64,000 bases of DNA from Nocardioides zhouii (GTDB lineage: Bacteria > Actinomycetota > Actinomycetes > Propionibacteriales > Nocardioidaceae): contig NZ_SDWV01000025.1 in NCBI RefSeq assembly GCF_004137345.1, positions 1 through 64,000 on the forward strand, in the 5' to 3' direction. Below the pieces are notes generated by a model. It did not search any database and was not told the origin of the DNA. It saw only the letters and a program-made list of their open reading frames with translations. Each line of letters begins with the position of its first letter. Position 1 is the stretch's first letter. A program made the translations under genes and the position numbers. Positions 1 through 64,000 of the stretch are shown here, one piece after another.

Positions 1-2
1 AC

Positions 3-548
3 GCCGCCACAGCGCACTCGGAGGCAACCCACCCATCAGCCGACTGCTACCAACCTGATGGCCGGGTACACCTAGCGGGCAGACCGCGGGTGCTCGTGGC
101 CGACGAACCGACGACGGCGCTCGACGTCACGGTGCAGTCCGAGATTCTCTCCCTGCTCCACGAGCTCCAGGAGACAACCGGGTTGGCGCTCCTACTCATC
201 ACGCACGACTGGGGTGTCGTTGCAGACATCTGCGACCGGGCAGTCGTCATGTACGCCGGCGACGTCGTCGAGGTAGCGCCCGCGCACACGGTCTTCACCG
301 CCCCCACGCATCCCTACACAGCGGCACTCCTCGCAGCAGATCCGTCGATCGAGCACTCAGGTCGACTGCCGACGCTGCCCGGCCGAGTGCCCGCGCCGGG
401 TTTGTGGCCTCAAGGCTGCCGCTTCGCAGCGCGTTGCCGACTCGCGACAGAGGCATGCAGCGAAGCTCGTGTACCGCTTATCAAGACGTCCGAAGCGCTG
501 TCGCGGTGCCTACACACTGACCTACTGAAGCTGGAGAAACGCGCATGA
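3..548 (+). CDS. Oligopeptide-type ABC transporter ATP-binding protein, C-terminal part (cut by window edge)
   Basis: This is the C-terminal portion of a DppD/OppD-type ATPase that powers import of peptides or similar solutes at the inner face of the membrane. Visible parts are the Walker B and D-loop (LVADEPTTALD), the H-loop (LLITHD) and a Cys-containing C-terminal region typical of oligopeptide importers (CRFAARC). The frame is open to the window edge, so the Walker A half lies outside. The stop overlaps the next ATPase start (ATGA at 545-548), indicating translational coupling. Oddity: the stretch before Walker B (about codons at 30-89) does not contain a readable LSGG signature and is about two residues short. 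The first 90 bases may therefore be damaged or low quality. A GTG at 90 gives a 152-residue frame but cannot be a complete ATPase. Confidence 0.75.
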   Translation, partial: AATAHSEATHPSADCYQPDGRVHLAGRPRVLVADEPTTALDVTVQSEILSLLHELQETTGLALLLITHDWGVVADICDRAVVMYAGDVVEVAPAHTVFTAPTHPYTAALLAADPSIEHSGRLPTLPGRVPAPGLWPQGCRFAARCRLATEACSEARVPLIKTSEALSRCLHTDLLKLEKRA

Positions 549-1573
549 GCACCGAGACCGTCCTGGATGTGCGCAACATCAAGGTCGGGTTCCGTCGCAA
601 GCGGCGCGAACCTATCTTCTGGGCCCTCGACGGCGTGAGCCTCAGCATCCGTCCCGGCAGGACCGCCGGTCTGGTGGGGGAGTCCGGCTCGGGGAAGTCG
701 ACCCTGGCCCGGGCCGTGATGGGGCTGCAAGCCGTCGACGGCGGGACGATCGAGGTCGCTGGTGTCTCGATCACAGCCTCGCGGCATCTCAGCCACAAGC
801 GCCTGGCTCGTGATCTCCAGGCCGTCTTTCAGGACCCCACAGGATCCCTGAACCCGTCGTACACCATCGGCCGTAGCCTCGGCGAGCCACTGGTCGCACA
901 GGGTGTCGCTCGTCGGCAGATCCGCGCGCGTGTCGAGGAGGCGCTCGTGCGGGTCGGGATGGACCCGTCCGCCGCCGACCGGTTGCCGCGCCACTTCTCG
1001 GGTGGCCAGCGGCAACGCATCTGTATCGCTAGGGCGCTCATGACACAGGCGCAGGTCGTGGTGTGCGACGAGGCGGTGAGCGCCCTCGACCTGTCCGTCC
1101 AAGCCCAGGTGCTCAACTTGCTCATGGACCTCCAGGACGAGTCCGGACTGGCCTACCTGTTCATCTCGCACGACATGAACGTCGTGCGGCACCTGTGCCA
1201 CGACGTCACCGTCCTCTACCGCGGACAGGTGATGGAGTCCGGCCCGACGAGCCAGGTCGTCGCCGACCCCTCGCACCCGTACACCCGGGCCCTGCTGGAC
1301 GCCGCCCCGGTCGCCGATCCGGAGCGGCAAGCGGCACGTCGTGCCGCTCAGGTGCGGACGGGCACGGCGACGGCAACAGGCGCCACGGAGGAGGGTTGCC
1401 CCTTCGCATCGAGGTGTGCCTTCGTGCAGGACCGCTGCCGCACGACGCGGCCTCCGCTCGTCCAGGCATCGAACGGCGTGTCCGTGGCATGCCACCGGTT
1501 CCCCGAGTGGAAGAGCGAGGCCCCGCCGACATCACCAGCCGAGACAGCACCGCAGGGGAGCTCCGTGGCATGA
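545..1573 (+). CDS. Oligopeptide-type ABC transporter ATP-binding protein (DppF/OppF-like)
   Basis: A complete 342-residue ATPase subunit, the expected partner of the preceding ATPase in a peptide/nickel/opine-type importer. It has Walker A GESGSGKST (residues 45-53), a Q-loop around Q96, the signature FSGGQRQR (151-158), Walker B VVVCDE (171-176), the H-loop His209, and a C-terminal oligopeptide-transporter region with paired cysteines (CPFASRC). It starts on the ATG inside an ATGA overlap and ends in another ATGA overlap with the acyl-CoA synthetase. The three genes are thus one operon. Binding protein and permease genes are not in view and presumably lie upstream. The substrate cannot be read from the sequence; coupling to an acyl-CoA synthetase hints at a small acid or conjugate. 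Confidence 0.88.
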   Translation: MSTETVLDVRNIKVGFRRKRREPIFWALDGVSLSIRPGRTAGLVGESGSGKSTLARAVMGLQAVDGGTIEVAGVSITASRHLSHKRLARDLQAVFQDPTGSLNPSYTIGRSLGEPLVAQGVARRQIRARVEEALVRVGMDPSAADRLPRHFSGGQRQRICIARALMTQAQVVVCDEAVSALDLSVQAQVLNLLMDLQDESGLAYLFISHDMNVVRHLCHDVTVLYRGQVMESGPTSQVVADPSHPYTRALLDAAPVADPERQAARRAAQVRTGTATATGATEEGCPFASRCAFVQDRCRTTRPPLVQASNGVSVACHRFPEWKSEAPPTSPAETAPQGSSVA

Positions 1574-3282
1574 GCGCTGCAGCAACGGCCGCCCTTCGGC
1601 AGGCCCGTGACGACCTCGTCGCTCGCCGCACCGACTACGCCGGGGCCGTCGACTCGTTCACCTGGCCCGATGTTGGCGCCACGTTCAACTTCGCCCACGA
1701 CTGGTTCGACGGTTTTGCTCGTGGCAATCAGGACCTCGGTTTGGTGATTGTCGAGGAGGACGGTTCACGACAGGCGTACAGCTTCGACGAGCTGGCCACC
1801 CGTTCCGACCAGGTGGCCTCTCTCCTGAGTTCGGCCGGGATCCGCAAGGGAGACAGTGTCATGGTGATGCTCGGGAACCAGGTCGAGCTGTGGGAAAGCA
1901 TGCTCGCAATCGTGAAGCTCGGCGCCGTCGTCATGCCGACCACGACGGCGGTGGGAAGCACCGAACTGCTCGACCGGCTCGACCGCGGCCGAGCGCGAGC
2001 GGTCATCTGCAACAGCGACGAGACAGCCAAATTCAACGACGTGCCTGGGGACTACGTCAGGCTCGTGGTTGGAGCTGCCCCACGTCCGGAGGGGTGGCAG
2101 GCGTACGCAAATGCCTACGGTATCGCCGACCCGCCTGTGCAGCACCCTGGGAACACCAGCCGCGACCGGATGCTTCTCTACTTCACCTCAGGCACGACGA
2201 GCCGCCCCAAGCTCGTTGAACACACGCACACGTCCTATCCCGTGGGCCACCTTTCAACGTTGTACTGGCTCGGACTGCAGCCGGGCGACGTGCATCTGAA
2301 CATCTCCAGCCCAGGCTGGGCCAAGCACGCGTGGTCGAACTTCTTCGCGCCCTGGCTCGCTGAGGCCACGATCTTCGTCTACAACTACGGGCGCTTCGAC
2401 GCGAAAGCGCTCCTCGACCAGATCCGCAAAGAAGGTGTGACCACCTTCTGTGCCCCGCCGACCGTATGGCGCATGCTCATTAACGCGGACCTCAGTGCCG
2501 GACCCGGGCTCCTGCGCGAGGCCATCGCCGCTGGGGAGCCGTTGAACCCAGAGGTCATCAGCCAGGTCCAACGACAGTGGGGCCTGACCATCCGGGACGG
2601 GTTCGGGCAGACGGAGACGACCGCTTGCATCGCTAACACTCCCGGCCAGCCAGTCAGGGCCGGCTCCATGGGCCGCCCATTGCCCGGCGTCCCTGTCGCG
2701 CTGGTTGACCAGATTGACGGCACTGTGGTGGATGGACCGGGGGAGGGGGAGATCTGCCTCGACCTCGCGACCGAACCGCTGACGCTCATGACCGGTTACC
2801 AGGGCGACGCCGCACGCAACGACGAAGCGATGGCGGGCGGTTTCTATCACACCGGCGACGTCGCCCTTCGCGACGAAGACGGTTACATCACATACATCGG
2901 TCGCACCGATGACGTGTTCAAGGCTTCTGACTACAAAATCAGTCCTTTCGAGCTCGAGTCCGTGCTCCTCGAGCACCCAGCCGTCGCCGAAGCGGCCGTA
3001 GTCCCCGCCCCCGACCCTGTGCGACTCGCGGTTCCGAAGGCGTACATCGCCCTCGTCGAGGGCTTTGCCCCGGATGCGGACACCGCCCGGTCAATCCTGT
3101 CCTATGCCCGCACGCACCTAGCGCCGTACCTACGGGTGCGCCGGATCGAGTTCTTCGACCTTCCCAAGACCGTCTCAGGCAAGATCCGCCGGGTCGAGCT
3201 GCGCACCCGCGAAACCCAGGCGGGAAGCGACCGGTCGCCTGGAGAGTTCCGCGACGAGGACTTTCCAGATCTCAAGAACTGA
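1570..3282 (+). CDS. AMP-dependent acyl-CoA synthetase/ligase
   Basis: A 570-residue adenylate-forming enzyme predicted to activate a carboxylic acid to its acyl-AMP and then its CoA thioester. The P-loop-like A3 motif YFTSGTTSRPK is at 204-214. DGFGQTET (343-350), YHTGD (426-430) and the hinge IGRTDD follow, and the C-terminal lysine Lys538 sits in VSGKIRR. The layout resembles medium-chain or aryl acid:CoA ligases. The ATG at 1570 overlaps the upstream ATPase stop (ATGA), so import and activation of the same compound is a reasonable inference. A longer in-frame extension upstream of 1570 lies wholly inside the ATPase gene and was rejected. Substrate is unknown. Confidence 0.85.
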   Translation: MSAAATAALRQARDDLVARRTDYAGAVDSFTWPDVGATFNFAHDWFDGFARGNQDLGLVIVEEDGSRQAYSFDELATRSDQVASLLSSAGIRKGDSVMVMLGNQVELWESMLAIVKLGAVVMPTTTAVGSTELLDRLDRGRARAVICNSDETAKFNDVPGDYVRLVVGAAPRPEGWQAYANAYGIADPPVQHPGNTSRDRMLLYFTSGTTSRPKLVEHTHTSYPVGHLSTLYWLGLQPGDVHLNISSPGWAKHAWSNFFAPWLAEATIFVYNYGRFDAKALLDQIRKEGVTTFCAPPTVWRMLINADLSAGPGLLREAIAAGEPLNPEVISQVQRQWGLTIRDGFGQTETTACIANTPGQPVRAGSMGRPLPGVPVALVDQIDGTVVDGPGEGEICLDLATEPLTLMTGYQGDAARNDEAMAGGFYHTGDVALRDEDGYITYIGRTDDVFKASDYKISPFELESVLLEHPAVAEAAVVPAPDPVRLAVPKAYIALVEGFAPDADTARSILSYARTHLAPYLRVRRIEFFDLPKTVSGKIRRVELRTRETQAGSDRSPGEFRDEDFPDLKN

Positions 3283-3323
3283 CCGCGTCACCGCAGACCC
3301 ACGACACCTCACAAGGAGCGCCC

Positions 3324-4550
3324 ATGACCCCCGCCATCGCTGGTCACCACGACGAAGCATTCGCCGGAGTGATAGGTGCCTTCCGCAGTCACCTCGTGAG
3401 CACGCCCTACGGAGGAGCGGCTCTCGCCATCTACGTGGACGGGCAGCTCGTCGTTGACGTCTGGGGTGGGATGGCCGACGTCGTCAGGGGGAGGACGTGG
3501 GAGCGCAACACCTTGGCACTGGCGTTTTCGGTAAGCAAGAGCGTCACGGCTATCACAGTTCTGCACCTGGTCGAGGACGAGCTGCTGACGCTCGATGAGC
3601 CGGTAGGAACGTACTGGCCAGAGTTTGCCGAACACGGCAAGGCCGAGATCACCTTGCGGCAGGTGCTCGCGCATCGGGCTGGCGTCCCTCTCGTAGATGC
3701 GCCTCTTACTCGGGAGCAAGTCATCGACGGCGGTCCTGTGCTGCGAGCACTCGAGGCGCAGGCACCCCTCTGGGCCCCAGGAGGGGCGCACGCCTATCAC
3801 GCCATCACCGTCGGTCACATCGCTGCAGAAGTAGTTCGCCGCGTGACCGGACGACCGTTCGGCGAGGTCTTCCGCGAGCGGATCGCCGACCCACTCGGGC
3901 TGGACGTATGGATTGGCCTTCCTCCATCCGAGCATGCCCGCGTGGCGTTGACCTTGCCCAGCGATCCCACGACCATTTCGTACGAGCTGGTCCAAGCACT
4001 TCAGACCATGAACTCCGAGGACCCTAGGCCCCTCCGCGCGCTGACCCTCAATGGGGCACTCGGAATCCCGGTGCCTGGACTCGTCACAGAGAACTCGATG
4101 AACGATCCCGCGTTCTGGGCCGCAGAGCTGCCTGCCGCCAACGGCATCGGCACCGCCCGAAGCTTCGCGAAGCTCCACGCGGCCTTGGTCTCCAACGTGG
4201 GGGACGGTCGTGCCGATGACAGTCAGGGCGCGGAGGGCCCGAAGGTGGGACTCAGCGTCAAGACGCTGGACGACGCCACGCGGGTCCAGACTGAAGGTCA
4301 GCCGGTGCTGGGCCCGCCGCTCGCCGCCTTCCCGAGATGGGGGACCGGGCTCATGCTCTCCTCCGTCGTGCGGCCGATGCTCGGACCTTCGAGCTTCGGC
4401 CACGACGGCGCGGCCGGCGCCTTGGTCTTCGCGGACCGAGACGCGCGAGTCGGGTTCGCCTTCCTGCCGAGTGTAATGGGTCCCATCCCGGAGGAACGTG
4501 TCACGCCGATCGTCGAGGAACTTCGCCGCGTCCTCCTCTCTCGACAGTGA
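3324..4550 (+). CDS. Beta-lactamase-fold serine hydrolase/esterase (class C family)
   Basis: A 408-residue protein of the class C beta-lactamase/EstB family, which hydrolyses esters, amides or D-peptides. The nucleophile motif SxxK is Ser69-Val-Ser-Lys72, the tyrosine of the second motif is probably Tyr158 (AYHA), and the third motif is His360-Asp-Gly. No signal peptide is visible, so it is probably cytoplasmic, as expected for an esterase rather than a cell-wall enzyme. It begins 41 bases after the acyl-CoA synthetase with a good AAGGAG site just before the ATG, and is probably the last gene of that operon. It may hydrolyse the imported compound or its ester, but this is inference. Confidence 0.8.
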   Translation: MTPAIAGHHDEAFAGVIGAFRSHLVSTPYGGAALAIYVDGQLVVDVWGGMADVVRGRTWERNTLALAFSVSKSVTAITVLHLVEDELLTLDEPVGTYWPEFAEHGKAEITLRQVLAHRAGVPLVDAPLTREQVIDGGPVLRALEAQAPLWAPGGAHAYHAITVGHIAAEVVRRVTGRPFGEVFRERIADPLGLDVWIGLPPSEHARVALTLPSDPTTISYELVQALQTMNSEDPRPLRALTLNGALGIPVPGLVTENSMNDPAFWAAELPAANGIGTARSFAKLHAALVSNVGDGRADDSQGAEGPKVGLSVKTLDDATRVQTEGQPVLGPPLAAFPRWGTGLMLSSVVRPMLGPSSFGHDGAAGALVFADRDARVGFAFLPSVMGPIPEERVTPIVEELRRVLLSRQ

Positions 4551-4907
4551 CCGATGGCCGGGGGCGCGCGGGGTAGCCCCCTAGTCCCAAGAAGTGGCTG
4601 AAGTAGCCTGACGGCGCACCTACAAGGGCAATTTGTTGGCTGTTTCTGACGAGCGATGGTATCTGCCCCCGCGAGGCGTGGCTGTGGCCGGCGAGCAAGC
4701 CCACTTGAGCAAAGTCTCCATCCGAGGCAGGGCCTGCTACTGCATCGGGGACCTAGGCCTGAGCCGCTACGCGCCATCTCGGGGCCGAAGCCAAACCAAC
4801 CGTGAACGTCCTCGTCAGCGGCGCGACGATACGCACTGTGTCCCAGGTGTGTCCGCCAAACAACGAGCGCGCAATTGATGGAAACTGGAAGCTGCGCGAG
4901 AAACACA
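4551..4907. other. Intergenic stretch without a convincing gene
   Basis: About 350 bases between the serine hydrolase and the terminator of tRNA-Arg. Short open frames exist on both strands but none has a ribosome binding site, family resemblance or high-GC codon pattern. It lies immediately beyond the 3' end of a tRNA gene, a common junction of integrated DNA, but no integrase or clear direct repeat is visible. Confidence 0.6.
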
Positions 4908-4940
4908 AAGCCGCAGGTCAGCGGGTGTGACCTGCGGCTT
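4908..4940 (-). terminator. Terminator of tRNA-Arg
   Basis: A perfect 13-bp stem (4908-4920 with 4928-4940) with a 7-base loop. Read leftwards it is followed by a T-rich run (ttgtgttt). It sits 10 bases past the tRNA-Arg 3' end. Confidence 0.8.
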
Positions 4941-4949
4941 TTCTGTTTG

Positions 4950-5022
4950 CGCGCCTGTAGGGATTCGAACCCCAAACCTTCTGATCCGTAGTCAGATGCT
5001 CTATCCGTTGAGCTACAGGCGC
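4950..5022 (-). tRNA. tRNA-Arg (anticodon ACG)
   Basis: A 73-base cloverleaf read on the minus strand. The acceptor stem gcgcctg/caggcgc is perfect, the D-arm is present, the anticodon stem tctga/tcaga encloses the loop CTACGGA, and the T-arm contains ggttcgaatcc. Anticodon ACG reads CGN arginine codons after A-to-I editing. CCA is not encoded. The gene's 3' end points to the lower-GC block at 1-4.55 kb. Confidence 0.95.
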
Positions 5023-5198
5023 TCGTCGCCCGCACTGCGTACGCACCGCGAGGACTCACCGAGGATAGCCGACCGGCTCGGGGCGGACGAAATCAGGACC
5101 ACCCCCGAGGCCGGGTCGCACGGGCTGGGACGTGCCCTAGGGTGCCTAGCACCCGCACACGCGACGGCCCGGGTCGTCGCACGATGAGAGGTAGCGCG

Positions 5199-7037
5199 AT
5201 GGCAGATCTCGAGGCCGCCCTGGACGACGCCGGGCTGACCAATCCCCAGGTCCGTGAGTTCGTGAAGGAGTACGCCGAGCTCACCGGCGCCGAGCGCATC
5301 GAGGTGGTCAACGCCTCCGACGACGCGCGCCTGCTCGAGGAGGCCGTGGCCGCCGGCGAGCTGTCGATGGCGGGGGAGGGGCGCTACTACTCCCGCAGCT
5401 ACTACAAGGACACCGCCCGCTCCGAGGAGCGCACGATCGTCGCGACGAACGACGAGAAGGACAAGGGCGTCTACAACAACTGGCGGCCGGCCTCGGAGAT
5501 GAAGCCGATGCTCCACGACCGGATGCGCGGCGCATCGGTGGGCAAGACGATGTACGTCATCCCCTACCTGATGTCCCCCGCCGGCAACGCTCTCGCGCCG
5601 TGGGCCGCCGGCGTCGAGCTGACCGACACCCGCACGGTCGTGCTCCACATGATCCGGATGGCCCGCGTCGGCGTGCAGTACGTCAACGACCTCGAGGACC
5701 CGGACTCCTTCGTCCGCGCGGTCCACGTCACCGGCGACCTGGAGAACCTCGGCCAGGGCACGGCCGACGACCAGCGCTACTTCGTGACCGTCGCCGACGA
5801 GCGCACGATCCTGCACTTCGGCTCGTCCTACGGCGGCAACGCGCTGCTCGGCAAGATCGCGCACGGCCTGCGGCAGGGGGCGTACGACGGCTGGGCGAGC
5901 AAGAAGTTCCTCGCCGAGCAGTACATGCTCATCGGCATCCACGACAAGGAGACGGGGAAGACCTACCACGTCTGCGGCGGCTTCCCGAGTGCCTCGGGCA
6001 AGACCAACCTGGCGATGATGGCGGCCCCCGACGCGCTGGGCGATCGCTACCACGTCTCGTTCTACGGCGACGACATCGCGTGGCTGTGGGTCGACGAGGA
6101 GTCGGGCCGCCTGATGGGGATGAACCCAGAGTACGGCGTCTTCGGTGTCGCCAAGGACACCAACGAGAAGACCAACCCCAACGCACTCGCGTCCATCGAC
6201 GAGGGCACGAAGGCGATCTTCACCAATGTCTCCCACAACCCGACCACGGGTGAGGTGTGGTGGGAGGGCAAGACCAAGAAGCCGCCGAAGAAGGTGCACG
6301 GCTGGCTCGACTGGATGGGCTCGCCGCTGGCCGACCGCAAGAGCGACGACACGGCGGCGTGGTCCCACCCCAACAGCCGCTTCACCACGACCCTCGACAA
6401 CGTCCCCAACATCGCGCCCGACTACGACGAGCCGATGGGTGTGCCGATCGACGCGATCATCTTCGGCGGGCGTACGAGCGACCGTGAGCCGTTGATCCGC
6501 GCGATCACCGACCTGGCCGAGGGCGTGTACGACGGGCTGACGCTCGGCGCGGAGGCCACCTTCGCCGCCGAGGGCGTCGACGGCCAGCTGCGCTACGACC
6601 CGATGTCCAACCGGCCGTTCATGGCCTACGGCGAGGGCGACTACGCCCGCCACTACCTCGACATCGTCGGGGCAGCGTCGGAGCAGCCGATCTTCGCGCA
6701 CGTCAACTGGTTCCAGAAGGACCCCGACGACGGCCACTTCCTCTGGCCCGGATACCGCGACAACCTCCGCCCGTTGCTGTGGCTGCTCCAGCTCAAGAAC
6801 GGCGAGGTCGAGGGCCGGAAGACGGCCGTCGGCATCATCCCGACGGAGGAGGAGCTCGACCTGTCGGGCATGGACATCCCGGCCGCCGACCTCGAGCGCA
6901 TCCTCACCATCGACAAGGAGCGCTGGCAGCAGGAGATGGGCTTCCGCGAGGAGCACCTCGCCCAGTTCGACCGGATGCCCGAGGAGATCTGGGAGGCCCA
7001 CCGCCGGGTGGCCGCCGACCTCGACGCCGAGGACTGA
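5199..7037 (+). CDS. Divergent GTP-type PEP carboxykinase paralogue with altered metal site
   Basis: A 612-residue protein clearly of the GTP-PEPCK family but diverged in the active site. The kinase loop is FPSASGKTN, with Ser266 where the family has its hyper-reactive Cys. The motif LLGKIAH has Lys219 but Ile220 where the metal-binding Lys is expected. The metal-binding His after LAE is replaced by Gln241/Tyr242. The aspartates GDD (290-292), the P-loop Lys268/Thr269, and two of three guanine-stacking phenylalanines (F505, F514; the third is Tyr519) remain. The start is the ATG at 5199, preceded by GAGAGG at 7-base spacing. It lies directly upstream of a canonical PEPCK. It may be a PEPCK with changed kinetics, a related kinase or decarboxylase, or a regulatory pseudo-enzyme. 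Numbering of family residues follows human PCK1 (K244, H264, C288). Confidence 0.8.
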   Translation: MADLEAALDDAGLTNPQVREFVKEYAELTGAERIEVVNASDDARLLEEAVAAGELSMAGEGRYYSRSYYKDTARSEERTIVATNDEKDKGVYNNWRPASEMKPMLHDRMRGASVGKTMYVIPYLMSPAGNALAPWAAGVELTDTRTVVLHMIRMARVGVQYVNDLEDPDSFVRAVHVTGDLENLGQGTADDQRYFVTVADERTILHFGSSYGGNALLGKIAHGLRQGAYDGWASKKFLAEQYMLIGIHDKETGKTYHVCGGFPSASGKTNLAMMAAPDALGDRYHVSFYGDDIAWLWVDEESGRLMGMNPEYGVFGVAKDTNEKTNPNALASIDEGTKAIFTNVSHNPTTGEVWWEGKTKKPPKKVHGWLDWMGSPLADRKSDDTAAWSHPNSRFTTTLDNVPNIAPDYDEPMGVPIDAIIFGGRTSDREPLIRAITDLAEGVYDGLTLGAEATFAAEGVDGQLRYDPMSNRPFMAYGEGDYARHYLDIVGAASEQPIFAHVNWFQKDPDDGHFLWPGYRDNLRPLLWLLQLKNGEVEGRKTAVGIIPTEEELDLSGMDIPAADLERILTIDKERWQQEMGFREEHLAQFDRMPEEIWEAHRRVAADLDAED

Positions 7038-7214
7038 GCCGACTCCGGCTTCCGCCGAAATGACGCGGAAGTGCCGTCGCGAACCCGAGCGAGATCCAGG
7101 TCACAACTCTTAGACCGATCCAATATGTGCGCGCATTCACAAGCACTAGCGTCCCGGAAAAGTCGCCGACAACGAGGCCGCGCGAACCGCGACGAACGCT
7201 GAAGGAACTCCGGG

Positions 7215-9074
7215 ATGACCGCAACGACCGACCACCTGACCGCCACGACGACACACGAGGGCATCGCCGCATGGGTCGCCGAGGTCGCCGAGCTCACCCA
7301 GCCCGACCGCATCCACTGGTGCACCGGGTCCGACGAGGAGTGGGCCGAGCTCACCGCCTCCCTCGAGGCGACGGGCACGTTCACCCGCCTCAACCCCGAC
7401 GTGATGCCCAACTCGTTCCACGCGGCCTCCGACCCCACCGACGTGGCGCGCGTCGAGGACCGTACGTACATCTGCTCCGTCGCCGAGCGCGACGCCGGCC
7501 CCACCAACAACTGGATGGAGCCGGAGCAGATGAAGGACCTCATGCGCGGGCTCTACGCCGGCTGCATGAAGGGCCGCACGATGTACGTCATCCCCTTCGT
7601 GATGGGCCACGTCGACGCCGAGAAGCCGATGTTCGGCATCGAGGTCACCGACTCGGCGTACGTCACCGTGTCCATGCGCGTCATGGCCCGGATGGGCACC
7701 GACGTGCTGACCCGCATCGAGGAGCTCGCCGCTGCCGGCGAGGACCCGCAGTGGGTGCCGGCGCTGCACTCGGTCGGCATGCCGCTCGAGCCCGGCCAGG
7801 ACGACGTCGCGTGGCCGTGCAACGACACCAAGTACATCGTGCAGTTCCCCGAGGAGCGGATGATCTGGAGCTTCGGCTCCGGCTACGGCGGCAACGCCCT
7901 GCTCGGCAAGAAGTGCTACGCGCTGCGCATCGCCTCGGTCATGGCGCGCGACGAGGGCTGGCTGGCCGAGCACATGCTCATCCTCAAGCTCACCTCGCCG
8001 CAGGGCGTGACCAAGTACGTCGCCGCGGCCTTCCCGAGCGCGTGCGGCAAGACCAACCTGGCGATGCTCAAGCCGACCGTCCCGGGCTGGAAGGTCGAGG
8101 CGATCGGCGACGACATCGCCTGGATGCGGATCGGCGAGGACGGGCGCCTGTGGGCGGTCAACCCCGAGTTCGGCTTCTTCGGCGTCGCGCCCGGCACCAA
8201 CGAGCACACCAACCCGCACGCGATGGAGACCATCCGCAAGGGCAACTCGGTCTTCACCAACGTCGCGCTCACCCCCGACGGCAACGTGTGGTGGGAGGGC
8301 CTGGAGAACACGCCCGCCGAGGCCACCAGCTGGAAGGGCGAGCGCTGGACGCCGGAGATCGCGGCGGAGACGGGCGAGCTGTCCAGCCACGCCAACAGCC
8401 GCTACTGCACCCCGATCAAGCAGTGCTCGATCCTCGCCGACGAGTACGACGACCCGCGCGGCGTGCCGATCGACGCGATCCTCTTCGGTGGCCGTCGCAA
8501 GACGACGATCCCGCTGGTGACCGAGGCCCGCGACTGGAACCACGGCACCTTCATGGGCGCCACGCTCTCCTCGGAGACCACGGCCGCCGCGGTCGGCGCC
8601 GTGGGCGTCGTACGCCGTGACCCGATGGCGATGCTGCCCTTCATCGGCTACAACGCCGGCGACTACTTCAGCCACTGGGTCGGCATCGGCAAGGACAACG
8701 ACGCGGCCAAGCTGCCGAAGATGTTCTACGTTAACTGGTTCCGCCGTGCCAAGCTCGATGACGGCCGTGACGGCGACTTCCTGTGGCCCGGCTTCGGCGA
8801 GAACAGCCGCGTCCTCAAGTGGGTCATCGAGCGCCTCGACGGCCAGGCTGCCGCGGTCGAGACCCCGATCGGCCACGTGCCGGCGCCCGGCTCGCTCGAC
8901 CTCGACGGCCTCGACCTCACCGAGGAGCAGGTCGCCCAGGCCCTCGCTGTCGACGCCGACGAGTGGCGCGCCGAGCTGCCGCAGATCGAGGAGTGGTTCG
9001 AGAAGTTCGGCGACGACCTCCCCGCCGTGCTGTGGACCGAGCTCGACACGCTCAAGGCCCGCCTCGACGCCTGA
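7215..9074 (+). CDS. pckG: Phosphoenolpyruvate carboxykinase (GTP)
   Basis: A 619-residue canonical GTP-PEPCK, converting oxaloacetate plus GTP to PEP, CO2 and GDP in the cytoplasm (gluconeogenesis/anaplerosis). The active-site set is complete: Lys232-Lys233 in LLGKKCY, His253 in LAEHML, the kinase loop FPSACGKTN with Cys277, GDDIAWM (298-304), and the guanine-binding [11 protein letters not shown] cluster near the C-terminus. The ATG follows an AAGGA site at 8-base spacing. A 177-base gap separates it from the divergent paralogue, so it probably has its own promoter. A hairpin follows the stop. Enzyme activity is expected by family; the contrast with the upstream copy is the notable point. 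Confidence 0.95.
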
Positions 9075-9094
9075 TCCACGCACCCGTACGCCCT

Positions 9095-9130
9095 CCGACC
9101 CGTCCTTCCGCACCAGGGAGGGCGGGTCGG
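9095..9130 (+). terminator. Terminator after pckG
   Basis: An imperfect inverted repeat (ccgacccg... with ...cgggtcgg) 20 bases past the pckG stop. There is no strong T-run, so it could alternatively act only as an RNA-stabilising hairpin. Confidence 0.5.
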
Positions 9131-9208
9131 TGCGATTTCCGGCCGATCGGCCGGGTGCTGTGTGGCACGATCCTCCCACTGGGTCGGTGGGAACGCGGGA
9201 GGTGAGCC

Positions 9209-10213
9209 ATGCCCTTGGGTCAGCACGAACGCGCCCTGTTCGAGGAGCGTGCCGCTCCTCTCTACGAGGAGATCCTGGGCGCGGGCGGCATCAGCGCGTC
9301 AGACAAGCGCATCGCCCGGCGCGGCGAGCTCCACGAGGCCTTCGAGCTCCTGGTCGACGTCGGACTCGTCAACAAGAGCGACGACGAGACCCAGTGGCAT
9401 GCGGTCGATCCGGCCGCCGTCCAGGCGCAGGTCGTGGCACCGCTCGGCCAGCAGGGTGCGGAGCTGATCGCCGAGTCGGCCCACTGGGCCCAGGCCTTCA
9501 GCTCCCTGTCGCACGCGTGGCGCCGTTCGCCGAGTGCTGTGGGTGGGCCGTTCGCCGAGATTCGCGGCGTCACCACGATCCGCACCGTCCTCCTGTCGAT
9601 GGTCGCCGACTCCGAGGACGAGATCCTCACGGCCCAGCCGCAGGACAGGCGCGGGGTCAAGCAGCTCTCGGAGGTGACCGCGCGAGAGATCTCGCTGCTC
9701 GAGCGCGGCGTCAAGATGCGCACGCTCTACCAGCACGCCGCCCGTCGCGGCGCTGACACCCGCAAGTACGTCGCCGCGGTCACGGCCGCCGGCGCCGAGG
9801 TTCGGACCCTGGACGAGTTCTTCAACCGCCTCATCGTCATCGACCGCCGGATCGCGATCATCCCCAGCCACGAGGGTCTGAATGCGGCCATGGTGATCAG
9901 CGACCGGTCGATGGTGGGCTACCTCGTCGACATGTTCGAGCGGCACTGGGAGCGCGCCCGGCCGTTCAGCAGCAGCGAGAGCTCGCTGATGCGGGACATC
10001 GCGACCGAGCAACGCGCGATGACGATCCGGATGCTGCTCGAGGGCCGGGCCGACCCGGCCGGTGCGAAGCGCCTGGGCGTCAGCCCCCGGACGTACGCCG
10101 GCTACGTGGCCGACCTGAAGAACGAGTTCGAGGTCGAGACGCGCTTCCAGCTCGGCTACGAGATGGGCAAGCGCGGCATCTCGGGACGCGAGATGGACGA
10201 GCCGACGGCCTGA
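9209..10213 (+). CDS. LuxR-type regulator with TrmB/PLD-like sensor region
   Basis: A 334-residue transcription factor. The N-terminal third looks like a winged-helix/TrmB-like module. The middle carries a phospholipase-D-like effector region (the stretch around RLIVIDRRIAIIP). The last ~65 residues form a LuxR-type helix-turn-helix (RLGVSPRTYAGYVADL). The ATG follows GGGAGGTGAGCC. No transmembrane segment is seen, so it is cytoplasmic. Its neighbour, read towards it, is a tiny exported-peptide gene (10402-10524), which makes a peptide-responsive switch a testable idea. It also lies just downstream of pckG and could regulate that instead. Ligand and targets are unknown. Confidence 0.82.
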   Translation: MPLGQHERALFEERAAPLYEEILGAGGISASDKRIARRGELHEAFELLVDVGLVNKSDDETQWHAVDPAAVQAQVVAPLGQQGAELIAESAHWAQAFSSLSHAWRRSPSAVGGPFAEIRGVTTIRTVLLSMVADSEDEILTAQPQDRRGVKQLSEVTAREISLLERGVKMRTLYQHAARRGADTRKYVAAVTAAGAEVRTLDEFFNRLIVIDRRIAIIPSHEGLNAAMVISDRSMVGYLVDMFERHWERARPFSSSESSLMRDIATEQRAMTIRMLLEGRADPAGAKRLGVSPRTYAGYVADLKNEFEVETRFQLGYEMGKRGISGREMDEPTA

Positions 10214-10233
10214 CCACTCACGTGGTGCTCGTG

Positions 10234-10248
10234 TTGCAAAGGTGTGCA
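10234..10248. promoter_or_regulatory. Candidate operator-like motif, copy 1
   Basis: The 15-mer ttgcaaaggtgtgca recurs with one change at 10636-10650. The two copies bracket the exported-peptide gene. The role is inferred from recurrence only. Confidence 0.3.
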
Positions 10249-10255
10249 AATGAGG

Positions 10256-10288
10256 CGAGGGCAGCAGCTCGATAAGCTGCTGCCCTCG
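10256..10288. terminator. Strong hairpin between convergent regulator and peptide genes
   Basis: A perfect 14-bp stem (10256-10269 with 10275-10288) and 5-base loop lie between two converging genes. There is no clear T-run on either side, but the position fits a bidirectional terminator. Confidence 0.6.
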
Positions 10289-10401
10289 TGCCGGGACTGG
10301 CCTGTGGGGGAGGCCTTCGGACCAGAACTCGTGGGGGGTTGAGGAGTCCGTGTCCCGGCTTCTTCAGTGCGTGCCGCTGGGGCACGCACTGGATCAGTGC
10401 G

Positions 10402-10524
10402 TCAGCCCTTGACCCGCGCGCCCCAGGTGATGTCGGCGTTGGCCGGTGCGCTGGTGATCCCGACGAATCCGAGGCCAAGCGCGCCCACGAGGGCGGCGGC
10501 GGCGATGCGGCGAACTGCGGTCAT
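10402..10524 (-). CDS. Exported 40-residue micro-peptide
   Basis: A 41-codon gene, too short for routine gene calling. The ATG at 10524 is preceded on the minus strand by GAGGTGGG at 7-base spacing, an excellent ribosome binding site. The product begins MTAVRRIAAAALVGALGLG, has an Arg-Arg N-region, a hydrophobic core and an SPase I site ANA|D, leaving the predicted mature tail DITWGARVKG (10 residues). It is therefore likely secreted as a decapeptide. It converges on a LuxR/TrmB-like regulator gene across a strong hairpin and has a recurrent ttgcaaaggtg motif about 110 bases upstream. A signalling-peptide role is inference. Alternatives are a cell-wall peptide or a short leader remnant. Confidence 0.7.
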   Translation of the reverse strand: MTAVRRIAAAALVGALGLGFVGITSAPANADITWGARVKG

Positions 10525-10635
10525 AGTGGTTCCCACCTCATAGTCATGTGTCACAGGGGATGACCTGTTCATTCTCCCCCACCGTCAGCGGCAGCGTCAG
10601 GCCGATGGTGCTGCAGGTCTGTGCATTGCAGGTTC

Positions 10636-10650
10636 TTGCAAAGGTGCGCA
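10636..10650 (-). promoter_or_regulatory. Candidate operator-like motif, copy 2 (upstream of micro-peptide)
   Basis: ttgcaaaggtgcgca matches the 15-mer at 10234-10248 except for one base. It lies about 112 bases upstream of the micro-peptide start, in a TGCA-rich patch (ttgcaggttcttgcaaagg on the plus strand), where a regulator site would be expected. Confidence 0.35.
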
Positions 10651-10664
10651 CGCTGCACTGGACC

Positions 10665-10688
10665 GGCCCCCACACCCGGAAGGGGGCC
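10665..10688 (-). terminator. Terminator of tRNA-Ser(GCT)
   Basis: A 7-bp GC stem (ggccccc with gggggcc) located just past the tRNA 3' end on the minus strand. Confidence 0.55.
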
Positions 10689-10698
10689 GATCTCTTGG

Positions 10699-10789
10699 CG
10701 GAGGCGGAGGGATTTGAACCCTCGATGGGGTTTTAGCCCCAAACCCGCTTAGCAGGCGGGCGCCATAGACCGGACTAGGCGACGCCTCC
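10699..10789 (-). tRNA. tRNA-Ser (anticodon GCT)
   Basis: A 91-base class II tRNA on the minus strand. The acceptor ggaggcg/cgcctcc is perfect, the anticodon stem cccgc/gcggg encloses CTGCTAA, and a long variable arm precedes the T-arm (ggttcaaatcc). It reads AGC/AGU serine codons. CCA is not encoded. Confidence 0.95.
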
Positions 10790-10850
10790 ATGCCCGGCAG
10801 ACCGGGCGCAGAGAAGGGTACAAGGCGCGGCGCGACTGCGCCGAATCAGG

Positions 10851-11312
10851 TCAGAACTTCCGCAGCCCGCGACCGCGCTGCAGGTGCTCCTGGAGGTCGC
10901 GTACGAACTCCTCGCGGCTGGTCGCGAGCACCTCGACGGGGATCGTCGTCGTCCGGCCGTCACGCAGGCGGAGCACCACGACGGGGGCGTTCGCCACGGT
11001 GGTGGCGACGCCGTCCTCGACGTCCTGCCAGCGACCCGAGGCCACCCCGACACCGCGTACCCACTGGACCCGGTAGCCCTCGGGGGTCAGCCGTACGACC
11101 CAGCCCTTGGTGCGCCACGCCCACGCGGCGAGGGCGAGGACCACGAACGTCGCTCCGACCGGCACCAGCAGGAAGACCGTGTGGAGGTCGAGGACGGCGA
11201 GGGCGACGGTGCTGAGGAGGATGAGTACGGCGACCGCGCACAGCACGACGCCCAGCAGGCGCGCGGCGACCGCCGGAGCGAGGCGGTGGACGCTGGTGGT
11301 CTCGGTCGTCAC
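10851..11312 (-). CDS. PH-domain-like membrane protein
   Basis: A 153-residue protein with two hydrophobic helices (about residues 16-40 and 43-65), followed by a compact beta-rich region (WVVRLTPEGYRVQW, GRTTTIPVEV) resembling the PH-like domain common in small actinobacterial membrane proteins. It is probably anchored in the cytoplasmic membrane with the domain inside. It reads away from tRNA-Ser(TGA) and is not obviously in an operon. Function is unknown. Confidence 0.65.
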   Translation of the reverse strand: MTTETTSVHRLAPAVAARLLGVVLCAVAVLILLSTVALAVLDLHTVFLLVPVGATFVVLALAAWAWRTKGWVVRLTPEGYRVQWVRGVGVASGRWQDVEDGVATTVANAPVVVLRLRDGRTTTIPVEVLATSREEFVRDLQEHLQRGRGLRKF

Positions 11313-11391
11313 GTCGCGATTTCATCACGTGCGTGGCCGGCCGGACCGGTTGGGTAGAGTCCCGCGGTGTGCGGCGCCTGGCGCAGCACGA

Positions 11392-11476
11392 GGAGGGGTG
11401 CCGGAGCGGCCGATCGGAACCGCCTTGAAAGCGGTCGTAGGGAGACCTACCGCGGGTTCGAATCCCGCCCCCTCTG
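11392..11476 (+). tRNA. tRNA-Ser (anticodon TGA)
   Basis: An 85-base class II tRNA. The anticodon stem accgc/gcggt encloses CTTGAAA. It has a long variable arm and the T-arm gcgggttcgaatcccgc. The acceptor ggagggg/cccctct includes a terminal G-T pair. It reads UCN serine codons. Its 3' end is part of a long inverted repeat. Confidence 0.93.
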
Positions 11477-11509
11477 CTCAGTCTTCGCGGAGCGAAGACT
11501 GAGCAGAGG
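11471..11509. repeat. 18-bp perfect inverted repeat overlapping tRNA-Ser(TGA) 3' end
   Basis: Bases 11471-11488 pair perfectly with 11492-11509 around a 3-base loop. The left arm includes the last six bases of the tRNA. The distal part is a plausible transcription terminator. The extension into the tRNA acceptor means the full hairpin competes with the tRNA fold. Confidence 0.8.
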
Positions 11510-11563
11510 CTGCCTGAAACCTCAGCCACGAGCTCCCGTCACGCGGCGGATAGGCTCGGCGGC

Positions 11564-12436
11564 GTGACGACGAGTTGGTTCAGCAGCCCCGACGACGCGG
11601 CCACCCGCCTGCGCGCGGCCGGCTACCTCACCGACGACGCCACCGCGCTGACGGCGTACCTCGCGGGCGCGCTCGAGAAGCCGCTGCTGGTCGAGGGGCC
11701 GGCGGGGGTCGGGAAGACCGAGCTCGCCAAGGCGGTCGCGCGTGCCGCGGGCGCGGAGCTCGTACGGCTGCAGTGCTACGAGGGCCTCGACGAGGCGCGG
11801 GCGCTCTACGAGTGGAACTACAAGAAGCAGCTCCTCCGGATCCAGGCCAGCGGCGGGGAGGACTCGTGGAGCGAGACCCACGACGACATCTTCACCGAGG
11901 AGTTCCTGCTCACCCGCCCGCTGCTCAGCGCGATCCGTCGCGACGAGCCGACGGTCCTGCTCATCGACGAGGTCGACAAGACCGACGTCGAGGTCGAGGG
12001 CCTGCTGCTCGAGGTGCTGAGCGACTTCCAGGTGACCATCCCCGAGCTCGGCACGGTGAGCGCGACGCGCAGGCCATTCGTGGTGTTGACGTCCAACGCC
12101 AGCCGCGAGCTGTCGGAGGCGGTCAAGCGGCGCTGCCTGTTCCTGCACCTCGGCTACCCCGACGCCGAGCGCGAGCGGGCGATCGTCACCAGCCAGGTGC
12201 CCGGTCTCGACGACAAGGTGGCCGCCCAGCTCGTCGATGTCGTCGTCCGCCTGCGCGAGCTGGAGCTGAAGAAGGCGCCGTCCATCGCGGAGTCGATCGA
12301 CTGGGCGCGCACGCTGATCGCGCTCCAGATCGGTGACCTCGACGAGGCCACCGTCGCGCGGACCCTCGGCGTCATCCTCAAGCACGCCTCGGACCAGCGG
12401 CGCGCGATCAAGGAGCTCAAGCTGGCGGTGTCGTGA
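11564..12436 (+). CDS. MoxR-family AAA+ ATPase
   Basis: A 290-residue AAA+ ATPase acting as a chaperone for a VWA-domain partner. Walker A GPAGVGKT is at 45-52 and Walker B LLIDEVD at 132-138. The sensor-1 asparagine is in LTSNASRELS and the arginine region is KRRCLF. It starts at GTG 11564. Its end overlaps the start of the VWA protein gene by four bases (GTGA), the usual MoxR/VWA pair. Such pairs mature or insert metals into enzymes or act in stress responses; no target enzyme is adjacent here. Confidence 0.88.
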   Translation: MTTSWFSSPDDAATRLRAAGYLTDDATALTAYLAGALEKPLLVEGPAGVGKTELAKAVARAAGAELVRLQCYEGLDEARALYEWNYKKQLLRIQASGGEDSWSETHDDIFTEEFLLTRPLLSAIRRDEPTVLLIDEVDKTDVEVEGLLLEVLSDFQVTIPELGTVSATRRPFVVLTSNASRELSEAVKRRCLFLHLGYPDAERERAIVTSQVPGLDDKVAAQLVDVVVRLRELELKKAPSIAESIDWARTLIALQIGDLDEATVARTLGVILKHASDQRRAIKELKLAVS

Positions 12437-13797
12437 CCCTCCTTCACACCCACATCGGCTTCGTCGAGGCGCTGCGCTCGGCGGGCCTGTCGGTGTCGCT
12501 GGCCGAAGGGCTCGACGCGATCGGCGCGCTCGAGAAGGTGCGCTGGCACGACCGCGAGACGGTCCGGGCGGCGTACGCCGCGACGCTGGTGAAGCGCCAG
12601 CCGCAGCGGGTCACCTTCGACGCGGTCTTCGACATCTACTTCCCGCGCCTGATCGGCAGCGGGGTCGCCGGTGAGGACGCGGCGGACGACGACGGGGTGC
12701 CTGACACCGGTGCCCAGCTCGAGCGGTTCCGCGAGGCGCTGGCCGAGGCCCTCGCGTCCGGCGACCAGCAGGCGTTGCAGGACCTTGCAGTGGAGGCGGT
12801 CGCGCGGTTCGGAGCGATGCCAGGTCGCGGGCCGGGGCTCTCGAGCTGGTCGGCGTACACCTCTCTCCAACGGGTCTCGCCCGCCGAGCTGATGGACCGG
12901 CTGGTGCAGGGCATGCTGTCCGGCGGTCTCGACGCCGAGCAGGCGCAGCGCGCCGCGGGCCGGCGGATCGGGGACTTCACCCGCCTCGTCGAGGGGGACG
13001 CCCGCCGGCGCATCGCCGAGGAGAAGGGGCCCGAGCACGTCACCGACGTGACGGTGCGGCCGACCATCGACCGCCTCGACTTCACCGCCGCCCGCCGCAG
13101 TGACCTCGAGGAGATGCGCCGCGAGATCTACCCGCTCGCCCGGCGACTGGCGGCCCGGCTGACCAAGGAGCAGCACGCGCAGCGGCGTGGCCCGCTCGAC
13201 GTACGCCGCACCGTGCGGGCCTCGATCGCCACGGGCGGGGTGCCGCTGACCACGCACCACCGGCCGCGGCGCCCGCACCGCACCGACCTGGTCGTGCTGT
13301 GCGACGTCAGCGGCTCGGTGGCGAACTTCGCGCAGTTCACCCTGATGCTCGTCTTCGCCCTGCGCGAGGCGTTCAGCGGCGTACGGGCGTTCACCTTTGT
13401 CGACGACGTGGTGGAGGTCAGCGACACGTTCCGGCCGGGCACCGACGTCGTCGAGGTGATGGAGTCGCTGGCCGCGAGCATCTCGCACGCGGCCCTGTGG
13501 GGGCGCACCAACTACGGGCGGGCGCTGACCCGCTTCGCCGAGCAGCACGCCGACGCCATCGGACCGCGGTCGTCACTGCTGGTCCTCGGTGACGCGCGGT
13601 CCAACTACAGCGACCTCGCGCTGCCGGTGCTGTCCGACCTCGCCGGCCGGGCGCGTCACGCCTGGTGGCTGAACCCCGAGCACCCGCGCCACTGGGGCAC
13701 GGGCGACAGCGCGGCGGACAGCTACGGCGAGATCGTGCCGATGGGGGAGTGCCGCAACCTCGCCCAGCTGGGCGAGTTCGTGCACGAGATCGTCTGA
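12433..13797 (+). CDS. VWA-domain (CoxE-like) protein, MoxR partner
   Basis: A 454-residue cytoplasmic protein. The C-terminal half is a von Willebrand factor A/CoxE-like domain with the metal-ion-dependent adhesion motif DVSGS starting at Asp291. The N-terminal half is helical. It is translationally coupled to the MoxR ATPase (GTGA overlap, GTG start). It is expected to be the adaptor that binds the substrate remodelled by the ATPase. It converges on the hydrolase-like gene at 13804 with a 6-base gap. Confidence 0.85.
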   Translation: MTLLHTHIGFVEALRSAGLSVSLAEGLDAIGALEKVRWHDRETVRAAYAATLVKRQPQRVTFDAVFDIYFPRLIGSGVAGEDAADDDGVPDTGAQLERFREALAEALASGDQQALQDLAVEAVARFGAMPGRGPGLSSWSAYTSLQRVSPAELMDRLVQGMLSGGLDAEQAQRAAGRRIGDFTRLVEGDARRRIAEEKGPEHVTDVTVRPTIDRLDFTAARRSDLEEMRREIYPLARRLAARLTKEQHAQRRGPLDVRRTVRASIATGGVPLTTHHRPRRPHRTDLVVLCDVSGSVANFAQFTLMLVFALREAFSGVRAFTFVDDVVEVSDTFRPGTDVVEVMESLAASISHAALWGRTNYGRALTRFAEQHADAIGPRSSLLVLGDARSNYSDLALPVLSDLAGRARHAWWLNPEHPRHWGTGDSAADSYGEIVPMGECRNLAQLGEFVHEIV

Positions 13798-13803
13798 AGG
13801 CGC

Positions 13804-15120
13804 TCAGCCCGCGAGGTAGCCCAGGTCCTGCATGCGGGTGATCTCCGCGCGCAGCTCGGGGTGCTCGGCGCTGTCGGCAGCCTTGGCGCCGGTGACGTAG
13901 ATGTCCGAGCCACCGGAGCTGCCGTCGAACACCACGGTCAGCCGGTTGGTCGTCGAGGCGTTGATCAGCGAGCCGAGGAGGGCGACCGGGTCCGACCGGT
14001 CCTCCAGCGACAGCACGCGGGTGGCGTCGGGGATCCGGGGCACCTGGGCCGAGGGGGCGCCGGCCGTGACGACCTGGTCGACGACGAAGCGCTCCGAGCT
14101 GGCCGCGGCCGCGATCTCCGCCGCCACGGTGCCACCGGCGGCGGACCCGACCAGCATGACGCGGGCGTCGTCCTCGGTGACGACCTTCTCGATCGCGCGC
14201 ACGACCTGGGCGGCCGAGGTGGTCGGGTCCGCGCCGACGAGGCGCAGCCGGCCGGAGTCACCGCCGAGCGTCCCCGGGAGGTAGGCGATGTAGCGCCCGG
14301 TGCCGACGCGCTGCACGGAGATCCGGCGGTCCTCGGCGAGGAGGTTGGCCATCAGCTCCTCGAGCGAGCGGGGTGCCTGGCCCTCGGTGGAGGTGGCCTC
14401 CGCCTCGGGCACCTCGGCCTCGACGAACGATCCGGCCGAGTCCCTGAAGGCGAAGACCGCGTCGGTCGGGAACGGGTCGATGCCGATCGCCCGCAGCCCG
14501 CCGCGGGCCGCGTGGGCACCCTGGTCGGAGGCGAGGACGCCGGCGGTGAGGAGCGAGCGCATGTGGAGGCCGTCGAGCAGGCCGCCCCCGCCGGAGAGGT
14601 GCTCCATGAGGTCGGGGTTGTTCTCGGCGAGCTCGCTGAGGTAGGCCGTGACGCCGTCGCGGTCGAGCGCGTCGGTCTCGATGAGGCCGGCGCTGACGAT
14701 CGCACCGCCGAGCGCGACCTCGGGGGCGAGGTAGCCGATGGCGCGGCCGGCGATGGAGCCGAGCGTCTTGTAGGCCGCCTGCTGGAGCTCGTCGATCCAC
14801 CGGTAGGTCAGCACCGTGGCGCGTACGACGAGCGCGTCGGCGTCGAGCTCGACCGAGCGGGTCAGCAGGCCGTGCTTGCCCGTCGTGGCGCCGCGGACGT
14901 CCTCCTCGGCCAGGCCCCAGGTCGCGGGGGAGAGCTGACCGGAGTCGACGACGTCGTCGTCACCGAGGATGTCGGCACCGAGCCGGGCGCGGGTGCGCAT
15001 CTCGTTGCCCGTGGAGTCGAACAGGTCGGCGAGCGCCAGCATCTGGTCGTACTTGTCGGCGGCCACGGAGGCGGAGGAGTCGGCGCTGTCGTGGGTGCGG
15101 GGGATGTCGAGGTCGCTCAT
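13804..15120 (-). CDS. Putative ESX-associated protein with alpha/beta-hydrolase-like C-terminus
   Basis: A 438-residue protein, not recognised as a named family. It begins with a long helical, WXG-like N-terminal section (residues ~1-160) with no signal peptide. The second half looks like an alpha/beta-hydrolase fold, with GSAAGGTVAAEIA as a nucleophile-elbow-like turn (not a full GxSxG) and VTAGAPSAQVPRI as a following strand. Lone serine hydrolases with such N-termini occur as type VII secretion cargo. It is last in a leftward operon behind an EspG-like and a WXG100-like gene (70-base gap to the former). Effector status is inference. Confidence 0.6.
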   Translation of the reverse strand: MSDLDIPRTHDSADSSASVAADKYDQMLALADLFDSTGNEMRTRARLGADILGDDDVVDSGQLSPATWGLAEEDVRGATTGKHGLLTRSVELDADALVVRATVLTYRWIDELQQAAYKTLGSIAGRAIGYLAPEVALGGAIVSAGLIETDALDRDGVTAYLSELAENNPDLMEHLSGGGGLLDGLHMRSLLTAGVLASDQGAHAARGGLRAIGIDPFPTDAVFAFRDSAGSFVEAEVPEAEATSTEGQAPRSLEELMANLLAEDRRISVQRVGTGRYIAYLPGTLGGDSGRLRLVGADPTTSAAQVVRAIEKVVTEDDARVMLVGSAAGGTVAAEIAAAASSERFVVDQVVTAGAPSAQVPRIPDATRVLSLEDRSDPVALLGSLINASTTNRLTVVFDGSSGGSDIYVTGAKAADSAEHPELRAEITRMQDLGYLAG

Positions 15121-15190
15121 GTCGGGGTCCCTGCGGCGTTGTCGGACGGGGGAGCGCAGCGGAGGAGGGAGAGAACGTCGTGGGGTGGCT

Positions 15191-16144
15191 TCATCGGTGG
15201 GTGACGTCCTCTCGGGTCGAGACCTGGGCCAGCACCGGGGCGAGCTCGGTCGGCAGGTCGTCCGGCTCGACGCGGCGTACGGAGACCCGCGCGCCGTCGT
15301 CGTGGTGGGGGGTGAGGGAGTGCCAGCCGTCGTTGAGCAGGACCCACGAGACCACGCCCACCGAGGACGTCGCGCCCTCGGAGACCTCGGCGGCCAGGAT
15401 GCGCAGCCGCCCGCGGGTCTCGGAGTGGACGGCGGACAGGGCCGTGCCGGCCCCGGTCTCGCCGAGGGGTTCGCCGTCGGCGCGGACCGATCCCTCTGCC
15501 TGGGACAGGAGGACGGCCACCAGGTCGGAGCGGCCCGAGCGGATGGCCTCGCCCACTGCGTCGGCGAGGGCGTACGGCACGTCGAGGAGTGCCGGAACCT
15601 GGGAGGCGGACAGCGGCAGGTCCTCGGGCACCGCGGTGACGCGGCCCAGCTCCACGGTCCACTGGTCGACGGGGAACCACGCGATCTCGAAGACGATGCC
15701 GTCGCACGTGGACAGGCTCGCGACCGCGCCGCCGGACTGGCGGTGCCAGGCCTTCACCTGGGTGGAGCCCGCGGCGACGTCGAGGTCGAGGGCCAGCCGC
15801 GGTGTGGCGAGCAGACCGACCGCGCCGAGGAGTCCGGGATCGGCGCCCTCGTCGGTCACCAGTCCGCGTCGCCGAAGGGTGTCCTCGGGGTCGTTGAGCA
15901 TGCCGATCGCCTCGGTGTAGGCCGAGTCCTCCGTGGACCCGCGGCTCGCCCCGAGCCGTCCGGTCAGTGAGCAGGTGCCGCTGGTCGCGCCCTCCGTGGG
16001 CTGGAGGTCGAACGGCAGCGGCGCGCCGCCGGCCAGGTCGGCGACGAGGCGCAGCTCGGGCAACGTCAGCGCAAGCCGTCGGGCCGTGCCGTCGAGGAAC
16101 GTCGCCGGCGGGGCGGGAGGCGTGGTCAGGTCGATGGTCACCAT
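15191..16144 (-). CDS. EspG-like ESX chaperone candidate
   Basis: A 317-residue cytoplasmic protein. It resembles EspG proteins in overall pattern: an N-terminal LTLPELRLVADLAGG helix, alternating strands, and a late strand pair ending in VVSWVLLNDGWHSL. EspG proteins bind secreted substrates before delivery to the ESX ATPase. The start codon lies 1 base after the stop of the WXG100-like gene upstream, so the two are co-translated. This fits a chaperone-substrate pair. The assignment is by pattern and context only; the alternative is an uncharacterised actinobacterial protein. Confidence 0.5.
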   Translation of the reverse strand: MVTIDLTTPPAPPATFLDGTARRLALTLPELRLVADLAGGAPLPFDLQPTEGATSGTCSLTGRLGASRGSTEDSAYTEAIGMLNDPEDTLRRRGLVTDEGADPGLLGAVGLLATPRLALDLDVAAGSTQVKAWHRQSGGAVASLSTCDGIVFEIAWFPVDQWTVELGRVTAVPEDLPLSASQVPALLDVPYALADAVGEAIRSGRSDLVAVLLSQAEGSVRADGEPLGETGAGTALSAVHSETRGRLRILAAEVSEGATSSVGVVSWVLLNDGWHSLTPHHDDGARVSVRRVEPDDLPTELAPVLAQVSTREDVTHR

Positions 16145-16145
16145 G

Positions 16146-16568
16146 TCAGAGCCCCGGGAGGTCGACGGTCAGCCAGTCGCGGTGACCGGCGGGGGGAGGG
16201 TCGAACGCCAGCACGACGCCGTCGGCCTCGTCCGCGGTCGCTCCCGGAGCGGCCTCGCTCGTGCGCGTACGGGCGTCCTCGACGAGGGTCGTGGCCTTGC
16301 GTGAGCGGGTGTCGATGGCCTCCTTGAGGCGGTCGACCTCGACGAGGTGGCCGGCGAGCGACTCGGCCGCGGTGTCGTGCTGGGCGGCGGCGGCGCGGAG
16401 GTGGCCGGCACGCTCGCGGATGCGCTCGCGCATCGAGTCGGCGGCCTTGCCGTGCCACGGCACGGCCTCCGCCTGGGACACGAGACGGGCGGCGAGGGCC
16501 CGGATGTCGCCACCCTGCTCACGGAGCTCGGCCACGCGCTTGCGGCCGGTGGCAGTGTCGCCGTACAT
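16146..16568 (-). CDS. WXG100-like protein
   Basis: A 140-residue, mostly helical protein. A Trp-X-Gly turn (WHGKAADSMRER, near residue 38) sits between two long helices, the hallmark of WXG100/ESAT-6-type proteins, plus an extra ~40-residue tail. It is a likely substrate or scaffold of the ESX apparatus encoded at 20.8-31.3 kb. It heads the leftward operon with the EspG-like and hydrolase-like genes. Confidence 0.65.
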   Translation of the reverse strand: MYGDTATGRKRVAELREQGGDIRALAARLVSQAEAVPWHGKAADSMRERIRERAGHLRAAAAQHDTAAESLAGHLVEVDRLKEAIDTRSRKATTLVEDARTRTSEAAPGATADEADGVVLAFDPPPAGHRDWLTVDLPGL

Positions 16569-16728
16569 CGATCACACCCTTTCGTCCGTGGACGCCTACC
16601 CGCGCTGGCCGGTCTCAAACGTCGGTCGCGCCTGATTCTGGCCCCGGACGCGCTCATCGGCGCCCGGTGACCACGGATAGGATCGAGCCCCAGGCCAGCC
16701 CCGTCTCAGCCGATGGCACGAGGTGACC

Positions 16729-18246
16729 ATGACATTCGACGTCCACCAGCTCGACGTGTTCGTGCTGGTCGGCGCGGTCGTGACGCTGGCGGCGATCCTC
16801 GCGGTGCGGGTGTCGGCGGGGGCCGGGCTGCCGTCGCTGCTCATCTACCTGCTCATCGGCGTGCTCCTCGGCGAGAGCGGACCCTTCGCGATCGCGTTCG
16901 ACGACGCGCAGCTCGCGCACGCGCTGGGCTTCGGTGCGCTGGCGATCATCCTGGCCGAGGGTGGACTCACCACCGAGTGGCGCCAGATGCGCTCCAGCAT
17001 CAGGCTGGGGTTGTCGCTGGCGACGCTGGGTGTGGCGGTGTCCGTCGCGGTCGTCGCGGTGGGGACCCACTACCTGCTGGGGCTGCCGTGGGAGCTGGCG
17101 ATCCTGCTGGGGGCCATCTGCTCGCCGACCGACGCGGCCGCGGTGTTCTCGGTGCTGCGCGCGCTGCCCTTGCCCAAGCGGCTGACGGGGGCGCTCGAGG
17201 CGGAGTCCGGACTCAACGACGCCCCCACCGTGGTCCTGGTCGGCATCATCTCGACAGGGGCGGTCGGCACGTCCGGGGTCGTCGAGGTCGGCGGCATCAT
17301 CGTCTTCGAGCTCGTGGTCGGCGGGTTGCTCGGCGTCGCGATCGGAGTTGCCGGCGCCTGGATCATGCGCCGGGCCGCGCTGCCGTCGTCCGGGCTCTAC
17401 CCGCTCGCGGTCATGTGCCTGGCCTTCACGGCGTACGGCGTCGCGGCCGCCGTGCACGCGTCCGGCTTCGCCGCGATCTACGTCGCCGCGCTGATCCTCG
17501 GCAACAGCGAGCTGCCGCACCGGGTGGCGACCCGGTCGTTCGCCGAGGGGGTCGCCTGGCTGGCGCAGATCGGCCTGTTCGTCATGCTCGGCCTGCTCCT
17601 CTCGCCCAGCCGGATCGACGGCCACACGGTGGTGCAGGCGCTCGTGACCGGACTGGTGCTGACGATCGTCGCGCGGCCGCTGTCGGTGCTGGCGAGCAGC
17701 ATCGTCCAGCCCATGGCGCTGCGCGAGCTGGGCTTCATCTCGTGGGCGGGCCTGCGCGGCGCCGTGCCGATCGTGCTCGCCACCATCCCGCTGGCCGAGG
17801 GCGTCGACGGGGCCGACGAGCTCTTCGACATCGTCTTCGTGATGGTCGTGATCTACACCTTGCTCACCGGTCCGACGCTGCCGTGGGTCGCGGAGCGGCT
17901 CCATGTCGCGCGGCGCAACGAGCCCCGCGGACTCGACGTCGAGGTCGCGCCGCTCGACCGGGTCGCGGCCGACCTGCTCCAGGTCACCATCGCGCCCACG
18001 TCGAAGATGCACGGCGTGGAGGTGGGGGAGCTGCGGCTGCCGCCTGGCTGCTCGGTCTCGCTGGTGATCCGCAGCGGCACGGTGCTGGTGCCGGAGAGAC
18101 GTACGGTCCTGCGCGCGGGCGACGACCTGCTCGTCGTCACCCCGCGCAAGCAGCGCGAGGCGACCGAGGACCGGCTGCGCCAGGTGTCGCAGAACGGTCG
18201 GCTCGCCCAGTGGCTGGGCGACCCGTCACGCCCCGACCGCGACTGA
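16729..18246 (+). CDS. Potassium/proton antiporter, CPA1 (NhaP2/CvrA) type
   Basis: A 505-residue integral membrane antiporter with about 12-13 helices. The conserved core SPTDAAAVFSV and ESGLNDAPTVV carries the transport aspartates. A C-terminal TrkA-C-like domain (about residues 400-490, ending VVTPRKQREATEDRL) senses a nucleotide or ion. It exchanges K+ or Na+ for H+ at the plasma membrane. The ATG at 16729 is chosen because GAGG sits 5 bases before it; a GTG at 16723 would overlap that site. It has no functional link to the flanking ESX genes. Confidence 0.88.
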   Translation: MTFDVHQLDVFVLVGAVVTLAAILAVRVSAGAGLPSLLIYLLIGVLLGESGPFAIAFDDAQLAHALGFGALAIILAEGGLTTEWRQMRSSIRLGLSLATLGVAVSVAVVAVGTHYLLGLPWELAILLGAICSPTDAAAVFSVLRALPLPKRLTGALEAESGLNDAPTVVLVGIISTGAVGTSGVVEVGGIIVFELVVGGLLGVAIGVAGAWIMRRAALPSSGLYPLAVMCLAFTAYGVAAAVHASGFAAIYVAALILGNSELPHRVATRSFAEGVAWLAQIGLFVMLGLLLSPSRIDGHTVVQALVTGLVLTIVARPLSVLASSIVQPMALRELGFISWAGLRGAVPIVLATIPLAEGVDGADELFDIVFVMVVIYTLLTGPTLPWVAERLHVARRNEPRGLDVEVAPLDRVAADLLQVTIAPTSKMHGVEVGELRLPPGCSVSLVIRSGTVLVPERRTVLRAGDDLLVVTPRKQREATEDRLRQVSQNGRLAQWLGDPSRPDRD

Positions 18247-18264
18247 CCCTGGTCGGGCGCGGGC

Positions 18265-18768
18265 CTACTCGGAGCCGGTGGCCCGGCAGAAGGTCGCGGC
18301 CGACTCGGCGAGCACGGACTCGACCTGCTTGTTCTTGAGGGTCTTGAACTTGTCGCCGACCACGACCACGATCCCGTCGCCGAGCGGGTCGCCGGCGACG
18401 ATCCTGGCCTGCTTGAACTGCTGCTGGACCAGGAGCACGGCCGGGTTGGTGGGCTCGGAGGACCAGATCTGCGTGCTGGCTGCCGGGAGGGGCGCGTCGC
18501 CCACGTCGCCCTCGACGAACCCGCGCTCGGCCAGCTGGGCCATGGTGGAGCTGGCCAGGCCGCTGCGGTCGCTTCCGTTGAAGACGCTGACGACGACCTG
18601 GTCGCGGCGCACCTCGCCGCCGGCGGCGACGTTGGTCGGCTCGCAGATCGCGACCGGTTCGTCCTCGGGGAGCGGCTCGGTCAGGGCGGCCCAGCCCCAC
18701 ACTGCCGCGGCGACGACGAGCATCGCGAGCACCGCGAGGGTGACGCCCGACTTGAGGGCCGCGGTCAT
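18265..18768 (-). CDS. LytR C-terminal-domain membrane protein
   Basis: A 167-residue protein with one N-terminal transmembrane helix (about residues 10-30) and an extracytoplasmic LytR_C domain (VVVSVFNGSDRSGLA near residue 60, then a second half ending VVVGDKFK). The domain occurs alone or after LytR-CpsA-Psr enzymes and is linked to the cell envelope. It lies 7 bases downstream of the small conserved protein gene, so they form an operon. Precise role is unknown. Confidence 0.8.
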   Translation of the reverse strand: MTAALKSGVTLAVLAMLVVAAAVWGWAALTEPLPEDEPVAICEPTNVAAGGEVRRDQVVVSVFNGSDRSGLASSTMAQLAERGFVEGDVGDAPLPAASTQIWSSEPTNPAVLLVQQQFKQARIVAGDPLGDGIVVVVGDKFKTLKNKQVESVLAESAATFCRATGSE

Positions 18769-18775
18769 GGGGTGC

Positions 18776-19084
18776 TCACTCCTCGGCCTTGTGGACGCGG
18801 GCGTGCAGGACGATGCGCTGCTGCAGCGCCGCGCGCAGCGCGCGGTGCAGGCCGTCCTCGAGGTAGAGATCGCCGCGCCACGACACGACGTGCGCGAAGA
18901 GGTCGCCGTAGAACGTGGAGTCCTCGTCGAGCAGGGTGTCGAGCTGCAAGGTGTCCTTGGTGGTCACCAGCTCGTCGAGCCGGACCTGGCGCGGCGGGAG
19001 GTCGGCCCACGTGCGCGAGGTCAGCCCGTGGTCGGGGTAGGGCCGGCCGACGCCCACCCGCTTGAAGATCACGCCGGTGATCAT
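18776..19084 (-). CDS. Small conserved actinobacterial protein (sometimes labelled VapB-family antitoxin)
   Basis: A 102-residue soluble protein with a conserved-looking core (RPYPDHGL, RQVRLDELVTTK, STFYGDLFAHVV, YLEDGLHRALRAALQQR). The last part resembles ParB-like or VapB folds. No toxin gene is adjacent; its partner is a LytR_C membrane protein 7 bases downstream. The antitoxin label some annotations use for such proteins is therefore doubtful. Function is unknown. Confidence 0.7.
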   Translation of the reverse strand: MITGVIFKRVGVGRPYPDHGLTSRTWADLPPRQVRLDELVTTKDTLQLDTLLDEDSTFYGDLFAHVVSWRGDLYLEDGLHRALRAALQQRIVLHARVHKAEE

Positions 19085-19130
19085 AACGACGCCCTCGTCG
19101 GGACTCCCCTTCGCTGACTACGCTCGTGGG

Positions 19131-20774
<1,644 letters not shown>

Positions 20775-20787
20775 CGCTCGGCAGAGC

Positions 20788-23700
20788 TCACATGGTCGGG
20801 TCGAGCCAGGCCAGCTGGGCGGTCTGGGTGCCGCCGTCGCGGGTGATGACGCGGGCGCGGCCCTCCGGCGCGGGCTGGGGGCGCAGGTTGCCGATGAGGA
20901 CGCCCTCGTCGCGCGGGCCCGAGAGCATGACGCCGGGCATGGCGAGGTCGCGCAGGGACTGGATGACCGGCTCGTAGAGCGCGCGGGAGGCACCACCCGT
21001 ACGCCGGGCAACGACGACGTGGAGCCCGAGGTCGCGGGCCTGCGCCATCAGCGGCTGCAGGGACGAGACCGGTGACGACTGGGCGGTGGCGACCAGGTCG
21101 TAGTCGTCGACCACGACGTAGACCTCCGCACCGGTCCACCACGAGCGGCTGCGCAGCTGCTCGGGCGTCACGTCGGGGCCGGGGATCCGGCCCTCGAGGT
21201 ACGACGCGATGTCCTTCAGCGTGGGCGTGGCCTGGGTGGCGGAGGTGAGGTAGTTGAGCAGGTACTCGTCCGGCACCTCGCCGAGCAGCGAGCGCCGGTA
21301 GTCCACCAGCACGATCTGCGCCTCCTTGGGAGTGCGCGTGCGCATGATCTCGTGGACGTATGCCCGCAGCAGGGCGCTCTTGCCCGACTGGCCGTCGCCG
21401 AAGATCAGCATGTGCGGCTCGGCGTCGACGTCGAGGCCGATGGGCGCGAGCTCCTTCTCGTTGATGCCGAGCAGGATCTGGCGCTCGGGGACCTTGCGGC
21501 GGATCGCGTCCTCGCGGACGGCCTCCAGCGTGACCTTCGCCGGCAGCAGCCGCAGCTTGGGCCCCTCGGGGCCCTTCCAGGCGGCGACCATCTGGTCGAT
21601 CAGGTCGTCGACGCCGTCGCCGAGCGTGTCGGCGCTGCCGTCGCCGTCGATGCGCGGGAGGGCACCGAGGAAGTGCAGCTTCGACGGGATGAGACCGCGA
21701 CCGGGCCGGCCGACCGGCACCAGTGCGGCGACCTTGCGGTCGACCTCGGAGTCGAGCGGGTCGCCGAGGCGCAGCTCGAGCTTGGACCCGAAGACGTCGC
21801 GCATCGCGGCGCGGTAGTCGGCCCAGCGGGTGGACGCGGTGACGATGTGGAGGCCGAACGTGAGGCCGCGGGCGGCCAGCTGCTGGATCTCCATCTCGAG
21901 GTCGTCGAACTCCGCGCGCAGCGTGCTCCACCCGTCGATGACGAGGAAGACGTCGCCCCAGCCGTCGTCGGCGCGACCCTGCGCGCGTCGCGAGCGGTAG
22001 GTCTCGATCGAGTCGATCCCGTTGGTGCGGAAGTAGGCCTCGCGCCGGTCGACGATGCCCTCGACCTCCGCCATCACGCGGCGTACGACGTCGGGCTCGG
22101 ACCGCGTCGCGACACCGGAGACGTGCGGCAGCCGCGTCATCGGCGCGAAGGCGCCGCCGCCGAAGTCGAGGACGAAGAACTGCGACTCCGTCGGCGTCGT
22201 CACCAGCGCCATGCTCGTCACGATGCTGCGCAGGAGCGTGCTCTTGCCGGAGCGCGGGCCACCGACGACGGCGACGTGGCCGGCGGCGCCTGTGAGGTTC
22301 AGCGTCATCGTGTCGCGGCGCTGCTCGCGCGGACGGTCGACTGTGCCGAGAGGGATGACCAGGCCGGGGACCGAGCGCCACTGCTGCGACGTCAGGCCGA
22401 GCTCGGGGTGGGCGGCGAGGTCGGGCATGAGCTCGTCGAGGGTGTCGGGGACGTCGAGCGGCGGGAGCCAGACCTGGTGGGCCTCGGGTCCCTTGCCGAT
22501 CATCCGGGTGACCGCGACGTCGAGCAGCGACGGCTGCTCGCCCTGCCCCTGCCGCTGCGGCTGCGGGGCCGCAACCTCGACGGGGTCGTCGCCGGTCGGC
22601 TCGAGCGCCTGCACCTCGGAGATCGTGAAGGGCAGGATCCCGCGGATGCCGCCGCCCTCGTCGCGGGTGACCCGGGCGCGGCTCGACGGCGGCCCGGAGA
22701 CGTACGCCGCCTTGAACCGCAGCAGCGTGGACTGGTCGGGCTTGAGGTAGCCCAGGCCCGGGACGGCGGGGAGCTCGTACGCGTCCGGCACGCCGAGGAC
22801 CGCGCGGGACTCGCCGGCGGAGAACGTACGGAGGCCCACGCGGTAGGACAGGTGCGACTCGAGGCCGCGGAGCCGGCCCTCCTCCAGTCGCTGCGAGGCG
22901 AGGAGGAGGTGGAGGCCGAGCGAGCGGCCGAGACGACCGATGGCGACGAAGAGGTCGATGAACTCGGGCTTGGCCGAGAGCATCTCGGAGAACTCGTCGA
23001 CCACGATGAAGAGCGACGGCATCGGCTCGAGGGGCTCGCCGTTGGCGCGGGCCTTCTCGTAGTCGCGGACCGAGGCGTAGTTGCCGGCGTCGCGCAGCAG
23101 CTCCTGGCGGCGCGTCATCTCGCCGGACAGGGCGTCCTGCATGCGGTCGACGAGGGTGAGCTCGTTGGCCAGGTTGGTGATGACGGCCGAGACGTGCGGC
23201 ATGTCGGCCATGCCGGCGAAGGTCGCGCCGCCCTTGAAGTCGACGAGCACGAGGTTGAGCTGCTCGGAGGAGTGCGTCATCACGAGGCCGAGCACGAGCG
23301 TACGGAGGAACTCCGACTTGCCCGAGCCGGTCGCGCCGATCACCAGGCCGTGCGGGCCCATGCCCTGCTGGGCCGACTCCTTGATGTCGAGGTGGATCAG
23401 GCCACCGGAGTCGCCGATGCCGATCGGCACGCGCAGCCGGTCGCGTACGGGGCGCGGGCGCCAGGCGGTGGCGGGGTCGTAGGTGAAGATGTCGCCGAGG
23501 CCGAGCAGGTCCATGTGGTCGGGCGTCGTCGAGGTGATGTCGACCGCCCCGCCGGCCGAGGACGACTCCGCGCTCGCGGTCTTCAGCGGCGCGATTCGGC
23601 GGGCGAAGGCCTCCGCCGTCGCGATGTCGCACTGGTCGGCGAGCGCCTTGATCGGCTCGCCGCGCAGCCGCAGCGCGCGCACTGGTCGCTTGCCGAGCTC

Positions 23701-24798
23701 GTCGGGCCCGCCGGCGAACTCGAGCCGGAGCCTCGTCGAGTCCTCGAGCTCGTCCCAGCGGGCGGGCAGGTCGAGGAGGGTGACGCCGTGGAGGCCGTCG
23801 GGCGGCACGATGTGGTTGCCCGGCGGCAGGTGCCCGCCGTCGATGACGAGCAGGATGTGCGGGGTCGCGGCGCGCTCGTCGGCGCCGAAGCGCGGGCGGT
23901 CGCTGAGGTCGGGCGGGAGCAGGTTGCCGAGGTCGTCGAGCGACGTCGACACCAGACGCATCGGGCCGACCGCGTCGGCCTCGCGCCCGCTCTGGGCGTG
24001 GGGGAGCCACTTCACCCAGTCCCAGTGGGTGAGGTTCTGCTCCGAGCTCAGCACCGCGACGATCAGCTGGTCGGGGTTCTGGAAGGCCGTGGCCGAGCAG
24101 ATGATCGCCCGGGCCGTCGAGCGGACCTCCTCGGACTCGCCGCACAGCTCGATGCGGTCGAAGGCACGCAGATCGATCGACGCCGGCAGGTGCGGCTGGA
24201 GGCGGTGCACGACGAGCAGCCGGTGCAGGGCGGAGGCGGCGGCCGGGTCGACCTGGTCGACGGGCGCGCTCTCCGGCGGCACCAGCTCCAGCGACAACGG
24301 CTGCGAGCACAGGCCGTAGCGCACGTGGAGGAAGTTGTCGTCGGTGCCGGTGTGCTCCCACAGGCGGGTGCGGTCCTCGGCCAGCGAGGGCAGTGCCGAC
24401 GGCTCGGGGTGGTGCCAGTTGAGGGCGCGGCGCTGCTGGTCGGCGGCCTCGCGCGCCACCTTGCGGATGTTGCTGAGGTAGCGCAGGTACTCCGTCCGCG
24501 AGCCCGTCACCTGCTGGGCCCGCTGCTTCCGCTGCCGGTCGATCTGGACGACGATGAAGCCGAGCGTGGCGAAGAGGAACATGCCGGCCGCCAGGAAGCT
24601 GCGACCCCGGTTGGCGCCACCGCCCATCGTCGCCACGAGCACGATCGAGCCGAGGCTGCCGAGCATCGGGATGGCGTTCATGAGGACGCCGCTCGCGCCC
24701 TCGCCCTCCTGCAGCTCCGGCGGCGGCTGCAGGACGATCTGGCCGCCCGGCATCTCCGGCTCGTCGAGCCGCTGGCCGCCCCGCAGTGTCGTGCTCAC
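20788..24798 (-). CDS. eccC: ESX (type VII) secretion ATPase EccC, fused EccCa-EccCb
   Basis: A 1336-residue FtsK/SpoIIIE-type motor, the defining ATPase of ESX secretion. Two N-terminal transmembrane helices (about 38-58 and 66-85) precede three ATPase domains. Domain 1 has Walker A GATGSGKS (488-495) and a full Walker B VVDE (599-602). Domain 2 has GGPRSGKST (846-854) with VIDG. Domain 3 has GDGQSGKS (1134-1141) with VVDD. Only domain 1 therefore has the catalytic Asp-Glu pair, as in other EccC proteins, where domains 2 and 3 regulate and bind substrate. It is divergently transcribed from an EccD-like gene 129 bases away. Confidence 0.95.
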   Translation of the reverse strand: MSTTLRGGQRLDEPEMPGGQIVLQPPPELQEGEGASGVLMNAIPMLGSLGSIVLVATMGGGANRGRSFLAAGMFLFATLGFIVVQIDRQRKQRAQQVTGSRTEYLRYLSNIRKVAREAADQQRRALNWHHPEPSALPSLAEDRTRLWEHTGTDDNFLHVRYGLCSQPLSLELVPPESAPVDQVDPAAASALHRLLVVHRLQPHLPASIDLRAFDRIELCGESEEVRSTARAIICSATAFQNPDQLIVAVLSSEQNLTHWDWVKWLPHAQSGREADAVGPMRLVSTSLDDLGNLLPPDLSDRPRFGADERAATPHILLVIDGGHLPPGNHIVPPDGLHGVTLLDLPARWDELEDSTRLRLEFAGGPDELGKRPVRALRLRGEPIKALADQCDIATAEAFARRIAPLKTASAESSSAGGAVDITSTTPDHMDLLGLGDIFTYDPATAWRPRPVRDRLRVPIGIGDSGGLIHLDIKESAQQGMGPHGLVIGATGSGKSEFLRTLVLGLVMTHSSEQLNLVLVDFKGGATFAGMADMPHVSAVITNLANELTLVDRMQDALSGEMTRRQELLRDAGNYASVRDYEKARANGEPLEPMPSLFIVVDEFSEMLSAKPEFIDLFVAIGRLGRSLGLHLLLASQRLEEGRLRGLESHLSYRVGLRTFSAGESRAVLGVPDAYELPAVPGLGYLKPDQSTLLRFKAAYVSGPPSSRARVTRDEGGGIRGILPFTISEVQALEPTGDDPVEVAAPQPQRQGQGEQPSLLDVAVTRMIGKGPEAHQVWLPPLDVPDTLDELMPDLAAHPELGLTSQQWRSVPGLVIPLGTVDRPREQRRDTMTLNLTGAAGHVAVVGGPRSGKSTLLRSIVTSMALVTTPTESQFFVLDFGGGAFAPMTRLPHVSGVATRSEPDVVRRVMAEVEGIVDRREAYFRTNGIDSIETYRSRRAQGRADDGWGDVFLVIDGWSTLRAEFDDLEMEIQQLAARGLTFGLHIVTASTRWADYRAAMRDVFGSKLELRLGDPLDSEVDRKVAALVPVGRPGRGLIPSKLHFLGALPRIDGDGSADTLGDGVDDLIDQMVAAWKGPEGPKLRLLPAKVTLEAVREDAIRRKVPERQILLGINEKELAPIGLDVDAEPHMLIFGDGQSGKSALLRAYVHEIMRTRTPKEAQIVLVDYRRSLLGEVPDEYLLNYLTSATQATPTLKDIASYLEGRIPGPDVTPEQLRSRSWWTGAEVYVVVDDYDLVATAQSSPVSSLQPLMAQARDLGLHVVVARRTGGASRALYEPVIQSLRDLAMPGVMLSGPRDEGVLIGNLRPQPAPEGRARVITRDGGTQTAQLAWLDPTM

Positions 24799-24927
24799 GT
24801 GTCCCCCGATGCCTCACCCGTTGACGTCGCGTCGATGATAGGTGCTCCGCTTCGGGTCGCCACTGCGACTACTCTCCAGCTGACAAGCGCTCGATGCACG
24901 CGAGGGGCGGACGTGAAGGGGGACACC

Positions 24928-26313
24928 GTGTCGGACGTCGTCTTGCCCGGCTCCGCCGACGCGACCATGGTGCTCAGCGTCCACGGCCAGGCCGGGGTGC
25001 TGGACCTCGTCGTCCCCGCCGGTGCGACCGCGGTCGACGTCGCCCGTGAGTACGCCAAGCAGGTCCAGTCGCAGGTGGCGGGCGCCGTGCCGGGCATCCC
25101 GCTCCTGCAGACCGCGCTGGGCGAGCGGCTCAACGCGAGCGTCCCGCTGGCCGAGGCCGGGGTGCAGCCGGGCGACGTGCTGGTCGCCACGAGCGGCGTG
25201 CACCGTCCCCGGAAGACGACGCTGCTCGACGCGGCCAAGAACGCGCCCGAGAGCCCGGCGCTCGCCTCGATGATCGCGACGGTGGGAGCCGGCGCTGCCG
25301 TGCTCGCCGCCTGGTACGCCGCTCGCGTGGGTGACGAGACCGTACGCACGGTCGCCGTCGGGATCCTGCTGGCGTGCGCGCTGGTCGGCGTGCTCCCTGT
25401 CGGGCGCCACACCCGGCAGCGGGTGGGCGCCGCTCCTGCGTTCGCCGCCGCGGCCGCCTTCGCCGCCCTGTACGAACCCGGCGTCCACCTGCTGCCGGCG
25501 GTCCTCGGCGCGGCCGGGATCTCCGCCGCGGTGGTGGCCGGCATCGGTCGCGCGCTCGCCGTGCGCAGCGACGAGACGAGCACGGTGTGGATCGCGAGCG
25601 GGCTCACCGTCTTCGCGTGCTGCGCCCTCCCGGCGATGCTGGGCTGGGACGCCCGGGTCGCGTGGACCCTCCTGGTCTTCCTGGCGATGATGGCCGCGCG
25701 CTTCGCGCCGTCGCTCGCCATCGACGTACCCGACGAGGCCCTGCTCGACCTCGACCGGCTGGCGGTCACGGCGTGGTCGGCGCGCGACAGCCAGCGGGGT
25801 GGGCGTCGCGGCCGCATCGTGGTCGGCGCCGAGGCGATGGAACGGCTCGTACGCCGCGCCTCGCGGATCGTCACCGGCGCCGCGGTCGCGATCATGGTGA
25901 CCACGCTCGTGGCCAGCCCGCTCCTGCTGCACAGCGCGGACATCGACCTCGACCGGATCGGTGCGCGCTGCCTGGTCTTCTTCGCCGGCTGCTCGCTGCT
26001 GCTGGCCGCCCGGTCCTACCGGCATGCCGCCGCGCGGACCTTCCTCCGCCTCGCTGGCCTCGGCGCCCTGGCCTCGCTGGCCGTCCACCTGGCCGTCGGC
26101 GCGGGCGCCGCGCACCTCGACACCTTCTTCTACGTCGCCGTGGGTCTCGGGGTCGTCGCACTGGCCGCCGCGGTCGCGACCGGCCGCGGGTGGCGCTCGG
26201 TCTGGTGGTCGCGCCGTGCCGAGGTGGCGGAGTCGTTGTGCGGCAGCTTCGCCTTCGCCGCCGCGGTCGTGGCCGCGGGCGTCTTCCGACGCCTGTGGGA
26301 GATGACGTCGTAG
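24928..26313 (+). CDS. EccD-like ESX membrane protein, first paralogue
   Basis: A 461-residue protein. A ubiquitin-like (YukD-type) N-terminal domain (~1-85, with VHGQAGVLDLVVPAGATA) precedes about 11 hydrophobic segments, the layout of EccD, the membrane vestibule of ESX channels. The GTG at 24928 has AAGGGGG 5 bases upstream; an earlier GTG at 24913 would overlap that site. It differs strongly from the second EccD at 27250 and lies on the other side of the WXG100 pair. It may form a hetero-pair with it. Confidence 0.82.
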   Translation: MSDVVLPGSADATMVLSVHGQAGVLDLVVPAGATAVDVAREYAKQVQSQVAGAVPGIPLLQTALGERLNASVPLAEAGVQPGDVLVATSGVHRPRKTTLLDAAKNAPESPALASMIATVGAGAAVLAAWYAARVGDETVRTVAVGILLACALVGVLPVGRHTRQRVGAAPAFAAAAAFAALYEPGVHLLPAVLGAAGISAAVVAGIGRALAVRSDETSTVWIASGLTVFACCALPAMLGWDARVAWTLLVFLAMMAARFAPSLAIDVPDEALLDLDRLAVTAWSARDSQRGGRRGRIVVGAEAMERLVRRASRIVTGAAVAIMVTTLVASPLLLHSADIDLDRIGARCLVFFAGCSLLLAARSYRHAAARTFLRLAGLGALASLAVHLAVGAGAAHLDTFFYVAVGLGVVALAAAVATGRGWRSVWWSRRAEVAESLCGSFAFAAAVVAAGVFRRLWEMTS

Positions 26314-26490
26314 TCCCCCATCTGATGACACCTCGGTGGATACATGTTTAGCCCCGATTTCGTCGGGTAGATGCACGTCAGCGCGGGGGGCCGGGACGTC
26401 TCCCCGAGCATCAGGTTCACCAGACAGTGGATCACCACCACACACAAGACACTCGGCCGGTTCGACCGCCCGGGGGAGAAGGAAACTTCC

Positions 26491-26802
26491 ATGAGCGACA
26501 TGTATGGCCAGACAGAGAAGGCCCTCTCCAAGGGCGCCGACTACGTCGACCAGGCCCGCGGTGACGTCAAGAACAAGTGTGGCGTCCTCTCCGGCAACAT
26601 CCAGACCATGATGGCTGGATGGGGCGGCCAGGGTGCCTCCGCGTTCAACAACCTGATGATCTCCTGGGACCAGAAGCAGGAGACCATCCTCAAGGCCCTC
26701 GACCAGCTCTCCGCGTCGATGAAGGAGACGGAGCGCGACAACGTCTCGACCGACGAGAACCAGTCCGCCACCCACGCCAACCTCCAGGGCCGTCTCGGCT
26801 GA
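26491..26802 (+). CDS. WXG100 protein, first of pair
   Basis: A 103-residue helical hairpin protein with Trp44-Gly-Gly at the turn (AGWGGQGAS), likely one half of the secreted heterodimer. It has Cys30, unusual for the family, and lacks a C-terminal YxxxD/E signal. The ATG follows GGGGAGAAGGA. Its partner follows 34 bases downstream of its stop. Confidence 0.88.
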   Translation: MSDMYGQTEKALSKGADYVDQARGDVKNKCGVLSGNIQTMMAGWGGQGASAFNNLMISWDQKQETILKALDQLSASMKETERDNVSTDENQSATHANLQGRLG

Positions 26803-26836
26803 CGCCGAGCCCCTACACAGACTTAGGAGATCGATG

Positions 26837-27127
26837 ATGAGCTTCGACGGAATCAAGGTTCAGCACGGCCACCTCGACGCGGGTGCCGCCGACGTGATGA
26901 AGGCGGCCAAGGACATCGAGTCCCGCCTCGACCAGCTCGAGAACGAGCTCAACCCGCTGAAGGCGGACTGGAACGGTAACGCCAAGATGGCGTACGACCA
27001 GGCCAAGGCCAAGTGGGACCAGGCCATGCAGGAGATGACCCTCCTGCTGCAGCAGGCCAGCCAGGGCGTGGACTCGTCCAATGCCGAGTACAAAGCGGCC
27101 GACGCCCGCGGTGCCAACCGCTTCTGA
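26837..27127 (+). CDS. WXG100 protein, second of pair, with YxxxD export motif
   Basis: A 96-residue helical hairpin protein with Trp45-Asn-Gly at the turn and the C-terminal ESX secretion motif Tyr85-Lys-Ala-Ala-Asp89. It should carry the export signal for the dimer with the preceding protein. Two ATGs adjoin; the second (26837) is 7 bases from AGGAG and is preferred over 26834. A hairpin ends the transcript shortly after. Confidence 0.9.
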   Translation: MSFDGIKVQHGHLDAGAADVMKAAKDIESRLDQLENELNPLKADWNGNAKMAYDQAKAKWDQAMQEMTLLLQQASQGVDSSNAEYKAADARGANRF

Positions 27128-27142
27128 GCGTCCACTGCTCGA

Positions 27143-27180
27143 CCGAGGCCGGTCGTCCCTCCGGGGATGACCGGCCTCGG
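27143..27180 (+). terminator. Terminator after the WXG100 pair
   Basis: A perfect 12-bp stem (27143-27154 with 27169-27180) and 14-base loop 15 bases past the stop. It would let the abundant substrate mRNA be uncoupled from the machinery genes. Confidence 0.65.
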
Positions 27181-27249
27181 CCCATTTCCGGCGTCACCGT
27201 CGCCTAGGCTGACGCCGGCACGGTCAGGTTCGCTCAGGGGGAAATACAT

Positions 27250-28632
27250 ATGAGTCAGGGGTCCTCGGTCGCCTCGGGACTGGTCCGGGTCACCATCGCC
27301 TCGGGATCGCGGCGCGTCGACCTGGTGCTGCCGGGGTCGATCCCGGTCGCCGAGCTCGTGCCCGAGCTCGCCCGCTCCGTCGGCCTGCTCGACGCCTCCA
27401 CGGTCTACGGCGGCTACCGCCTGGTGACGCAGGAGGGCCGGATCCTGGCCGACAACGCAGGCCTCACGATGCAGGGCATCGAGGACGGCGGCCTGCTGAC
27501 CGTCACCGCCGGCGTCGACGACAAGGCGCCTCGTGTGTACGACGACGTGGTCGAGGCGATGGCCGACGTCGTGGAGAACGAGCTGCGGCCGTGGGAGCCC
27601 GCGGCGGGACGGCGTACGGCGCTCGGTGCCGGCAGCATCCTGCTCGGCCTCGGCGCCCTGGCCCTGCTGCTGCAGGGCGAGAGCCTGTTCGGTGGCGTCG
27701 CCGCCGCCGGGATCTCCGGCCTCCTCGTCGTCGGTGGGATCGTCCTTGCCCGCGCCCAGGGTGAGCCCGAGGCGGGCGTCGCGGTGGCGCTCCTCGCCGC
27801 CATGTACGCCGGTGTCGCCGGCCTGCTGCTCGCTCCGGGCGACCTGCCCGCCTGGCAGTGGCCGCTCGACGACGCCTTCTTCACAGACCCGCTGCTCTTC
27901 GCCGGGATCGGCATCCTCGCCATCGGCCTGGTCGCTGTCGTCGGCCTCCAGGACGGCCGTCCCCTGGTGATCCCGGCGATCGTCGTCGGTGCCGTGCTGG
28001 TCGCCAGCGCGGTGCTGATCCGCGTCGCCTCGCTCGAGCCCGGACCCGTCTTCACCGTGCTGATGACGCTGGTCGTGCTGGCCGGCAGCATCTTCCCGTG
28101 GCTTGCGCTGGGGGTCACCGGCACCAGCGTCGACCAGCTCTACTCCCTGCACGACATCACCGCAGACCCCGAGGAGATCGACCCCGACGAGGTGGCCGGC
28201 GACGCCCGGGTCGGCCACGAGATCCTGCTGGCGGTCTCCGCGACCGTCGGCACGCTGCTCGTCATCTTCGCCCCCTTCGCGGTGGACCGCGGCGTCTACG
28301 GCACCGTCCTCGCGGCGGTCTGCTGCCTCGCCGTCATGTTCCGCACCCGCCAGTACCGCACCGGCGCCGAGGTCCTGGCCGGCCTGACGTCCGGCATCCT
28401 CGGGCTGGTGTCGGTGGCCGTCTCCATGCTGCTGATCCACGACGGCTGGCGCGCCGGTGCCGCGATCGGCCTGGCCGCCGTCGGTGCCGTGCTGCTCGCC
28501 CTCACCCTCGTGCCGGCCTCCGCCTCCGTCCGCCGCGGCCGGATGGGCGACATCGTCGAGACGGTCACCCTGCTCGCGCTCCTGCCCCTGATGGTGCTCG
28601 CGGCCGGATTCGTCGCCGCTGTGGCGGGCTGA
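27250..28632 (+). CDS. eccD: EccD, ESX membrane channel protein
   Basis: A 460-residue integral membrane protein. A ubiquitin-like N-terminal domain (1-90; VRVTIASGSRRVDLVLPG) and about 11 transmembrane helices form the bulk of the ESX membrane complex. The ATG follows a CAGGGGG stretch at 27235-27241. It is followed after 3 bases by eccB. This copy sits in the usual eccD-eccB-mycP order; the other EccD-like gene lies before the WXG100 pair. Confidence 0.9.
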   Translation: MSQGSSVASGLVRVTIASGSRRVDLVLPGSIPVAELVPELARSVGLLDASTVYGGYRLVTQEGRILADNAGLTMQGIEDGGLLTVTAGVDDKAPRVYDDVVEAMADVVENELRPWEPAAGRRTALGAGSILLGLGALALLLQGESLFGGVAAAGISGLLVVGGIVLARAQGEPEAGVAVALLAAMYAGVAGLLLAPGDLPAWQWPLDDAFFTDPLLFAGIGILAIGLVAVVGLQDGRPLVIPAIVVGAVLVASAVLIRVASLEPGPVFTVLMTLVVLAGSIFPWLALGVTGTSVDQLYSLHDITADPEEIDPDEVAGDARVGHEILLAVSATVGTLLVIFAPFAVDRGVYGTVLAAVCCLAVMFRTRQYRTGAEVLAGLTSGILGLVSVAVSMLLIHDGWRAGAAIGLAAVGAVLLALTLVPASASVRRGRMGDIVETVTLLALLPLMVLAAGFVAAVAG

Positions 28633-28635
28633 TCG

Positions 28636-30060
28636 ATGGCCACCAAGAAGGACCTGGTCGAGGCCCACGCCTTCAGCCGCCGCCGGCTGGTCACCGCGTT
28701 CGTCTCGGGTGCCCCCGGTGGCCGCGAGGTCGAGCCGGTGCGGCCGGGCCGCGTGCTCATCGGCGGCGTCGCCCTGTCCGTGCTGCTGCTGGCCGGTGCC
28801 GCGATCGCCGGCTTCCTGCTGGGTCGCCCGCCCGCGCAGTGGCTCGACGAGGGCAGCTTCGTCATCTCCAAGGACACCGGCGAGCAGTACGTCGTCATGG
28901 TGGGCGGTGACAACCCGCTGCTGCAGCGGGTGCCCAACTACGTCTCCGCCCAGCTGCTGCTGGGGGATGCCGAGCTGACTCCGTACACGGTCCGCGACAA
29001 GTACATCCGTACGGTGCAGCTCGGCGAGGACCTCGGCATCGAGGGCGCCCCGGCCGGACTCCCCAGCGCCGCCGAGCTCGTCGACGACGGCTGGACGGCG
29101 TGCACCGGCGACGGCCTGGGCATCAAGATCGCCGTGCAGGAGACCCCCGCGGTCGAGGACCTGGCCGCGTCGTCGTTCCTCGTCTCCAGCGGGGGCGCGC
29201 GGTGGCTGATCGCCACGGCGCCGTCGCTCGGCAGCCAGGAGGGGCGCGCCTACCGCTACCAGATGCCGGCCGACGAGACCCAGGCCTCCACGCTCGGGAT
29301 CCGGCTCGACTTCGGCGCCACGCCCTTCGAGGTCGACGACGAGTGGCTCAACCTGTTCCCGGAGGGTGACCCCCTCGAGGCCTCATCGTTCGGGGTGACG
29401 CAGGACGGCCAGCCCGTGCCGTACGGCGACACCGCCCAGGACCTGTCCCGGTTCCAGATCGGCGACCTGCTCCGCTCTCCCGACGGCAACTACTTCCTGC
29501 TCGGTGACGAGGCCCCGCAGAACCTCGGCGACTTCGCCGCAGCGGTCTACGGCGTGGTGCACGGACAGGCCACCGAGATCCCCGAGGACCTGGCGGCGCA
29601 GTTCGACGACCCGGAGTACCCGGCCGAATGGCCCGCCGGCGTCCCGGCAGCGGTGACGGCGGGATCCCTGTGCGCCGTGCTCCACCCAGCGCCGGCGGTC
29701 GACGCCCGCGTCAGCCTGGCCACCAACCCGACCGGCGCCGCCGATCCCGGCGGGCCCGAGCCGATCGCCCCCGGCCGCCACGACGTCGACGTCGAGCCCA
29801 GCGCCGGCGCCTACGTGCTCGCCGGCTCGGACGAGGCTGCCGACGGCGGCACCCCGTACGTCGTCGACACGAAGGGCGAGAAGTACCTGCTCGGACCCGA
29901 CGTGTCCACCTACATCGGCTACGAGGGCGTCGTACCTCCCCTGGTGCCGAGCACCTGGATGGGCTTCTTCGACCCGGGCGTCCCCCTGACGACCAACAGC
30001 GCGCGCAGGGTGCCGGAGGACGCACCCCCGCCGGACGACTCCGCAGAGGACGCCGGCTGA
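28636..30060 (+). CDS. eccB: EccB, ESX periplasmic-side core protein
   Basis: A 474-residue protein with a short cytoplasmic head (ATKKDLVEAHAFSRRRLV), one transmembrane helix (about residues 40-63) and a large extracytoplasmic domain, as in EccB proteins that line the outer side of the ESX complex. The C-terminal part carries repeated YVVDTKGEKYLLG-like strands. The stop overlaps the mycosin ATG (ATGA at 30060-30063). Confidence 0.92.
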   Translation: MATKKDLVEAHAFSRRRLVTAFVSGAPGGREVEPVRPGRVLIGGVALSVLLLAGAAIAGFLLGRPPAQWLDEGSFVISKDTGEQYVVMVGGDNPLLQRVPNYVSAQLLLGDAELTPYTVRDKYIRTVQLGEDLGIEGAPAGLPSAAELVDDGWTACTGDGLGIKIAVQETPAVEDLAASSFLVSSGGARWLIATAPSLGSQEGRAYRYQMPADETQASTLGIRLDFGATPFEVDDEWLNLFPEGDPLEASSFGVTQDGQPVPYGDTAQDLSRFQIGDLLRSPDGNYFLLGDEAPQNLGDFAAAVYGVVHGQATEIPEDLAAQFDDPEYPAEWPAGVPAAVTAGSLCAVLHPAPAVDARVSLATNPTGAADPGGPEPIAPGRHDVDVEPSAGAYVLAGSDEAADGGTPYVVDTKGEKYLLGPDVSTYIGYEGVVPPLVPSTWMGFFDPGVPLTTNSARRVPEDAPPPDDSAEDAG

Positions 30061-31316
30061 TGAACCAGCTGCGTACGGCGCTCGCGGCCGGCGTGGTCGC
30101 GGCCGCGGTCGTGCCGGTGTGGGCCGCGCCGGCGAGCGCCGACCACGAGGCTCCCTGCTCGATCACCGAGGTGCCCGGATCCGAGCGGCTGGCCGACACG
30201 CACGAGAAGGACAACCCGGCGTACGACCGGATGCACGTGGAGCGGGCGCAGGAGCTCGCGACCGGCAAGGGCGTGAAGGTCGCCGTGATCGACAGCGGGA
30301 TCGTGGGCGGCCAGGGAGCCGTGATCCCCTACGGCGGCGTCGCGATCCCGGGGGTCAACCCCAACACCCGCCTGTCGGGGCACGGCACGATCGTCGCCAA
30401 CCTCATCGCCGGCCCGCACGGCGTCGCGCGGGACGCCCAGGTCTTCGACGTCAAGGTCTTCGACGTCGAAGGTGCCGACACGACGCAGGGGGAGCGACCG
30501 CTGACGTCGGCCGGGATGGTCGCGGGCATCGAGGAGGTGATCGCCGCCGACAAGCGCGAGGGCTTCGACGTGGTCAACCTCTCGCTGGCCGTGCCCGAGT
30601 CCGACCCGCGCCTCGAGGCCGCGGTCGCCCGGCTCGTCGCCCTCGACCTCGTCGTCGTCGCGTCCTCGGGCAACGTCGAGGAGGGTGACGCCTCCAGCGA
30701 GGACGGGTTCAAGGGCACCCCCGGCAACGACGCCGAGGTCTACCCGGCCGACTACCCGGGCGTGGTGGCGGTCAGCGCGACCCCGGCCGACGGCAGTGAC
30801 CCGAGCCAGTACGTCAAGCCGAACCTCGACACCGACGTGGCGGCCCCGACGGCGGGCGCGATCTCGGTCAACGCGACCGGCCAGGTGTGCGTCGTCCCGC
30901 AGGTAGCGACGTCGTGGGCGGCAGCCGAGGTCAGCGGGATCCTGGCCCTGCTGCGTGAACGTTTCCCCCGGGAGACCCCGCGCCAGCTGGTGGCCCGGCT
31001 GCAGGCCACGACGGAGGGCGGCGGCGTACCCCCGGCGTCCGACGACGAGGGCGACGACGCGGCCGCCATGGCTGACCCGTGGACCGGTGCGGGAGTGGTC
31101 CAGGCCCACGACGCGCTGACGCGCGAGCTCGAGCCGGGGCGTCAGGGCAAGGTCGAGACGACCCTGCGCGAGGTCCGGGCCGACGCGCAGGCACCGCCCG
31201 CGCCCGAGCGGGTCGACCTGCTCGGCACCCCGCGCGCCATCCTGCTGTGGTCGGGACTGGTCGCCGGATCGCTGCTCGCGCTCGCCTTCATGCTGCGCCC
31301 GTTGTTGCGACGCTGA
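30060..31316 (+). CDS. mycP: Mycosin (ESX-associated subtilisin-like protease MycP)
   Basis: A 418-residue membrane-anchored protease. The signal peptide (1-27) ends near ASA|DH. The catalytic triad reads Asp78 (VIDSG), His108 (SGHGT) and Ser285 (VATSWAAA). The oxyanion Asn is in SSGN (205). A C-terminal helix (~390-410) anchors it outside the membrane. Mycosins cap and stabilise ESX channels. It starts inside the eccB stop overlap. No EccE gene follows; the next gene is manC. Confidence 0.92.
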   Translation: MNQLRTALAAGVVAAAVVPVWAAPASADHEAPCSITEVPGSERLADTHEKDNPAYDRMHVERAQELATGKGVKVAVIDSGIVGGQGAVIPYGGVAIPGVNPNTRLSGHGTIVANLIAGPHGVARDAQVFDVKVFDVEGADTTQGERPLTSAGMVAGIEEVIAADKREGFDVVNLSLAVPESDPRLEAAVARLVALDLVVVASSGNVEEGDASSEDGFKGTPGNDAEVYPADYPGVVAVSATPADGSDPSQYVKPNLDTDVAAPTAGAISVNATGQVCVVPQVATSWAAAEVSGILALLRERFPRETPRQLVARLQATTEGGGVPPASDDEGDDAAAMADPWTGAGVVQAHDALTRELEPGRQGKVETTLREVRADAQAPPAPERVDLLGTPRAILLWSGLVAGSLLALAFMLRPLLRR

Positions 31317-31350
31317 GCGGCCGCCACGGCCGCCATGATGGAATCGCCCC

Positions 31351-32415
31351 ATGACTGACACCGCGGACGAGCCCGTCGCCGTCATCCTGGCCGGTGGCCA
31401 GGGGTCACGGCTGTGGCCGATCAGCCGCGACCGACGGCCCAAGCAGTTCCAGCCGGTCGTCCACGACCGCCCGCTGCTGACCGCGACGATCGAGCGGCTC
31501 AGCGAGATCGTCGACCCGTCCCGCATCCACGTCTCCACCCGGGCGCGCTTCGCCGAGGCCGCGCGGGCGACGCTGGGCCCGGTGCCGCCGGAGAACCTGA
31601 TCCTCGAGGAGGACCCGGCTGGGCCGGCCACCGCCTTCGCACTGAGCATCGCGACACTGGCCCACCGCTACGGCAACGCACCGGCGCTGATCGCTCCGTC
31701 TGACCACCTCATCCTCGAGGAGGAGGCCTTCAACCAGGCCTCGCGCGACATGCTCGGCCAGCTCGTCGAGACCCCCGAGTCGATGGTGGTGCTCGGTGCG
31801 GAGCCCACCGGGTTCGACGGCAGCCTCGGCTACATCCACACCCAGGGCGAGGGTGGTCCCGTCGAGGTGATCACCAGCTTCTTCGAGAAGCCCGACCCGG
31901 CGACGATCGACGAGATCGGCGACGACGGCTCGCTCTACTGGAACACGGCCTGCTACGGCGTACGCGTCGAGAAGGCCTGCGACGCCTATCGCGCGGCCAT
32001 GCCGCTCATCTTCGACAGCATCGAGCGCTTCGCCCGCGACCGGCCCGACGTCAACGGCTACCGCGGTGCGGCCATCGGCGGCCACGAGCTCTACCCGCTG
32101 ATCGCGGCCGGGATGGAGTGCCTGGTCGTCCCGCGCCACCTCGGCTGGAGCGACATCGGCACCTGGAAGCGGCTCGAGCGCGTGCTCTCCGAGCAGCAGG
32201 CGGATTCCAGCCGTGCTCTCCAGCTCGACACCGACGACGTGCTCGTCGCCAGCATGGACGGGCGACCCGTCGTCACGCTCGGCGCATCCGGTCTGATCGT
32301 GGTCACCCACGAGGACGCGGTCTACGTCCTGGACAAGCAGAAGGCGCTGGACCCCGGCACGCTGGAGCACCTCCGTTCGCTGCTCGCGGCGAGCACCCGC
32401 GAAGATCTCCTCTGA
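31351..32415 (+). CDS. manC: Mannose-1-phosphate guanylyltransferase
   Basis: A 354-residue cytoplasmic nucleotidyltransferase making GDP-mannose from mannose-1-phosphate and GTP for mannosylated lipids and glycans. The signature AGGQGSRLWPIS and the downstream RPKQF lie in the first 35 residues. FFEKPD carries the second lysine. SDHLI is the metal-binding site. It is the monofunctional form, without a phosphomannose isomerase domain. Confidence 0.9.
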   Translation: MTDTADEPVAVILAGGQGSRLWPISRDRRPKQFQPVVHDRPLLTATIERLSEIVDPSRIHVSTRARFAEAARATLGPVPPENLILEEDPAGPATAFALSIATLAHRYGNAPALIAPSDHLILEEEAFNQASRDMLGQLVETPESMVVLGAEPTGFDGSLGYIHTQGEGGPVEVITSFFEKPDPATIDEIGDDGSLYWNTACYGVRVEKACDAYRAAMPLIFDSIERFARDRPDVNGYRGAAIGGHELYPLIAAGMECLVVPRHLGWSDIGTWKRLERVLSEQQADSSRALQLDTDDVLVASMDGRPVVTLGASGLIVVTHEDAVYVLDKQKALDPGTLEHLRSLLAASTREDLL

Positions 32416-32445
32416 CCCGGCACCAGCTCGAACCCGAAGGAACCC

Positions 32446-33747
32446 ATGTCCCACGAGAACAGCCAGCACATCGTCGTCGTCGGCACCAAGCCCGACATCA
32501 TCAAGCAGGCGCCGATCTACCACGAGCTGCGTGAGCGGGGCCACGACGTGGTGCTGTGCCACACCGGCCAGCACTACGACCACAACCTGTCGCAGTCGAT
32601 GCTCGACGAGTTCGGCGTGCGCGAGGACGTCAACCTCGAGGTGCGCGGCGGCGTCAACGACCTGGTCTCCGGCATCACGGCCAAGCTCGCTCTCTACCTG
32701 CGTGGCTTCGCCGAGCGCGGCGGCTTCCCGATCACGTACGTCCACGGCGACACCACCACCGCGATGGCCGGCGCGCTCGCCACCTTCGGCGAGCGCCAGG
32801 CGCTCGTGCACGTCGAGGCCGGCCTGCGCACGCTCTCGCCGAAGCCCGAGGTGCTGCAGGGCTGGCTCGACCAGGGCGCCGACCTCGACTGGGCGTCGTT
32901 CCGCGAGCAGTCGATCGACCGCACCAGCTGGTCCAAGGGCAGTCGCGAGCCGTCGCCCGAGCAGTTCAACACCCGCGTCGCCGACGCGGGCACCGACCTC
33001 CACGCCGCCCCGGTCGAGCTCAACCGGGAGTTCCTCATCGACGAGGGGTTTGCGCCCGCCGCGATCGACGTGGTCGGCAACTCGGTCGTCGACGCGCTCG
33101 CCCTGGCGATCGCCGGCAGCGACAAGAACCAGGTGCTGCAGAAGTTCCCGCAGATGGGTGACGGGTCGTTCCTGCGCTTCTGCGTGCACCGCCGCGAGAA
33201 CACCACCAACCACTTCCGCTTCAACCTGCTGATGGACGCGATGGAGTCGCTGCTCGAGCAGGGCCACCACGTCCTCTTCATCCGCCTGCTCGGCACCGAG
33301 GCGGCCATCGACAACTTCGGGCGCCGCCAGTGGCTCGAGGACCTCGAGGCGAGGTACGGCGACGCGCTGATCTCGACGCCCGTGTGGGACAGCTACCTCG
33401 ACGTCGTTGCCGCAATGGCCATGTGCGCGGTGATCGTGACCGACTCCGGCAGCATCGTGGAGGAGGCCAACGTCCTCGACGTGCCTTGCGTGACCCTGCG
33501 CTTCGGCTCCGACCGGTCCGAGACCTTCCTCGCCGGCAGCAACTTCCTCGCCCCGCCCATCGACAAGGCGTTGATGACCGCCGTCATCCACAACGTCTTC
33601 GAGCACCGCGGCGAGCTGTCGTGGGAGCGCGTCTACCCCGAGGGTGCCTCGCGGATGCTGGTCGATGCCGTCGAGCGGCGCCTCGACGAGGGCAGCCTGC
33701 TGATCTCCGAGGAGTGGCGCTACGGGCTCAAGGCCCAGCTGCGCTGA
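32446..33747 (+). CDS. wecB: UDP-GlcNAc 2-epimerase family protein, variant active site
   Basis: A 433-residue protein matching the GT-B-fold UDP-GlcNAc 2-epimerase family, which converts UDP-GlcNAc to UDP-ManNAc. VVGTKPDIIK, HTGQHYD, HGDTTT (100-105), HVEAGLRT (122-129) and VHRREN (247-252) are intact. Oddity: about 40 residues are inserted after HVEAGLRT, and the usual PEExNR motif reads PEQFNT (171-176), changing a catalytic Glu to Gln and the Arg to Thr. It may act on a different UDP-sugar. It follows manC by 30 bases. Confidence 0.75.
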   Translation: MSHENSQHIVVVGTKPDIIKQAPIYHELRERGHDVVLCHTGQHYDHNLSQSMLDEFGVREDVNLEVRGGVNDLVSGITAKLALYLRGFAERGGFPITYVHGDTTTAMAGALATFGERQALVHVEAGLRTLSPKPEVLQGWLDQGADLDWASFREQSIDRTSWSKGSREPSPEQFNTRVADAGTDLHAAPVELNREFLIDEGFAPAAIDVVGNSVVDALALAIAGSDKNQVLQKFPQMGDGSFLRFCVHRRENTTNHFRFNLLMDAMESLLEQGHHVLFIRLLGTEAAIDNFGRRQWLEDLEARYGDALISTPVWDSYLDVVAAMAMCAVIVTDSGSIVEEANVLDVPCVTLRFGSDRSETFLAGSNFLAPPIDKALMTAVIHNVFEHRGELSWERVYPEGASRMLVDAVERRLDEGSLLISEEWRYGLKAQLR

Positions 33748-33767
33748 CCGACGTACGCCCTGCACGA

Positions 33768-33806
33768 CGAAGGCCCCGCGACCGTGTGAACGGTGCGGGG
33801 CCTTCG
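33768..33806. terminator. Terminator between wecB and tRNA-Ser(GGA)
   Basis: A perfect 12-bp stem (33768-33779 with 33795-33806) with further pairing inside the loop. It serves genes converging from both sides. Confidence 0.7.
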
Positions 33807-33814
33807 GTGTGCGG

Positions 33815-33899
33815 CGGAGGTAGGGGGATTCGAACCCCCGAGGGCGTTAACCCAACCCGCTTTCCAAGCGAGCGCCATAGGCCACTAGGCGATACCTCC
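33815..33899 (-). tRNA. tRNA-Ser (anticodon GGA)
   Basis: An 85-base class II tRNA on the minus strand. The acceptor ggaggta/tacctcc is perfect, the anticodon loop is TTGGAAA, and a long variable arm precedes the T-arm with ggttcgaatcc. It is the third tRNA-Ser in the window. It reads UCC/UCU codons. Confidence 0.95.
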
Positions 33900-33990
33900 G
33901 CCGAGGAGAGTACCGGTCCGCCCGGAGACGATGAAATCGCCCGCGGAGCCCTCGGTTTGGGGGCCGGATCGGCGCTCGCCTAGACTCCCC

Positions 33991-34080
33991 GGCAACCCCC
34001 CACGCGACGTCACCTCGCCGAATCCCCCAGGGCCGGAAGGCAGCAAGGGCACGTGAGCTCTGATGGGTGCGTGGGGGGCC
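33991..34080 (+). ncRNA. ffs: SRP RNA (4.5S type)
   Basis: The diagnostic signal-recognition-particle domain IV, gggccggaaggcagcaaggg (34030-34049), is flanked by long complementary ends (ccccccacgc at 33996-34005 with gcgtgggggg at 34069-34078). It folds as one hairpin of about 90 bases. It lies just before dnaX, the common actinobacterial position. Exact ends are approximate. Confidence 0.9.
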
Positions 34081-34139
34081 TCTTCATGTCCGGTGACCGG
34101 CGGTGGTCGCTGTGGGTGCCCCCGGTTAGGGTTCACGAC

Positions 34140-36218
34140 GTGGAGTCACCGCTCGCGCTCTATCGCCGCTACCGGCCCGAGACCTTCCAGGAGGTCATCG
34201 GGCAGGACCACGTGACCGAGCCGCTCCGCGCCGCGCTCGCGGCCAACCGCGTCAACCACGCCTATCTCTTCTCCGGGCCGCGCGGCTGCGGCAAGACCAC
34301 CTCGGCCCGCATCCTCGCCCGCTCGCTCAACTGCGCGCAGGCGCCCGTGTCGGACCCCTGCGGCGAGTGCGACAGCTGCCGCGAGCTGGCCCGCGGCGGG
34401 CCCGGGTCGATCGACGTCATCGAGATCGACGCGGCGTCCCACGGCGGTGTGGACGACGCCCGCGACCTGCGCGAGAAGGCCTTCTTCGCGCCGGTGCGCG
34501 ACAAGTACAAGGTCTACATCATCGACGAGGCCCACATGGTCACGACGCAGGGCTTCAACGCCCTGCTCAAGCTGGTCGAGGAGCCGCCGCCCCACCTGCG
34601 GTTCATCTTCGCCACGACCGAGCCCGACAAGGTGCTGCCGACGATCCGCTCGCGCACCCACCACTACCCCTTCCGGCTGATCCCGCCGCGCCTGCTGAGC
34701 GACTACCTGTCCCAGCTCGCGGGCGAGGAGGGCGTGGCCATCGAGCCGGCCGCGCTGCCCCTCGTCGTACGCGCCGGGGCGGGGTCCGCGCGCGACAGCC
34801 TGTCCGTGCTCGACCAGCTGCTCGGCGGTGCCGGTCCGGCCGGTGTGACCCACAAGCTCGCCACCGACCTGCTCGGCTTCACGCCCGACTCGCTCCTCGA
34901 CGAGGTGGTCGAGGCGTTCGCCTCGCGCGACGGCGCCTCGGTCTTCTCGGTCGTCGACAAGGTCGTCGAGACCGGCCAGGACCCGCGCCGCTTCACCGAG
35001 GACCTGCTCCGCCGGCTGCGCGACCTCGTGATCGTCACGGCCGTGCCCGACGCCCCCGCCACCGGCCTGATCGACGTCCCGCAGGACGCGGGGGAGCGGC
35101 TGGTCGCGCAGGCCGCACGCTTCGGCGCCATCGAGCTGAGCCGGGCCGCCGACATCGTGGCCGCCGGGCTGACCGAGATGCGGGGTGCCACCGCGCCGCG
35201 TCTCCTGCTCGAGCTGCTCTGTGCCCGGGTGCTGCTGCCCGGGGCCGACCACTCCTCCGAGGGAGTGATGGCCCGCCTCGAGCGCCTCGAGCGACGAATG
35301 GACGTGACCGGCACGCCGGCTCCCGCCGCCGCGCCCGCTCGTCCCGCGCCGGAGCCCGTCGCGGCTCCAGTCCAGGAAGCTCCCGCGACCGTCGCGCCTG
35401 CTCACGACGAGCCCGCACCGCCGATCCCGACGCCGTCCCCCCGCCACGACGGTCCGCCGCCGCCGCCGCCCCCGCCGATGCCGACCTCCGTTCCCGAGCC
35501 GACGCCCGTGGTCGAGGACCCGGCCCCGGCCGCCGCGTCGACGTCCGGCGCGCCGGTCGCCGAGCAGCCGGCCGGTCCGCAGGGCGGCCTCAGCCTCGTC
35601 GACGTGCGCCGGCTGTGGCCCGACATCCTCGAGCAGACCAAGAACCGTCGCCGGCTCGCGTGGATGGTGCTCTCGCAGCACGCCCACGTCGTCGACGTCG
35701 ACGCCACCCGGCTGACGATCGGCTTCGCCAACGCCGGAGCGCGCGACTCGTTCGTCAACGGCGGCTGCGACGAGATCCTGCGCCAGGCCTCGATCGACGT
35801 GGTCGGGATGGACTGGCGCGTGGAGTCGATCGTCGACCCCAGCGGCGCCGCCGCGCAGGCCCCGGTCGTACGCCAGTCGGCCACCGAATCGGCCGCTCCG
35901 GCCGGTGCCACCCCGGCGCAGTCGTCGCCCGACGGTCCGCCGGACTGGGTCACGGGCAGTGCAGCCCCGGCTGCCGAGGCCCCCAGCGGCGAACCAGTGC
36001 CGCCCCCGGCCGAGCCGCCCGTGTCGGCCGCTCCCGCCCGCGAGGCCCTCGAGGCCGCGCGGGCCGGCGGCGTGAGCGAGCCGAGCGCGCCGGTCCGCTC
36101 GGCCGATGACGACGTCGACCGCGACGACCCCGACGCCGAGTCGGCGGCCCTCGACACCGAGTCCCTGCTCAGCCAGACCCTCGGCGCGAAGCTGATCGAA
36201 GAGATCAAGAACGACTGA
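34140..36218 (+). CDS. dnaX: DNA polymerase III subunits gamma/tau
   Basis: A 692-residue clamp-loader ATPase. Walker A GPRGCGKTT is at 46-54, a zinc module has Cys65, 74, 77 and 80, and Walker B is YIIDEAHMV. A Pro/Ala-rich linker (about residues 395-485) precedes a tau-like C-terminal domain. The GTG at 34140 gives the usual MESPLALYRRYRPETF start. The upstream in-frame ATGs fall in the SRP RNA gene. It loads the sliding clamp and couples the replisome. Confidence 0.93.
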   Translation: MESPLALYRRYRPETFQEVIGQDHVTEPLRAALAANRVNHAYLFSGPRGCGKTTSARILARSLNCAQAPVSDPCGECDSCRELARGGPGSIDVIEIDAASHGGVDDARDLREKAFFAPVRDKYKVYIIDEAHMVTTQGFNALLKLVEEPPPHLRFIFATTEPDKVLPTIRSRTHHYPFRLIPPRLLSDYLSQLAGEEGVAIEPAALPLVVRAGAGSARDSLSVLDQLLGGAGPAGVTHKLATDLLGFTPDSLLDEVVEAFASRDGASVFSVVDKVVETGQDPRRFTEDLLRRLRDLVIVTAVPDAPATGLIDVPQDAGERLVAQAARFGAIELSRAADIVAAGLTEMRGATAPRLLLELLCARVLLPGADHSSEGVMARLERLERRMDVTGTPAPAAAPARPAPEPVAAPVQEAPATVAPAHDEPAPPIPTPSPRHDGPPPPPPPPMPTSVPEPTPVVEDPAPAAASTSGAPVAEQPAGPQGGLSLVDVRRLWPDILEQTKNRRRLAWMVLSQHAHVVDVDATRLTIGFANAGARDSFVNGGCDEILRQASIDVVGMDWRVESIVDPSGAAAQAPVVRQSATESAAPAGATPAQSSPDGPPDWVTGSAAPAAEAPSGEPVPPPAEPPVSAAPAREALEAARAGGVSEPSAPVRSADDDVDRDDPDAESAALDTESLLSQTLGAKLIEEIKND

Positions 36219-36280
36219 CCGAGTTTCGGCCGACCACATTCGATGTGCCGCGACCCTTGCCCCTCTACCCGGGAGACCCG

Positions 36281-36655
36281 ATGACCCAGAACCCGTTCGA
36301 CGCCCTCGGCGGCGGCTTCGACATGAACGCCCTCCTCCAGCAGGCGCAGCAGATGCAGCAGCAGCTCGAGGAGGCCCAGGCCGCCCTCGCCAAGCAGACC
36401 GTCGACGGCACCGTCGCCGGCGGCGCGGTCACCGTCACGGCCAACGGCGTGGGCGAGCTCGTCGGCGTGACCATCCGCGCCGGTGAGTTCGACGGCACCG
36501 ACCCCGACGACCTGTCGGACCTCTCCGACCTCATCGTCGCGGCCTACCGCGACGCGCGGGCCAAGTCCGAGGCGCTGGCCGGCGACTCGCTCGGCCCCCT
36601 GTCCGAGGGCCTGGGCGGTGCGGGCGGCGGCCTGGGCTTCCCCGGCCTGGGCTGA
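36281..36655 (+). CDS. YbaB/EbfC nucleoid-associated protein
   Basis: A 124-residue DNA-binding dimer of the YbaB/EbfC family. It has a Gln-rich helix ([16 protein letters not shown]), then the small domain ([16 protein letters not shown]), and a Gly-rich tail. The ATG follows GGGAG at 5-base spacing. Its place between dnaX and recR is widely conserved. Confidence 0.92.
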
Positions 36656-36666
36656 GGCGACACACC

Positions 36667-37263
36667 TTGTACGAAGGTGTCGTCCAGGACCTGATCGACG
36701 AGCTGGGCCGCCTGCCCGGCGTCGGTCCGAAGAGCGCCCAGCGCATCGCGTTCCACCTGCTGCAGGCCGAGCCGGTTGACGTACGCCGCCTCGCCGACGT
36801 CCTGATCGAGGTCAAGGCGAAGGTGAAGTTCTGCTCGGTCTGCTTCAACGTCAGCGAGGACGAGCAGTGCCGGATCTGCCGCGACGAGCGGCGCGACCCG
36901 AGCATCCTGTGCGTCGTCGAGGAGTACAAGGACGTCGTCGCCATCGAGCGCACCCGTGAGTTCCGCGGGCGCTACCACGTGCTCGGCGGCGCCATCTCGC
37001 CGATCGACGGCATTGGCCCCGACCAGCTCCACGTCAAGGAGCTGATGCCGCGCCTGGCCAACGGCGTCGTCACCGAAGTCATCCTCGCCACCGACCCCAA
37101 CCTCGAGGGCGAGGCCACCGCGACCTATCTCACGCGACTGCTCCTCCCGATGGGGTTGCGCGTGACCCGCTTGGCGAGTGGACTGCCAGTGGGCGGTGAC
37201 CTCGAGTACGCCGACGAGGTCACGCTCGGCCGTGCATTCGCCGGAAGGAGATCAGCAGAATGA
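36667..37263 (+). CDS. recR: Recombination mediator RecR
   Basis: A 198-residue RecFOR-pathway protein that helps load RecA at gaps. It has an N-terminal helix-hairpin-helix ([16 protein letters not shown]), a zinc finger with Cys56, 59, 68 and 71, and a Toprim domain ([12 protein letters not shown]). The start is a TTG, unusual but positioned as the family requires. The stop overlaps the next start (ATGA at 37260). Confidence 0.94.
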
Positions 37264-37841
37264 CCCAGTCCGACAACATCGCGTTCGAGGAGCAGATCGC
37301 CGACCAGGTGACGAGCTTCCTGCTCGCCCTGCGCGAGATTGCCCGCGAGGGCAACGGGTCGCAGGCCGTCTCGCTGCTGCTGCTGGAGATCAGCCAGGTG
37401 CTGCTGGCCGGCGCCCGGCTCGGCGCCCAGACCGACTTCGCCCCGCGCGAGGAGTTCCAGCCCGACGTCGGCCCGGAGGCCGACATCGACGAGCTGCGGC
37501 TGCGCCTCGCCGAGATGCTCGAGGGGGTCGACGTCTACACGTTCGTCTTCGATCCCTACGTGCCCGAGGTGGTCGAGAGCCGGCTCTCCGACGACCTGAC
37601 GTCGATCGCGATCGACCTCGAGAACGGCCTGCGCCACTTCCGCGCCGGTGACGTCGACGAGGCGCTGTGGTGGTGGCAGTTCTCGTACGTCAACAACTGG
37701 GGCAACCTCGCCGGTGCGGCGCTCAACGCCCTGCTCACCGTCGTCGCGCACGACCGGTTCGACACCGACTTCGAGGAGAACGCCGAGGCGGTCGCCGTCG
37801 CCGATGAGATGCTGGAGAGCCCGCCGGCCGTCCAGTCGTAG
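37260..37841 (+). CDS. DUF5063-domain protein
   Basis: A 193-residue acidic, helical soluble protein with an aromatic patch ([13 protein letters not shown], around residues 139-151). Genes of this kind commonly follow recR in actinobacteria, and here the two overlap by four bases. This suggests a function linked to recR, but none is established that I know of. Confidence 0.8.
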
Positions 37842-37883
37842 AATCAAGGCTGTCAGCCGCACCCGATCTCCGAGGACCACACC

Positions 37884-40207
<2,324 letters not shown>

Positions 40208-40242
40208 GGCTGCTTGTTTCAGCGGAGGCCTGACAACCCCGG

Positions 40243-41058
40243 TCAGCGGACGTCGTACGGCTCCGCGACCTCCGCGTCGGTGTCGTCGCCCACGACGGCG
40301 TTGGTGACCCACCAGGAGGCGGTGTAGCCGACGACGGCGGTGACGGGGATCGCGATGGCGGCCCACCAGGCGTCGAGCGAGCCGAGCAGGAAGACCATCA
40401 CGAGCACCGCCATGACCCCGACGGCCAGCAGGCTGGTGGAGCCGGACTCGGGAACGCCGAAGCGGTCGAGCAGCCAGCTGCCGGCCATGGCCAACGCCAC
40501 GAGCACCAGCAGCAGGATCAGGAAGCCGGGGCCACCGCCGCACGACGACGTACCCCGTACTGCTTCGCAGCCGACGCTCGCGAGCCAGGCGAGCAGCACG
40601 GCGAGGAGTCCGACGGCGACACCGGTCGCGGCCGCCGCGGGCAGGCCGGAGAGCGGGATCTCGCGGCGCGGGCGCTGCTCCTCGTCGCGCTCGGGCTCCT
40701 CGGCAGCTGGCTCTGGTGCGTGGACGACGGGTACGACGGCCGTCGGGGGCTCGTACGCCGGCTGCGGCGGAATGACGGCGGTCGGCTCGGGCTCGGGGAC
40801 CGGCTCCGGCTCCGGCTCGTGGACGGGCTCCGGCACGGGCTCGTACGCCGGTTCGGGCTCGGGGATCGGTTCGGGCTCGGGGATCGGTTCGGGCTCGGGG
40901 ATCGGCTCCGGCTCGGGGGCGACGACCTCCTCGGCGGTCGGGTCCGTGGTCGCGTCCTCGGGCGGCGGTGCCTTCTTCTTGCGCCTCAGCGAGAAGGAGG
41001 GCATCTCCAGTGAGGGCGCGTCGTCGTTGCCGTCGTCGGGCTTTCCGGTGTCTGCCAT
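40243..41058 (-). CDS. Membrane protein with Pro-Glu repeat N-terminus
   Basis: A 271-residue protein of unknown function. The first ~135 residues are a disordered, acidic Pro/Glu-rich tract with PEPEPI repeats. Four or so transmembrane helices follow (from about residue 140 to 255). The membrane part resembles many small actinobacterial DUF proteins. The stiff acidic tract would lie in the cytoplasm if there is no cleavable signal, as it appears. Confidence 0.7.
40853..40919. repeat. 18-bp coding tandem repeat
   Basis: About 3.5 near-identical copies of an 18-base unit (tcgggctcggggatcggt) encode PEPEPI in the membrane protein gene on the minus strand. Copy number could vary between strains. 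Confidence 0.8.
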
Positions 41059-41092
41059 GGGGGCAGTGTGCCAAACGTCGCCGGTGCCAGTC

Positions 41093-41854
41093 CTACGTCG
41101 CGGCCATCCAGTCGAGGACGTCCTGGATCTGGGCGTCCCACAGGCCCCACTCGTGCACCCCGGGGCGGAAGTCGGTGGTGACGTCGAGGCCGCGCGCCCG
41201 AGCCTCGCCGACGAACCGCTCGTTCGGCGGCATCAGCCGGTCCTCCTCGGTGCCGCAGCCGACGTAGAGCCGCGGGGCGGTGGCGGGGTCGAGCCCCGCG
41301 AGGAGCTCGAACAGGTCGTCCTCGGGACCGAAGGTGCCGCCGAAGACCCGGTCCACGATCTCCGCGCGCTCGAGCCGCTCGCCGAGCTGCCGGATGTCGG
41401 CGACCCCGGAGAGGGAGGCCACACCGGCGTAGCGCTCGGGGTGGGTGACGGCGTGCTTCAGCGCGCCGTAGCCGCCCATCGACAACCCGGCCACGAAGGT
41501 GTCGGCGGGGTCGTCGGACACGCGGAGGAACCGACCGACGATCTGGGGGAGCTCCTCCGAGACGTAGTCCCAGTAGGCGTGCCCAGCCTTCTCGTTGGCG
41601 TAGAAGGAGCGGTCGACGGCGGGCATCACGATCGCGAAGCCGCGCTCGGTCGCGTACCGCTCGATCGAGGTGTAGCGCACCCACGCGGTGTGGTCGTCGG
41701 AGAGGCCGTGCAGTAGGTAGAGCACCCGTGGCGGTCCCTGCGAAGCAGCGCTGCTGACCCCGATCTGCTCCTGGGTGGGCTGCGGCAGGACCACGTTCAT
41801 CGACGTGCCGCGCTGGAGGGCCTCGGAGAAGAAGTCGCACGTGAGCAGGGCCAT
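41093..41854 (-). CDS. Esterase of the alpha/beta-hydrolase EstD/FrmB type
   Basis: A 253-residue esterase. The nucleophile is Ser125 in GLSMGG, the oxyanion HGL lies at 49-51, and the probable acid and His are in EDRLMPP and GVHEWGLWD near the C-terminus. The family includes S-formylglutathione hydrolase-like and mycolyltransferase-like enzymes. No signal peptide is visible. Substrate is unknown. Confidence 0.82.
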
Positions 41855-41909
41855 CGGACCACTCTAGGCACCGGGCAGACAGCGGGTCTCGACCCGCCAC
41901 ATGACGAAC

Positions 41910-41931
41910 GGACCCGCCTTCCGGCAGGTCC
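41910..41931 (-). terminator. Terminator of tRNA-Pro
   Basis: A 9-bp stem with one G-T pair and a GGAA tetraloop when read leftwards, ten bases past the tRNA 3' end. Confidence 0.6.
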
Positions 41932-41940
41932 GTCCACTGG

Positions 41941-42014
41941 TCGGGGTGACAGGATTTGAACCTGCGGCCTCGTCGTCCCGAACGACGCGCGCTACCAAGC
42001 TGCGCCACACCCCG
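41941..42014 (-). tRNA. tRNA-Pro (anticodon CGG)
   Basis: A 74-base cloverleaf on the minus strand. The acceptor cggggtg/caccccg is perfect, the anticodon stem cgtcg/cgacg encloses TTCGGGA, and the T-arm carries ggttcaaatcc. It reads CCG proline codons. Confidence 0.95.
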
Positions 42015-42161
42015 CCACCCATCCGAAACTCCGGCTGGGCAACGCGGGCGAGCATACCGGAGCGGTGAGGGCCGCCCGAAATCGCCCCGACTCCCGGGCG
42101 GTTGTGCGGAGTTTCGCGCCTCTGGGCCGTTGCAACGGCCCAGGAGCGCGGGAGTCACCGC

Positions 42162-42815
42162 TTAGGCGGGGACTCCTGCAGCAGGAGCTGCCCGGCGCGT
42201 CAGGGACAGGTGCGTGACCCCGCTCGGCGACGAGACGGCCTCGGTGTCGTACTGCTCCTCGATCCCCTCCAGCCCGTCCCAGAGGCGGGTGCCGCGGCCG
42301 AGCACGATGGGCACGATGACGAGGTGGAGCTGGTCGACGAGGCCCGCGGCGAGGAAGTCCCGCACCGTGCTCGCGCCACCTCCGAGGCGTACGTCGAGCT
42401 CGCCCGCCGCTTCCTTCGCGACGGCCAGCGCCTCCGCCGGCGAGGCGTCGAGGAAGTGGAACGTGGTGCCGCCCTCCATCTCGAGCGGCGACCGGGGCCG
42501 GTGGGTGAGGACGTAGGTCGGGGTGTGGAACGGCGGGTCCTCGCCCCACCAGCCGCGCCAGTCGGGGTCGTCCTGCCAGCCGGGCGGGCCGAACTTGTTC
42601 GAGCCCATGATCTCGGCGCCGAACCCGATCTCGTGGCGCGAGGCGAAGGCGAGGTCGACACCGGTGGAGCCGGCGGGGTCCCAGAAGCTGGTGGCGATCA
42701 TCCACTGGTGGAGCTTCTGGCCGGCGTGGCCGAAGGGCGTCTCGAGTGACTGCGGCTCGCCGGCGCCGAAGCCGTCGAGGGAGATCGAGAAGTTGTGGAC
42801 GCGGACCAGGGACAT
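42162..42815 (-). CDS. Dihydrofolate reductase-family (RibD C-terminal-like) oxidoreductase
   Basis: A 217-residue NADPH-binding reductase of the RibD_C/DHFR-like family. It has an N-terminal strand (VHNFSISLDGFGAG), the cofactor loop VRLGGGASTVRDFLAAGLVD, and the closing VPIVLGRGTRLW. It is not a true folate reductase by sequence, and the substrate is unknown. It lies 11 bases downstream of the metallophosphoesterase gene and is probably co-transcribed with it. Confidence 0.85.
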   Translation of the reverse strand: MSLVRVHNFSISLDGFGAGEPQSLETPFGHAGQKLHQWMIATSFWDPAGSTGVDLAFASRHEIGFGAEIMGSNKFGPPGWQDDPDWRGWWGEDPPFHTPTYVLTHRPRSPLEMEGGTTFHFLDASPAEALAVAKEAAGELDVRLGGGASTVRDFLAAGLVDQLHLVIVPIVLGRGTRLWDGLEGIEEQYDTEAVSSPSGVTHLSLTRRAAPAAGVPA

Positions 42816-42826
42816 CGGTGGCCTCC

Positions 42827-43750
42827 TCAGGCGCGGGGGACGAGGGTCATCAGGGTCGCCTCGGGCCGGCAGGCGACCCGGATCCGGACGTACGGGTTGG
42901 TCCCCAGGCCGGCGGACACGTGGAGCCAGGCCGAGGCCTCGTCGCCGGGTTCGGAGTCCGCCGGGTGACGGTGCAGGCCGCGCGCGCGGGCCGGCTCGAG
43001 GTCGCAGTTGGTCGTCAGGGCCCGGCCTCCGGGCAGGCAGACCTGGCCGCCGTGGGTGTGGCCGGCGATGATCGCGTCGTAGCCGTCGGCGGCGAACTGG
43101 TCGAGGACGCGGACGTACGGAGCGTGCGTGACGCCGAGCCGCACGTCGGTGGCCGGGTCGGCCGGTCCGGCCACTCGCGCCAGGTCGTCGTACTGCAGGT
43201 GAGGGTCGTCGACCCCGGCGAACGCGATCGACGTCCCGCCGACGTCCAGCCGGCCGAAGCCGTTGGTCAGGTCGAGCCAGCCGGCGGAGTTGAAGCGCTC
43301 CTTGAGCTCAGGCCACGGGAGCTGTCGGCCCGACGTGTGGCGGGCGCCGGTGTCGGGGAGCAGGTAGAGGAAGGGGTTGCGCATACCCGGCACCCAGTAG
43401 TCGTTGGAGCCGAGGACGTAGACGCCGGGCACGTCGAGGAGGCCGCCGAGCGCGTCGGCCACGACCGGGACGGACCGGCTGTGCGCGAGGTTGTCGCCCG
43501 TGTTGACGACGAAGTCCGGCTCGAGGGCGGCCAGCCCGCGCAGCCACTCCTGCTTGGCACGCTGGTCGGGAGCCATGTGGATGTCACTGAGGTGCAGCAC
43601 CTTCAGCGGCGCGTGGCCGGGCGGGAGCAGCGGCACCGTCACCCGCCGCAGCGTGTACTGCCGCGCCTCCCAGGCGGCGTACGTCGTCAGCCCCGCCCCG
43701 GCCAGCGCGCCGAGGGTCAGCGTGCGCCGCAGAAAGGGGAGGAAGGACAT
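42827..43750 (-). CDS. Calcineurin-like metallophosphoesterase
   Basis: A 307-residue phosphoesterase with an N-terminal membrane anchor (about 8-25) and the two-metal motifs HLSDIH, NTGDN, GSNDYW and GHTHGG. Its likely substrate is extracellular or membrane-associated. The ATG at 43750 is used; a TTG 18 bases upstream lacks support. It lies in the ponA2/whiB4 neighbourhood, as a metallophosphoesterase does in M. tuberculosis (Rv3683 next to ponA2). Confidence 0.87.
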   Translation of the reverse strand: MSFLPFLRRTLTLGALAGAGLTTYAAWEARQYTLRRVTVPLLPPGHAPLKVLHLSDIHMAPDQRAKQEWLRGLAALEPDFVVNTGDNLAHSRSVPVVADALGGLLDVPGVYVLGSNDYWVPGMRNPFLYLLPDTGARHTSGRQLPWPELKERFNSAGWLDLTNGFGRLDVGGTSIAFAGVDDPHLQYDDLARVAGPADPATDVRLGVTHAPYVRVLDQFAADGYDAIIAGHTHGGQVCLPGGRALTTNCDLEPARARGLHRHPADSEPGDEASAWLHVSAGLGTNPYVRIRVACRPEATLMTLVPRA

Positions 43751-43776
43751 TCGGACAGGCTGCCACAATGGGTCGC

Positions 43777-44235
43777 ATGAGTGCTCTGAAGGACCGACTG
43801 CGTGCCGACCTCACCACCGCCATCAAGGCGCGTGACGAGCTGCGCTCCTCGACGCTTCGGATGGTGCTGACCTCCATCACCAACGCCGAGGTCGCCGGCA
43901 AGGAGGCCCGCGAGCTCTCCGACGACGACATCCTCGGGGTGCTGTCGTCCGAGGCGAAGCGCCGCCGCGAGGCGGCCACCGCCTTCCACGACGGCGGGCG
44001 CGAGGAGATGGCGGCCAAGGAGGCGGCCGAGGGTGAGGTCATTGCCGAGTACCTCCCGGCCCCGCTGACCGAGGCCGAGATCGTCGAGCTGGTGACCGCT
44101 GCGGTCGCGCAGACGGGCGCCGCCGAGGAGGGCATGCGCGCCATGGGCAAGGTGATGGGCGTGGTGACCCCGCAGGTCAAGGGTCGTGCCGACGGCGGCG
44201 TCGTCGCAGCGGAGGTACGCCGCCAGCTCGGCTGA
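43777..44235 (+). CDS. GatB/YqeY-domain protein
   Basis: A 152-residue helical protein of the YqeY family, related to the tail of the GatB amidotransferase subunit. It is possibly linked to tRNA-dependent amidation, but no role is proven. MSALKDRLRADL at ATG 43777 matches the usual start; the ATG 9 bases earlier adds only three residues. It is divergent from the metallophosphoesterase. Confidence 0.85.
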   Translation: MSALKDRLRADLTTAIKARDELRSSTLRMVLTSITNAEVAGKEARELSDDDILGVLSSEAKRRREAATAFHDGGREEMAAKEAAEGEVIAEYLPAPLTEAEIVELVTAAVAQTGAAEEGMRAMGKVMGVVTPQVKGRADGGVVAAEVRRQLG

Positions 44236-44237
44236 CC

Positions 44238-44291
44238 AGCGCGAGGAAGGGGGGAGGTCGCCGCGCTGCAGCGCGAGGAAGGGGGGAGGTC
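44238..44291. repeat. 22-bp direct repeat, 32-bp period
   Basis: agcgcgaggaaggggggaggtc occurs at 44238-44259 and again at 44270-44291, spanning the gap between yqeY and the end of ponA2. The second copy runs into the ponA2 stop codon. Confidence 0.8.
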
Positions 44292-46722
44292 AGCCGTTGC
44301 CGCGGCCGCCGCCGCGACCCCCGCCGTTGCCGTTCCCGTTGCCGTTGCCTCCACCACCACCGCCACCGCCGCCACCGCCGCCGCTTGACGGGGGCGGCGG
44401 AACGTAGCCGGTCGACGTGTAGAGCGTGACGGTGTCGCCGCTGCTGAGCGACGTACCTCCCGCGGGCGAGGTGTACGCGACCAGGCCCTCGGCGACCTCG
44501 GAGTTGACCTGGCCGCCGTCGGCGACGCTGAAGCCGGAGGCCTCGAGGGTCGAGGTGGCCGCCTCCACGGACTGGCCCGCGACATCGGGGACGGTGCTCA
44601 GCACGCCGGCGATCTCGTCACCCGCCGGCGCCTGGAAGTTCTCGTAGGGAAGCTTGGCCGAGATGGCCGCCATCGCGTCGCCCCAGATCGGACCGGCGTA
44701 GCCGGAGCCCGAGGCCTCGCTGATGTACTGGCCGCCGACGGTCTGACCGCCCAGCTCCAGCCACTGGCCCTCCTCGTTGGCGCCGGCGATCATCGCGGCG
44801 GCGGCCAGCGTCGGGGTGTAACCGGCGAACCACACCGAGCGGCCACTGGTCGTCGTACCGGTCTTGCCGGCCGACGGCTTGTCGAGGGCGAGGTCGTCTC
44901 CGAAGCCACCCGGCTCCATGACCCCCCGGAGGATGTCGTTGACCGCGTCGGCGGTCGCGCCCGGCATGACCTGCTCGCACGTGGTGGGGAACTCCTTGAG
45001 CGACTGGCCCTGCGAGTCGAGCACCTCCGTGACGGGCCGCGGGTCGCAGTGGAGCCCACGGGCGGCGAAGGTGGCGTAGGCCTGGGCCAGCTCGAGCGGG
45101 TTGCTGTCGGAGACGCCGAGGATCCACGACGGCACCTTCTGCGCCAGCGGCACCTTGACGCCCATGTCGGCCGCGAGCTGCAGCGGCTCGCACATGCCGG
45201 TCTGGGCCTCGAGCTGGGCGAAGAACGTGTTCACCGAGTTCTGGGTGCCGGAGTAGAGGTCGAAGGTGCCCTCGCCCGTGGAGTTCTTGACGTCCCAGCC
45301 CATGCCGTCGCCTGCGTAGGGACCGTCGCAGTTCTCGAACTCCTCGTCGTCGAGGTGCAGCTCCTGCGGCGAGTTGATCGTCGTGCTCAGCGGGATGCCC
45401 TGGTTGATGGCGGAGGCCAGGACGAAGACCTTGAACGTCGAGCCGGCCTGGAAGCCGTTGGCGGCGCCGTACTGCTTGGGGACCGTGTAGTTGAGGGCGG
45501 TCTCGCCGGCGGCCTTGTCCTGACCCATGGGGCGCGACTGCGCCAGCGCACGTACGTCGCCGGTGCCGGGCTCGACCATGGCCAGGCCGCCGATGGCCTG
45601 GTCGGTCGGGAAGACGTGGGCCTGCACCGACGCGTCGGCGGCCCTCTGCATGTCGAGGTCGATGGTGGTCCTGATGGTGAGGCCACCGTTCTTGAGCGCG
45701 GTCTTGCGCTCCTTGGTCGTGTCGCCCAGCACCGGGTCCTTCATCAACCAGTTGACGACGTAGTCGCAGAAGAACGGCGCCTGCGACTGCTGGCAGCCGT
45801 TGGCGGCGTTCTTGACCTTGAGCGTCTCCTCGATCGGCGTGGCCTTGAGCCGCTCGGCCTTCTTCTCGCTCAGCACGCCGAGCTGGGCGAGCCGGTCGAG
45901 CACGACGTTGCGGCGGCTCTCAGCGCGATCCGGGTTGTCCACCGGGTCGTAGCCGACCGGGTTCTTGACCAGTCCGGCGAGCGTCGCCGACTCGAGGAGG
46001 TCGAGCCTGCTGGCGTTCTTGGAGAAGAAGTGCCGCGCGGCGGCCTGGACGCCGAACGCCCCGTCACCGAAGTAGGCGATGTTGAGGTAGCGCTCGAGGA
46101 TCCAGTCCTTGGTGTGGTTCTTCTCGAACGCGATCGCGTAGCGCAGCTCGCGGATCTTGCGGGCGTACGTCTCCTCGGTCGCGGCCGCCTTCTCCTCGTC
46201 GGTCTCCGCCTGGTAGAGCAGCGTCTGCTTCACCATCTGCTGGGTGATCGACGAACCACCCTGCACCGAGCCGCCGTTGGCCTGGTTGGTGATGAAGGCG
46301 CGGAGCGTGCCCTTGAGGTCGAGGGCGCCGTGGTCGTAGAAGCGGTAGTCCTCGATCGCGACGATGGCCTTGACCATCGGGCGCGAGATCGACGTGAGCG
46401 GGACGTTGATCCGGTTCTGGTCGTACAGCGAGGCGATGAGGTTGCCGTTGACGTCGTAGATCCGCGTCTTCTGCGACAGGTCCTTGGCCTCCAGCGACTC
46501 GGGCAGGTTGACCATGCCCTTGCTGACGTCCTTCGCGGCAACGCCGACCAGGCCCGCGAACGGGATGGCGAGGCAGGCGATCAGGACGCCCATCACCACT
46601 GCGACGGCCGCCATCACGGTGAGGTGGGCGGCGATCCGGCCGGCGTCGGGACGCCCGTGCGGGCGCGCGGGACGAGGGGACGTACGGGAGGACATGGGCA
46701 CCAGAGTACGGGGAGTCGGCAT
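44290..46722 (-). CDS. ponA2: Bifunctional penicillin-binding protein PonA2 (class A PBP)
   Basis: An 810-residue cell-wall synthase with one transmembrane helix (about 33-57). The glycosyltransferase domain has EDYRFYDHG with Glu124. The transpeptidase domain has SxxK in GSTFK, SVN and KTGT. A PASTA domain follows (PDVAGQSVEAATSTLEASGF), then a Gly/Asn-rich tail (the last ~35 residues). It polymerises and cross-links peptidoglycan outside the membrane. The start codon follows GAAGG. The PASTA domain and divergent whiB4 neighbour identify it as the PonA2 type. Confidence 0.92.
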   Translation of the reverse strand: MPTPRTLVPMSSRTSPRPARPHGRPDAGRIAAHLTVMAAVAVVMGVLIACLAIPFAGLVGVAAKDVSKGMVNLPESLEAKDLSQKTRIYDVNGNLIASLYDQNRINVPLTSISRPMVKAIVAIEDYRFYDHGALDLKGTLRAFITNQANGGSVQGGSSITQQMVKQTLLYQAETDEEKAAATEETYARKIRELRYAIAFEKNHTKDWILERYLNIAYFGDGAFGVQAAARHFFSKNASRLDLLESATLAGLVKNPVGYDPVDNPDRAESRRNVVLDRLAQLGVLSEKKAERLKATPIEETLKVKNAANGCQQSQAPFFCDYVVNWLMKDPVLGDTTKERKTALKNGGLTIRTTIDLDMQRAADASVQAHVFPTDQAIGGLAMVEPGTGDVRALAQSRPMGQDKAAGETALNYTVPKQYGAANGFQAGSTFKVFVLASAINQGIPLSTTINSPQELHLDDEEFENCDGPYAGDGMGWDVKNSTGEGTFDLYSGTQNSVNTFFAQLEAQTGMCEPLQLAADMGVKVPLAQKVPSWILGVSDSNPLELAQAYATFAARGLHCDPRPVTEVLDSQGQSLKEFPTTCEQVMPGATADAVNDILRGVMEPGGFGDDLALDKPSAGKTGTTTSGRSVWFAGYTPTLAAAAMIAGANEEGQWLELGGQTVGGQYISEASGSGYAGPIWGDAMAAISAKLPYENFQAPAGDEIAGVLSTVPDVAGQSVEAATSTLEASGFSVADGGQVNSEVAEGLVAYTSPAGGTSLSSGDTVTLYTSTGYVPPPPSSGGGGGGGGGGGGNGNGNGNGGGRGGGRGNG

Positions 46723-46751
46723 AGCACCTTCAATTCCGCCCGCGCAGCCGG

Positions 46752-46769
46752 ATAGTCACATTGGACTAT
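46752..46769. promoter_or_regulatory. Inverted repeat in ponA2-whiB4 intergenic region
   Basis: A perfect dyad, atagtc-N6-gactat, stands 30 bases upstream of ponA2 and about 120 bases before whiB4. It is a candidate binding site for a dimeric regulator of either gene. Confidence 0.4.
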
Positions 46770-46887
46770 GCGAATTGAGCCAACTGGCCCCTGTCTGGAC
46801 CGGTGGCAAGTCGTTTACTTTTCTACTCGAGTCGGGAATGGCCGCTATGGGGGCGGCCGATCGGCTCGAGAACCGTGGGGATTGACT

Positions 46888-47175
46888 ATGTGGGTAGAGG
46901 ACTGGGCATCGCGCGCCGCTTGCAAGGCGGACACGCCGGACGCACTCTTCGTGCGCGGCGCGGAGCAGAACAAGGCCAAGCAGGTGTGTGCGGGTTGCCC
47001 CGTACGCACCGAGTGCCTGGCCGAGGCACTGGACAACCAGATCGAATGGGGTGTCTGGGGCGGCATGACCGAGCGTGAGCGCCGTGCGCTGCTCCGCCGT
47101 CGTCCCGGCTCGTCGTGGCGCTCCATCCTGGAGACCGCGCGGACCAAGGTCGAGGCTCCCTCGGTCACTGTCTGA
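46888..47175 (+). CDS. whiB4: WhiB-family Fe-S regulator, WhiB4/WblA type
   Basis: A 95-residue iron-sulfur transcription factor. The four cluster cysteines are Cys12, Cys34, Cys37 and Cys43, followed by the GVWGG turn (55-59) and a basic tail (RERRALLRRR). FVRGAEQNKA and DNQIEWGVWGGMTERERRAL closely resemble WhiB4/WblA, redox-responsive regulators of antioxidant genes and development. Its place between ponA2 and the ArsA-like pair repeats the M. tuberculosis order. Confidence 0.9.
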   Translation: MWVEDWASRAACKADTPDALFVRGAEQNKAKQVCAGCPVRTECLAEALDNQIEWGVWGGMTERERRALLRRRPGSSWRSILETARTKVEAPSVTV

Positions 47176-47181
47176 CCGAGA

Positions 47182-48312
47182 TCAGTCCTGCGCCGCCATC
47201 GCTTCGCCGATGGCGCGCAGGCCTGCGAGGTCGTGGACGTCCGAGGCCATCGCGGGCACGACCGCCGTCGGCACCTGCGGGTGTGAGGCGACGAAGCGCT
47301 CGCGCAGGTGCTGCTCGCGCTCGACCATGCGTACCCGGTCGGCGTGGAGCCGCAGCAGCCCGGCTGCCAGCGACGAGCTGTCGCCCGACCGGAGCCGCTC
47401 CGCGGCGGTGATCGCCTCCTCCGCCGAGAGATCGGTGCGCGGGGCGGGGGCCGCCCGGTTGACCACGAGTCCGGCCAGCGGCATGTCGTCGTCGGTAAGC
47501 CGGTCGACGAAGTACGCCGCCTCGCGCAGCGCGTCGGGCTCGGGTGCCGCGACCACGACGAACGCCGTCCCGTTGGCCTGCAGCAGCGCGAAGGTCTTGT
47601 CTGCGCGCTGCCGGAAGCTGCCGAAGAGCGTGTCGAGAGCGGCGACGAACGTCTGCACGTCGCGCAGCATCGGTCCGCCGAGGATCTTGGTGAGCGCGCC
47701 GGTGATCAGCGAGAAGCCGGCGGTCATCAGCCTCGCCGGGCCGCGCGCCGGCGCGATCAGCAGCCGGATCAGCCGTCCGTCCAGGAAGCTGGACAGCCGC
47801 TCGGGGGCGTCGAGGAAGTCGAGCGCCGAGCGCGACGGCGGGGTGTCGACCACGATCAGGTCGTACGTGCCGTCCGCCTGCGCCTCCCGGTGCAGCTGGC
47901 CGAGCTTCTCCATCGCCATGTACTCCTGCGTCCCCGCGAAGGAGCTCGACAGCGCGACGTAGAACGGGTTCTCCAGGATCTGCTTCGCCTTCTCCGGGCT
48001 GGCCTGGCTCTCGACCACCTCGTCGAAGGTGCGCTTCATGTCGAGCATCATCGCGTCGAGCGTGCCGCCGCCCGCCGGGTCGACCCCGGCCACCGGGCGC
48101 GGCGTGTTGTCGAGCTGCTCGATGCCCATCGCCTGGGCGAGCCGGCGCGCCGGGTCGATGGTCAGCACGACCACCTTCCGGCCGCGTTCAGCCGCGCGGA
48201 GCGCGAGCGCAGCGGAGGTCGTGGTCTTGCCGACGCCGCCCGAGCCGCAGCACACGATGATCTCGGTGCCGCGGTCGTCGAGGAGCGCGTCGATGTCCAG
48301 GACTGGCGTCAT
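47182..48312 (-). CDS. ArsA/GET3-like ATPase, second of pair
   Basis: A 376-residue deviant-Walker ATPase with P-loop GSGGVGKTT (23-31) and switch motifs DTPPSRSALDFLDAP. It is similar to the Rv3680 ATPase of mycobacteria, which acts with its neighbour in envelope and redox homeostasis. It starts in a 4-base overlap with the upstream ATPase gene. It converges on whiB4 with a 6-base gap. Confidence 0.87.
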   Translation of the reverse strand: MTPVLDIDALLDDRGTEIIVCCGSGGVGKTTTSAALALRAAERGRKVVVLTIDPARRLAQAMGIEQLDNTPRPVAGVDPAGGGTLDAMMLDMKRTFDEVVESQASPEKAKQILENPFYVALSSSFAGTQEYMAMEKLGQLHREAQADGTYDLIVVDTPPSRSALDFLDAPERLSSFLDGRLIRLLIAPARGPARLMTAGFSLITGALTKILGGPMLRDVQTFVAALDTLFGSFRQRADKTFALLQANGTAFVVVAAPEPDALREAAYFVDRLTDDDMPLAGLVVNRAAPAPRTDLSAEEAITAAERLRSGDSSSLAAGLLRLHADRVRMVEREQHLRERFVASHPQVPTAVVPAMASDVHDLAGLRAIGEAMAAQD

Positions 48313-49337
48313 GACGTCATCCCCTGTGCGCGGAGGAGTTGGGCGAGCTCGAGCAGGGCGCCACGGTCGATGCCGCCGGCGAGACGAGGCAGCTCGTAGG
48401 TCGGCAGGTCCTCGGCCGCCACCAGCGCGCGCTGCTCGTCCTCGAGCTGACGGCGTACGGCGTGGTCACGGGCCTGGTCGACGAGCGAGGCGACCAGGGC
48501 GGCATCGACGTCGACCTTGGCGCGCTTGAGGTCCGAGATGATCGCCGTCGGGTCGACCACGTCGTCACGCACCTGGGCCAACGACGCTGCGCTGAGGTCC
48601 TGCGGGCGGACGAGGTTGACCACCACTCCGCCCACCGGGAGGCCGGCGGCCCGCAGCTCGGCGATGCCGTCCGAGGTCTCCTGCACGGGCATCTCCTCGA
48701 GGATCGTGACGAGGTGGACCGCGGTGCGGGGCGAGCGCAGCAGCCCCATGATGTTGTCGGCCTGGTTCTTGATCGGGCCCACCTTGGCCAGGCCGGCGAG
48801 CTCGGAGTTCACACCCAGGAACTGGCCGATCCGCCCGGTCGGCGGTGCGTCGAGCACCACGGCGTCGTACGTGATCTGGCTCTTGTTCCGCCCGCCGCGG
48901 GGTCGCTGCACGGCCTCGTAGACCTTGCCGGTGAGCAGCACGTCGCGTACGCCGGGCGCGACGGTCGTGGCGAAGTCGATGACGCCGAAGCGGTCGAGCG
49001 CCTTCCCGGCGCGGCCGAGCTTGTAGTACATCGCGAGGTACTCCAGCAGCGCCGACTCCGGGTCGATGTGCAGCGCGTGCACCTGGCCTGCGCGGCCGGC
49101 TCCGTCGGGCGCGCCCTTGGCGATCCGGCGCTCCTCGTAGGGCAGCGAGTCGACGTCGAACATCCGGGCGATGCCCTGCCGGCCCTCGACCTCGCACAGC
49201 AGGACGTTGCGCCCCACCGTCGCGAGCGCGAGCGCAAGGGCGGCCGCGACAGTCGACTTCCCGGTGCCGCCCTTGCCGGTCACCACGTGGAGACGGACTC
49301 CCGGCCAGTCGGCGGCACGGTCAGGTTGGGCGGTCAC
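48309..49337 (-). CDS. ArsA/GET3-like ATPase, first of pair
   Basis: A 342-residue deviant-Walker ATPase with P-loop GKGGTGKST (21-29) and the switch sequence VLDAPPTGRIGQFL. It corresponds to Rv3679 in the conserved ATPase pair. The two subunits probably form a heteromer. It overlaps the second ATPase by four bases and is divergent from scoA across about 100 bases. Confidence 0.87.
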   Translation of the reverse strand: MTAQPDRAADWPGVRLHVVTGKGGTGKSTVAAALALALATVGRNVLLCEVEGRQGIARMFDVDSLPYEERRIAKGAPDGAGRAGQVHALHIDPESALLEYLAMYYKLGRAGKALDRFGVIDFATTVAPGVRDVLLTGKVYEAVQRPRGGRNKSQITYDAVVLDAPPTGRIGQFLGVNSELAGLAKVGPIKNQADNIMGLLRSPRTAVHLVTILEEMPVQETSDGIAELRAAGLPVGGVVVNLVRPQDLSAASLAQVRDDVVDPTAIISDLKRAKVDVDAALVASLVDQARDHAVRRQLEDEQRALVAAEDLPTYELPRLAGGIDRGALLELAQLLRAQGMTS

Positions 49338-49437
49338 GTCTCCAGCGTAGGGGCGGCCCCCAGTGCCACCCCGAGGGGCGAAGTGTGGTCCCGGCCCACA
49401 CAGTGGCGACGCTCACACGGCCGCTAGGGTGCCGGGC

Positions 49438-50271
49438 ATGGACAAAGTGGTCAGCTCGGCCGCCGCTGCAGTGGCCGACATTCCGGACGGGGCGACCCTC
49501 GCGGTCGGCGGATTCGGACTGTGCGGCATCCCGTCGGTGCTCATCGACGCGGTGCTGGAGGCCGGCACCACCGACCTGCAGGCGGTCTCCAACAACTGTG
49601 GCGTGGACGAGTGGGGCCTCGGCCGACTGCTCTTCGAGAAGCGGCTGCGGCGGATGATCTCGTCGTACGTCGGGGAGAACAAGGAGTTCGCCCGGCAGTA
49701 CCTGTCCGGTGAGCTCGAGGTGGAGCTGACGCCGCAGGGGACGCTGGCCGAGCGGATGCGCGCGGGCGGTTCGGGCATCCCGGGCTTCTACACCGCGACC
49801 GGTGTCGGCACGCAGGTCGCCGAGGGCGGCCTGCCGTGGAAGTACGACACCGAGGGCAACGTGATCGTGGCCTCGCCGCCGAAGGAGACGAAGGTCTTCT
49901 CGACCGCCGAAGGTGACCGGGAGTACGTGCTGGAGGAGGCCATCGTCGCCGACTTCGGGTTGGTGCGGGCCTGGAAGGGCGACCGCCACGGCAACCTGAT
50001 CTACCGCCAGTCCTCACGCAACTTTAACCCGCTGGCTGCGATGTGCGGGCGGATCACGATCGCCGAGGTGGAGGAGCTGGTCGAGCCCGGCGAGCTCGAC
50101 CCCAACGACGTCCACACTCCTGGGGTCTACGTGCAGCGCGTGGTCGCGCTCACGCCGGAGCAGGCCGCGGACAAGCGGATCGAGAGGACGACCACGCGAC
50201 CGCGTCCCGCGACGGACTCGTCGAGCGGCGCGCTCGTGGACGACGCGGCGACGCACGGACTGGGAGGCTGA
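49438..50271 (+). CDS. scoA: 3-oxoacid CoA-transferase subunit A
   Basis: A 277-residue alpha subunit of the succinyl-CoA:3-ketoacid type, transferring CoA to acetoacetate or 3-oxoadipate. It has the glycine-rich [13 protein letters not shown] near the N-terminus, then [12 protein letters not shown] and [10 protein letters not shown]. It runs directly into scoB with a 1-base gap. The C-terminal ~25 residues are a basic extension. 3-Oxoadipate as the acceptor is an alternative. Confidence 0.88.
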
Positions 50272-50272
50272 C

Positions 50273-50941
50273 ATGAGCTGGAGTCGTGAGGAGATGGCGG
50301 CGCGCGCCGCTTCGGAGCTCAAGGACGGGTCGTACGTCAACCTCGGCATCGGGCTGCCGACGCTGGTGCCCAACTACGTCGCCGACGACGTCGAGCTGGT
50401 GCTGCAGTCGGAGAACGGCATCCTCGGCGTGGGGGCGTACCCCTTCGAGGGCGATGAGGACCCCGACCTGATCAACGCGGGCAAGGAGACGGTGACGCTG
50501 CGCAAGGGGGCGTCGTTCTTCGACTCCGCGCAGTCGTTCGGGATGATCCGCGGCGGCAAGATCGACGCCGCGATCCTCGGCGCGATGCAGGTCTCGGCCG
50601 CGGGCGACATCGCCAACTGGATGATCCCCGGCAAGATGGTCAAGGGCATGGGCGGTGCGATGGACCTGGTCCACGGCGCGAAGCGGGTCATCGTGCTGAT
50701 GGAGCACACCGCCAAGGACGGCTCGCTCAAGATCCTCGACGAGTGCGACCTGCCCTACACCGGCAAGCGCGTCGTGCAGCGGATCATCACCGACCTCGCC
50801 GTCATCGACGTGATCGACCCCGCCACCGGTGAGGTCGCACGCTCGGGCACCCTCGGCGAGCGGGTGCTCAGGCTCGTCGAGCTCGCCCCCGGCGTCACCG
50901 AGGACGAGGTCCGGGAGAAGACCCAGCCCGATCTGGTCTGA
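50273..50941 (+). CDS. scoB: 3-oxoacid CoA-transferase subunit B
   Basis: A 222-residue beta subunit. The catalytic glutamate is Glu47 in SENGILG, preceded by the oxyanion-forming LGIGLPT. Later conserved parts are [11 protein letters not shown] and GGAMDL. It is co-translated with the A subunit. Together they link ketone-body or aromatic ring-cleavage products to the citric acid cycle. Confidence 0.9.
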
Positions 50942-50943
50942 CA

Positions 50944-50973
50944 GCGTCAACGGTGGTTCGGCGCGGTTGACGC
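50944..50973. terminator. Hairpin between scoB and secreted-protein gene
   Basis: A 7-bp stem (gcgtcaa with ttgacgc) and 16-base loop, located between two converging genes. Confidence 0.4.
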
Positions 50974-50977
50974 ACGG

Positions 50978-52831
50978 TCAGCAGGACCTCAGCCCGAGGC
51001 CTCCGCGATATTGCGCTGCCACCCAGACTTCGGAGAGATAGCCGAAGCGGCCATCACCCCATCGGATTCCGTACCAGCGAGTGCTGGTGACCAGACCCGG
51101 GTTGCTGTCATCGATGGAGCTGTTGTCCTGGCCGTTGGTGGTGCGACTTCCCAAGATCGTGCATTCGGCGAGGAGGCTACGGCCGCTTCCGAAGTCGGTG
51201 CCTGCGAGCGCGCACCCGTCGCGTTTGCAGAAGTTGGCAGTCACTGTAGAGAGGTACGCCGGAGCGTCGTCTTCTCGCATCTGTGTTGCGCCATTGGTCA
51301 CCCGGTTGTCGGATACGACCGTCGCCAGGTTCGGATTCGGCGTGGGCGTGGGCGTGGGCGTGGGCGTCGGGGTGGGCGTGGGAGTAGGAGAGGAACCAGG
51401 GGCGGCGAGCGCCACATTCACCTGCGCGCTCGAACCTTCGGTGACCACCTCGACGAGTGCATCGACCACCGTCTGCAACGTCTGGACGAGAAGACTTCCA
51501 AGTCCAAGCAACTTGAAGAGGACTCCGTACTTGACCAGTCGACCACCCACCTTGGTCAGCTCGTCTGTCAACTGCGCCGTAGAAAGGCCGCTCAACTTGC
51601 CCTCAGTCAGACTGAGCGCCACGTCAAAAGCCTTGTCCGGGTCCGCAAGATTCTCGGCCTCTTCGACGATGCAACGCACAATGCTCACGGGATCGAGGTC
51701 GGACAGCGCCGTGACCGGGTCGGTGAGATTTCCGTTCGTGAGGTCATAGACCCCGAGGCAATCTTGAGCCATTCGCACTGTTGCGACCCACAGCACTTTG
51801 TCCTCAGCCACGTCGGCCAGGGATTTGATCCCGTAGTAGATCCAGGTCAGAGCAATGCTCTTGTACGTACTCGCTACATAGTTCGTGACGGCGGTCCTCT
51901 GTGCCGGTTGCCGGTACCCAACCGTCATGTAGCCAGCGTCGCCCGGCGAGAGGAAGACGGTCGTACTGGGGTCGGTGGACGTGAGTGCACCAAGCGCTCT
52001 GCGAAGTGCATCAGGCTGGCCCTGGACGTACACGAAGTCGCGGTTCCCGCCCAGAGTGACCTGCTGCACGACGTTCCGGTTGTTCTTGATCCGAACCTCA
52101 GCCCGCTGTCCGCCGTCCGTGGCTGGATTGTCTTGTCCGCAGGCATGCGATGTGACCGTCAGGTTCGACACGGTGAACCAAGCAGGCGCCGGCTTCGGGC
52201 AGGTGACCGCGCTCGTGCGTCCCCCCACGTAGCGAGCGAGAAACGATCCAACAGAATTGCTGAGGGCGCCCACGTCGAGCCAGCTAGGAAGATTCACGGA
52301 GAATCTCCGCGTGCGGACCGTCATCCGCCCGTACTTGTCGATCTTGGCTGGCTTGAGTTCCCAACTACCGTCGTGCTTACGGTGCGCAAATGCAGGAAGC
52401 GTGCCCATTGGTTGGTCCGACACTCGCTGCGTCAACTTGAGCGGTTTCACGAGCTTGGTCCCACGTATGCCGACGTCCAAACCAAGCCCGGCCGTCGTCA
52501 CCCCAGTGACGCGTCCTTTGAACTTCTGCACGCGGATGATTCCCGGGCTGGATACGGTGCGCCGCCCGCCCGAGATCGTCCCCACGCCCCGGATGCGGAT
52601 CCGGATTCGCTCACTCGGGCGAACGCGGTACTTGCGAGGAGTGCCGACCGCCCGCAGTTTCCCGGCGGCCAAGAAGTCGGCGCCGGGTGAGACATCGACG
52701 ATGGCGGCCGACCTGCCTGCAGGCGAAGGGAGGGTGCTTGTCGCCACGGAGTTGGACTGCAGCAATGGCATCAGGCAAACGAGGAGAATGAGCGCCACCC
52801 CCGCGCCGAGACGATGGAAACGACTGCGCAT
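50978..52831 (-). CDS. Large secreted protein with Thr-Pro linker and SH3-like C-terminal domain
   Basis: A 617-residue protein not assigned to a named family. A signal peptide (MRSRFHRLGAGVALIL..., cleavage ~30-35) precedes a beta-rich N-terminal region of KRIRIRG-like strands, a helical middle and a (Thr-Pro)n linker. A ~110-residue C-terminal domain with SH3-like features (WYGIRWGDGRFGYLSEVWV) and paired cysteines ends it. The ATG at 52831 has AAGGAG 6 bases upstream. The coding sequence is visibly lower in GC and uses A/T-ending codons more than its neighbours, suggesting acquisition. It is presumably extracellular; a wall-binding role for the SH3-like domain is inference. Confidence 0.7.
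   Translation of the reverse strand: MRSRFHRLGAGVALILLVCLMPLLQSNSVATSTLPSPAGRSAAIVDVSPGADFLAAGKLRAVGTPRKYRVRPSERIRIRIRGVGTISGGRRTVSSPGIIRVQKFKGRVTGVTTAGLGLDVGIRGTKLVKPLKLTQRVSDQPMGTLPAFAHRKHDGSWELKPAKIDKYGRMTVRTRRFSVNLPSWLDVGALSNSVGSFLARYVGGRTSAVTCPKPAPAWFTVSNLTVTSHACGQDNPATDGGQRAEVRIKNNRNVVQQVTLGGNRDFVYVQGQPDALRRALGALTSTDPSTTVFLSPGDAGYMTVGYRQPAQRTAVTNYVASTYKSIALTWIYYGIKSLADVAEDKVLWVATVRMAQDCLGVYDLTNGNLTDPVTALSDLDPVSIVRCIVEEAENLADPDKAFDVALSLTEGKLSGLSTAQLTDELTKVGGRLVKYGVLFKLLGLGSLLVQTLQTVVDALVEVVTEGSSAQVNVALAAPGSSPTPTPTPTPTPTPTPTPNPNLATVVSDNRVTNGATQMREDDAPAYLSTVTANFCKRDGCALAGTDFGSGRSLLAECTILGSRTTNGQDNSSIDDSNPGLVTSTRWYGIRWGDGRFGYLSEVWVAAQYRGGLGLRSC
51339..51384. repeat. 6-bp coding repeat (Thr-Pro linker)
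   Basis: About seven to eight copies of a ggcgtg-type hexamer encode the alternating Thr-Pro linker of the secreted protein on the minus strand. Slippage-prone. Confidence 0.75.
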
Positions 52832-52978
52832 ACCGTGCTCCTTGGCGGGGGAGGTTGACCTCAGCCCGGACCCTAGCGCGACGATGATGTCGTGAATCTC
52901 GAACGCTGAACTTGCGTCGATGAACGCCACGGCGTTTGGATCTCAGACCTTATGGACTAGTCCACCGCCTTTCTCTAC

Positions 52979-53875
52979 CTAGGAATCCGAGGTGCTGTTC
53001 CTATTGCTTCGAACCCACTCCTCGAGTGCATGGAGAGTCTCCTCGTCGAGGGCGGCTCTTGGGTCGGCCACGATCTCGCGCTGGAGGTGCTCGCGCGCCG
53101 CGTCGTAGAGCGGCGGGCTGAGCGCCCAGGGCAGGTGGTCGACGTACCAGGGGCGGAAGACGTGCGCTCCGAGTGCCTGCACCAGCTGCGCGACGAGCCC
53201 CGGCCTGCCCCGGCGTACCCAGAAGCCGACGGCCTGGGCCAGCACGACGGCGAGCCCGAACGCCAGCGCCATGACGACCAGCGTCGAGGCGATCTCGTCG
53301 CTCGCGAAGTTGTCCGTCACCGTGGTCAGGCCGCCGTAGTAGACGGGGATGAGCACGTCGACCTGGTCCGCGTACGGACGGACCTGATCGGCCACGCCCG
53401 CGAGCTGCTCGAGCGAGTCGAGGTCGGGCCGCGAGCTGTAGGCGTTGCCGACGTGCCCGATCGCCTCGCGGACGTTGTCGAAGGTCCCGGTGATCCCGTC
53501 GATCTGCAGCACGTCCCGCGCGGCGGCCACCTCGTCGTACGTCGTCTGGATGCTGTCGAGCGTCCGTACGCTCTCGTCCGCCGCCCGCTGGAGCTCGTCC
53601 TGGGGGAGGGTGTGCTCGTTGAGGTAGGTGACGGCGGCCTGGATCTCCTCGCGGTGGTCGACGACGTACCTCGCCTGGTCCCACTCCTCCGCCAGGCTGG
53701 GCACCGCGCGAACGGCGTCGCTCGCCTTGCCGCCCACGGTCTCGGCATCGCTCAGCGCGACGGCCACGACCGCGCCGACGCCGTACGCCTTGATCGCCGT
53801 CTCCAGAAGGGAGCCGGCCACCAGGCGGCCGAGCTCGAGCCGCCGCCGGAGGGTCGAGAGATCGGGGCGGGACAT
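52979..53875 (-). CDS. Uncharacterised membrane protein
   Basis: A 298-residue protein. One N-terminal hydrophobic helix (~24-42) precedes a long helical extracytoplasmic section (about 60-185), a second transmembrane helix (~200-225, TLVVMALAFGLAVVLAQAVGF) and a charged cytoplasmic tail. No family is recognised. The ATG at 53875 is used because GGGAGG lies 8 bases before it. Confidence 0.7.
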   Translation of the reverse strand: MSRPDLSTLRRRLELGRLVAGSLLETAIKAYGVGAVVAVALSDAETVGGKASDAVRAVPSLAEEWDQARYVVDHREEIQAAVTYLNEHTLPQDELQRAADESVRTLDSIQTTYDEVAAARDVLQIDGITGTFDNVREAIGHVGNAYSSRPDLDSLEQLAGVADQVRPYADQVDVLIPVYYGGLTTVTDNFASDEIASTLVVMALAFGLAVVLAQAVGFWVRRGRPGLVAQLVQALGAHVFRPWYVDHLPWALSPPLYDAAREHLQREIVADPRAALDEETLHALEEWVRSNRNSTSDS

Positions 53876-53945
53876 TGCGGAATCCTCCCTCACGAGGACG
53901 GGATCCCGGGCCCTCCGCCGCCGATCTCCACCCCCAGGGGTGCGC

Positions 53946-54695
53946 TCAGGCTTCGGGGTTGACCCCGTCGCCACCGGCGCCGGCCGACCAGTCGGGCAGC
54001 TCCTGGAGCGCCCAGCCGTTGCCGTCTGGGTCGGCGAAGAAGACGAACCGACCCCACGCGAGCTCGTCGACCTCGCTCACCGTGACGCCGCGCGCAACCA
54101 GGTCGGCGTGGGTCGCGTCGGCGTCGGAGATCACCATCTGCAGGTTGTCGAGCGAGCCCGGCTCCATGCGGGTCAGCCCGCGACCGATGGCGATCGAGCA
54201 GGCGGACCCGGGCGGGGTCAGCTGCACGAACCGCACCTCGTCGCTCACGGTCTGGTCGTGACGGTTGCTGGATCCGGACGGCAGACTGGCGTGGTGATCG
54301 ACCCGAACCTCGTCCGCGGTGCGCTCGAGCTCGAGCCCACCGACCGTGGCCTGCTGCCGCACCGGCTGCCTGCCTGGGCGCGGGCGCAGTCCGACGACCC
54401 GCAGCTCCACCTCGTCGAGGCCCAGCCCGCCGGCGTACGCCTGGCGTTGCGGACCGCGGCGACCCGGCTCGAGCTCGACGTGCTGCCGACCAAGCGCCGC
54501 TACGTCGGCACGCCCCAGCGGCCGGACGGGTGGTACGACGTGCTCGTCGACGGCGAGCTGGTCGAGCGGCTGCAGGCGCCCGGCGGCAACGTGCTCGATG
54601 TCGAGATGGACGACGAAGCCGACCCTCTCGTAGAACTCCTTGGCCCGGTCGACGTCCGACACGGGCACCATCACCAGCTCCAGCTTCATGTCCAT
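53946..54695 (-). pseudogene. VOC/glyoxalase-family gene interrupted by an inserted gene fragment
   Basis: The two ends of a PhnB/VOC metalloenzyme are present: residues 1-36 (MDMKLELVMVPVSDVDRAKE onward, 54695-54588) and the C-terminal part from HDQTVSDEVRFVQL to ALQELPDW (about 54260-53960). Between them about 339 bases encode unrelated sequence, while the minus-strand frame stays open because the insertion is a multiple of three. The insertion reads on the other strand as part of an SGNH hydrolase. The chimeric 249-residue product is unlikely to fold as a normal VOC protein. An assembly chimera is possible. Confidence 0.7.
54291..54605 (+). pseudogene. 5' fragment of an SGNH-hydrolase gene inside the VOC gene
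   Basis: A plus-strand segment beginning at GTG GTG ATC GAC encodes IDPNLVRGALELEPTDRG... to LQAPGGNVLDVE, about 100 residues resembling the N-terminal beta-sandwich domain of actinobacterial SGNH/GDSL hydrolases. The catalytic GDS domain that should follow is missing. The sequence passes straight into antisense VOC DNA. The frame remains open to 54752 without further homology. It is therefore a truncated remnant. Confidence 0.6.
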
Positions 54696-54749
54696 GCCCC
54701 GAGGCTAGGACGCCTTCAGGTCACCGGGCGACCTCAATGCCGGGCTATC

Positions 54750-54801
54750 TAGGGACGTTCTGGTCGGCGATGTGGGCGGATTTCCTACCAGAACGTCCCT
54801 A
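54750..54801. repeat. 15-bp inverted repeat element, 22-bp spacer
   Basis: tagggacgttctggt (54750-54764) pairs perfectly with accagaacgtcccta (54787-54801). Intergenic, upstream of the ssuD-like gene and next to the split VOC gene. It looks like a REP/MITE-like hairpin rather than a terminator, since no gene ends beside it. Confidence 0.75.
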
Positions 54802-54861
54802 AATACCGGGGCCGGGCGATGGACAGGGGTCGGAGGTGGCGGCGCCCATGTGCTATCTGTA

Positions 54862-54878
54862 GTAACTCACTAGACAAA
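54862..54878 (+). promoter_or_regulatory. Candidate sulfonate-regulon operator, copy 1
   Basis: gtaactcactagacaaa, 23 bases upstream of the ssuD-like start, matches the reverse complement of 56021-56037 at 13 of 17 positions (consensus GTAAyTsAsTmGACAAA). Confidence 0.45.
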
Positions 54879-54901
54879 ATGCGGAAAGGAGCGCTCCTGC
54901 G

Positions 54902-55963
54902 ATGGAGTTCCTCTGGTACATCCCCAACCAGGTCACCGCCGGCCACCGGCTGGACGACACGGTCGAGGGGCACAACAGCCTCGACCGCCTGACCGAGCTC
55001 GCGCGCCTCACCGAGGACCACGGCTGGGGCGGTGCCCTGATCGGCACCGGCTGGAAGCGCCCCGACACCTTCACCGTGTCGACCGCGCTCGCCGCGCGGA
55101 CCACGACGTTCAACCCCCTCATCGCCATCCGCCCGGGCTACTGGACGCCCGCCCACTTCGCCTCGTCCGCGGCGACCCTCGATCAGCTCAGCGGCGGGCG
55201 GGTGAAGGTCAACATCGTCTCTGGCGCGGACCACCAGCCGCAGTACGGCGACGACGAGGGCGACCAGGCCCAGCGCTACGCCCGGACCCGCGAGTTCATG
55301 CGGCTCGTCCGGGGCTACTGGACCGAGGACGACATCACCTTCGCCGGTGAGCACTACCGGGCCGAGGGCGCGACGCTCGAGCACAAGCCGTGCGCCACCG
55401 AGGGCCGGCCGCACCCGCAGCTCTACTTCGGCGGCGCGTCCGAGGCGGCCCAGCGCACCGCGGCCGCCGAGGCCGACGTGCAGCTGTTCTGGGGCGAGCC
55501 GCTCGACGGCGTCGCCGGTCGCATCGACCACCTCCGTACGCTCAGCGCCGAGCTCGACCGCGACCTGCCCCCGCTGCAGTTCGGCCTCCGGATCACCACG
55601 CTGGTGCGCGACACGACCGAGGAGGCCTGGGCCGATGCCGAGGCCAAGGTCGCGGCGATGGCCGCGGGCCAGCACGAGTGGACCGCCGACCCCGGTCGCA
55701 AGGTCGCGATCGGCCAGCAGCGGCTGCTCGACCTCGCGGACCAGGGCGACGTCCTCGACGACTGCCTCTACACCGCCCCCGGCCGGGTCGGTGGCGGCGG
55801 TGCCGGCACGACCTGGCTGGTCGGGTCGCCCGACGACGTGGCCAAGGCGCTGCGGCGCTACGCCGACCTCGGCGTCACGCACTTCGTGCTGAGCGACACG
55901 CCGTACGAGCAGGAGATCGTCCGCATCGGCGACTCCCTGCTGCCCCTCCTGCGCAGCGCCTGA
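54902..55963 (+). CDS. LLM-class flavin monooxygenase, alkanesulfonate monooxygenase (SsuD-like)
   Basis: A 353-residue TIM-barrel FMNH2-dependent monooxygenase. It matches SsuD in length and in landmark sequences (MEFLWYIPN start, RPGYWTPAHFA, GGRVKVNIVSG, QLYFGGAS). It would cleave sulfonates to aldehyde and sulfite using FMNH2 from a reductase not seen here. AAAGGAG precedes the ATG by about 10 bases. It is followed after 115 bases by the transporter genes. Substrate range is unknown. Confidence 0.82.
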   Translation: MEFLWYIPNQVTAGHRLDDTVEGHNSLDRLTELARLTEDHGWGGALIGTGWKRPDTFTVSTALAARTTTFNPLIAIRPGYWTPAHFASSAATLDQLSGGRVKVNIVSGADHQPQYGDDEGDQAQRYARTREFMRLVRGYWTEDDITFAGEHYRAEGATLEHKPCATEGRPHPQLYFGGASEAAQRTAAAEADVQLFWGEPLDGVAGRIDHLRTLSAELDRDLPPLQFGLRITTLVRDTTEEAWADAEAKVAAMAAGQHEWTADPGRKVAIGQQRLLDLADQGDVLDDCLYTAPGRVGGGGAGTTWLVGSPDDVAKALRRYADLGVTHFVLSDTPYEQEIVRIGDSLLPLLRSA

Positions 55964-56020
55964 GGCGACCGGCCCTGCCACCAGGGGTGACAGGGAACAC
56001 GCCGACACCCCATTGTGTGG

Positions 56021-56037
56021 TTTGTCGACTCAATTAC
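56021..56037 (-). promoter_or_regulatory. Candidate sulfonate-regulon operator, copy 2
   Basis: tttgtcgactcaattac, 41 bases upstream of the substrate-binding protein start, is the inverted counterpart of the motif at 54862-54878. Confidence 0.45.
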
Positions 56038-56078
56038 AGTACTTTGATACCCCCGCAGTCCCGATGAGGAGAACTTTG

Positions 56079-57149
56079 ATGTCACGACGAGGGCCCCACC
56101 GCCCCATGATCCGTCGCCCCCTGATCCGCACCGCCGCGCTGGTAGCTGCCGGAATGATGGCGCTCACCGCCTGCGGCGGCGCCGAGGCCGGCCCCAAGCT
56201 CGAGCTCTCGGCTGCCCTCCCCGACGCCGCCGCCGAGGGAACCGTGCTCCGCGTCGGGGACCCCGCCACGCAGGTCGCGCTCGAGACGTCCGGTCTCATC
56301 GACGACCTCGACGTGGAGATCGAGTGGGCCAACATCACCGGCGGTCCCAAGACGCTCGAGGCGTTCCGTGCCGACGCGATCGACATCGGCTCGGTCGCCG
56401 ACATCCCGCCGCTCTTCGCGCACTGGACCGGCACCGACGTACGCATCGTCGCGGCCCGCGAGACCGTCGACCCCGAGGCGCACCCGACGTACGAGCTCGG
56501 CGTCGCACCCGGCGTCGAGGTCAGCAGCATCGAGGATCTCAAGGGCAAGAAGATCGCCTACAGCCCGGGCCAGGCCCAGGGCGCGCTGGTGCTCAACGTG
56601 CTCCGTGAGGCCGGACTGACCCAGGACGACGTCGAGCTGGTCGAGATGCAGAGCGTCGACGACTCATTCTCGGTCGCGCTGGCCGGCAAGCAGGTCGACG
56701 TGGCGCCGCTCCAGCAGGTGCTGCTCAAGACCTACCTGGCGAAGTACGAGCGCGACGGCGCGACGGCGATCCCGTCCGGCGTGCGCGACGACGCGTGGAC
56801 GCTCTACGCGCCGACCACCGTGCTCGAGGACGCCGACAAGGCGGCTGCCATCAAGGAGTACGTCGTCGCGTGGGCCAAGGCCCAGCAGTGGATCTCCGAG
56901 CACCACGACGAGTTCGCGCAGGCCTTCTACGTCGACCACGAGGGCCTCACGCCCGAGGACGCGGCGTACGTCGTCGAGGCCTACGGCGACTACACCGTGC
57001 CGACCAGCTGGGACGAGTTCATCGCCCGGCACCAGGTCACGGTCGACACGCTCGTCAAGGAGCAGGACCAGGAACCGCTGGACGTGGACACCCTGTACGA
57101 CCGACGCTTCGAGAAGGCCATCAAGGCTGCAGTGGAGGGGTCCTCATGA
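56079..57149 (+). CDS. ABC transporter substrate-binding lipoprotein (SsuA-like)
   Basis: A 356-residue lipoprotein. The signal peptide ends in a lipobox LTAC with Cys32. The mature part has the NMT1/SsuA-type fold (RVGDPATQVALETSG, FRADAIDIGSVADIPPLFA). It would capture sulfonates or related organosulfur compounds outside the membrane. The ATG at 56079 is preceded by GAGGAG. The stop overlaps the permease start (ATGA). Confidence 0.87.
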   Translation: MSRRGPHRPMIRRPLIRTAALVAAGMMALTACGGAEAGPKLELSAALPDAAAEGTVLRVGDPATQVALETSGLIDDLDVEIEWANITGGPKTLEAFRADAIDIGSVADIPPLFAHWTGTDVRIVAARETVDPEAHPTYELGVAPGVEVSSIEDLKGKKIAYSPGQAQGALVLNVLREAGLTQDDVELVEMQSVDDSFSVALAGKQVDVAPLQQVLLKTYLAKYERDGATAIPSGVRDDAWTLYAPTTVLEDADKAAAIKEYVVAWAKAQQWISEHHDEFAQAFYVDHEGLTPEDAAYVVEAYGDYTVPTSWDEFIARHQVTVDTLVKEQDQEPLDVDTLYDRRFEKAIKAAVEGSS

Positions 57150-57985
57150 CCGCCACCCTGACCGCACCGTCGCGCCCGGCCGCCGCCGTCGAGGACGTAC
57201 GACCCGTCCGTCGTCGGCTGGGCCCCGGCAAGCCGATCCGGTTCGGCGGGCTCATCGGCATCGCCGTGCTGCTCGCCATCTGGATCGTCGGCTCGGCCAC
57301 CGGTCTGATCGACGAGCGCAACCTGAGCGCACCGTGGACCGTCGTCACGACGGCCGAGACGCTCATCGAGAACGGCCGGCTCCAGGAGAGCCTGATCACC
57401 TCGGGCATCCGGGCGGCGATCGGTCTCGGGCTCGGCGTCGTCGTCGGCATCGTGCTCGCCCTCCTCTCGGGGCTGTCGAGGATCGGCGAGACCCTCATCG
57501 ACGGCCCGGTGCAGGTGAAGCGCTCGATCCCGACCCTCGCGCTGATCCCGCTGCTGCTCCTGTGGTTCGGCATCGGTGAACCGTTCAAGATCCTCACGAT
57601 CGCGCTCGCGGTGTTCGTGCCGATCTACATCCACACCCACAACGGGCTGCGCACGATCGAGGGCAGGTACGCCGAGCTGGCCGAGACCCTGGGCGTCACG
57701 CGCTGGGAGTTCATCCGGCACGTGGTGCTCCCTGGAGCGATGCCCGGCTTCCTGCTCGGCCTGCGCTTCGCGGTGACCTCGTCGCTGCTCGCGCTGGTCG
57801 TCGTCGAGGTCATCAACGCCACCAGCGGCATCGGCCACATGATCACGCTGGCGTCCAACTACGGCCAGACCGACATCATCGTCGTCGGCCTCGTCGTCTA
57901 CGCGCTGCTCGGCGTCACGGCCGACGCGGCGGTCCGGCTCATCGAGAGGAAGGCACTGTCATGGCGTCGCACACTGGCGAGCTGA
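57146..57985 (+). CDS. ABC transporter permease (SsuC-like)
   Basis: A 279-residue integral membrane permease with about six helices and the EAA-type coupling loop (AELAETLGVTRWEFIRHVVLPG) that docks the ATPase. It overlaps the binding protein gene at its start and the ATPase gene by 25 bases at its end. Confidence 0.9.
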   Translation: MTATLTAPSRPAAAVEDVRPVRRRLGPGKPIRFGGLIGIAVLLAIWIVGSATGLIDERNLSAPWTVVTTAETLIENGRLQESLITSGIRAAIGLGLGVVVGIVLALLSGLSRIGETLIDGPVQVKRSIPTLALIPLLLLWFGIGEPFKILTIALAVFVPIYIHTHNGLRTIEGRYAELAETLGVTRWEFIRHVVLPGAMPGFLLGLRFAVTSSLLALVVVEVINATSGIGHMITLASNYGQTDIIVVGLVVYALLGVTADAAVRLIERKALSWRRTLAS

Positions 57986-58743
57986 CCCCTGCGGTGCGGG
58001 TCAAGGACCTGCACCGCAGCTTCAACAAGGCCGGAGGCGTGCTCAACGGCCTCGACCTCGACATCGCTCCCGGCGAGTTCGTGGCCCTGCTCGGTCGCAG
58101 CGGCTCGGGCAAGAGCACGCTGCTGCGGGCCCTCGCCGGCCTCGACCGCGGCGTGACCGGCACCGGCCGGATCGAGGTGCCCGAGAAGGTCTCCGTCGTC
58201 TTCCAGGACTCGCGGCTGCTGCCGTGGAAGCGCCTTCTCGACAACGTCACCCTGGGCCTCCGGGTCGCCAACGCCGCCGAGCGTGGCGTGCAGGCGCTCG
58301 CCGAGGTCGGCGTCGCCGGCCGGGAGAAGGCGTGGCCGCACGAGCTCTCCGGCGGTGAGCAGCAGCGCGCCGCGCTGGCCCGATCGCTCGTACGCGACCC
58401 CGAGCTCCTGCTCGCCGACGAGCCGTTCGGCGCGCTCGACGCGCTGACCCGGATCCGGATGCACACGCTGCTGCGCAAGCTGTGCGAGGTGCACCAGCCG
58501 GCCGTCCTGCTCGTCACCCACGACGTCGACGAGGCGATCGTCCTCGCCGACCGCGTGATCGTGCTCGATGACGGCGTCGTACGCCACGACGCGCGGATCG
58601 ACATCCACGGTCGCCGGTCGCAGGCCGACCCGGCGTTCGCCCGGCTCCGCGCCCAGCTGCTCACCGAGCTGGGTGTCGAGGACGACCACGATGCGCCCGG
58701 GCGACCGACGCGGGCCCACCTCGACGAGAGGGCGGCCTCGTGA
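57961..58743 (+). CDS. ABC transporter ATP-binding protein (SsuB-like)
   Basis: A 260-residue ATPase. Walker A GRSGSGKS is at 45-52, the signature LSGGEQQR at 129-136, Walker B LLADEP at 150-155, with H-loop THD after LLV. It is the nitrate/sulfonate/taurine importer type. The ATG follows AGGAAGG and lies inside the permease gene. Its stop overlaps the next start. Confidence 0.92.
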   Translation: MASHTGELTPAVRVKDLHRSFNKAGGVLNGLDLDIAPGEFVALLGRSGSGKSTLLRALAGLDRGVTGTGRIEVPEKVSVVFQDSRLLPWKRLLDNVTLGLRVANAAERGVQALAEVGVAGREKAWPHELSGGEQQRAALARSLVRDPELLLADEPFGALDALTRIRMHTLLRKLCEVHQPAVLLVTHDVDEAIVLADRVIVLDDGVVRHDARIDIHGRRSQADPAFARLRAQLLTELGVEDDHDAPGRPTRAHLDERAAS

Positions 58744-59973
58744 CCCCCTCCCACGACAAGAGCCTGAACCTCAACCTCTTCATCTATCCCGACGGCCACC
58801 ACGAGGCGGCCTGGCGCCACCCGGACAGCCAGACCGACCGGATCCTCGACATCTCCTACTACCAGGAGCTGGCGCAGAAGGCGGAGGCCGCGAAGTTCGA
58901 CGCGGTGTTCTTCGCCGACGGCCCGTCGCTGGCGGAGAACATCCAGTACGCCGCCCGCTTCCGGCTCGAGCCGATCACCGTGATGACGGCGATCGTCGCG
59001 GCCACGGAGCGGATCGGCGTGATCGGCACGGCGTCGACGACGTACACCGAGCCCTACAACCTGGCCCGGCAGTTCGCGGCGCTCGACCACCTCAGCAACG
59101 GGCGCGCCGGCTGGAACATCGTCACGACCGGTGCGGCCAACGCGGCCCTCAACTTCGGCCTCGACGCGCACCCGCTCCACCGCGACCGCTACGCGCGCGC
59201 CGAGGAGTACGTCGAGGTCATCACCAAGCTGTGGGACAGCTGGGAGGACGACGCGGTCGTCGCCGACCGCGAGACCGGCGTCTTCGCCGACCCCGACAAG
59301 ATCCACACGATCGACCACGTCGGGAAGTGCTTCCGGGTGAAGGGGCCGCTCAACGCGCCCCGCTCGCCGCAGGGCCGGCCGGTCTACGTGCAGGCCGGGT
59401 CGTCCGAGGACGGCCGCGCCTTCGCCGCCCGCTGGGCCGAGGCGATCTTCACCGCCCACCAGACGCTCGGGTCGGCGCAGGAGTTCTACGCCGACATCAA
59501 GCGGCGGGCGCAGGCGGTCGGACGCGATCCGCGCGGCCTGAAGGTGCTGCCGGGCATCAGCCCGTTCATCGGCTCGACGGCGCAGGAGGCCGAGGACCTG
59601 CACCAGCAGTTCAACGACCTCACGCAGCCGGTTCCAGCTGGTGCTCGACATCGTCGAGCGCGAGCAGCCGACCCTGCGCCAGCTGTGCCACCGGCTCGCC
59701 GGCGCGCGCGGGCACCGGGTCGTCACCGGCACCCCCGACCAGGTCGCCGACACCATCCAGGACTGGGCCGAGCACGGCGCCGCCGACGGCTTCAACGTGA
59801 TGCCGCCGTGGCTCCCGGGCGGGATCGAGGTCTTCATCGAGGAGGTCGTTCCGATCCTGCGCGCCCGCGGCCTGTTCCGCACCGAGTACACAGGAAGGAC
59901 GCTCCGCGACCACCTCGGTCTCGAGCGCCCCGAGAGCCAGTACGCACCCAAGATCCAGGAGAAGACCGCATGA
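58740..59973 (+). pseudogene. NtaA/SnaA/DszA-type flavin monooxygenase with a frameshift
   Basis: Read through one shift near 59630 the gene encodes an about 410-residue LLM-class monooxygenase of the NtaA/DszA family (LNLFIYPDGHHEAAWR start, ERIGVIGTASTTY, GRAGWNIVTT, GQGRPVYVQAGSS-like region, then GTPDQVADTIQDW). At cagccggttccagctg one extra base (or two missing) ends homology in frame 1, while frame 2 continues as LVLDIVEREQPTLRQL to the stop at 59973. Family members oxidise aminopolycarboxylates or sulfur heterocycles. It is either a true pseudogene or a sequencing error. The start overlaps the ATPase stop (GTGA). Confidence 0.8.
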
Positions 59974-60049
59974 ACGAGCGGAGCGAGTTCATCATCCAAC
60001 ACAGTGCGACATGTGCCTCATGCGCGCACGGAGCGAAGCGAGTACGCGT

Positions 60050-61096
60050 ATGAGCTACGAGCACTACCGCCCACTGGGCCGCACCGGCGTCCAGGTCAGC
60101 CCGCTGACCCTCGGCGCGATGATGTTCGGCGCGTGGGGCAACCCCGACCACGACGAGTCGATCTCGATCATCCACCGCGCGCTCGACGCCGGGATCAACG
60201 TCATCGACACCGCCGACGTCTACGCCCGCGGCGAGTCCGAGGAGATCGTCGGCAAGGCGCTGCAGGCCCGCAAGGGCAGCCGCGCCGACGTCTTCCTCGC
60301 CACCAAGTTCCACGGCAACATGCACGACGACGACCCCAACCAGGCGGGCAACTCGCGCCGCTGGATCGTCCGCGAGGTCGAGGACTCGCTGCGTCGGCTG
60401 CAGACCGACCACGTCGACCTCTACCAGGTGCACCGCCCGCGCCCGGAGGTCGACATCGACGAGACCCTCGGCGCCCTCACGGACCTCGTCCGCCAGGGCA
60501 AGATCCGCTACATCGGCACGTCGACTTTCCTGCCGTCGCAGGTCGTCGAGGCCCAGTGGGTCGCCGAGAAGCGCCAGCGCGAGCGCCCCGTCTCCGAGCA
60601 GCCGCCGTACTCGATCCTCGCCCGCGAGGTGGAGCGCGACATCCTGCCGACCGCGCAGAAGTACGGCATCGGCGTGCTGCCGTGGAGCCCGCTGGCCGGT
60701 GGCTGGCTCTCGGGCCGCTACCGCCGCGGCGAGGACCCTGCGGTGACCTCGAGCCGGCTCAAGCGCCAGCCCGCGCGGCACGACCCGGCCTCCCCGGAAA
60801 ACAAGGTGAAGCTCGAGGCCGTCTACCAGCTGCAGGAGCTCGCCGACGAGGCCGGCCTGTCGCTGATCCACCTCGCGCTCGGCTTCGTGCTCGCGCACCC
60901 GGCGGTGTCGTCGGCCATCATCGGCCCGCGCACGCTGGAGCAGCTCGAGTCGCAGCTCGGTGTGGACAAGGTCATCCTGACCCCCGACGTGCTCGACCGG
61001 ATCGACGAGATCGTCCCGCCGGGCACCACGCTCAACGAGGCCGACCGGGGTTACGCACCACCGGCCCTCGTGGAGGCGGCGCTCCGGCGCCGCTGA
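60050..61096 (+). CDS. Aldo/keto reductase
   Basis: A 348-residue TIM-barrel NADPH-dependent oxidoreductase. The catalytic tetrad reads Asp53, Tyr58, Lys86 and His128. The C-terminal cofactor site IIGPRTLEQLESQL is present. The ATG at 60050 begins MSYEHYRPLGRTG; upstream in-frame ATGs fall in a GC-poor leader. It may reduce aldehydes released by the monooxygenases of the same cluster. It ends before a strong hairpin. Confidence 0.9.
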   Translation: MSYEHYRPLGRTGVQVSPLTLGAMMFGAWGNPDHDESISIIHRALDAGINVIDTADVYARGESEEIVGKALQARKGSRADVFLATKFHGNMHDDDPNQAGNSRRWIVREVEDSLRRLQTDHVDLYQVHRPRPEVDIDETLGALTDLVRQGKIRYIGTSTFLPSQVVEAQWVAEKRQRERPVSEQPPYSILAREVERDILPTAQKYGIGVLPWSPLAGGWLSGRYRRGEDPAVTSSRLKRQPARHDPASPENKVKLEAVYQLQELADEAGLSLIHLALGFVLAHPAVSSAIIGPRTLEQLESQLGVDKVILTPDVLDRIDEIVPPGTTLNEADRGYAPPALVEAALRRR

Positions 61097-61100
61097 CCCT

Positions 61101-61145
61101 GTCCGCCACTGGACTGCCCCGCGGGGGTGCAGTCCAGTGGCGGAC
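61101..61145 (+). terminator. Hairpin after aldo/keto reductase (also REP-like unit)
   Basis: A perfect 17-bp stem (61101-61117 with 61129-61145) five bases past the stop. Its core ccactggactgc/gcagtccagtgg recurs in related form in the repeats just downstream, so it is also part of a repeat family. Confidence 0.7.
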
Positions 61146-61154
61146 GGCCGTCCC

Positions 61155-61259
61155 GGGCCGGGGTAGTCCAGTGAGTTCTGGCTGTCGGGCCGGGGTAGTC
61201 CAGTGAGTTTTGGCTGCCAACAAGGGACATTTCCGACCATTCCTCACTGGACTACCCCG
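61155..61259. repeat. Tandem and inverted intergenic repeat cluster
   Basis: A 30-base unit (gggccggggtagtccagtga... ) occurs at 61155-61184 and 61187-61216 with one mismatch. An inverted copy of its core (tcactggactaccccg) lies at 61244-61259. The GTCCAGTG core also appears in the hairpin at 61101-61145. Confidence 0.85.
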
Positions 61260-61364
61260 ACGGGTGGGACGGGCTGTGACTGATCTCTCGTCGGGGAACA
61301 TCCACGTCCCGACGGTGGCTGAGGAAGGTCGTACAGTCCTCAACCATCTGGAGGCAGCACCTAC

Positions 61365-62453
61365 ATGTCCCGTGCATTCGAGTCCCTCACCGTCGGCCGC
61401 TGGCAGCTCCCGCAGCGCTTCGTGATGGCGCCGCTGACGCGCAACCGCGCCGGCGCCGGCCACGCCCCGACGACCCTCAACGCCGAGTACTACGCCCAGC
61501 GCGCCGGCGCCGGGCTGATCGTGACCGAGGGCACCGCGCCCAGCCAGGTCGGCCAGGGCTACCTCGACGTCCCGGGCCTCTACACCGACGAGCAGGTCGC
61601 CGGCTGGCGCCTGGTCGCGGACGCCGTACACGCCCGTGACGGCGTGGTCGTCGCCCAGCTCATGCACGCCGGCCGCATCGCGCACGCCGACAACAAGGAT
61701 GGCGTCGAGACCGTGTCCGCGAGCGCCGTGCAGGCGCCCGGCGAGATGGTCACCGCAGACGGCAACAAGCCCCACGACGTGCCACGCGCTCCGTCCACCG
61801 ACGAGGTCGCCGGACTGGTCGCCGACTTCGTGACCGCAGCCCGCAACGCCGTCGCGGCCGGGCTCGACGGTGTCGAGGTGCACGCGGCCAACGGCTACCT
61901 GCTGCACCAGTTCCTCGACCCGACGATCAATCTGCGCGACGACGTGTACGGCGGTACGCCGGAGAACCGGGCGCGCTTCGTCGTCGAGGTCGTGACCGCG
62001 GTGGCCGAGGCCATCGGCGCCGACCGGGTGGGCCTGCGGCTGAGCCCCGGCCACCAGTTCAACGGCGTCGGCGAGGAGCTCGGCTCCACCGACCTGACGG
62101 CGACCTACCGCGCCGTCGTCGACGGGGTTGCCCCGCTCGGCCTGGCCTACCTCAGCCTGCTGGCGAGCCCGCTCGAGCCGCTCGAGACGCTCGTACGCGA
62201 CCTGCGCGAGCGCTTCGACGGCATCGTGTTAATCAACGACGGCTTCGGTGACGTCACCAGTCTCGGCTCGGTCGAGGAGCTGCTCGAGACCGGTCTGGCC
62301 GACGCTGTCGTCGTCGGCCGCCCGTTCCTGGCCAACCCGGACCTCGACGAGCGCTGGCGCCAGGGTGCCGAGCTCAACGAGCCCGACCAGGCCACGTTCT
62401 ACGGCGGCGGCGCCGAGGGCTACACCGACTACCCGACGCTCGAGGCCTCCTGA
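61365..62453 (+). CDS. Old yellow enzyme (NemA-like alkene reductase)
   Basis: A 362-residue FMN-dependent ene-reductase acting on activated alkenes, enals or nitro compounds with NADPH. Landmarks are RFVMAPLTRNRA at the N-terminus, His173-Ala-Ala-Asn176 followed by Gly-Tyr178, and the C-terminal FMN-phosphate site VVVGRPFLANPDL. The ATG follows GGAGGCAGCACCTAC. A terminator hairpin follows. Confidence 0.92.
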   Translation: MSRAFESLTVGRWQLPQRFVMAPLTRNRAGAGHAPTTLNAEYYAQRAGAGLIVTEGTAPSQVGQGYLDVPGLYTDEQVAGWRLVADAVHARDGVVVAQLMHAGRIAHADNKDGVETVSASAVQAPGEMVTADGNKPHDVPRAPSTDEVAGLVADFVTAARNAVAAGLDGVEVHAANGYLLHQFLDPTINLRDDVYGGTPENRARFVVEVVTAVAEAIGADRVGLRLSPGHQFNGVGEELGSTDLTATYRAVVDGVAPLGLAYLSLLASPLEPLETLVRDLRERFDGIVLINDGFGDVTSLGSVEELLETGLADAVVVGRPFLANPDLDERWRQGAELNEPDQATFYGGGAEGYTDYPTLEAS

Positions 62454-62473
62454 CCCTCGCAGCACCCCTGATC

Positions 62474-62509
62474 GTCCGGCCGTCCCTCTCCCCCGTGGGG
62501 CGGCCGGAC
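62474..62509 (+). terminator. Terminator after old yellow enzyme
   Basis: A 9-bp stem (gtccggccg with cggccggac) and 18-base loop, 20 bases past the stop and between converging genes. Confidence 0.55.
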
Positions 62510-62531
62510 CTGTCTTCCGGCCGGTCGCGCC

Positions 62532-63902
62532 TCAGGCGGCCGGCGCGGCCGTACGCCGTGCCGCGATGACGCCGAGCAGCGCGATGGCCACGGCGATCGC
62601 GTAGACCGCCGGGAACGGGTCGAGGTCGGAGCGCACCGCGACGGCGTACGCGATCCCGCTGAGCGAGAGCGCGAGCGCGGCGCCGAGCGAGTCGGCGACC
62701 GAGAGCGCGGAGGAGTTGAAGCCGCGGTCCGCATCGGTGGTGACCGCGAGCATCGCCACGCTCGTACGGGGGTAGGCGAAGCCCATCCCGACGCTGGCGA
62801 AGACGTACGCGGCGATCGGCGCGACCGCCGGCAGGTCGGTGCCCCTGGAGCGGAGCAGGACGACGACCGCCACCCCGGTCACGCCTGCAAGCACGATCGA
62901 GGTGCCGAACCGCATCGCCGCGACGTTGCCGACCTGCGTACCCAGCCGTGAGGACAACTGGCTGGACGCGGCCCACACCACGCCGACGCAGGTGAGCGCG
63001 ATGCCGGCCTGGCCGGGGGAGAGGCCCCAGAGCTCCTGGAGGGCGTAGACGATGTAGGCCTCGGCGCAGAAGAAGGCCGCGCTGAGGAGTCCGCGGGTGA
63101 CGATGACGGCCGGCAGCCCGCGGCGGGCGAGCAGGGCGCCGGCCGGCAGCAGCGGCCGCAGCCCCACGATGACCAGGACGAAGGCCAGCGCGGCCGCGAC
63201 CAGGGTCAGCCCGCTCCCGGAGCCGAGGAGCTCGAGCGACATGACCGCGACGGCCGCCAGGAGGGCCCACCACAGCTGGCGGCGCGACGACGTGGTCGGC
63301 GACTCCGGCGTGGGCAGCGCGCGGAGTGAGGGGGCGACGAGGACCGCGGCCAGCGCCACCAGCGCGACCATGCCGAGGAAGACCCAGCGCCATCCGACCG
63401 TGTCGGCGACGAAGGCGGCCACGGCCGGGCCGAAGAGTGCCGGCAGCACCCACGCGGCCGCGAAGGAGGCGAAGACCGCCGTCCGCAGGGCGGCGGGGTA
63501 GATCAGCCCGACGACGACGTAGATCGCGACCACCATCGCGCCGCTGCCGAGGCCCTGGAGCACCCGGCCGACGACGAGGACCTCCATCGACGGCGCGGTG
63601 CCGCACACCACGAGCCCGAGGGAGAACATCGCCATCGAGGCGAACAGCGGGCGCAGCGCGCCGCTGCGGTCGGTCCACATCCCCGACGCCACCATGCCGA
63701 CGACACCGCTCGCGAAGGGCGCGGCGAACGCGAGGGCGTACTGGTCGAAGCCGTCGAGGTCGCGGGCCACCGTCGGCATCACGGTCGTCACGGCCATCGC
63801 CTCGAAGGCGGCGAACGCGATGAGCGAGAAGAGGCCGATCGTCGTCACGGCGTACGCGGGGGAGAGGATCCGCTCGCGCGGCTCGGTGGTGCTGGTGGTC
63901 AC
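62532..63902 (-). CDS. MFS transporter (drug-efflux type)
   Basis: A 456-residue membrane protein with about 12-14 helices. The MFS motif GMWTDRSGALRP is in loop 2-3, and VVGRVLQGLGSGAM is the usual helix-4 motif of H+-coupled efflux pumps (DHA family). The start is a GTG at 63902. It converges on the old yellow enzyme gene. Substrate is unknown. Confidence 0.87.
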   Translation of the reverse strand: MTTSTTEPRERILSPAYAVTTIGLFSLIAFAAFEAMAVTTVMPTVARDLDGFDQYALAFAAPFASGVVGMVASGMWTDRSGALRPLFASMAMFSLGLVVCGTAPSMEVLVVGRVLQGLGSGAMVVAIYVVVGLIYPAALRTAVFASFAAAWVLPALFGPAVAAFVADTVGWRWVFLGMVALVALAAVLVAPSLRALPTPESPTTSSRRQLWWALLAAVAVMSLELLGSGSGLTLVAAALAFVLVIVGLRPLLPAGALLARRGLPAVIVTRGLLSAAFFCAEAYIVYALQELWGLSPGQAGIALTCVGVVWAASSQLSSRLGTQVGNVAAMRFGTSIVLAGVTGVAVVVLLRSRGTDLPAVAPIAAYVFASVGMGFAYPRTSVAMLAVTTDADRGFNSSALSVADSLGAALALSLSGIAYAVAVRSDLDPFPAVYAIAVAIALLGVIAARRTAAPAA

Positions 63903-64000
63903 CCGGTCGACGGTAGGTCCTCACGTGCACTTGAGGCCAAACAGAAGGCACCGCCGGAATATCCCCCGGCCGTCGGACGCTGCACCGACAGTGACTGCCC

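Follow-up and report, generated by a model that had tools for sequence, protein, structure and literature searches.

A second form of PEP carboxykinase with an altered metal site seems to replace the usual enzyme in many actinobacteria

RESULTS

Two PEPCK genes in the window

The window analysed here is a stretch of 64,000 nucleotides from Nocardioides zhouii (RefSeq assembly GCF_004137345.1, contig NZ_SDWV01000025.1, positions 1 to 64,000 of the forward strand). It contains two PEP carboxykinase (PEPCK) genes, and the gene of a variant PEPCK lies just upstream of the canonical pckG (Table 1). The variant frame starts with ATG at 5199, ends with the stop codon at 7037 and has zero internal stops. 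The two proteins share 37% identity over 622 columns (BLASTP), and PF00821 matches nothing else in the 4.6-Mb source genome. With PF00821, PF17297 and the NCBIfam GTP-PEPCK model NF003253, the variant scores 401.6, 195 and 624.5 bits, all above the respective cut-offs of 23.8, 23.8 and 504; compared to the 624 bits of the variant, the NF003253 score of the canonical neighbour (951 bits) is much higher. PF00821 and PF17297 were the only families listed for the variant by hmmscan of Pfam (E up to 0.001), and PF01293, the ATP-PEPCK family, gave no match. All 23 PDB sequences that match the variant are named PEPCK, either of GTP type or unspecified.

Two long open frames run antisense over both PEPCK genes on the minus strand, at 7146-9179 (677 aa) and 5013-7001 (662 aa). 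They are probably not genes, because such frames are expected from high-GC codon use.

Table 1. Features of the PEPCK locus (window coordinates)
Feature	Position	Strand	Details
Variant PEPCK gene, GTP-PEPCK homologue with altered M1 site	5199..7037	+	612 aa
PEPCK N-terminal domain PF17297 (residues 20-231)	5256..5891	+	E 1.7e-57
His206 codon	5814..5816	+	His in 41/41 variant rows; Ser in 33/33 canonical and 10/10 divergent rows
Ile220 codon, in place of the M1 metal-ligand Lys (Mtb 229 by count)	5856..5858	+	Alignment
PEPCK_GTP P-loop domain PF00821 (residues 237-604)	5907..7010	+	Profile match
Gln241 codon, in place of the M1 metal-ligand His (Mtb 249)	5919..5921	+	Alignment
P-loop PSASGKTNLA, Ser266 at the Cys position	5985..6014	+	Alignment
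Asp291-Asp292 (GDD); Asp292 aligned to the third M1 ligand, kept	6069..6074	+	Alignment
Lys319 codon	6153..6155	+	Lys in 80/81 (one Arg) and in 41/41 variant rows; Pro in 33/33 canonical rows
Guanine-pocket segment W504-N522, kept	6708..6764	+	Alignment
Canonical GTP-PEPCK (pckG); K-K, His and Cys intact	7215..9074	+	Profile and alignment
Downstream gene following canonical pckG; DUF7436 below cut-off	9209..10213	+

Two M1 ligands are replaced in every variant sequence

In PMC4370629, metal site 1 (M1) of Mtb PEPCK is assigned by structural alignment to Asp295, a Lys and His249, and site 2 to Thr276 and Asp295; the crystal has a single Mn2+, bound in site 2. The Lys is printed there as 'Lys249', which must be a misprint for Lys229 because of the residue count along the Mtb sequence. 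In the variant, Ile220 replaces the second Lys of the GKK motif, Gln241 replaces the His of LAEH and Ser266 replaces the P-loop Cys. The first two positions correspond to Lys244 and His264 of the rat enzyme. The M1 Lys and His are common to the GTP- and ATP-PEPCKs compared here and are regarded as metal ligands; yeast ATP-PEPCK mutants in such ligands are reportedly severely impaired, which, with two of the three M1 ligands gone, speaks against an active variant.

Ile220, Gln241 and Ser266 are invariant in all 81 variant rows of our alignment, which come from 80 homologous loci and the window's own gene, and one block of 15 residues is likewise invariant. The alignment thus agrees with a sequence-only reading of this DNA, which had noted the replacement of the Lys by Ile220 and of the Cys by Ser266. 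For the His, that reading had offered both Gln241 and Tyr242. Gln241 stands, since phmmer pairs it without a gap with the LAEH His of the Mtb enzyme and it never varies; Tyr242 is the less likely occupant, because position 242 is Tyr in 58 and Phe in 23 of the 81 rows. Judged from the sequences, neither alignment would bring back a His.

At the same loci, each of the 29 canonical copies has retained Lys, His and Cys. In a wider alignment, Ile, Gln and Ser occur in 41/41 variant rows (36 distinct), and Lys and His in all 33 canonical and all 10 divergent actinobacterial rows. E. coli ATP-PEPCK has Lys213, His232 and Asp269, with Thr at the P-loop Cys position. A plasmid search returned 59 records, all under 60% identity; since variant orthologues were seen at 65% or above, none of the 59 is as close as they are. 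Five of these records, from Bacillota and Alphaproteobacteria, were read, and their GTP-PEPCKs also have Lys, His and Cys (5/5).

The P-loop Cys was considered as the key feature and rejected, as it is Ser or Thr in 2/33 canonical rows. By this comparison the Cys-to-Ser change alone looks unremarkable, and a Cys-to-Ser mutant of Mtb PEPCK has been crystallised, according to the title of entry 5i67.

Outside the two ligand positions, much of the active site is kept. R74, E76, Y211, K268, T269, D291, D292, N392, R394 and R425 are identical in 41/41 variant rows, and W504, F505, F514, Y519 and N522 of the guanine pocket are present. The P-loop GKT, GDD and the guanine pocket were seen in the variant alignment; the earlier reading had stated this of GKT, GDD and most of the pocket. 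Its suggestion of another phosphoryl donor finds no support: the pocket for guanine is intact apart from a single Phe-to-Tyr change, which the Polaromonas GTP-PEPCK has too (PMC12529880).

Variant and canonical proteins are fixed differently in 54 alignment columns (41 substitutions and 13 gap columns); Tyr519 (78/81) and Arg520 (79/81) are also consistent differences from the canonical form. Together with the two changed M1 ligands, these columns would fit a neofunctionalised carboxykinase or kinase that acts on a different oxoacid or acceptor and is retained, with or without pckG, for some separate reason, with the complementary distribution described below reflecting lineage effects. However, the substrate residues R74, Y211, N392 and R394 are unchanged in 41/41 rows, and on the whole we consider such a change of function unlikely.

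One divergent PEPCK_GTP-like clade (L145-L154), from other Actinomycetota classes (families f12, f28, f49 and f72), shows 24-31% identity to the window copies. Lys, His and Asp of the metal site are conserved in it, as is the Cys, but the guanine pocket is absent: Asn is replaced by Lys, Trp by Tyr and Phe by Met, Ile or Lys. Judging from these residues, its nucleotide may differ.

Clade, selection and predicted structure

The sequence-only reading had proposed to check whether the Ser/Ile form makes its own clade. In a tree of 120 rows (110 distinct), built by a quick method with no bootstrap, 68 of 68 variant rows fall on one branch with SH-aLRT 100. The stem branch of this clade is long, with 3.68 changes per column, as would be expected under neofunctionalisation. 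Variant orthologues occur in several actinobacterial families. Nine pairs of each form gave dN/dS values of 0.12-0.34 (variant) and 0.14-0.34 (canonical), by a simple counting method in which synonymous sites are compressed by high GC. The variant is not a degenerate copy.

With a pLDDT of 86.3 and a pTM of 0.89, the variant's AF2 model is good as a whole; it is weak at residues 211-220 (mean pLDDT 54) and at the lid (453-461). Its best fold match is 2zci from C. glutamicum (Z 44.0, rmsd 2.0, 565 residues), and Mtb PEPCK (4wou) matches with Z 43.7 and rmsd 2.2 over 575 residues. This model and the residue alignment bear out the earlier proposal of an intact fold and nucleotide site with a remodelled metal site. 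Ile220 lies within a predicted helix (211-234), and His222, at i+2, points about 200 degrees round. His222, which had been named as a ligand that might rebuild a normal site, is therefore predicted to be an unlikely substitute. The AF2 model of the canonical copy is poor (pLDDT 70). Lys319 was also considered as a possible analogue of Lys288 of E. coli, an active-site Lys of ATP-PEPCK; the profiles of the variant and E. coli Pck could not be usefully aligned.

Variant and canonical genes show a complementary distribution

We surveyed 197 genomes, which we assigned to Nocardioidaceae because the variant loci have named relatives there. Genomes were classed by their best match, variant if under 1e-200 and canonical if weaker; the class with both genes rests on match counts, and second matches were mostly counted rather than located. 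On this basis, 72 genomes have both genes, 58 only the variant, one two variants (G845), 53 only the canonical gene and 13 neither. Among the 165 genomes that are at least 90% complete and at most 5% contaminated, the corresponding numbers are 67, 51, 1, 43 and 3. With the strictest limits (completeness of 98% or more and contamination of 2% or less; 140 genomes), 63 genomes carry both, 49 only the variant (including G845), 28 only the canonical gene and none lacks both. Fisher's test gives p about 1e-6, with relatives that are not independent. Two genomes, G845 and G466, have two variant copies each; G466 shows 5% contamination.

These counts bear on two of the alternatives. The co-occurrence of both genes in 63/140 genomes would fit neofunctionalisation; that 0/140 genomes are without both counts against it. 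A catalytically dead pseudoenzyme that regulates PckG would explain the loss of two catalytic ligands and the position of the variant gene just upstream of pckG in the window. However, 49 of the 140 near-complete genomes carry the variant without pckG, and the kinase P-loop, the catalytic Lys and the substrate residues are identical in 41/41 rows. The variant-only genomes make the role of regulatory partner of pckG, which the earlier reading had entertained, unlikely; the dead regulatory copy as a whole we find hardly credible.

In wider samples, the variant was found in 3/396 genomes of a phylum sample, own genome included, and in 41/394 genomes of a class sample, of which 29 are Nocardioidaceae and 12 belong to six other families. 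With at most three candidates scored per genome, 8 of these 12 outside carriers show a single PEPCK match, candidates being incompletely scored in five of the eight and one genome being just 84% complete. A genome from another class (G156, contig C96, locus L155) has the variant, 72% identical, and no canonical copy. The sequence is nested among Nocardioidaceae in the tree, and it came there by transfer or contamination.

Apart from PEPCK itself, the gene type at 9209 forms the commonest recurring cluster, found near PEPCK genes in 36/82 loci (own genome included). Each other cluster is in at most 17 of the 82 loci, and no further widely conserved neighbour was seen among them. The neighbours were therefore rejected as a clue to an operon or pathway, there being no widely conserved partner genes; the absence of such partners beside the variant also counts against neofunctionalisation. 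In 6 of 20 variant-only loci of the window's genus (genomes G472, G577, G661, G875, G881 and G891), a gene of the 9209 type directly follows the variant, with 121-189 bases between the aligned ends; this order was not seen in the other 14 within the stretch fetched. At locus level, six named loci have this order too (L035, L037, L040, L041, L044 and L049). In the 6 of 20 variant-only loci, canonical pckG is missing from its slot, from which it would have been lost or which it would never have entered. In several Nocardioides, a cassette of genes of about 752, 477 and 93 aa lies, whole or in part, between the variant and canonical pckG (L003, L004, L005, L006, L007, L011, L013, L026 and others).

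Mapped on the best rpoB tree (80 genomes), the two single-gene states, variant-only and canonical-only, switch at least 11 times, compared to a mean of 22.9 after shuffling; 3 switches are forced by the well-supported branches alone.

Routes to PEP in variant-only genomes

We searched 48 of the 49 variant-only genomes again; G845, with its two variants, lay outside this set. None of the 48 has a canonical pckG: in every one, the canonical query matched a single place, that of the variant itself, with all first-look candidates scored. ATP-PEPCK (PF01293) was found in 0/48. PPDK_N (PF01326), which covers PPDK, PEP synthase and relatives, is present in 22 and absent from 26 of the 48. The same family occurs in 26/28 canonical-only genomes, therefore the lineages differ in more than the PEPCK gene.

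In the 26 genomes without PPDK_N, a PF00821 search at E up to 1 returned the variant and one weightless hit at 0.3. A GlpX FBPase is present in all 26. Isocitrate lyase was considered as proof of growth on acetate and set aside: it is clear in only 3/26, with weaker family hits in nine more, so the acetate argument fails for most of these genomes. Since 20 of the 26 belong to one genus (g2) and the other six to the window's genus, they are not independent. Genus g2, which neighbours A. terrae in the PEPCK tree, is probably Aeromicrobium and has 17 two-gene and two canonical-only members in the family survey.

Among the enzymes tested (canonical PckG, ATP-PEPCK and PPDK_N proteins), the variant is thus the only one that could form PEP for gluconeogenesis in the 26 genomes. 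A PPi-PEPCK, which may be present in addition, would not be revealed by a PF00821 search, because this found nothing in either of two genomes of f76, another family of the order and presumably Propionibacteriaceae. If the variant had acquired another function, the 26 genomes would be left with no tested route to PEP, which argues against neofunctionalisation.

DISCUSSION

Our analysis established a well-supported clade, the invariance of its altered residues, selection on the gene, a complementary distribution with pckG and 26 genomes with no tested alternative. We consider it likely that the variant is an active GTP-dependent PEPCK isozyme able to replace PckG, with M1 rebuilt or absent. On the evidence, a functional isozyme is a better reading than a copy that is dead or serves regulation, and the clade probably works like a PEPCK. 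From these observations we infer the activity, its direction and its nucleotide, as well as both versions of the metal site given below.

The isozyme would catalyse oxaloacetate + GTP <-> PEP + GDP + CO2 and fill the full PEPCK role alone. It would have arisen by an old split within GTP-PEPCK; it occurs in several actinobacterial families, in which the single-gene states would have alternated several times. The substrate arginines, the kinase P-loop and the guanine pocket would work as in other GTP-PEPCKs, and M1 would be rebuilt: of its ligands, Lys and His have been lost and Asp292 is retained. In one version, the M1 metal may be held by Asp292, Gln241 and water, perhaps together with a side chain that has become fixed in the variant, such as His206. 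In the other, M1 may be weak or absent, and protein charges, e.g. that of Lys319, would take over part of its role. A far-reaching form of the latter is PEPCK chemistry without the M1 manganese, in which decarboxylation and enolate phosphorylation would depend solely on the charges of Lys319, His206, Arg394 and Arg425 and on the Mg2+ bound to the nucleotide, although for many species this enzyme would be the sole PEPCK; we put it forward tentatively, as less likely than not.

The variant could also be a PEPCK specialised for anaplerotic PEP carboxylation, for another redox state, or for Fe2+, Co2+ or Zn2+. The changed residues are metal ligands and the P-loop Cys is gone, and the direction of Mtb Pck depends on the metal (PMC4370629). 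However, the 26 genomes keep FBPase and miss both ATP-PEPCK and PPDK_N, an indication that the enzyme can also run forward. We regard this specialisation as improbable; it is a version of the active isozyme rather than a full rival.

Compared to known GTP-PEPCKs (EC 4.1.1.32; Mtb Pck, 2zci, rat PCK1), the variant shares the fold along almost all of its length, the P-loop, GDD, substrate residues and guanine pocket. It differs in having Ile, Gln and Ser for Lys, His and Cys, a fixed His206, and nearly fixed Lys319, Tyr519 and Arg520 (80, 78 and 79 of 81). Because the M1 Lys and His are replaced in 81/81 rows, we file it as a separate PEPCK_GTP clade, not as canonical GTP-PEPCK. ATP-PEPCK (EC 4.1.1.49, E. 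coli pck) belongs to a related superfamily and carries out the same kind of reaction (PMC8100219); like the E. coli enzyme, the variant misses the P-loop Cys (Thr in E. coli, Ser here). Different from ATP-PEPCK, it has no PF01293 match, keeps the guanine pocket and has replaced the residues corresponding to Lys213 and His232, which E. coli retains with Asp269. PPi-PEPCK (EC 4.1.1.38; Entamoeba, Propionibacterium) makes the same net conversion and is likewise a second type beside a canonical enzyme; in that review it is described as evolutionarily unrelated to ATP/GTP-PEPCK (PMC8100219). By this description the variant is set apart from it, being a plain GTP-PEPCK homologue of 612 aa.

In the open-licence PMC literature, we recognised nothing as an Ile/Gln/Ser PEPCK variant. 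Under the NCBI model, these proteins receive the name of an enzyme with a metal site that they lack. The surprise is the loss of both Lys and His, not of the Cys, in an enzyme on which many genomes seem to rely. Many soil actinobacteria have this second PEPCK form, and in many species it seems to take the place of the usual enzyme; as a natural clade without both ligands, under purifying selection and alone in many genomes, it makes the need for M1 directly testable.
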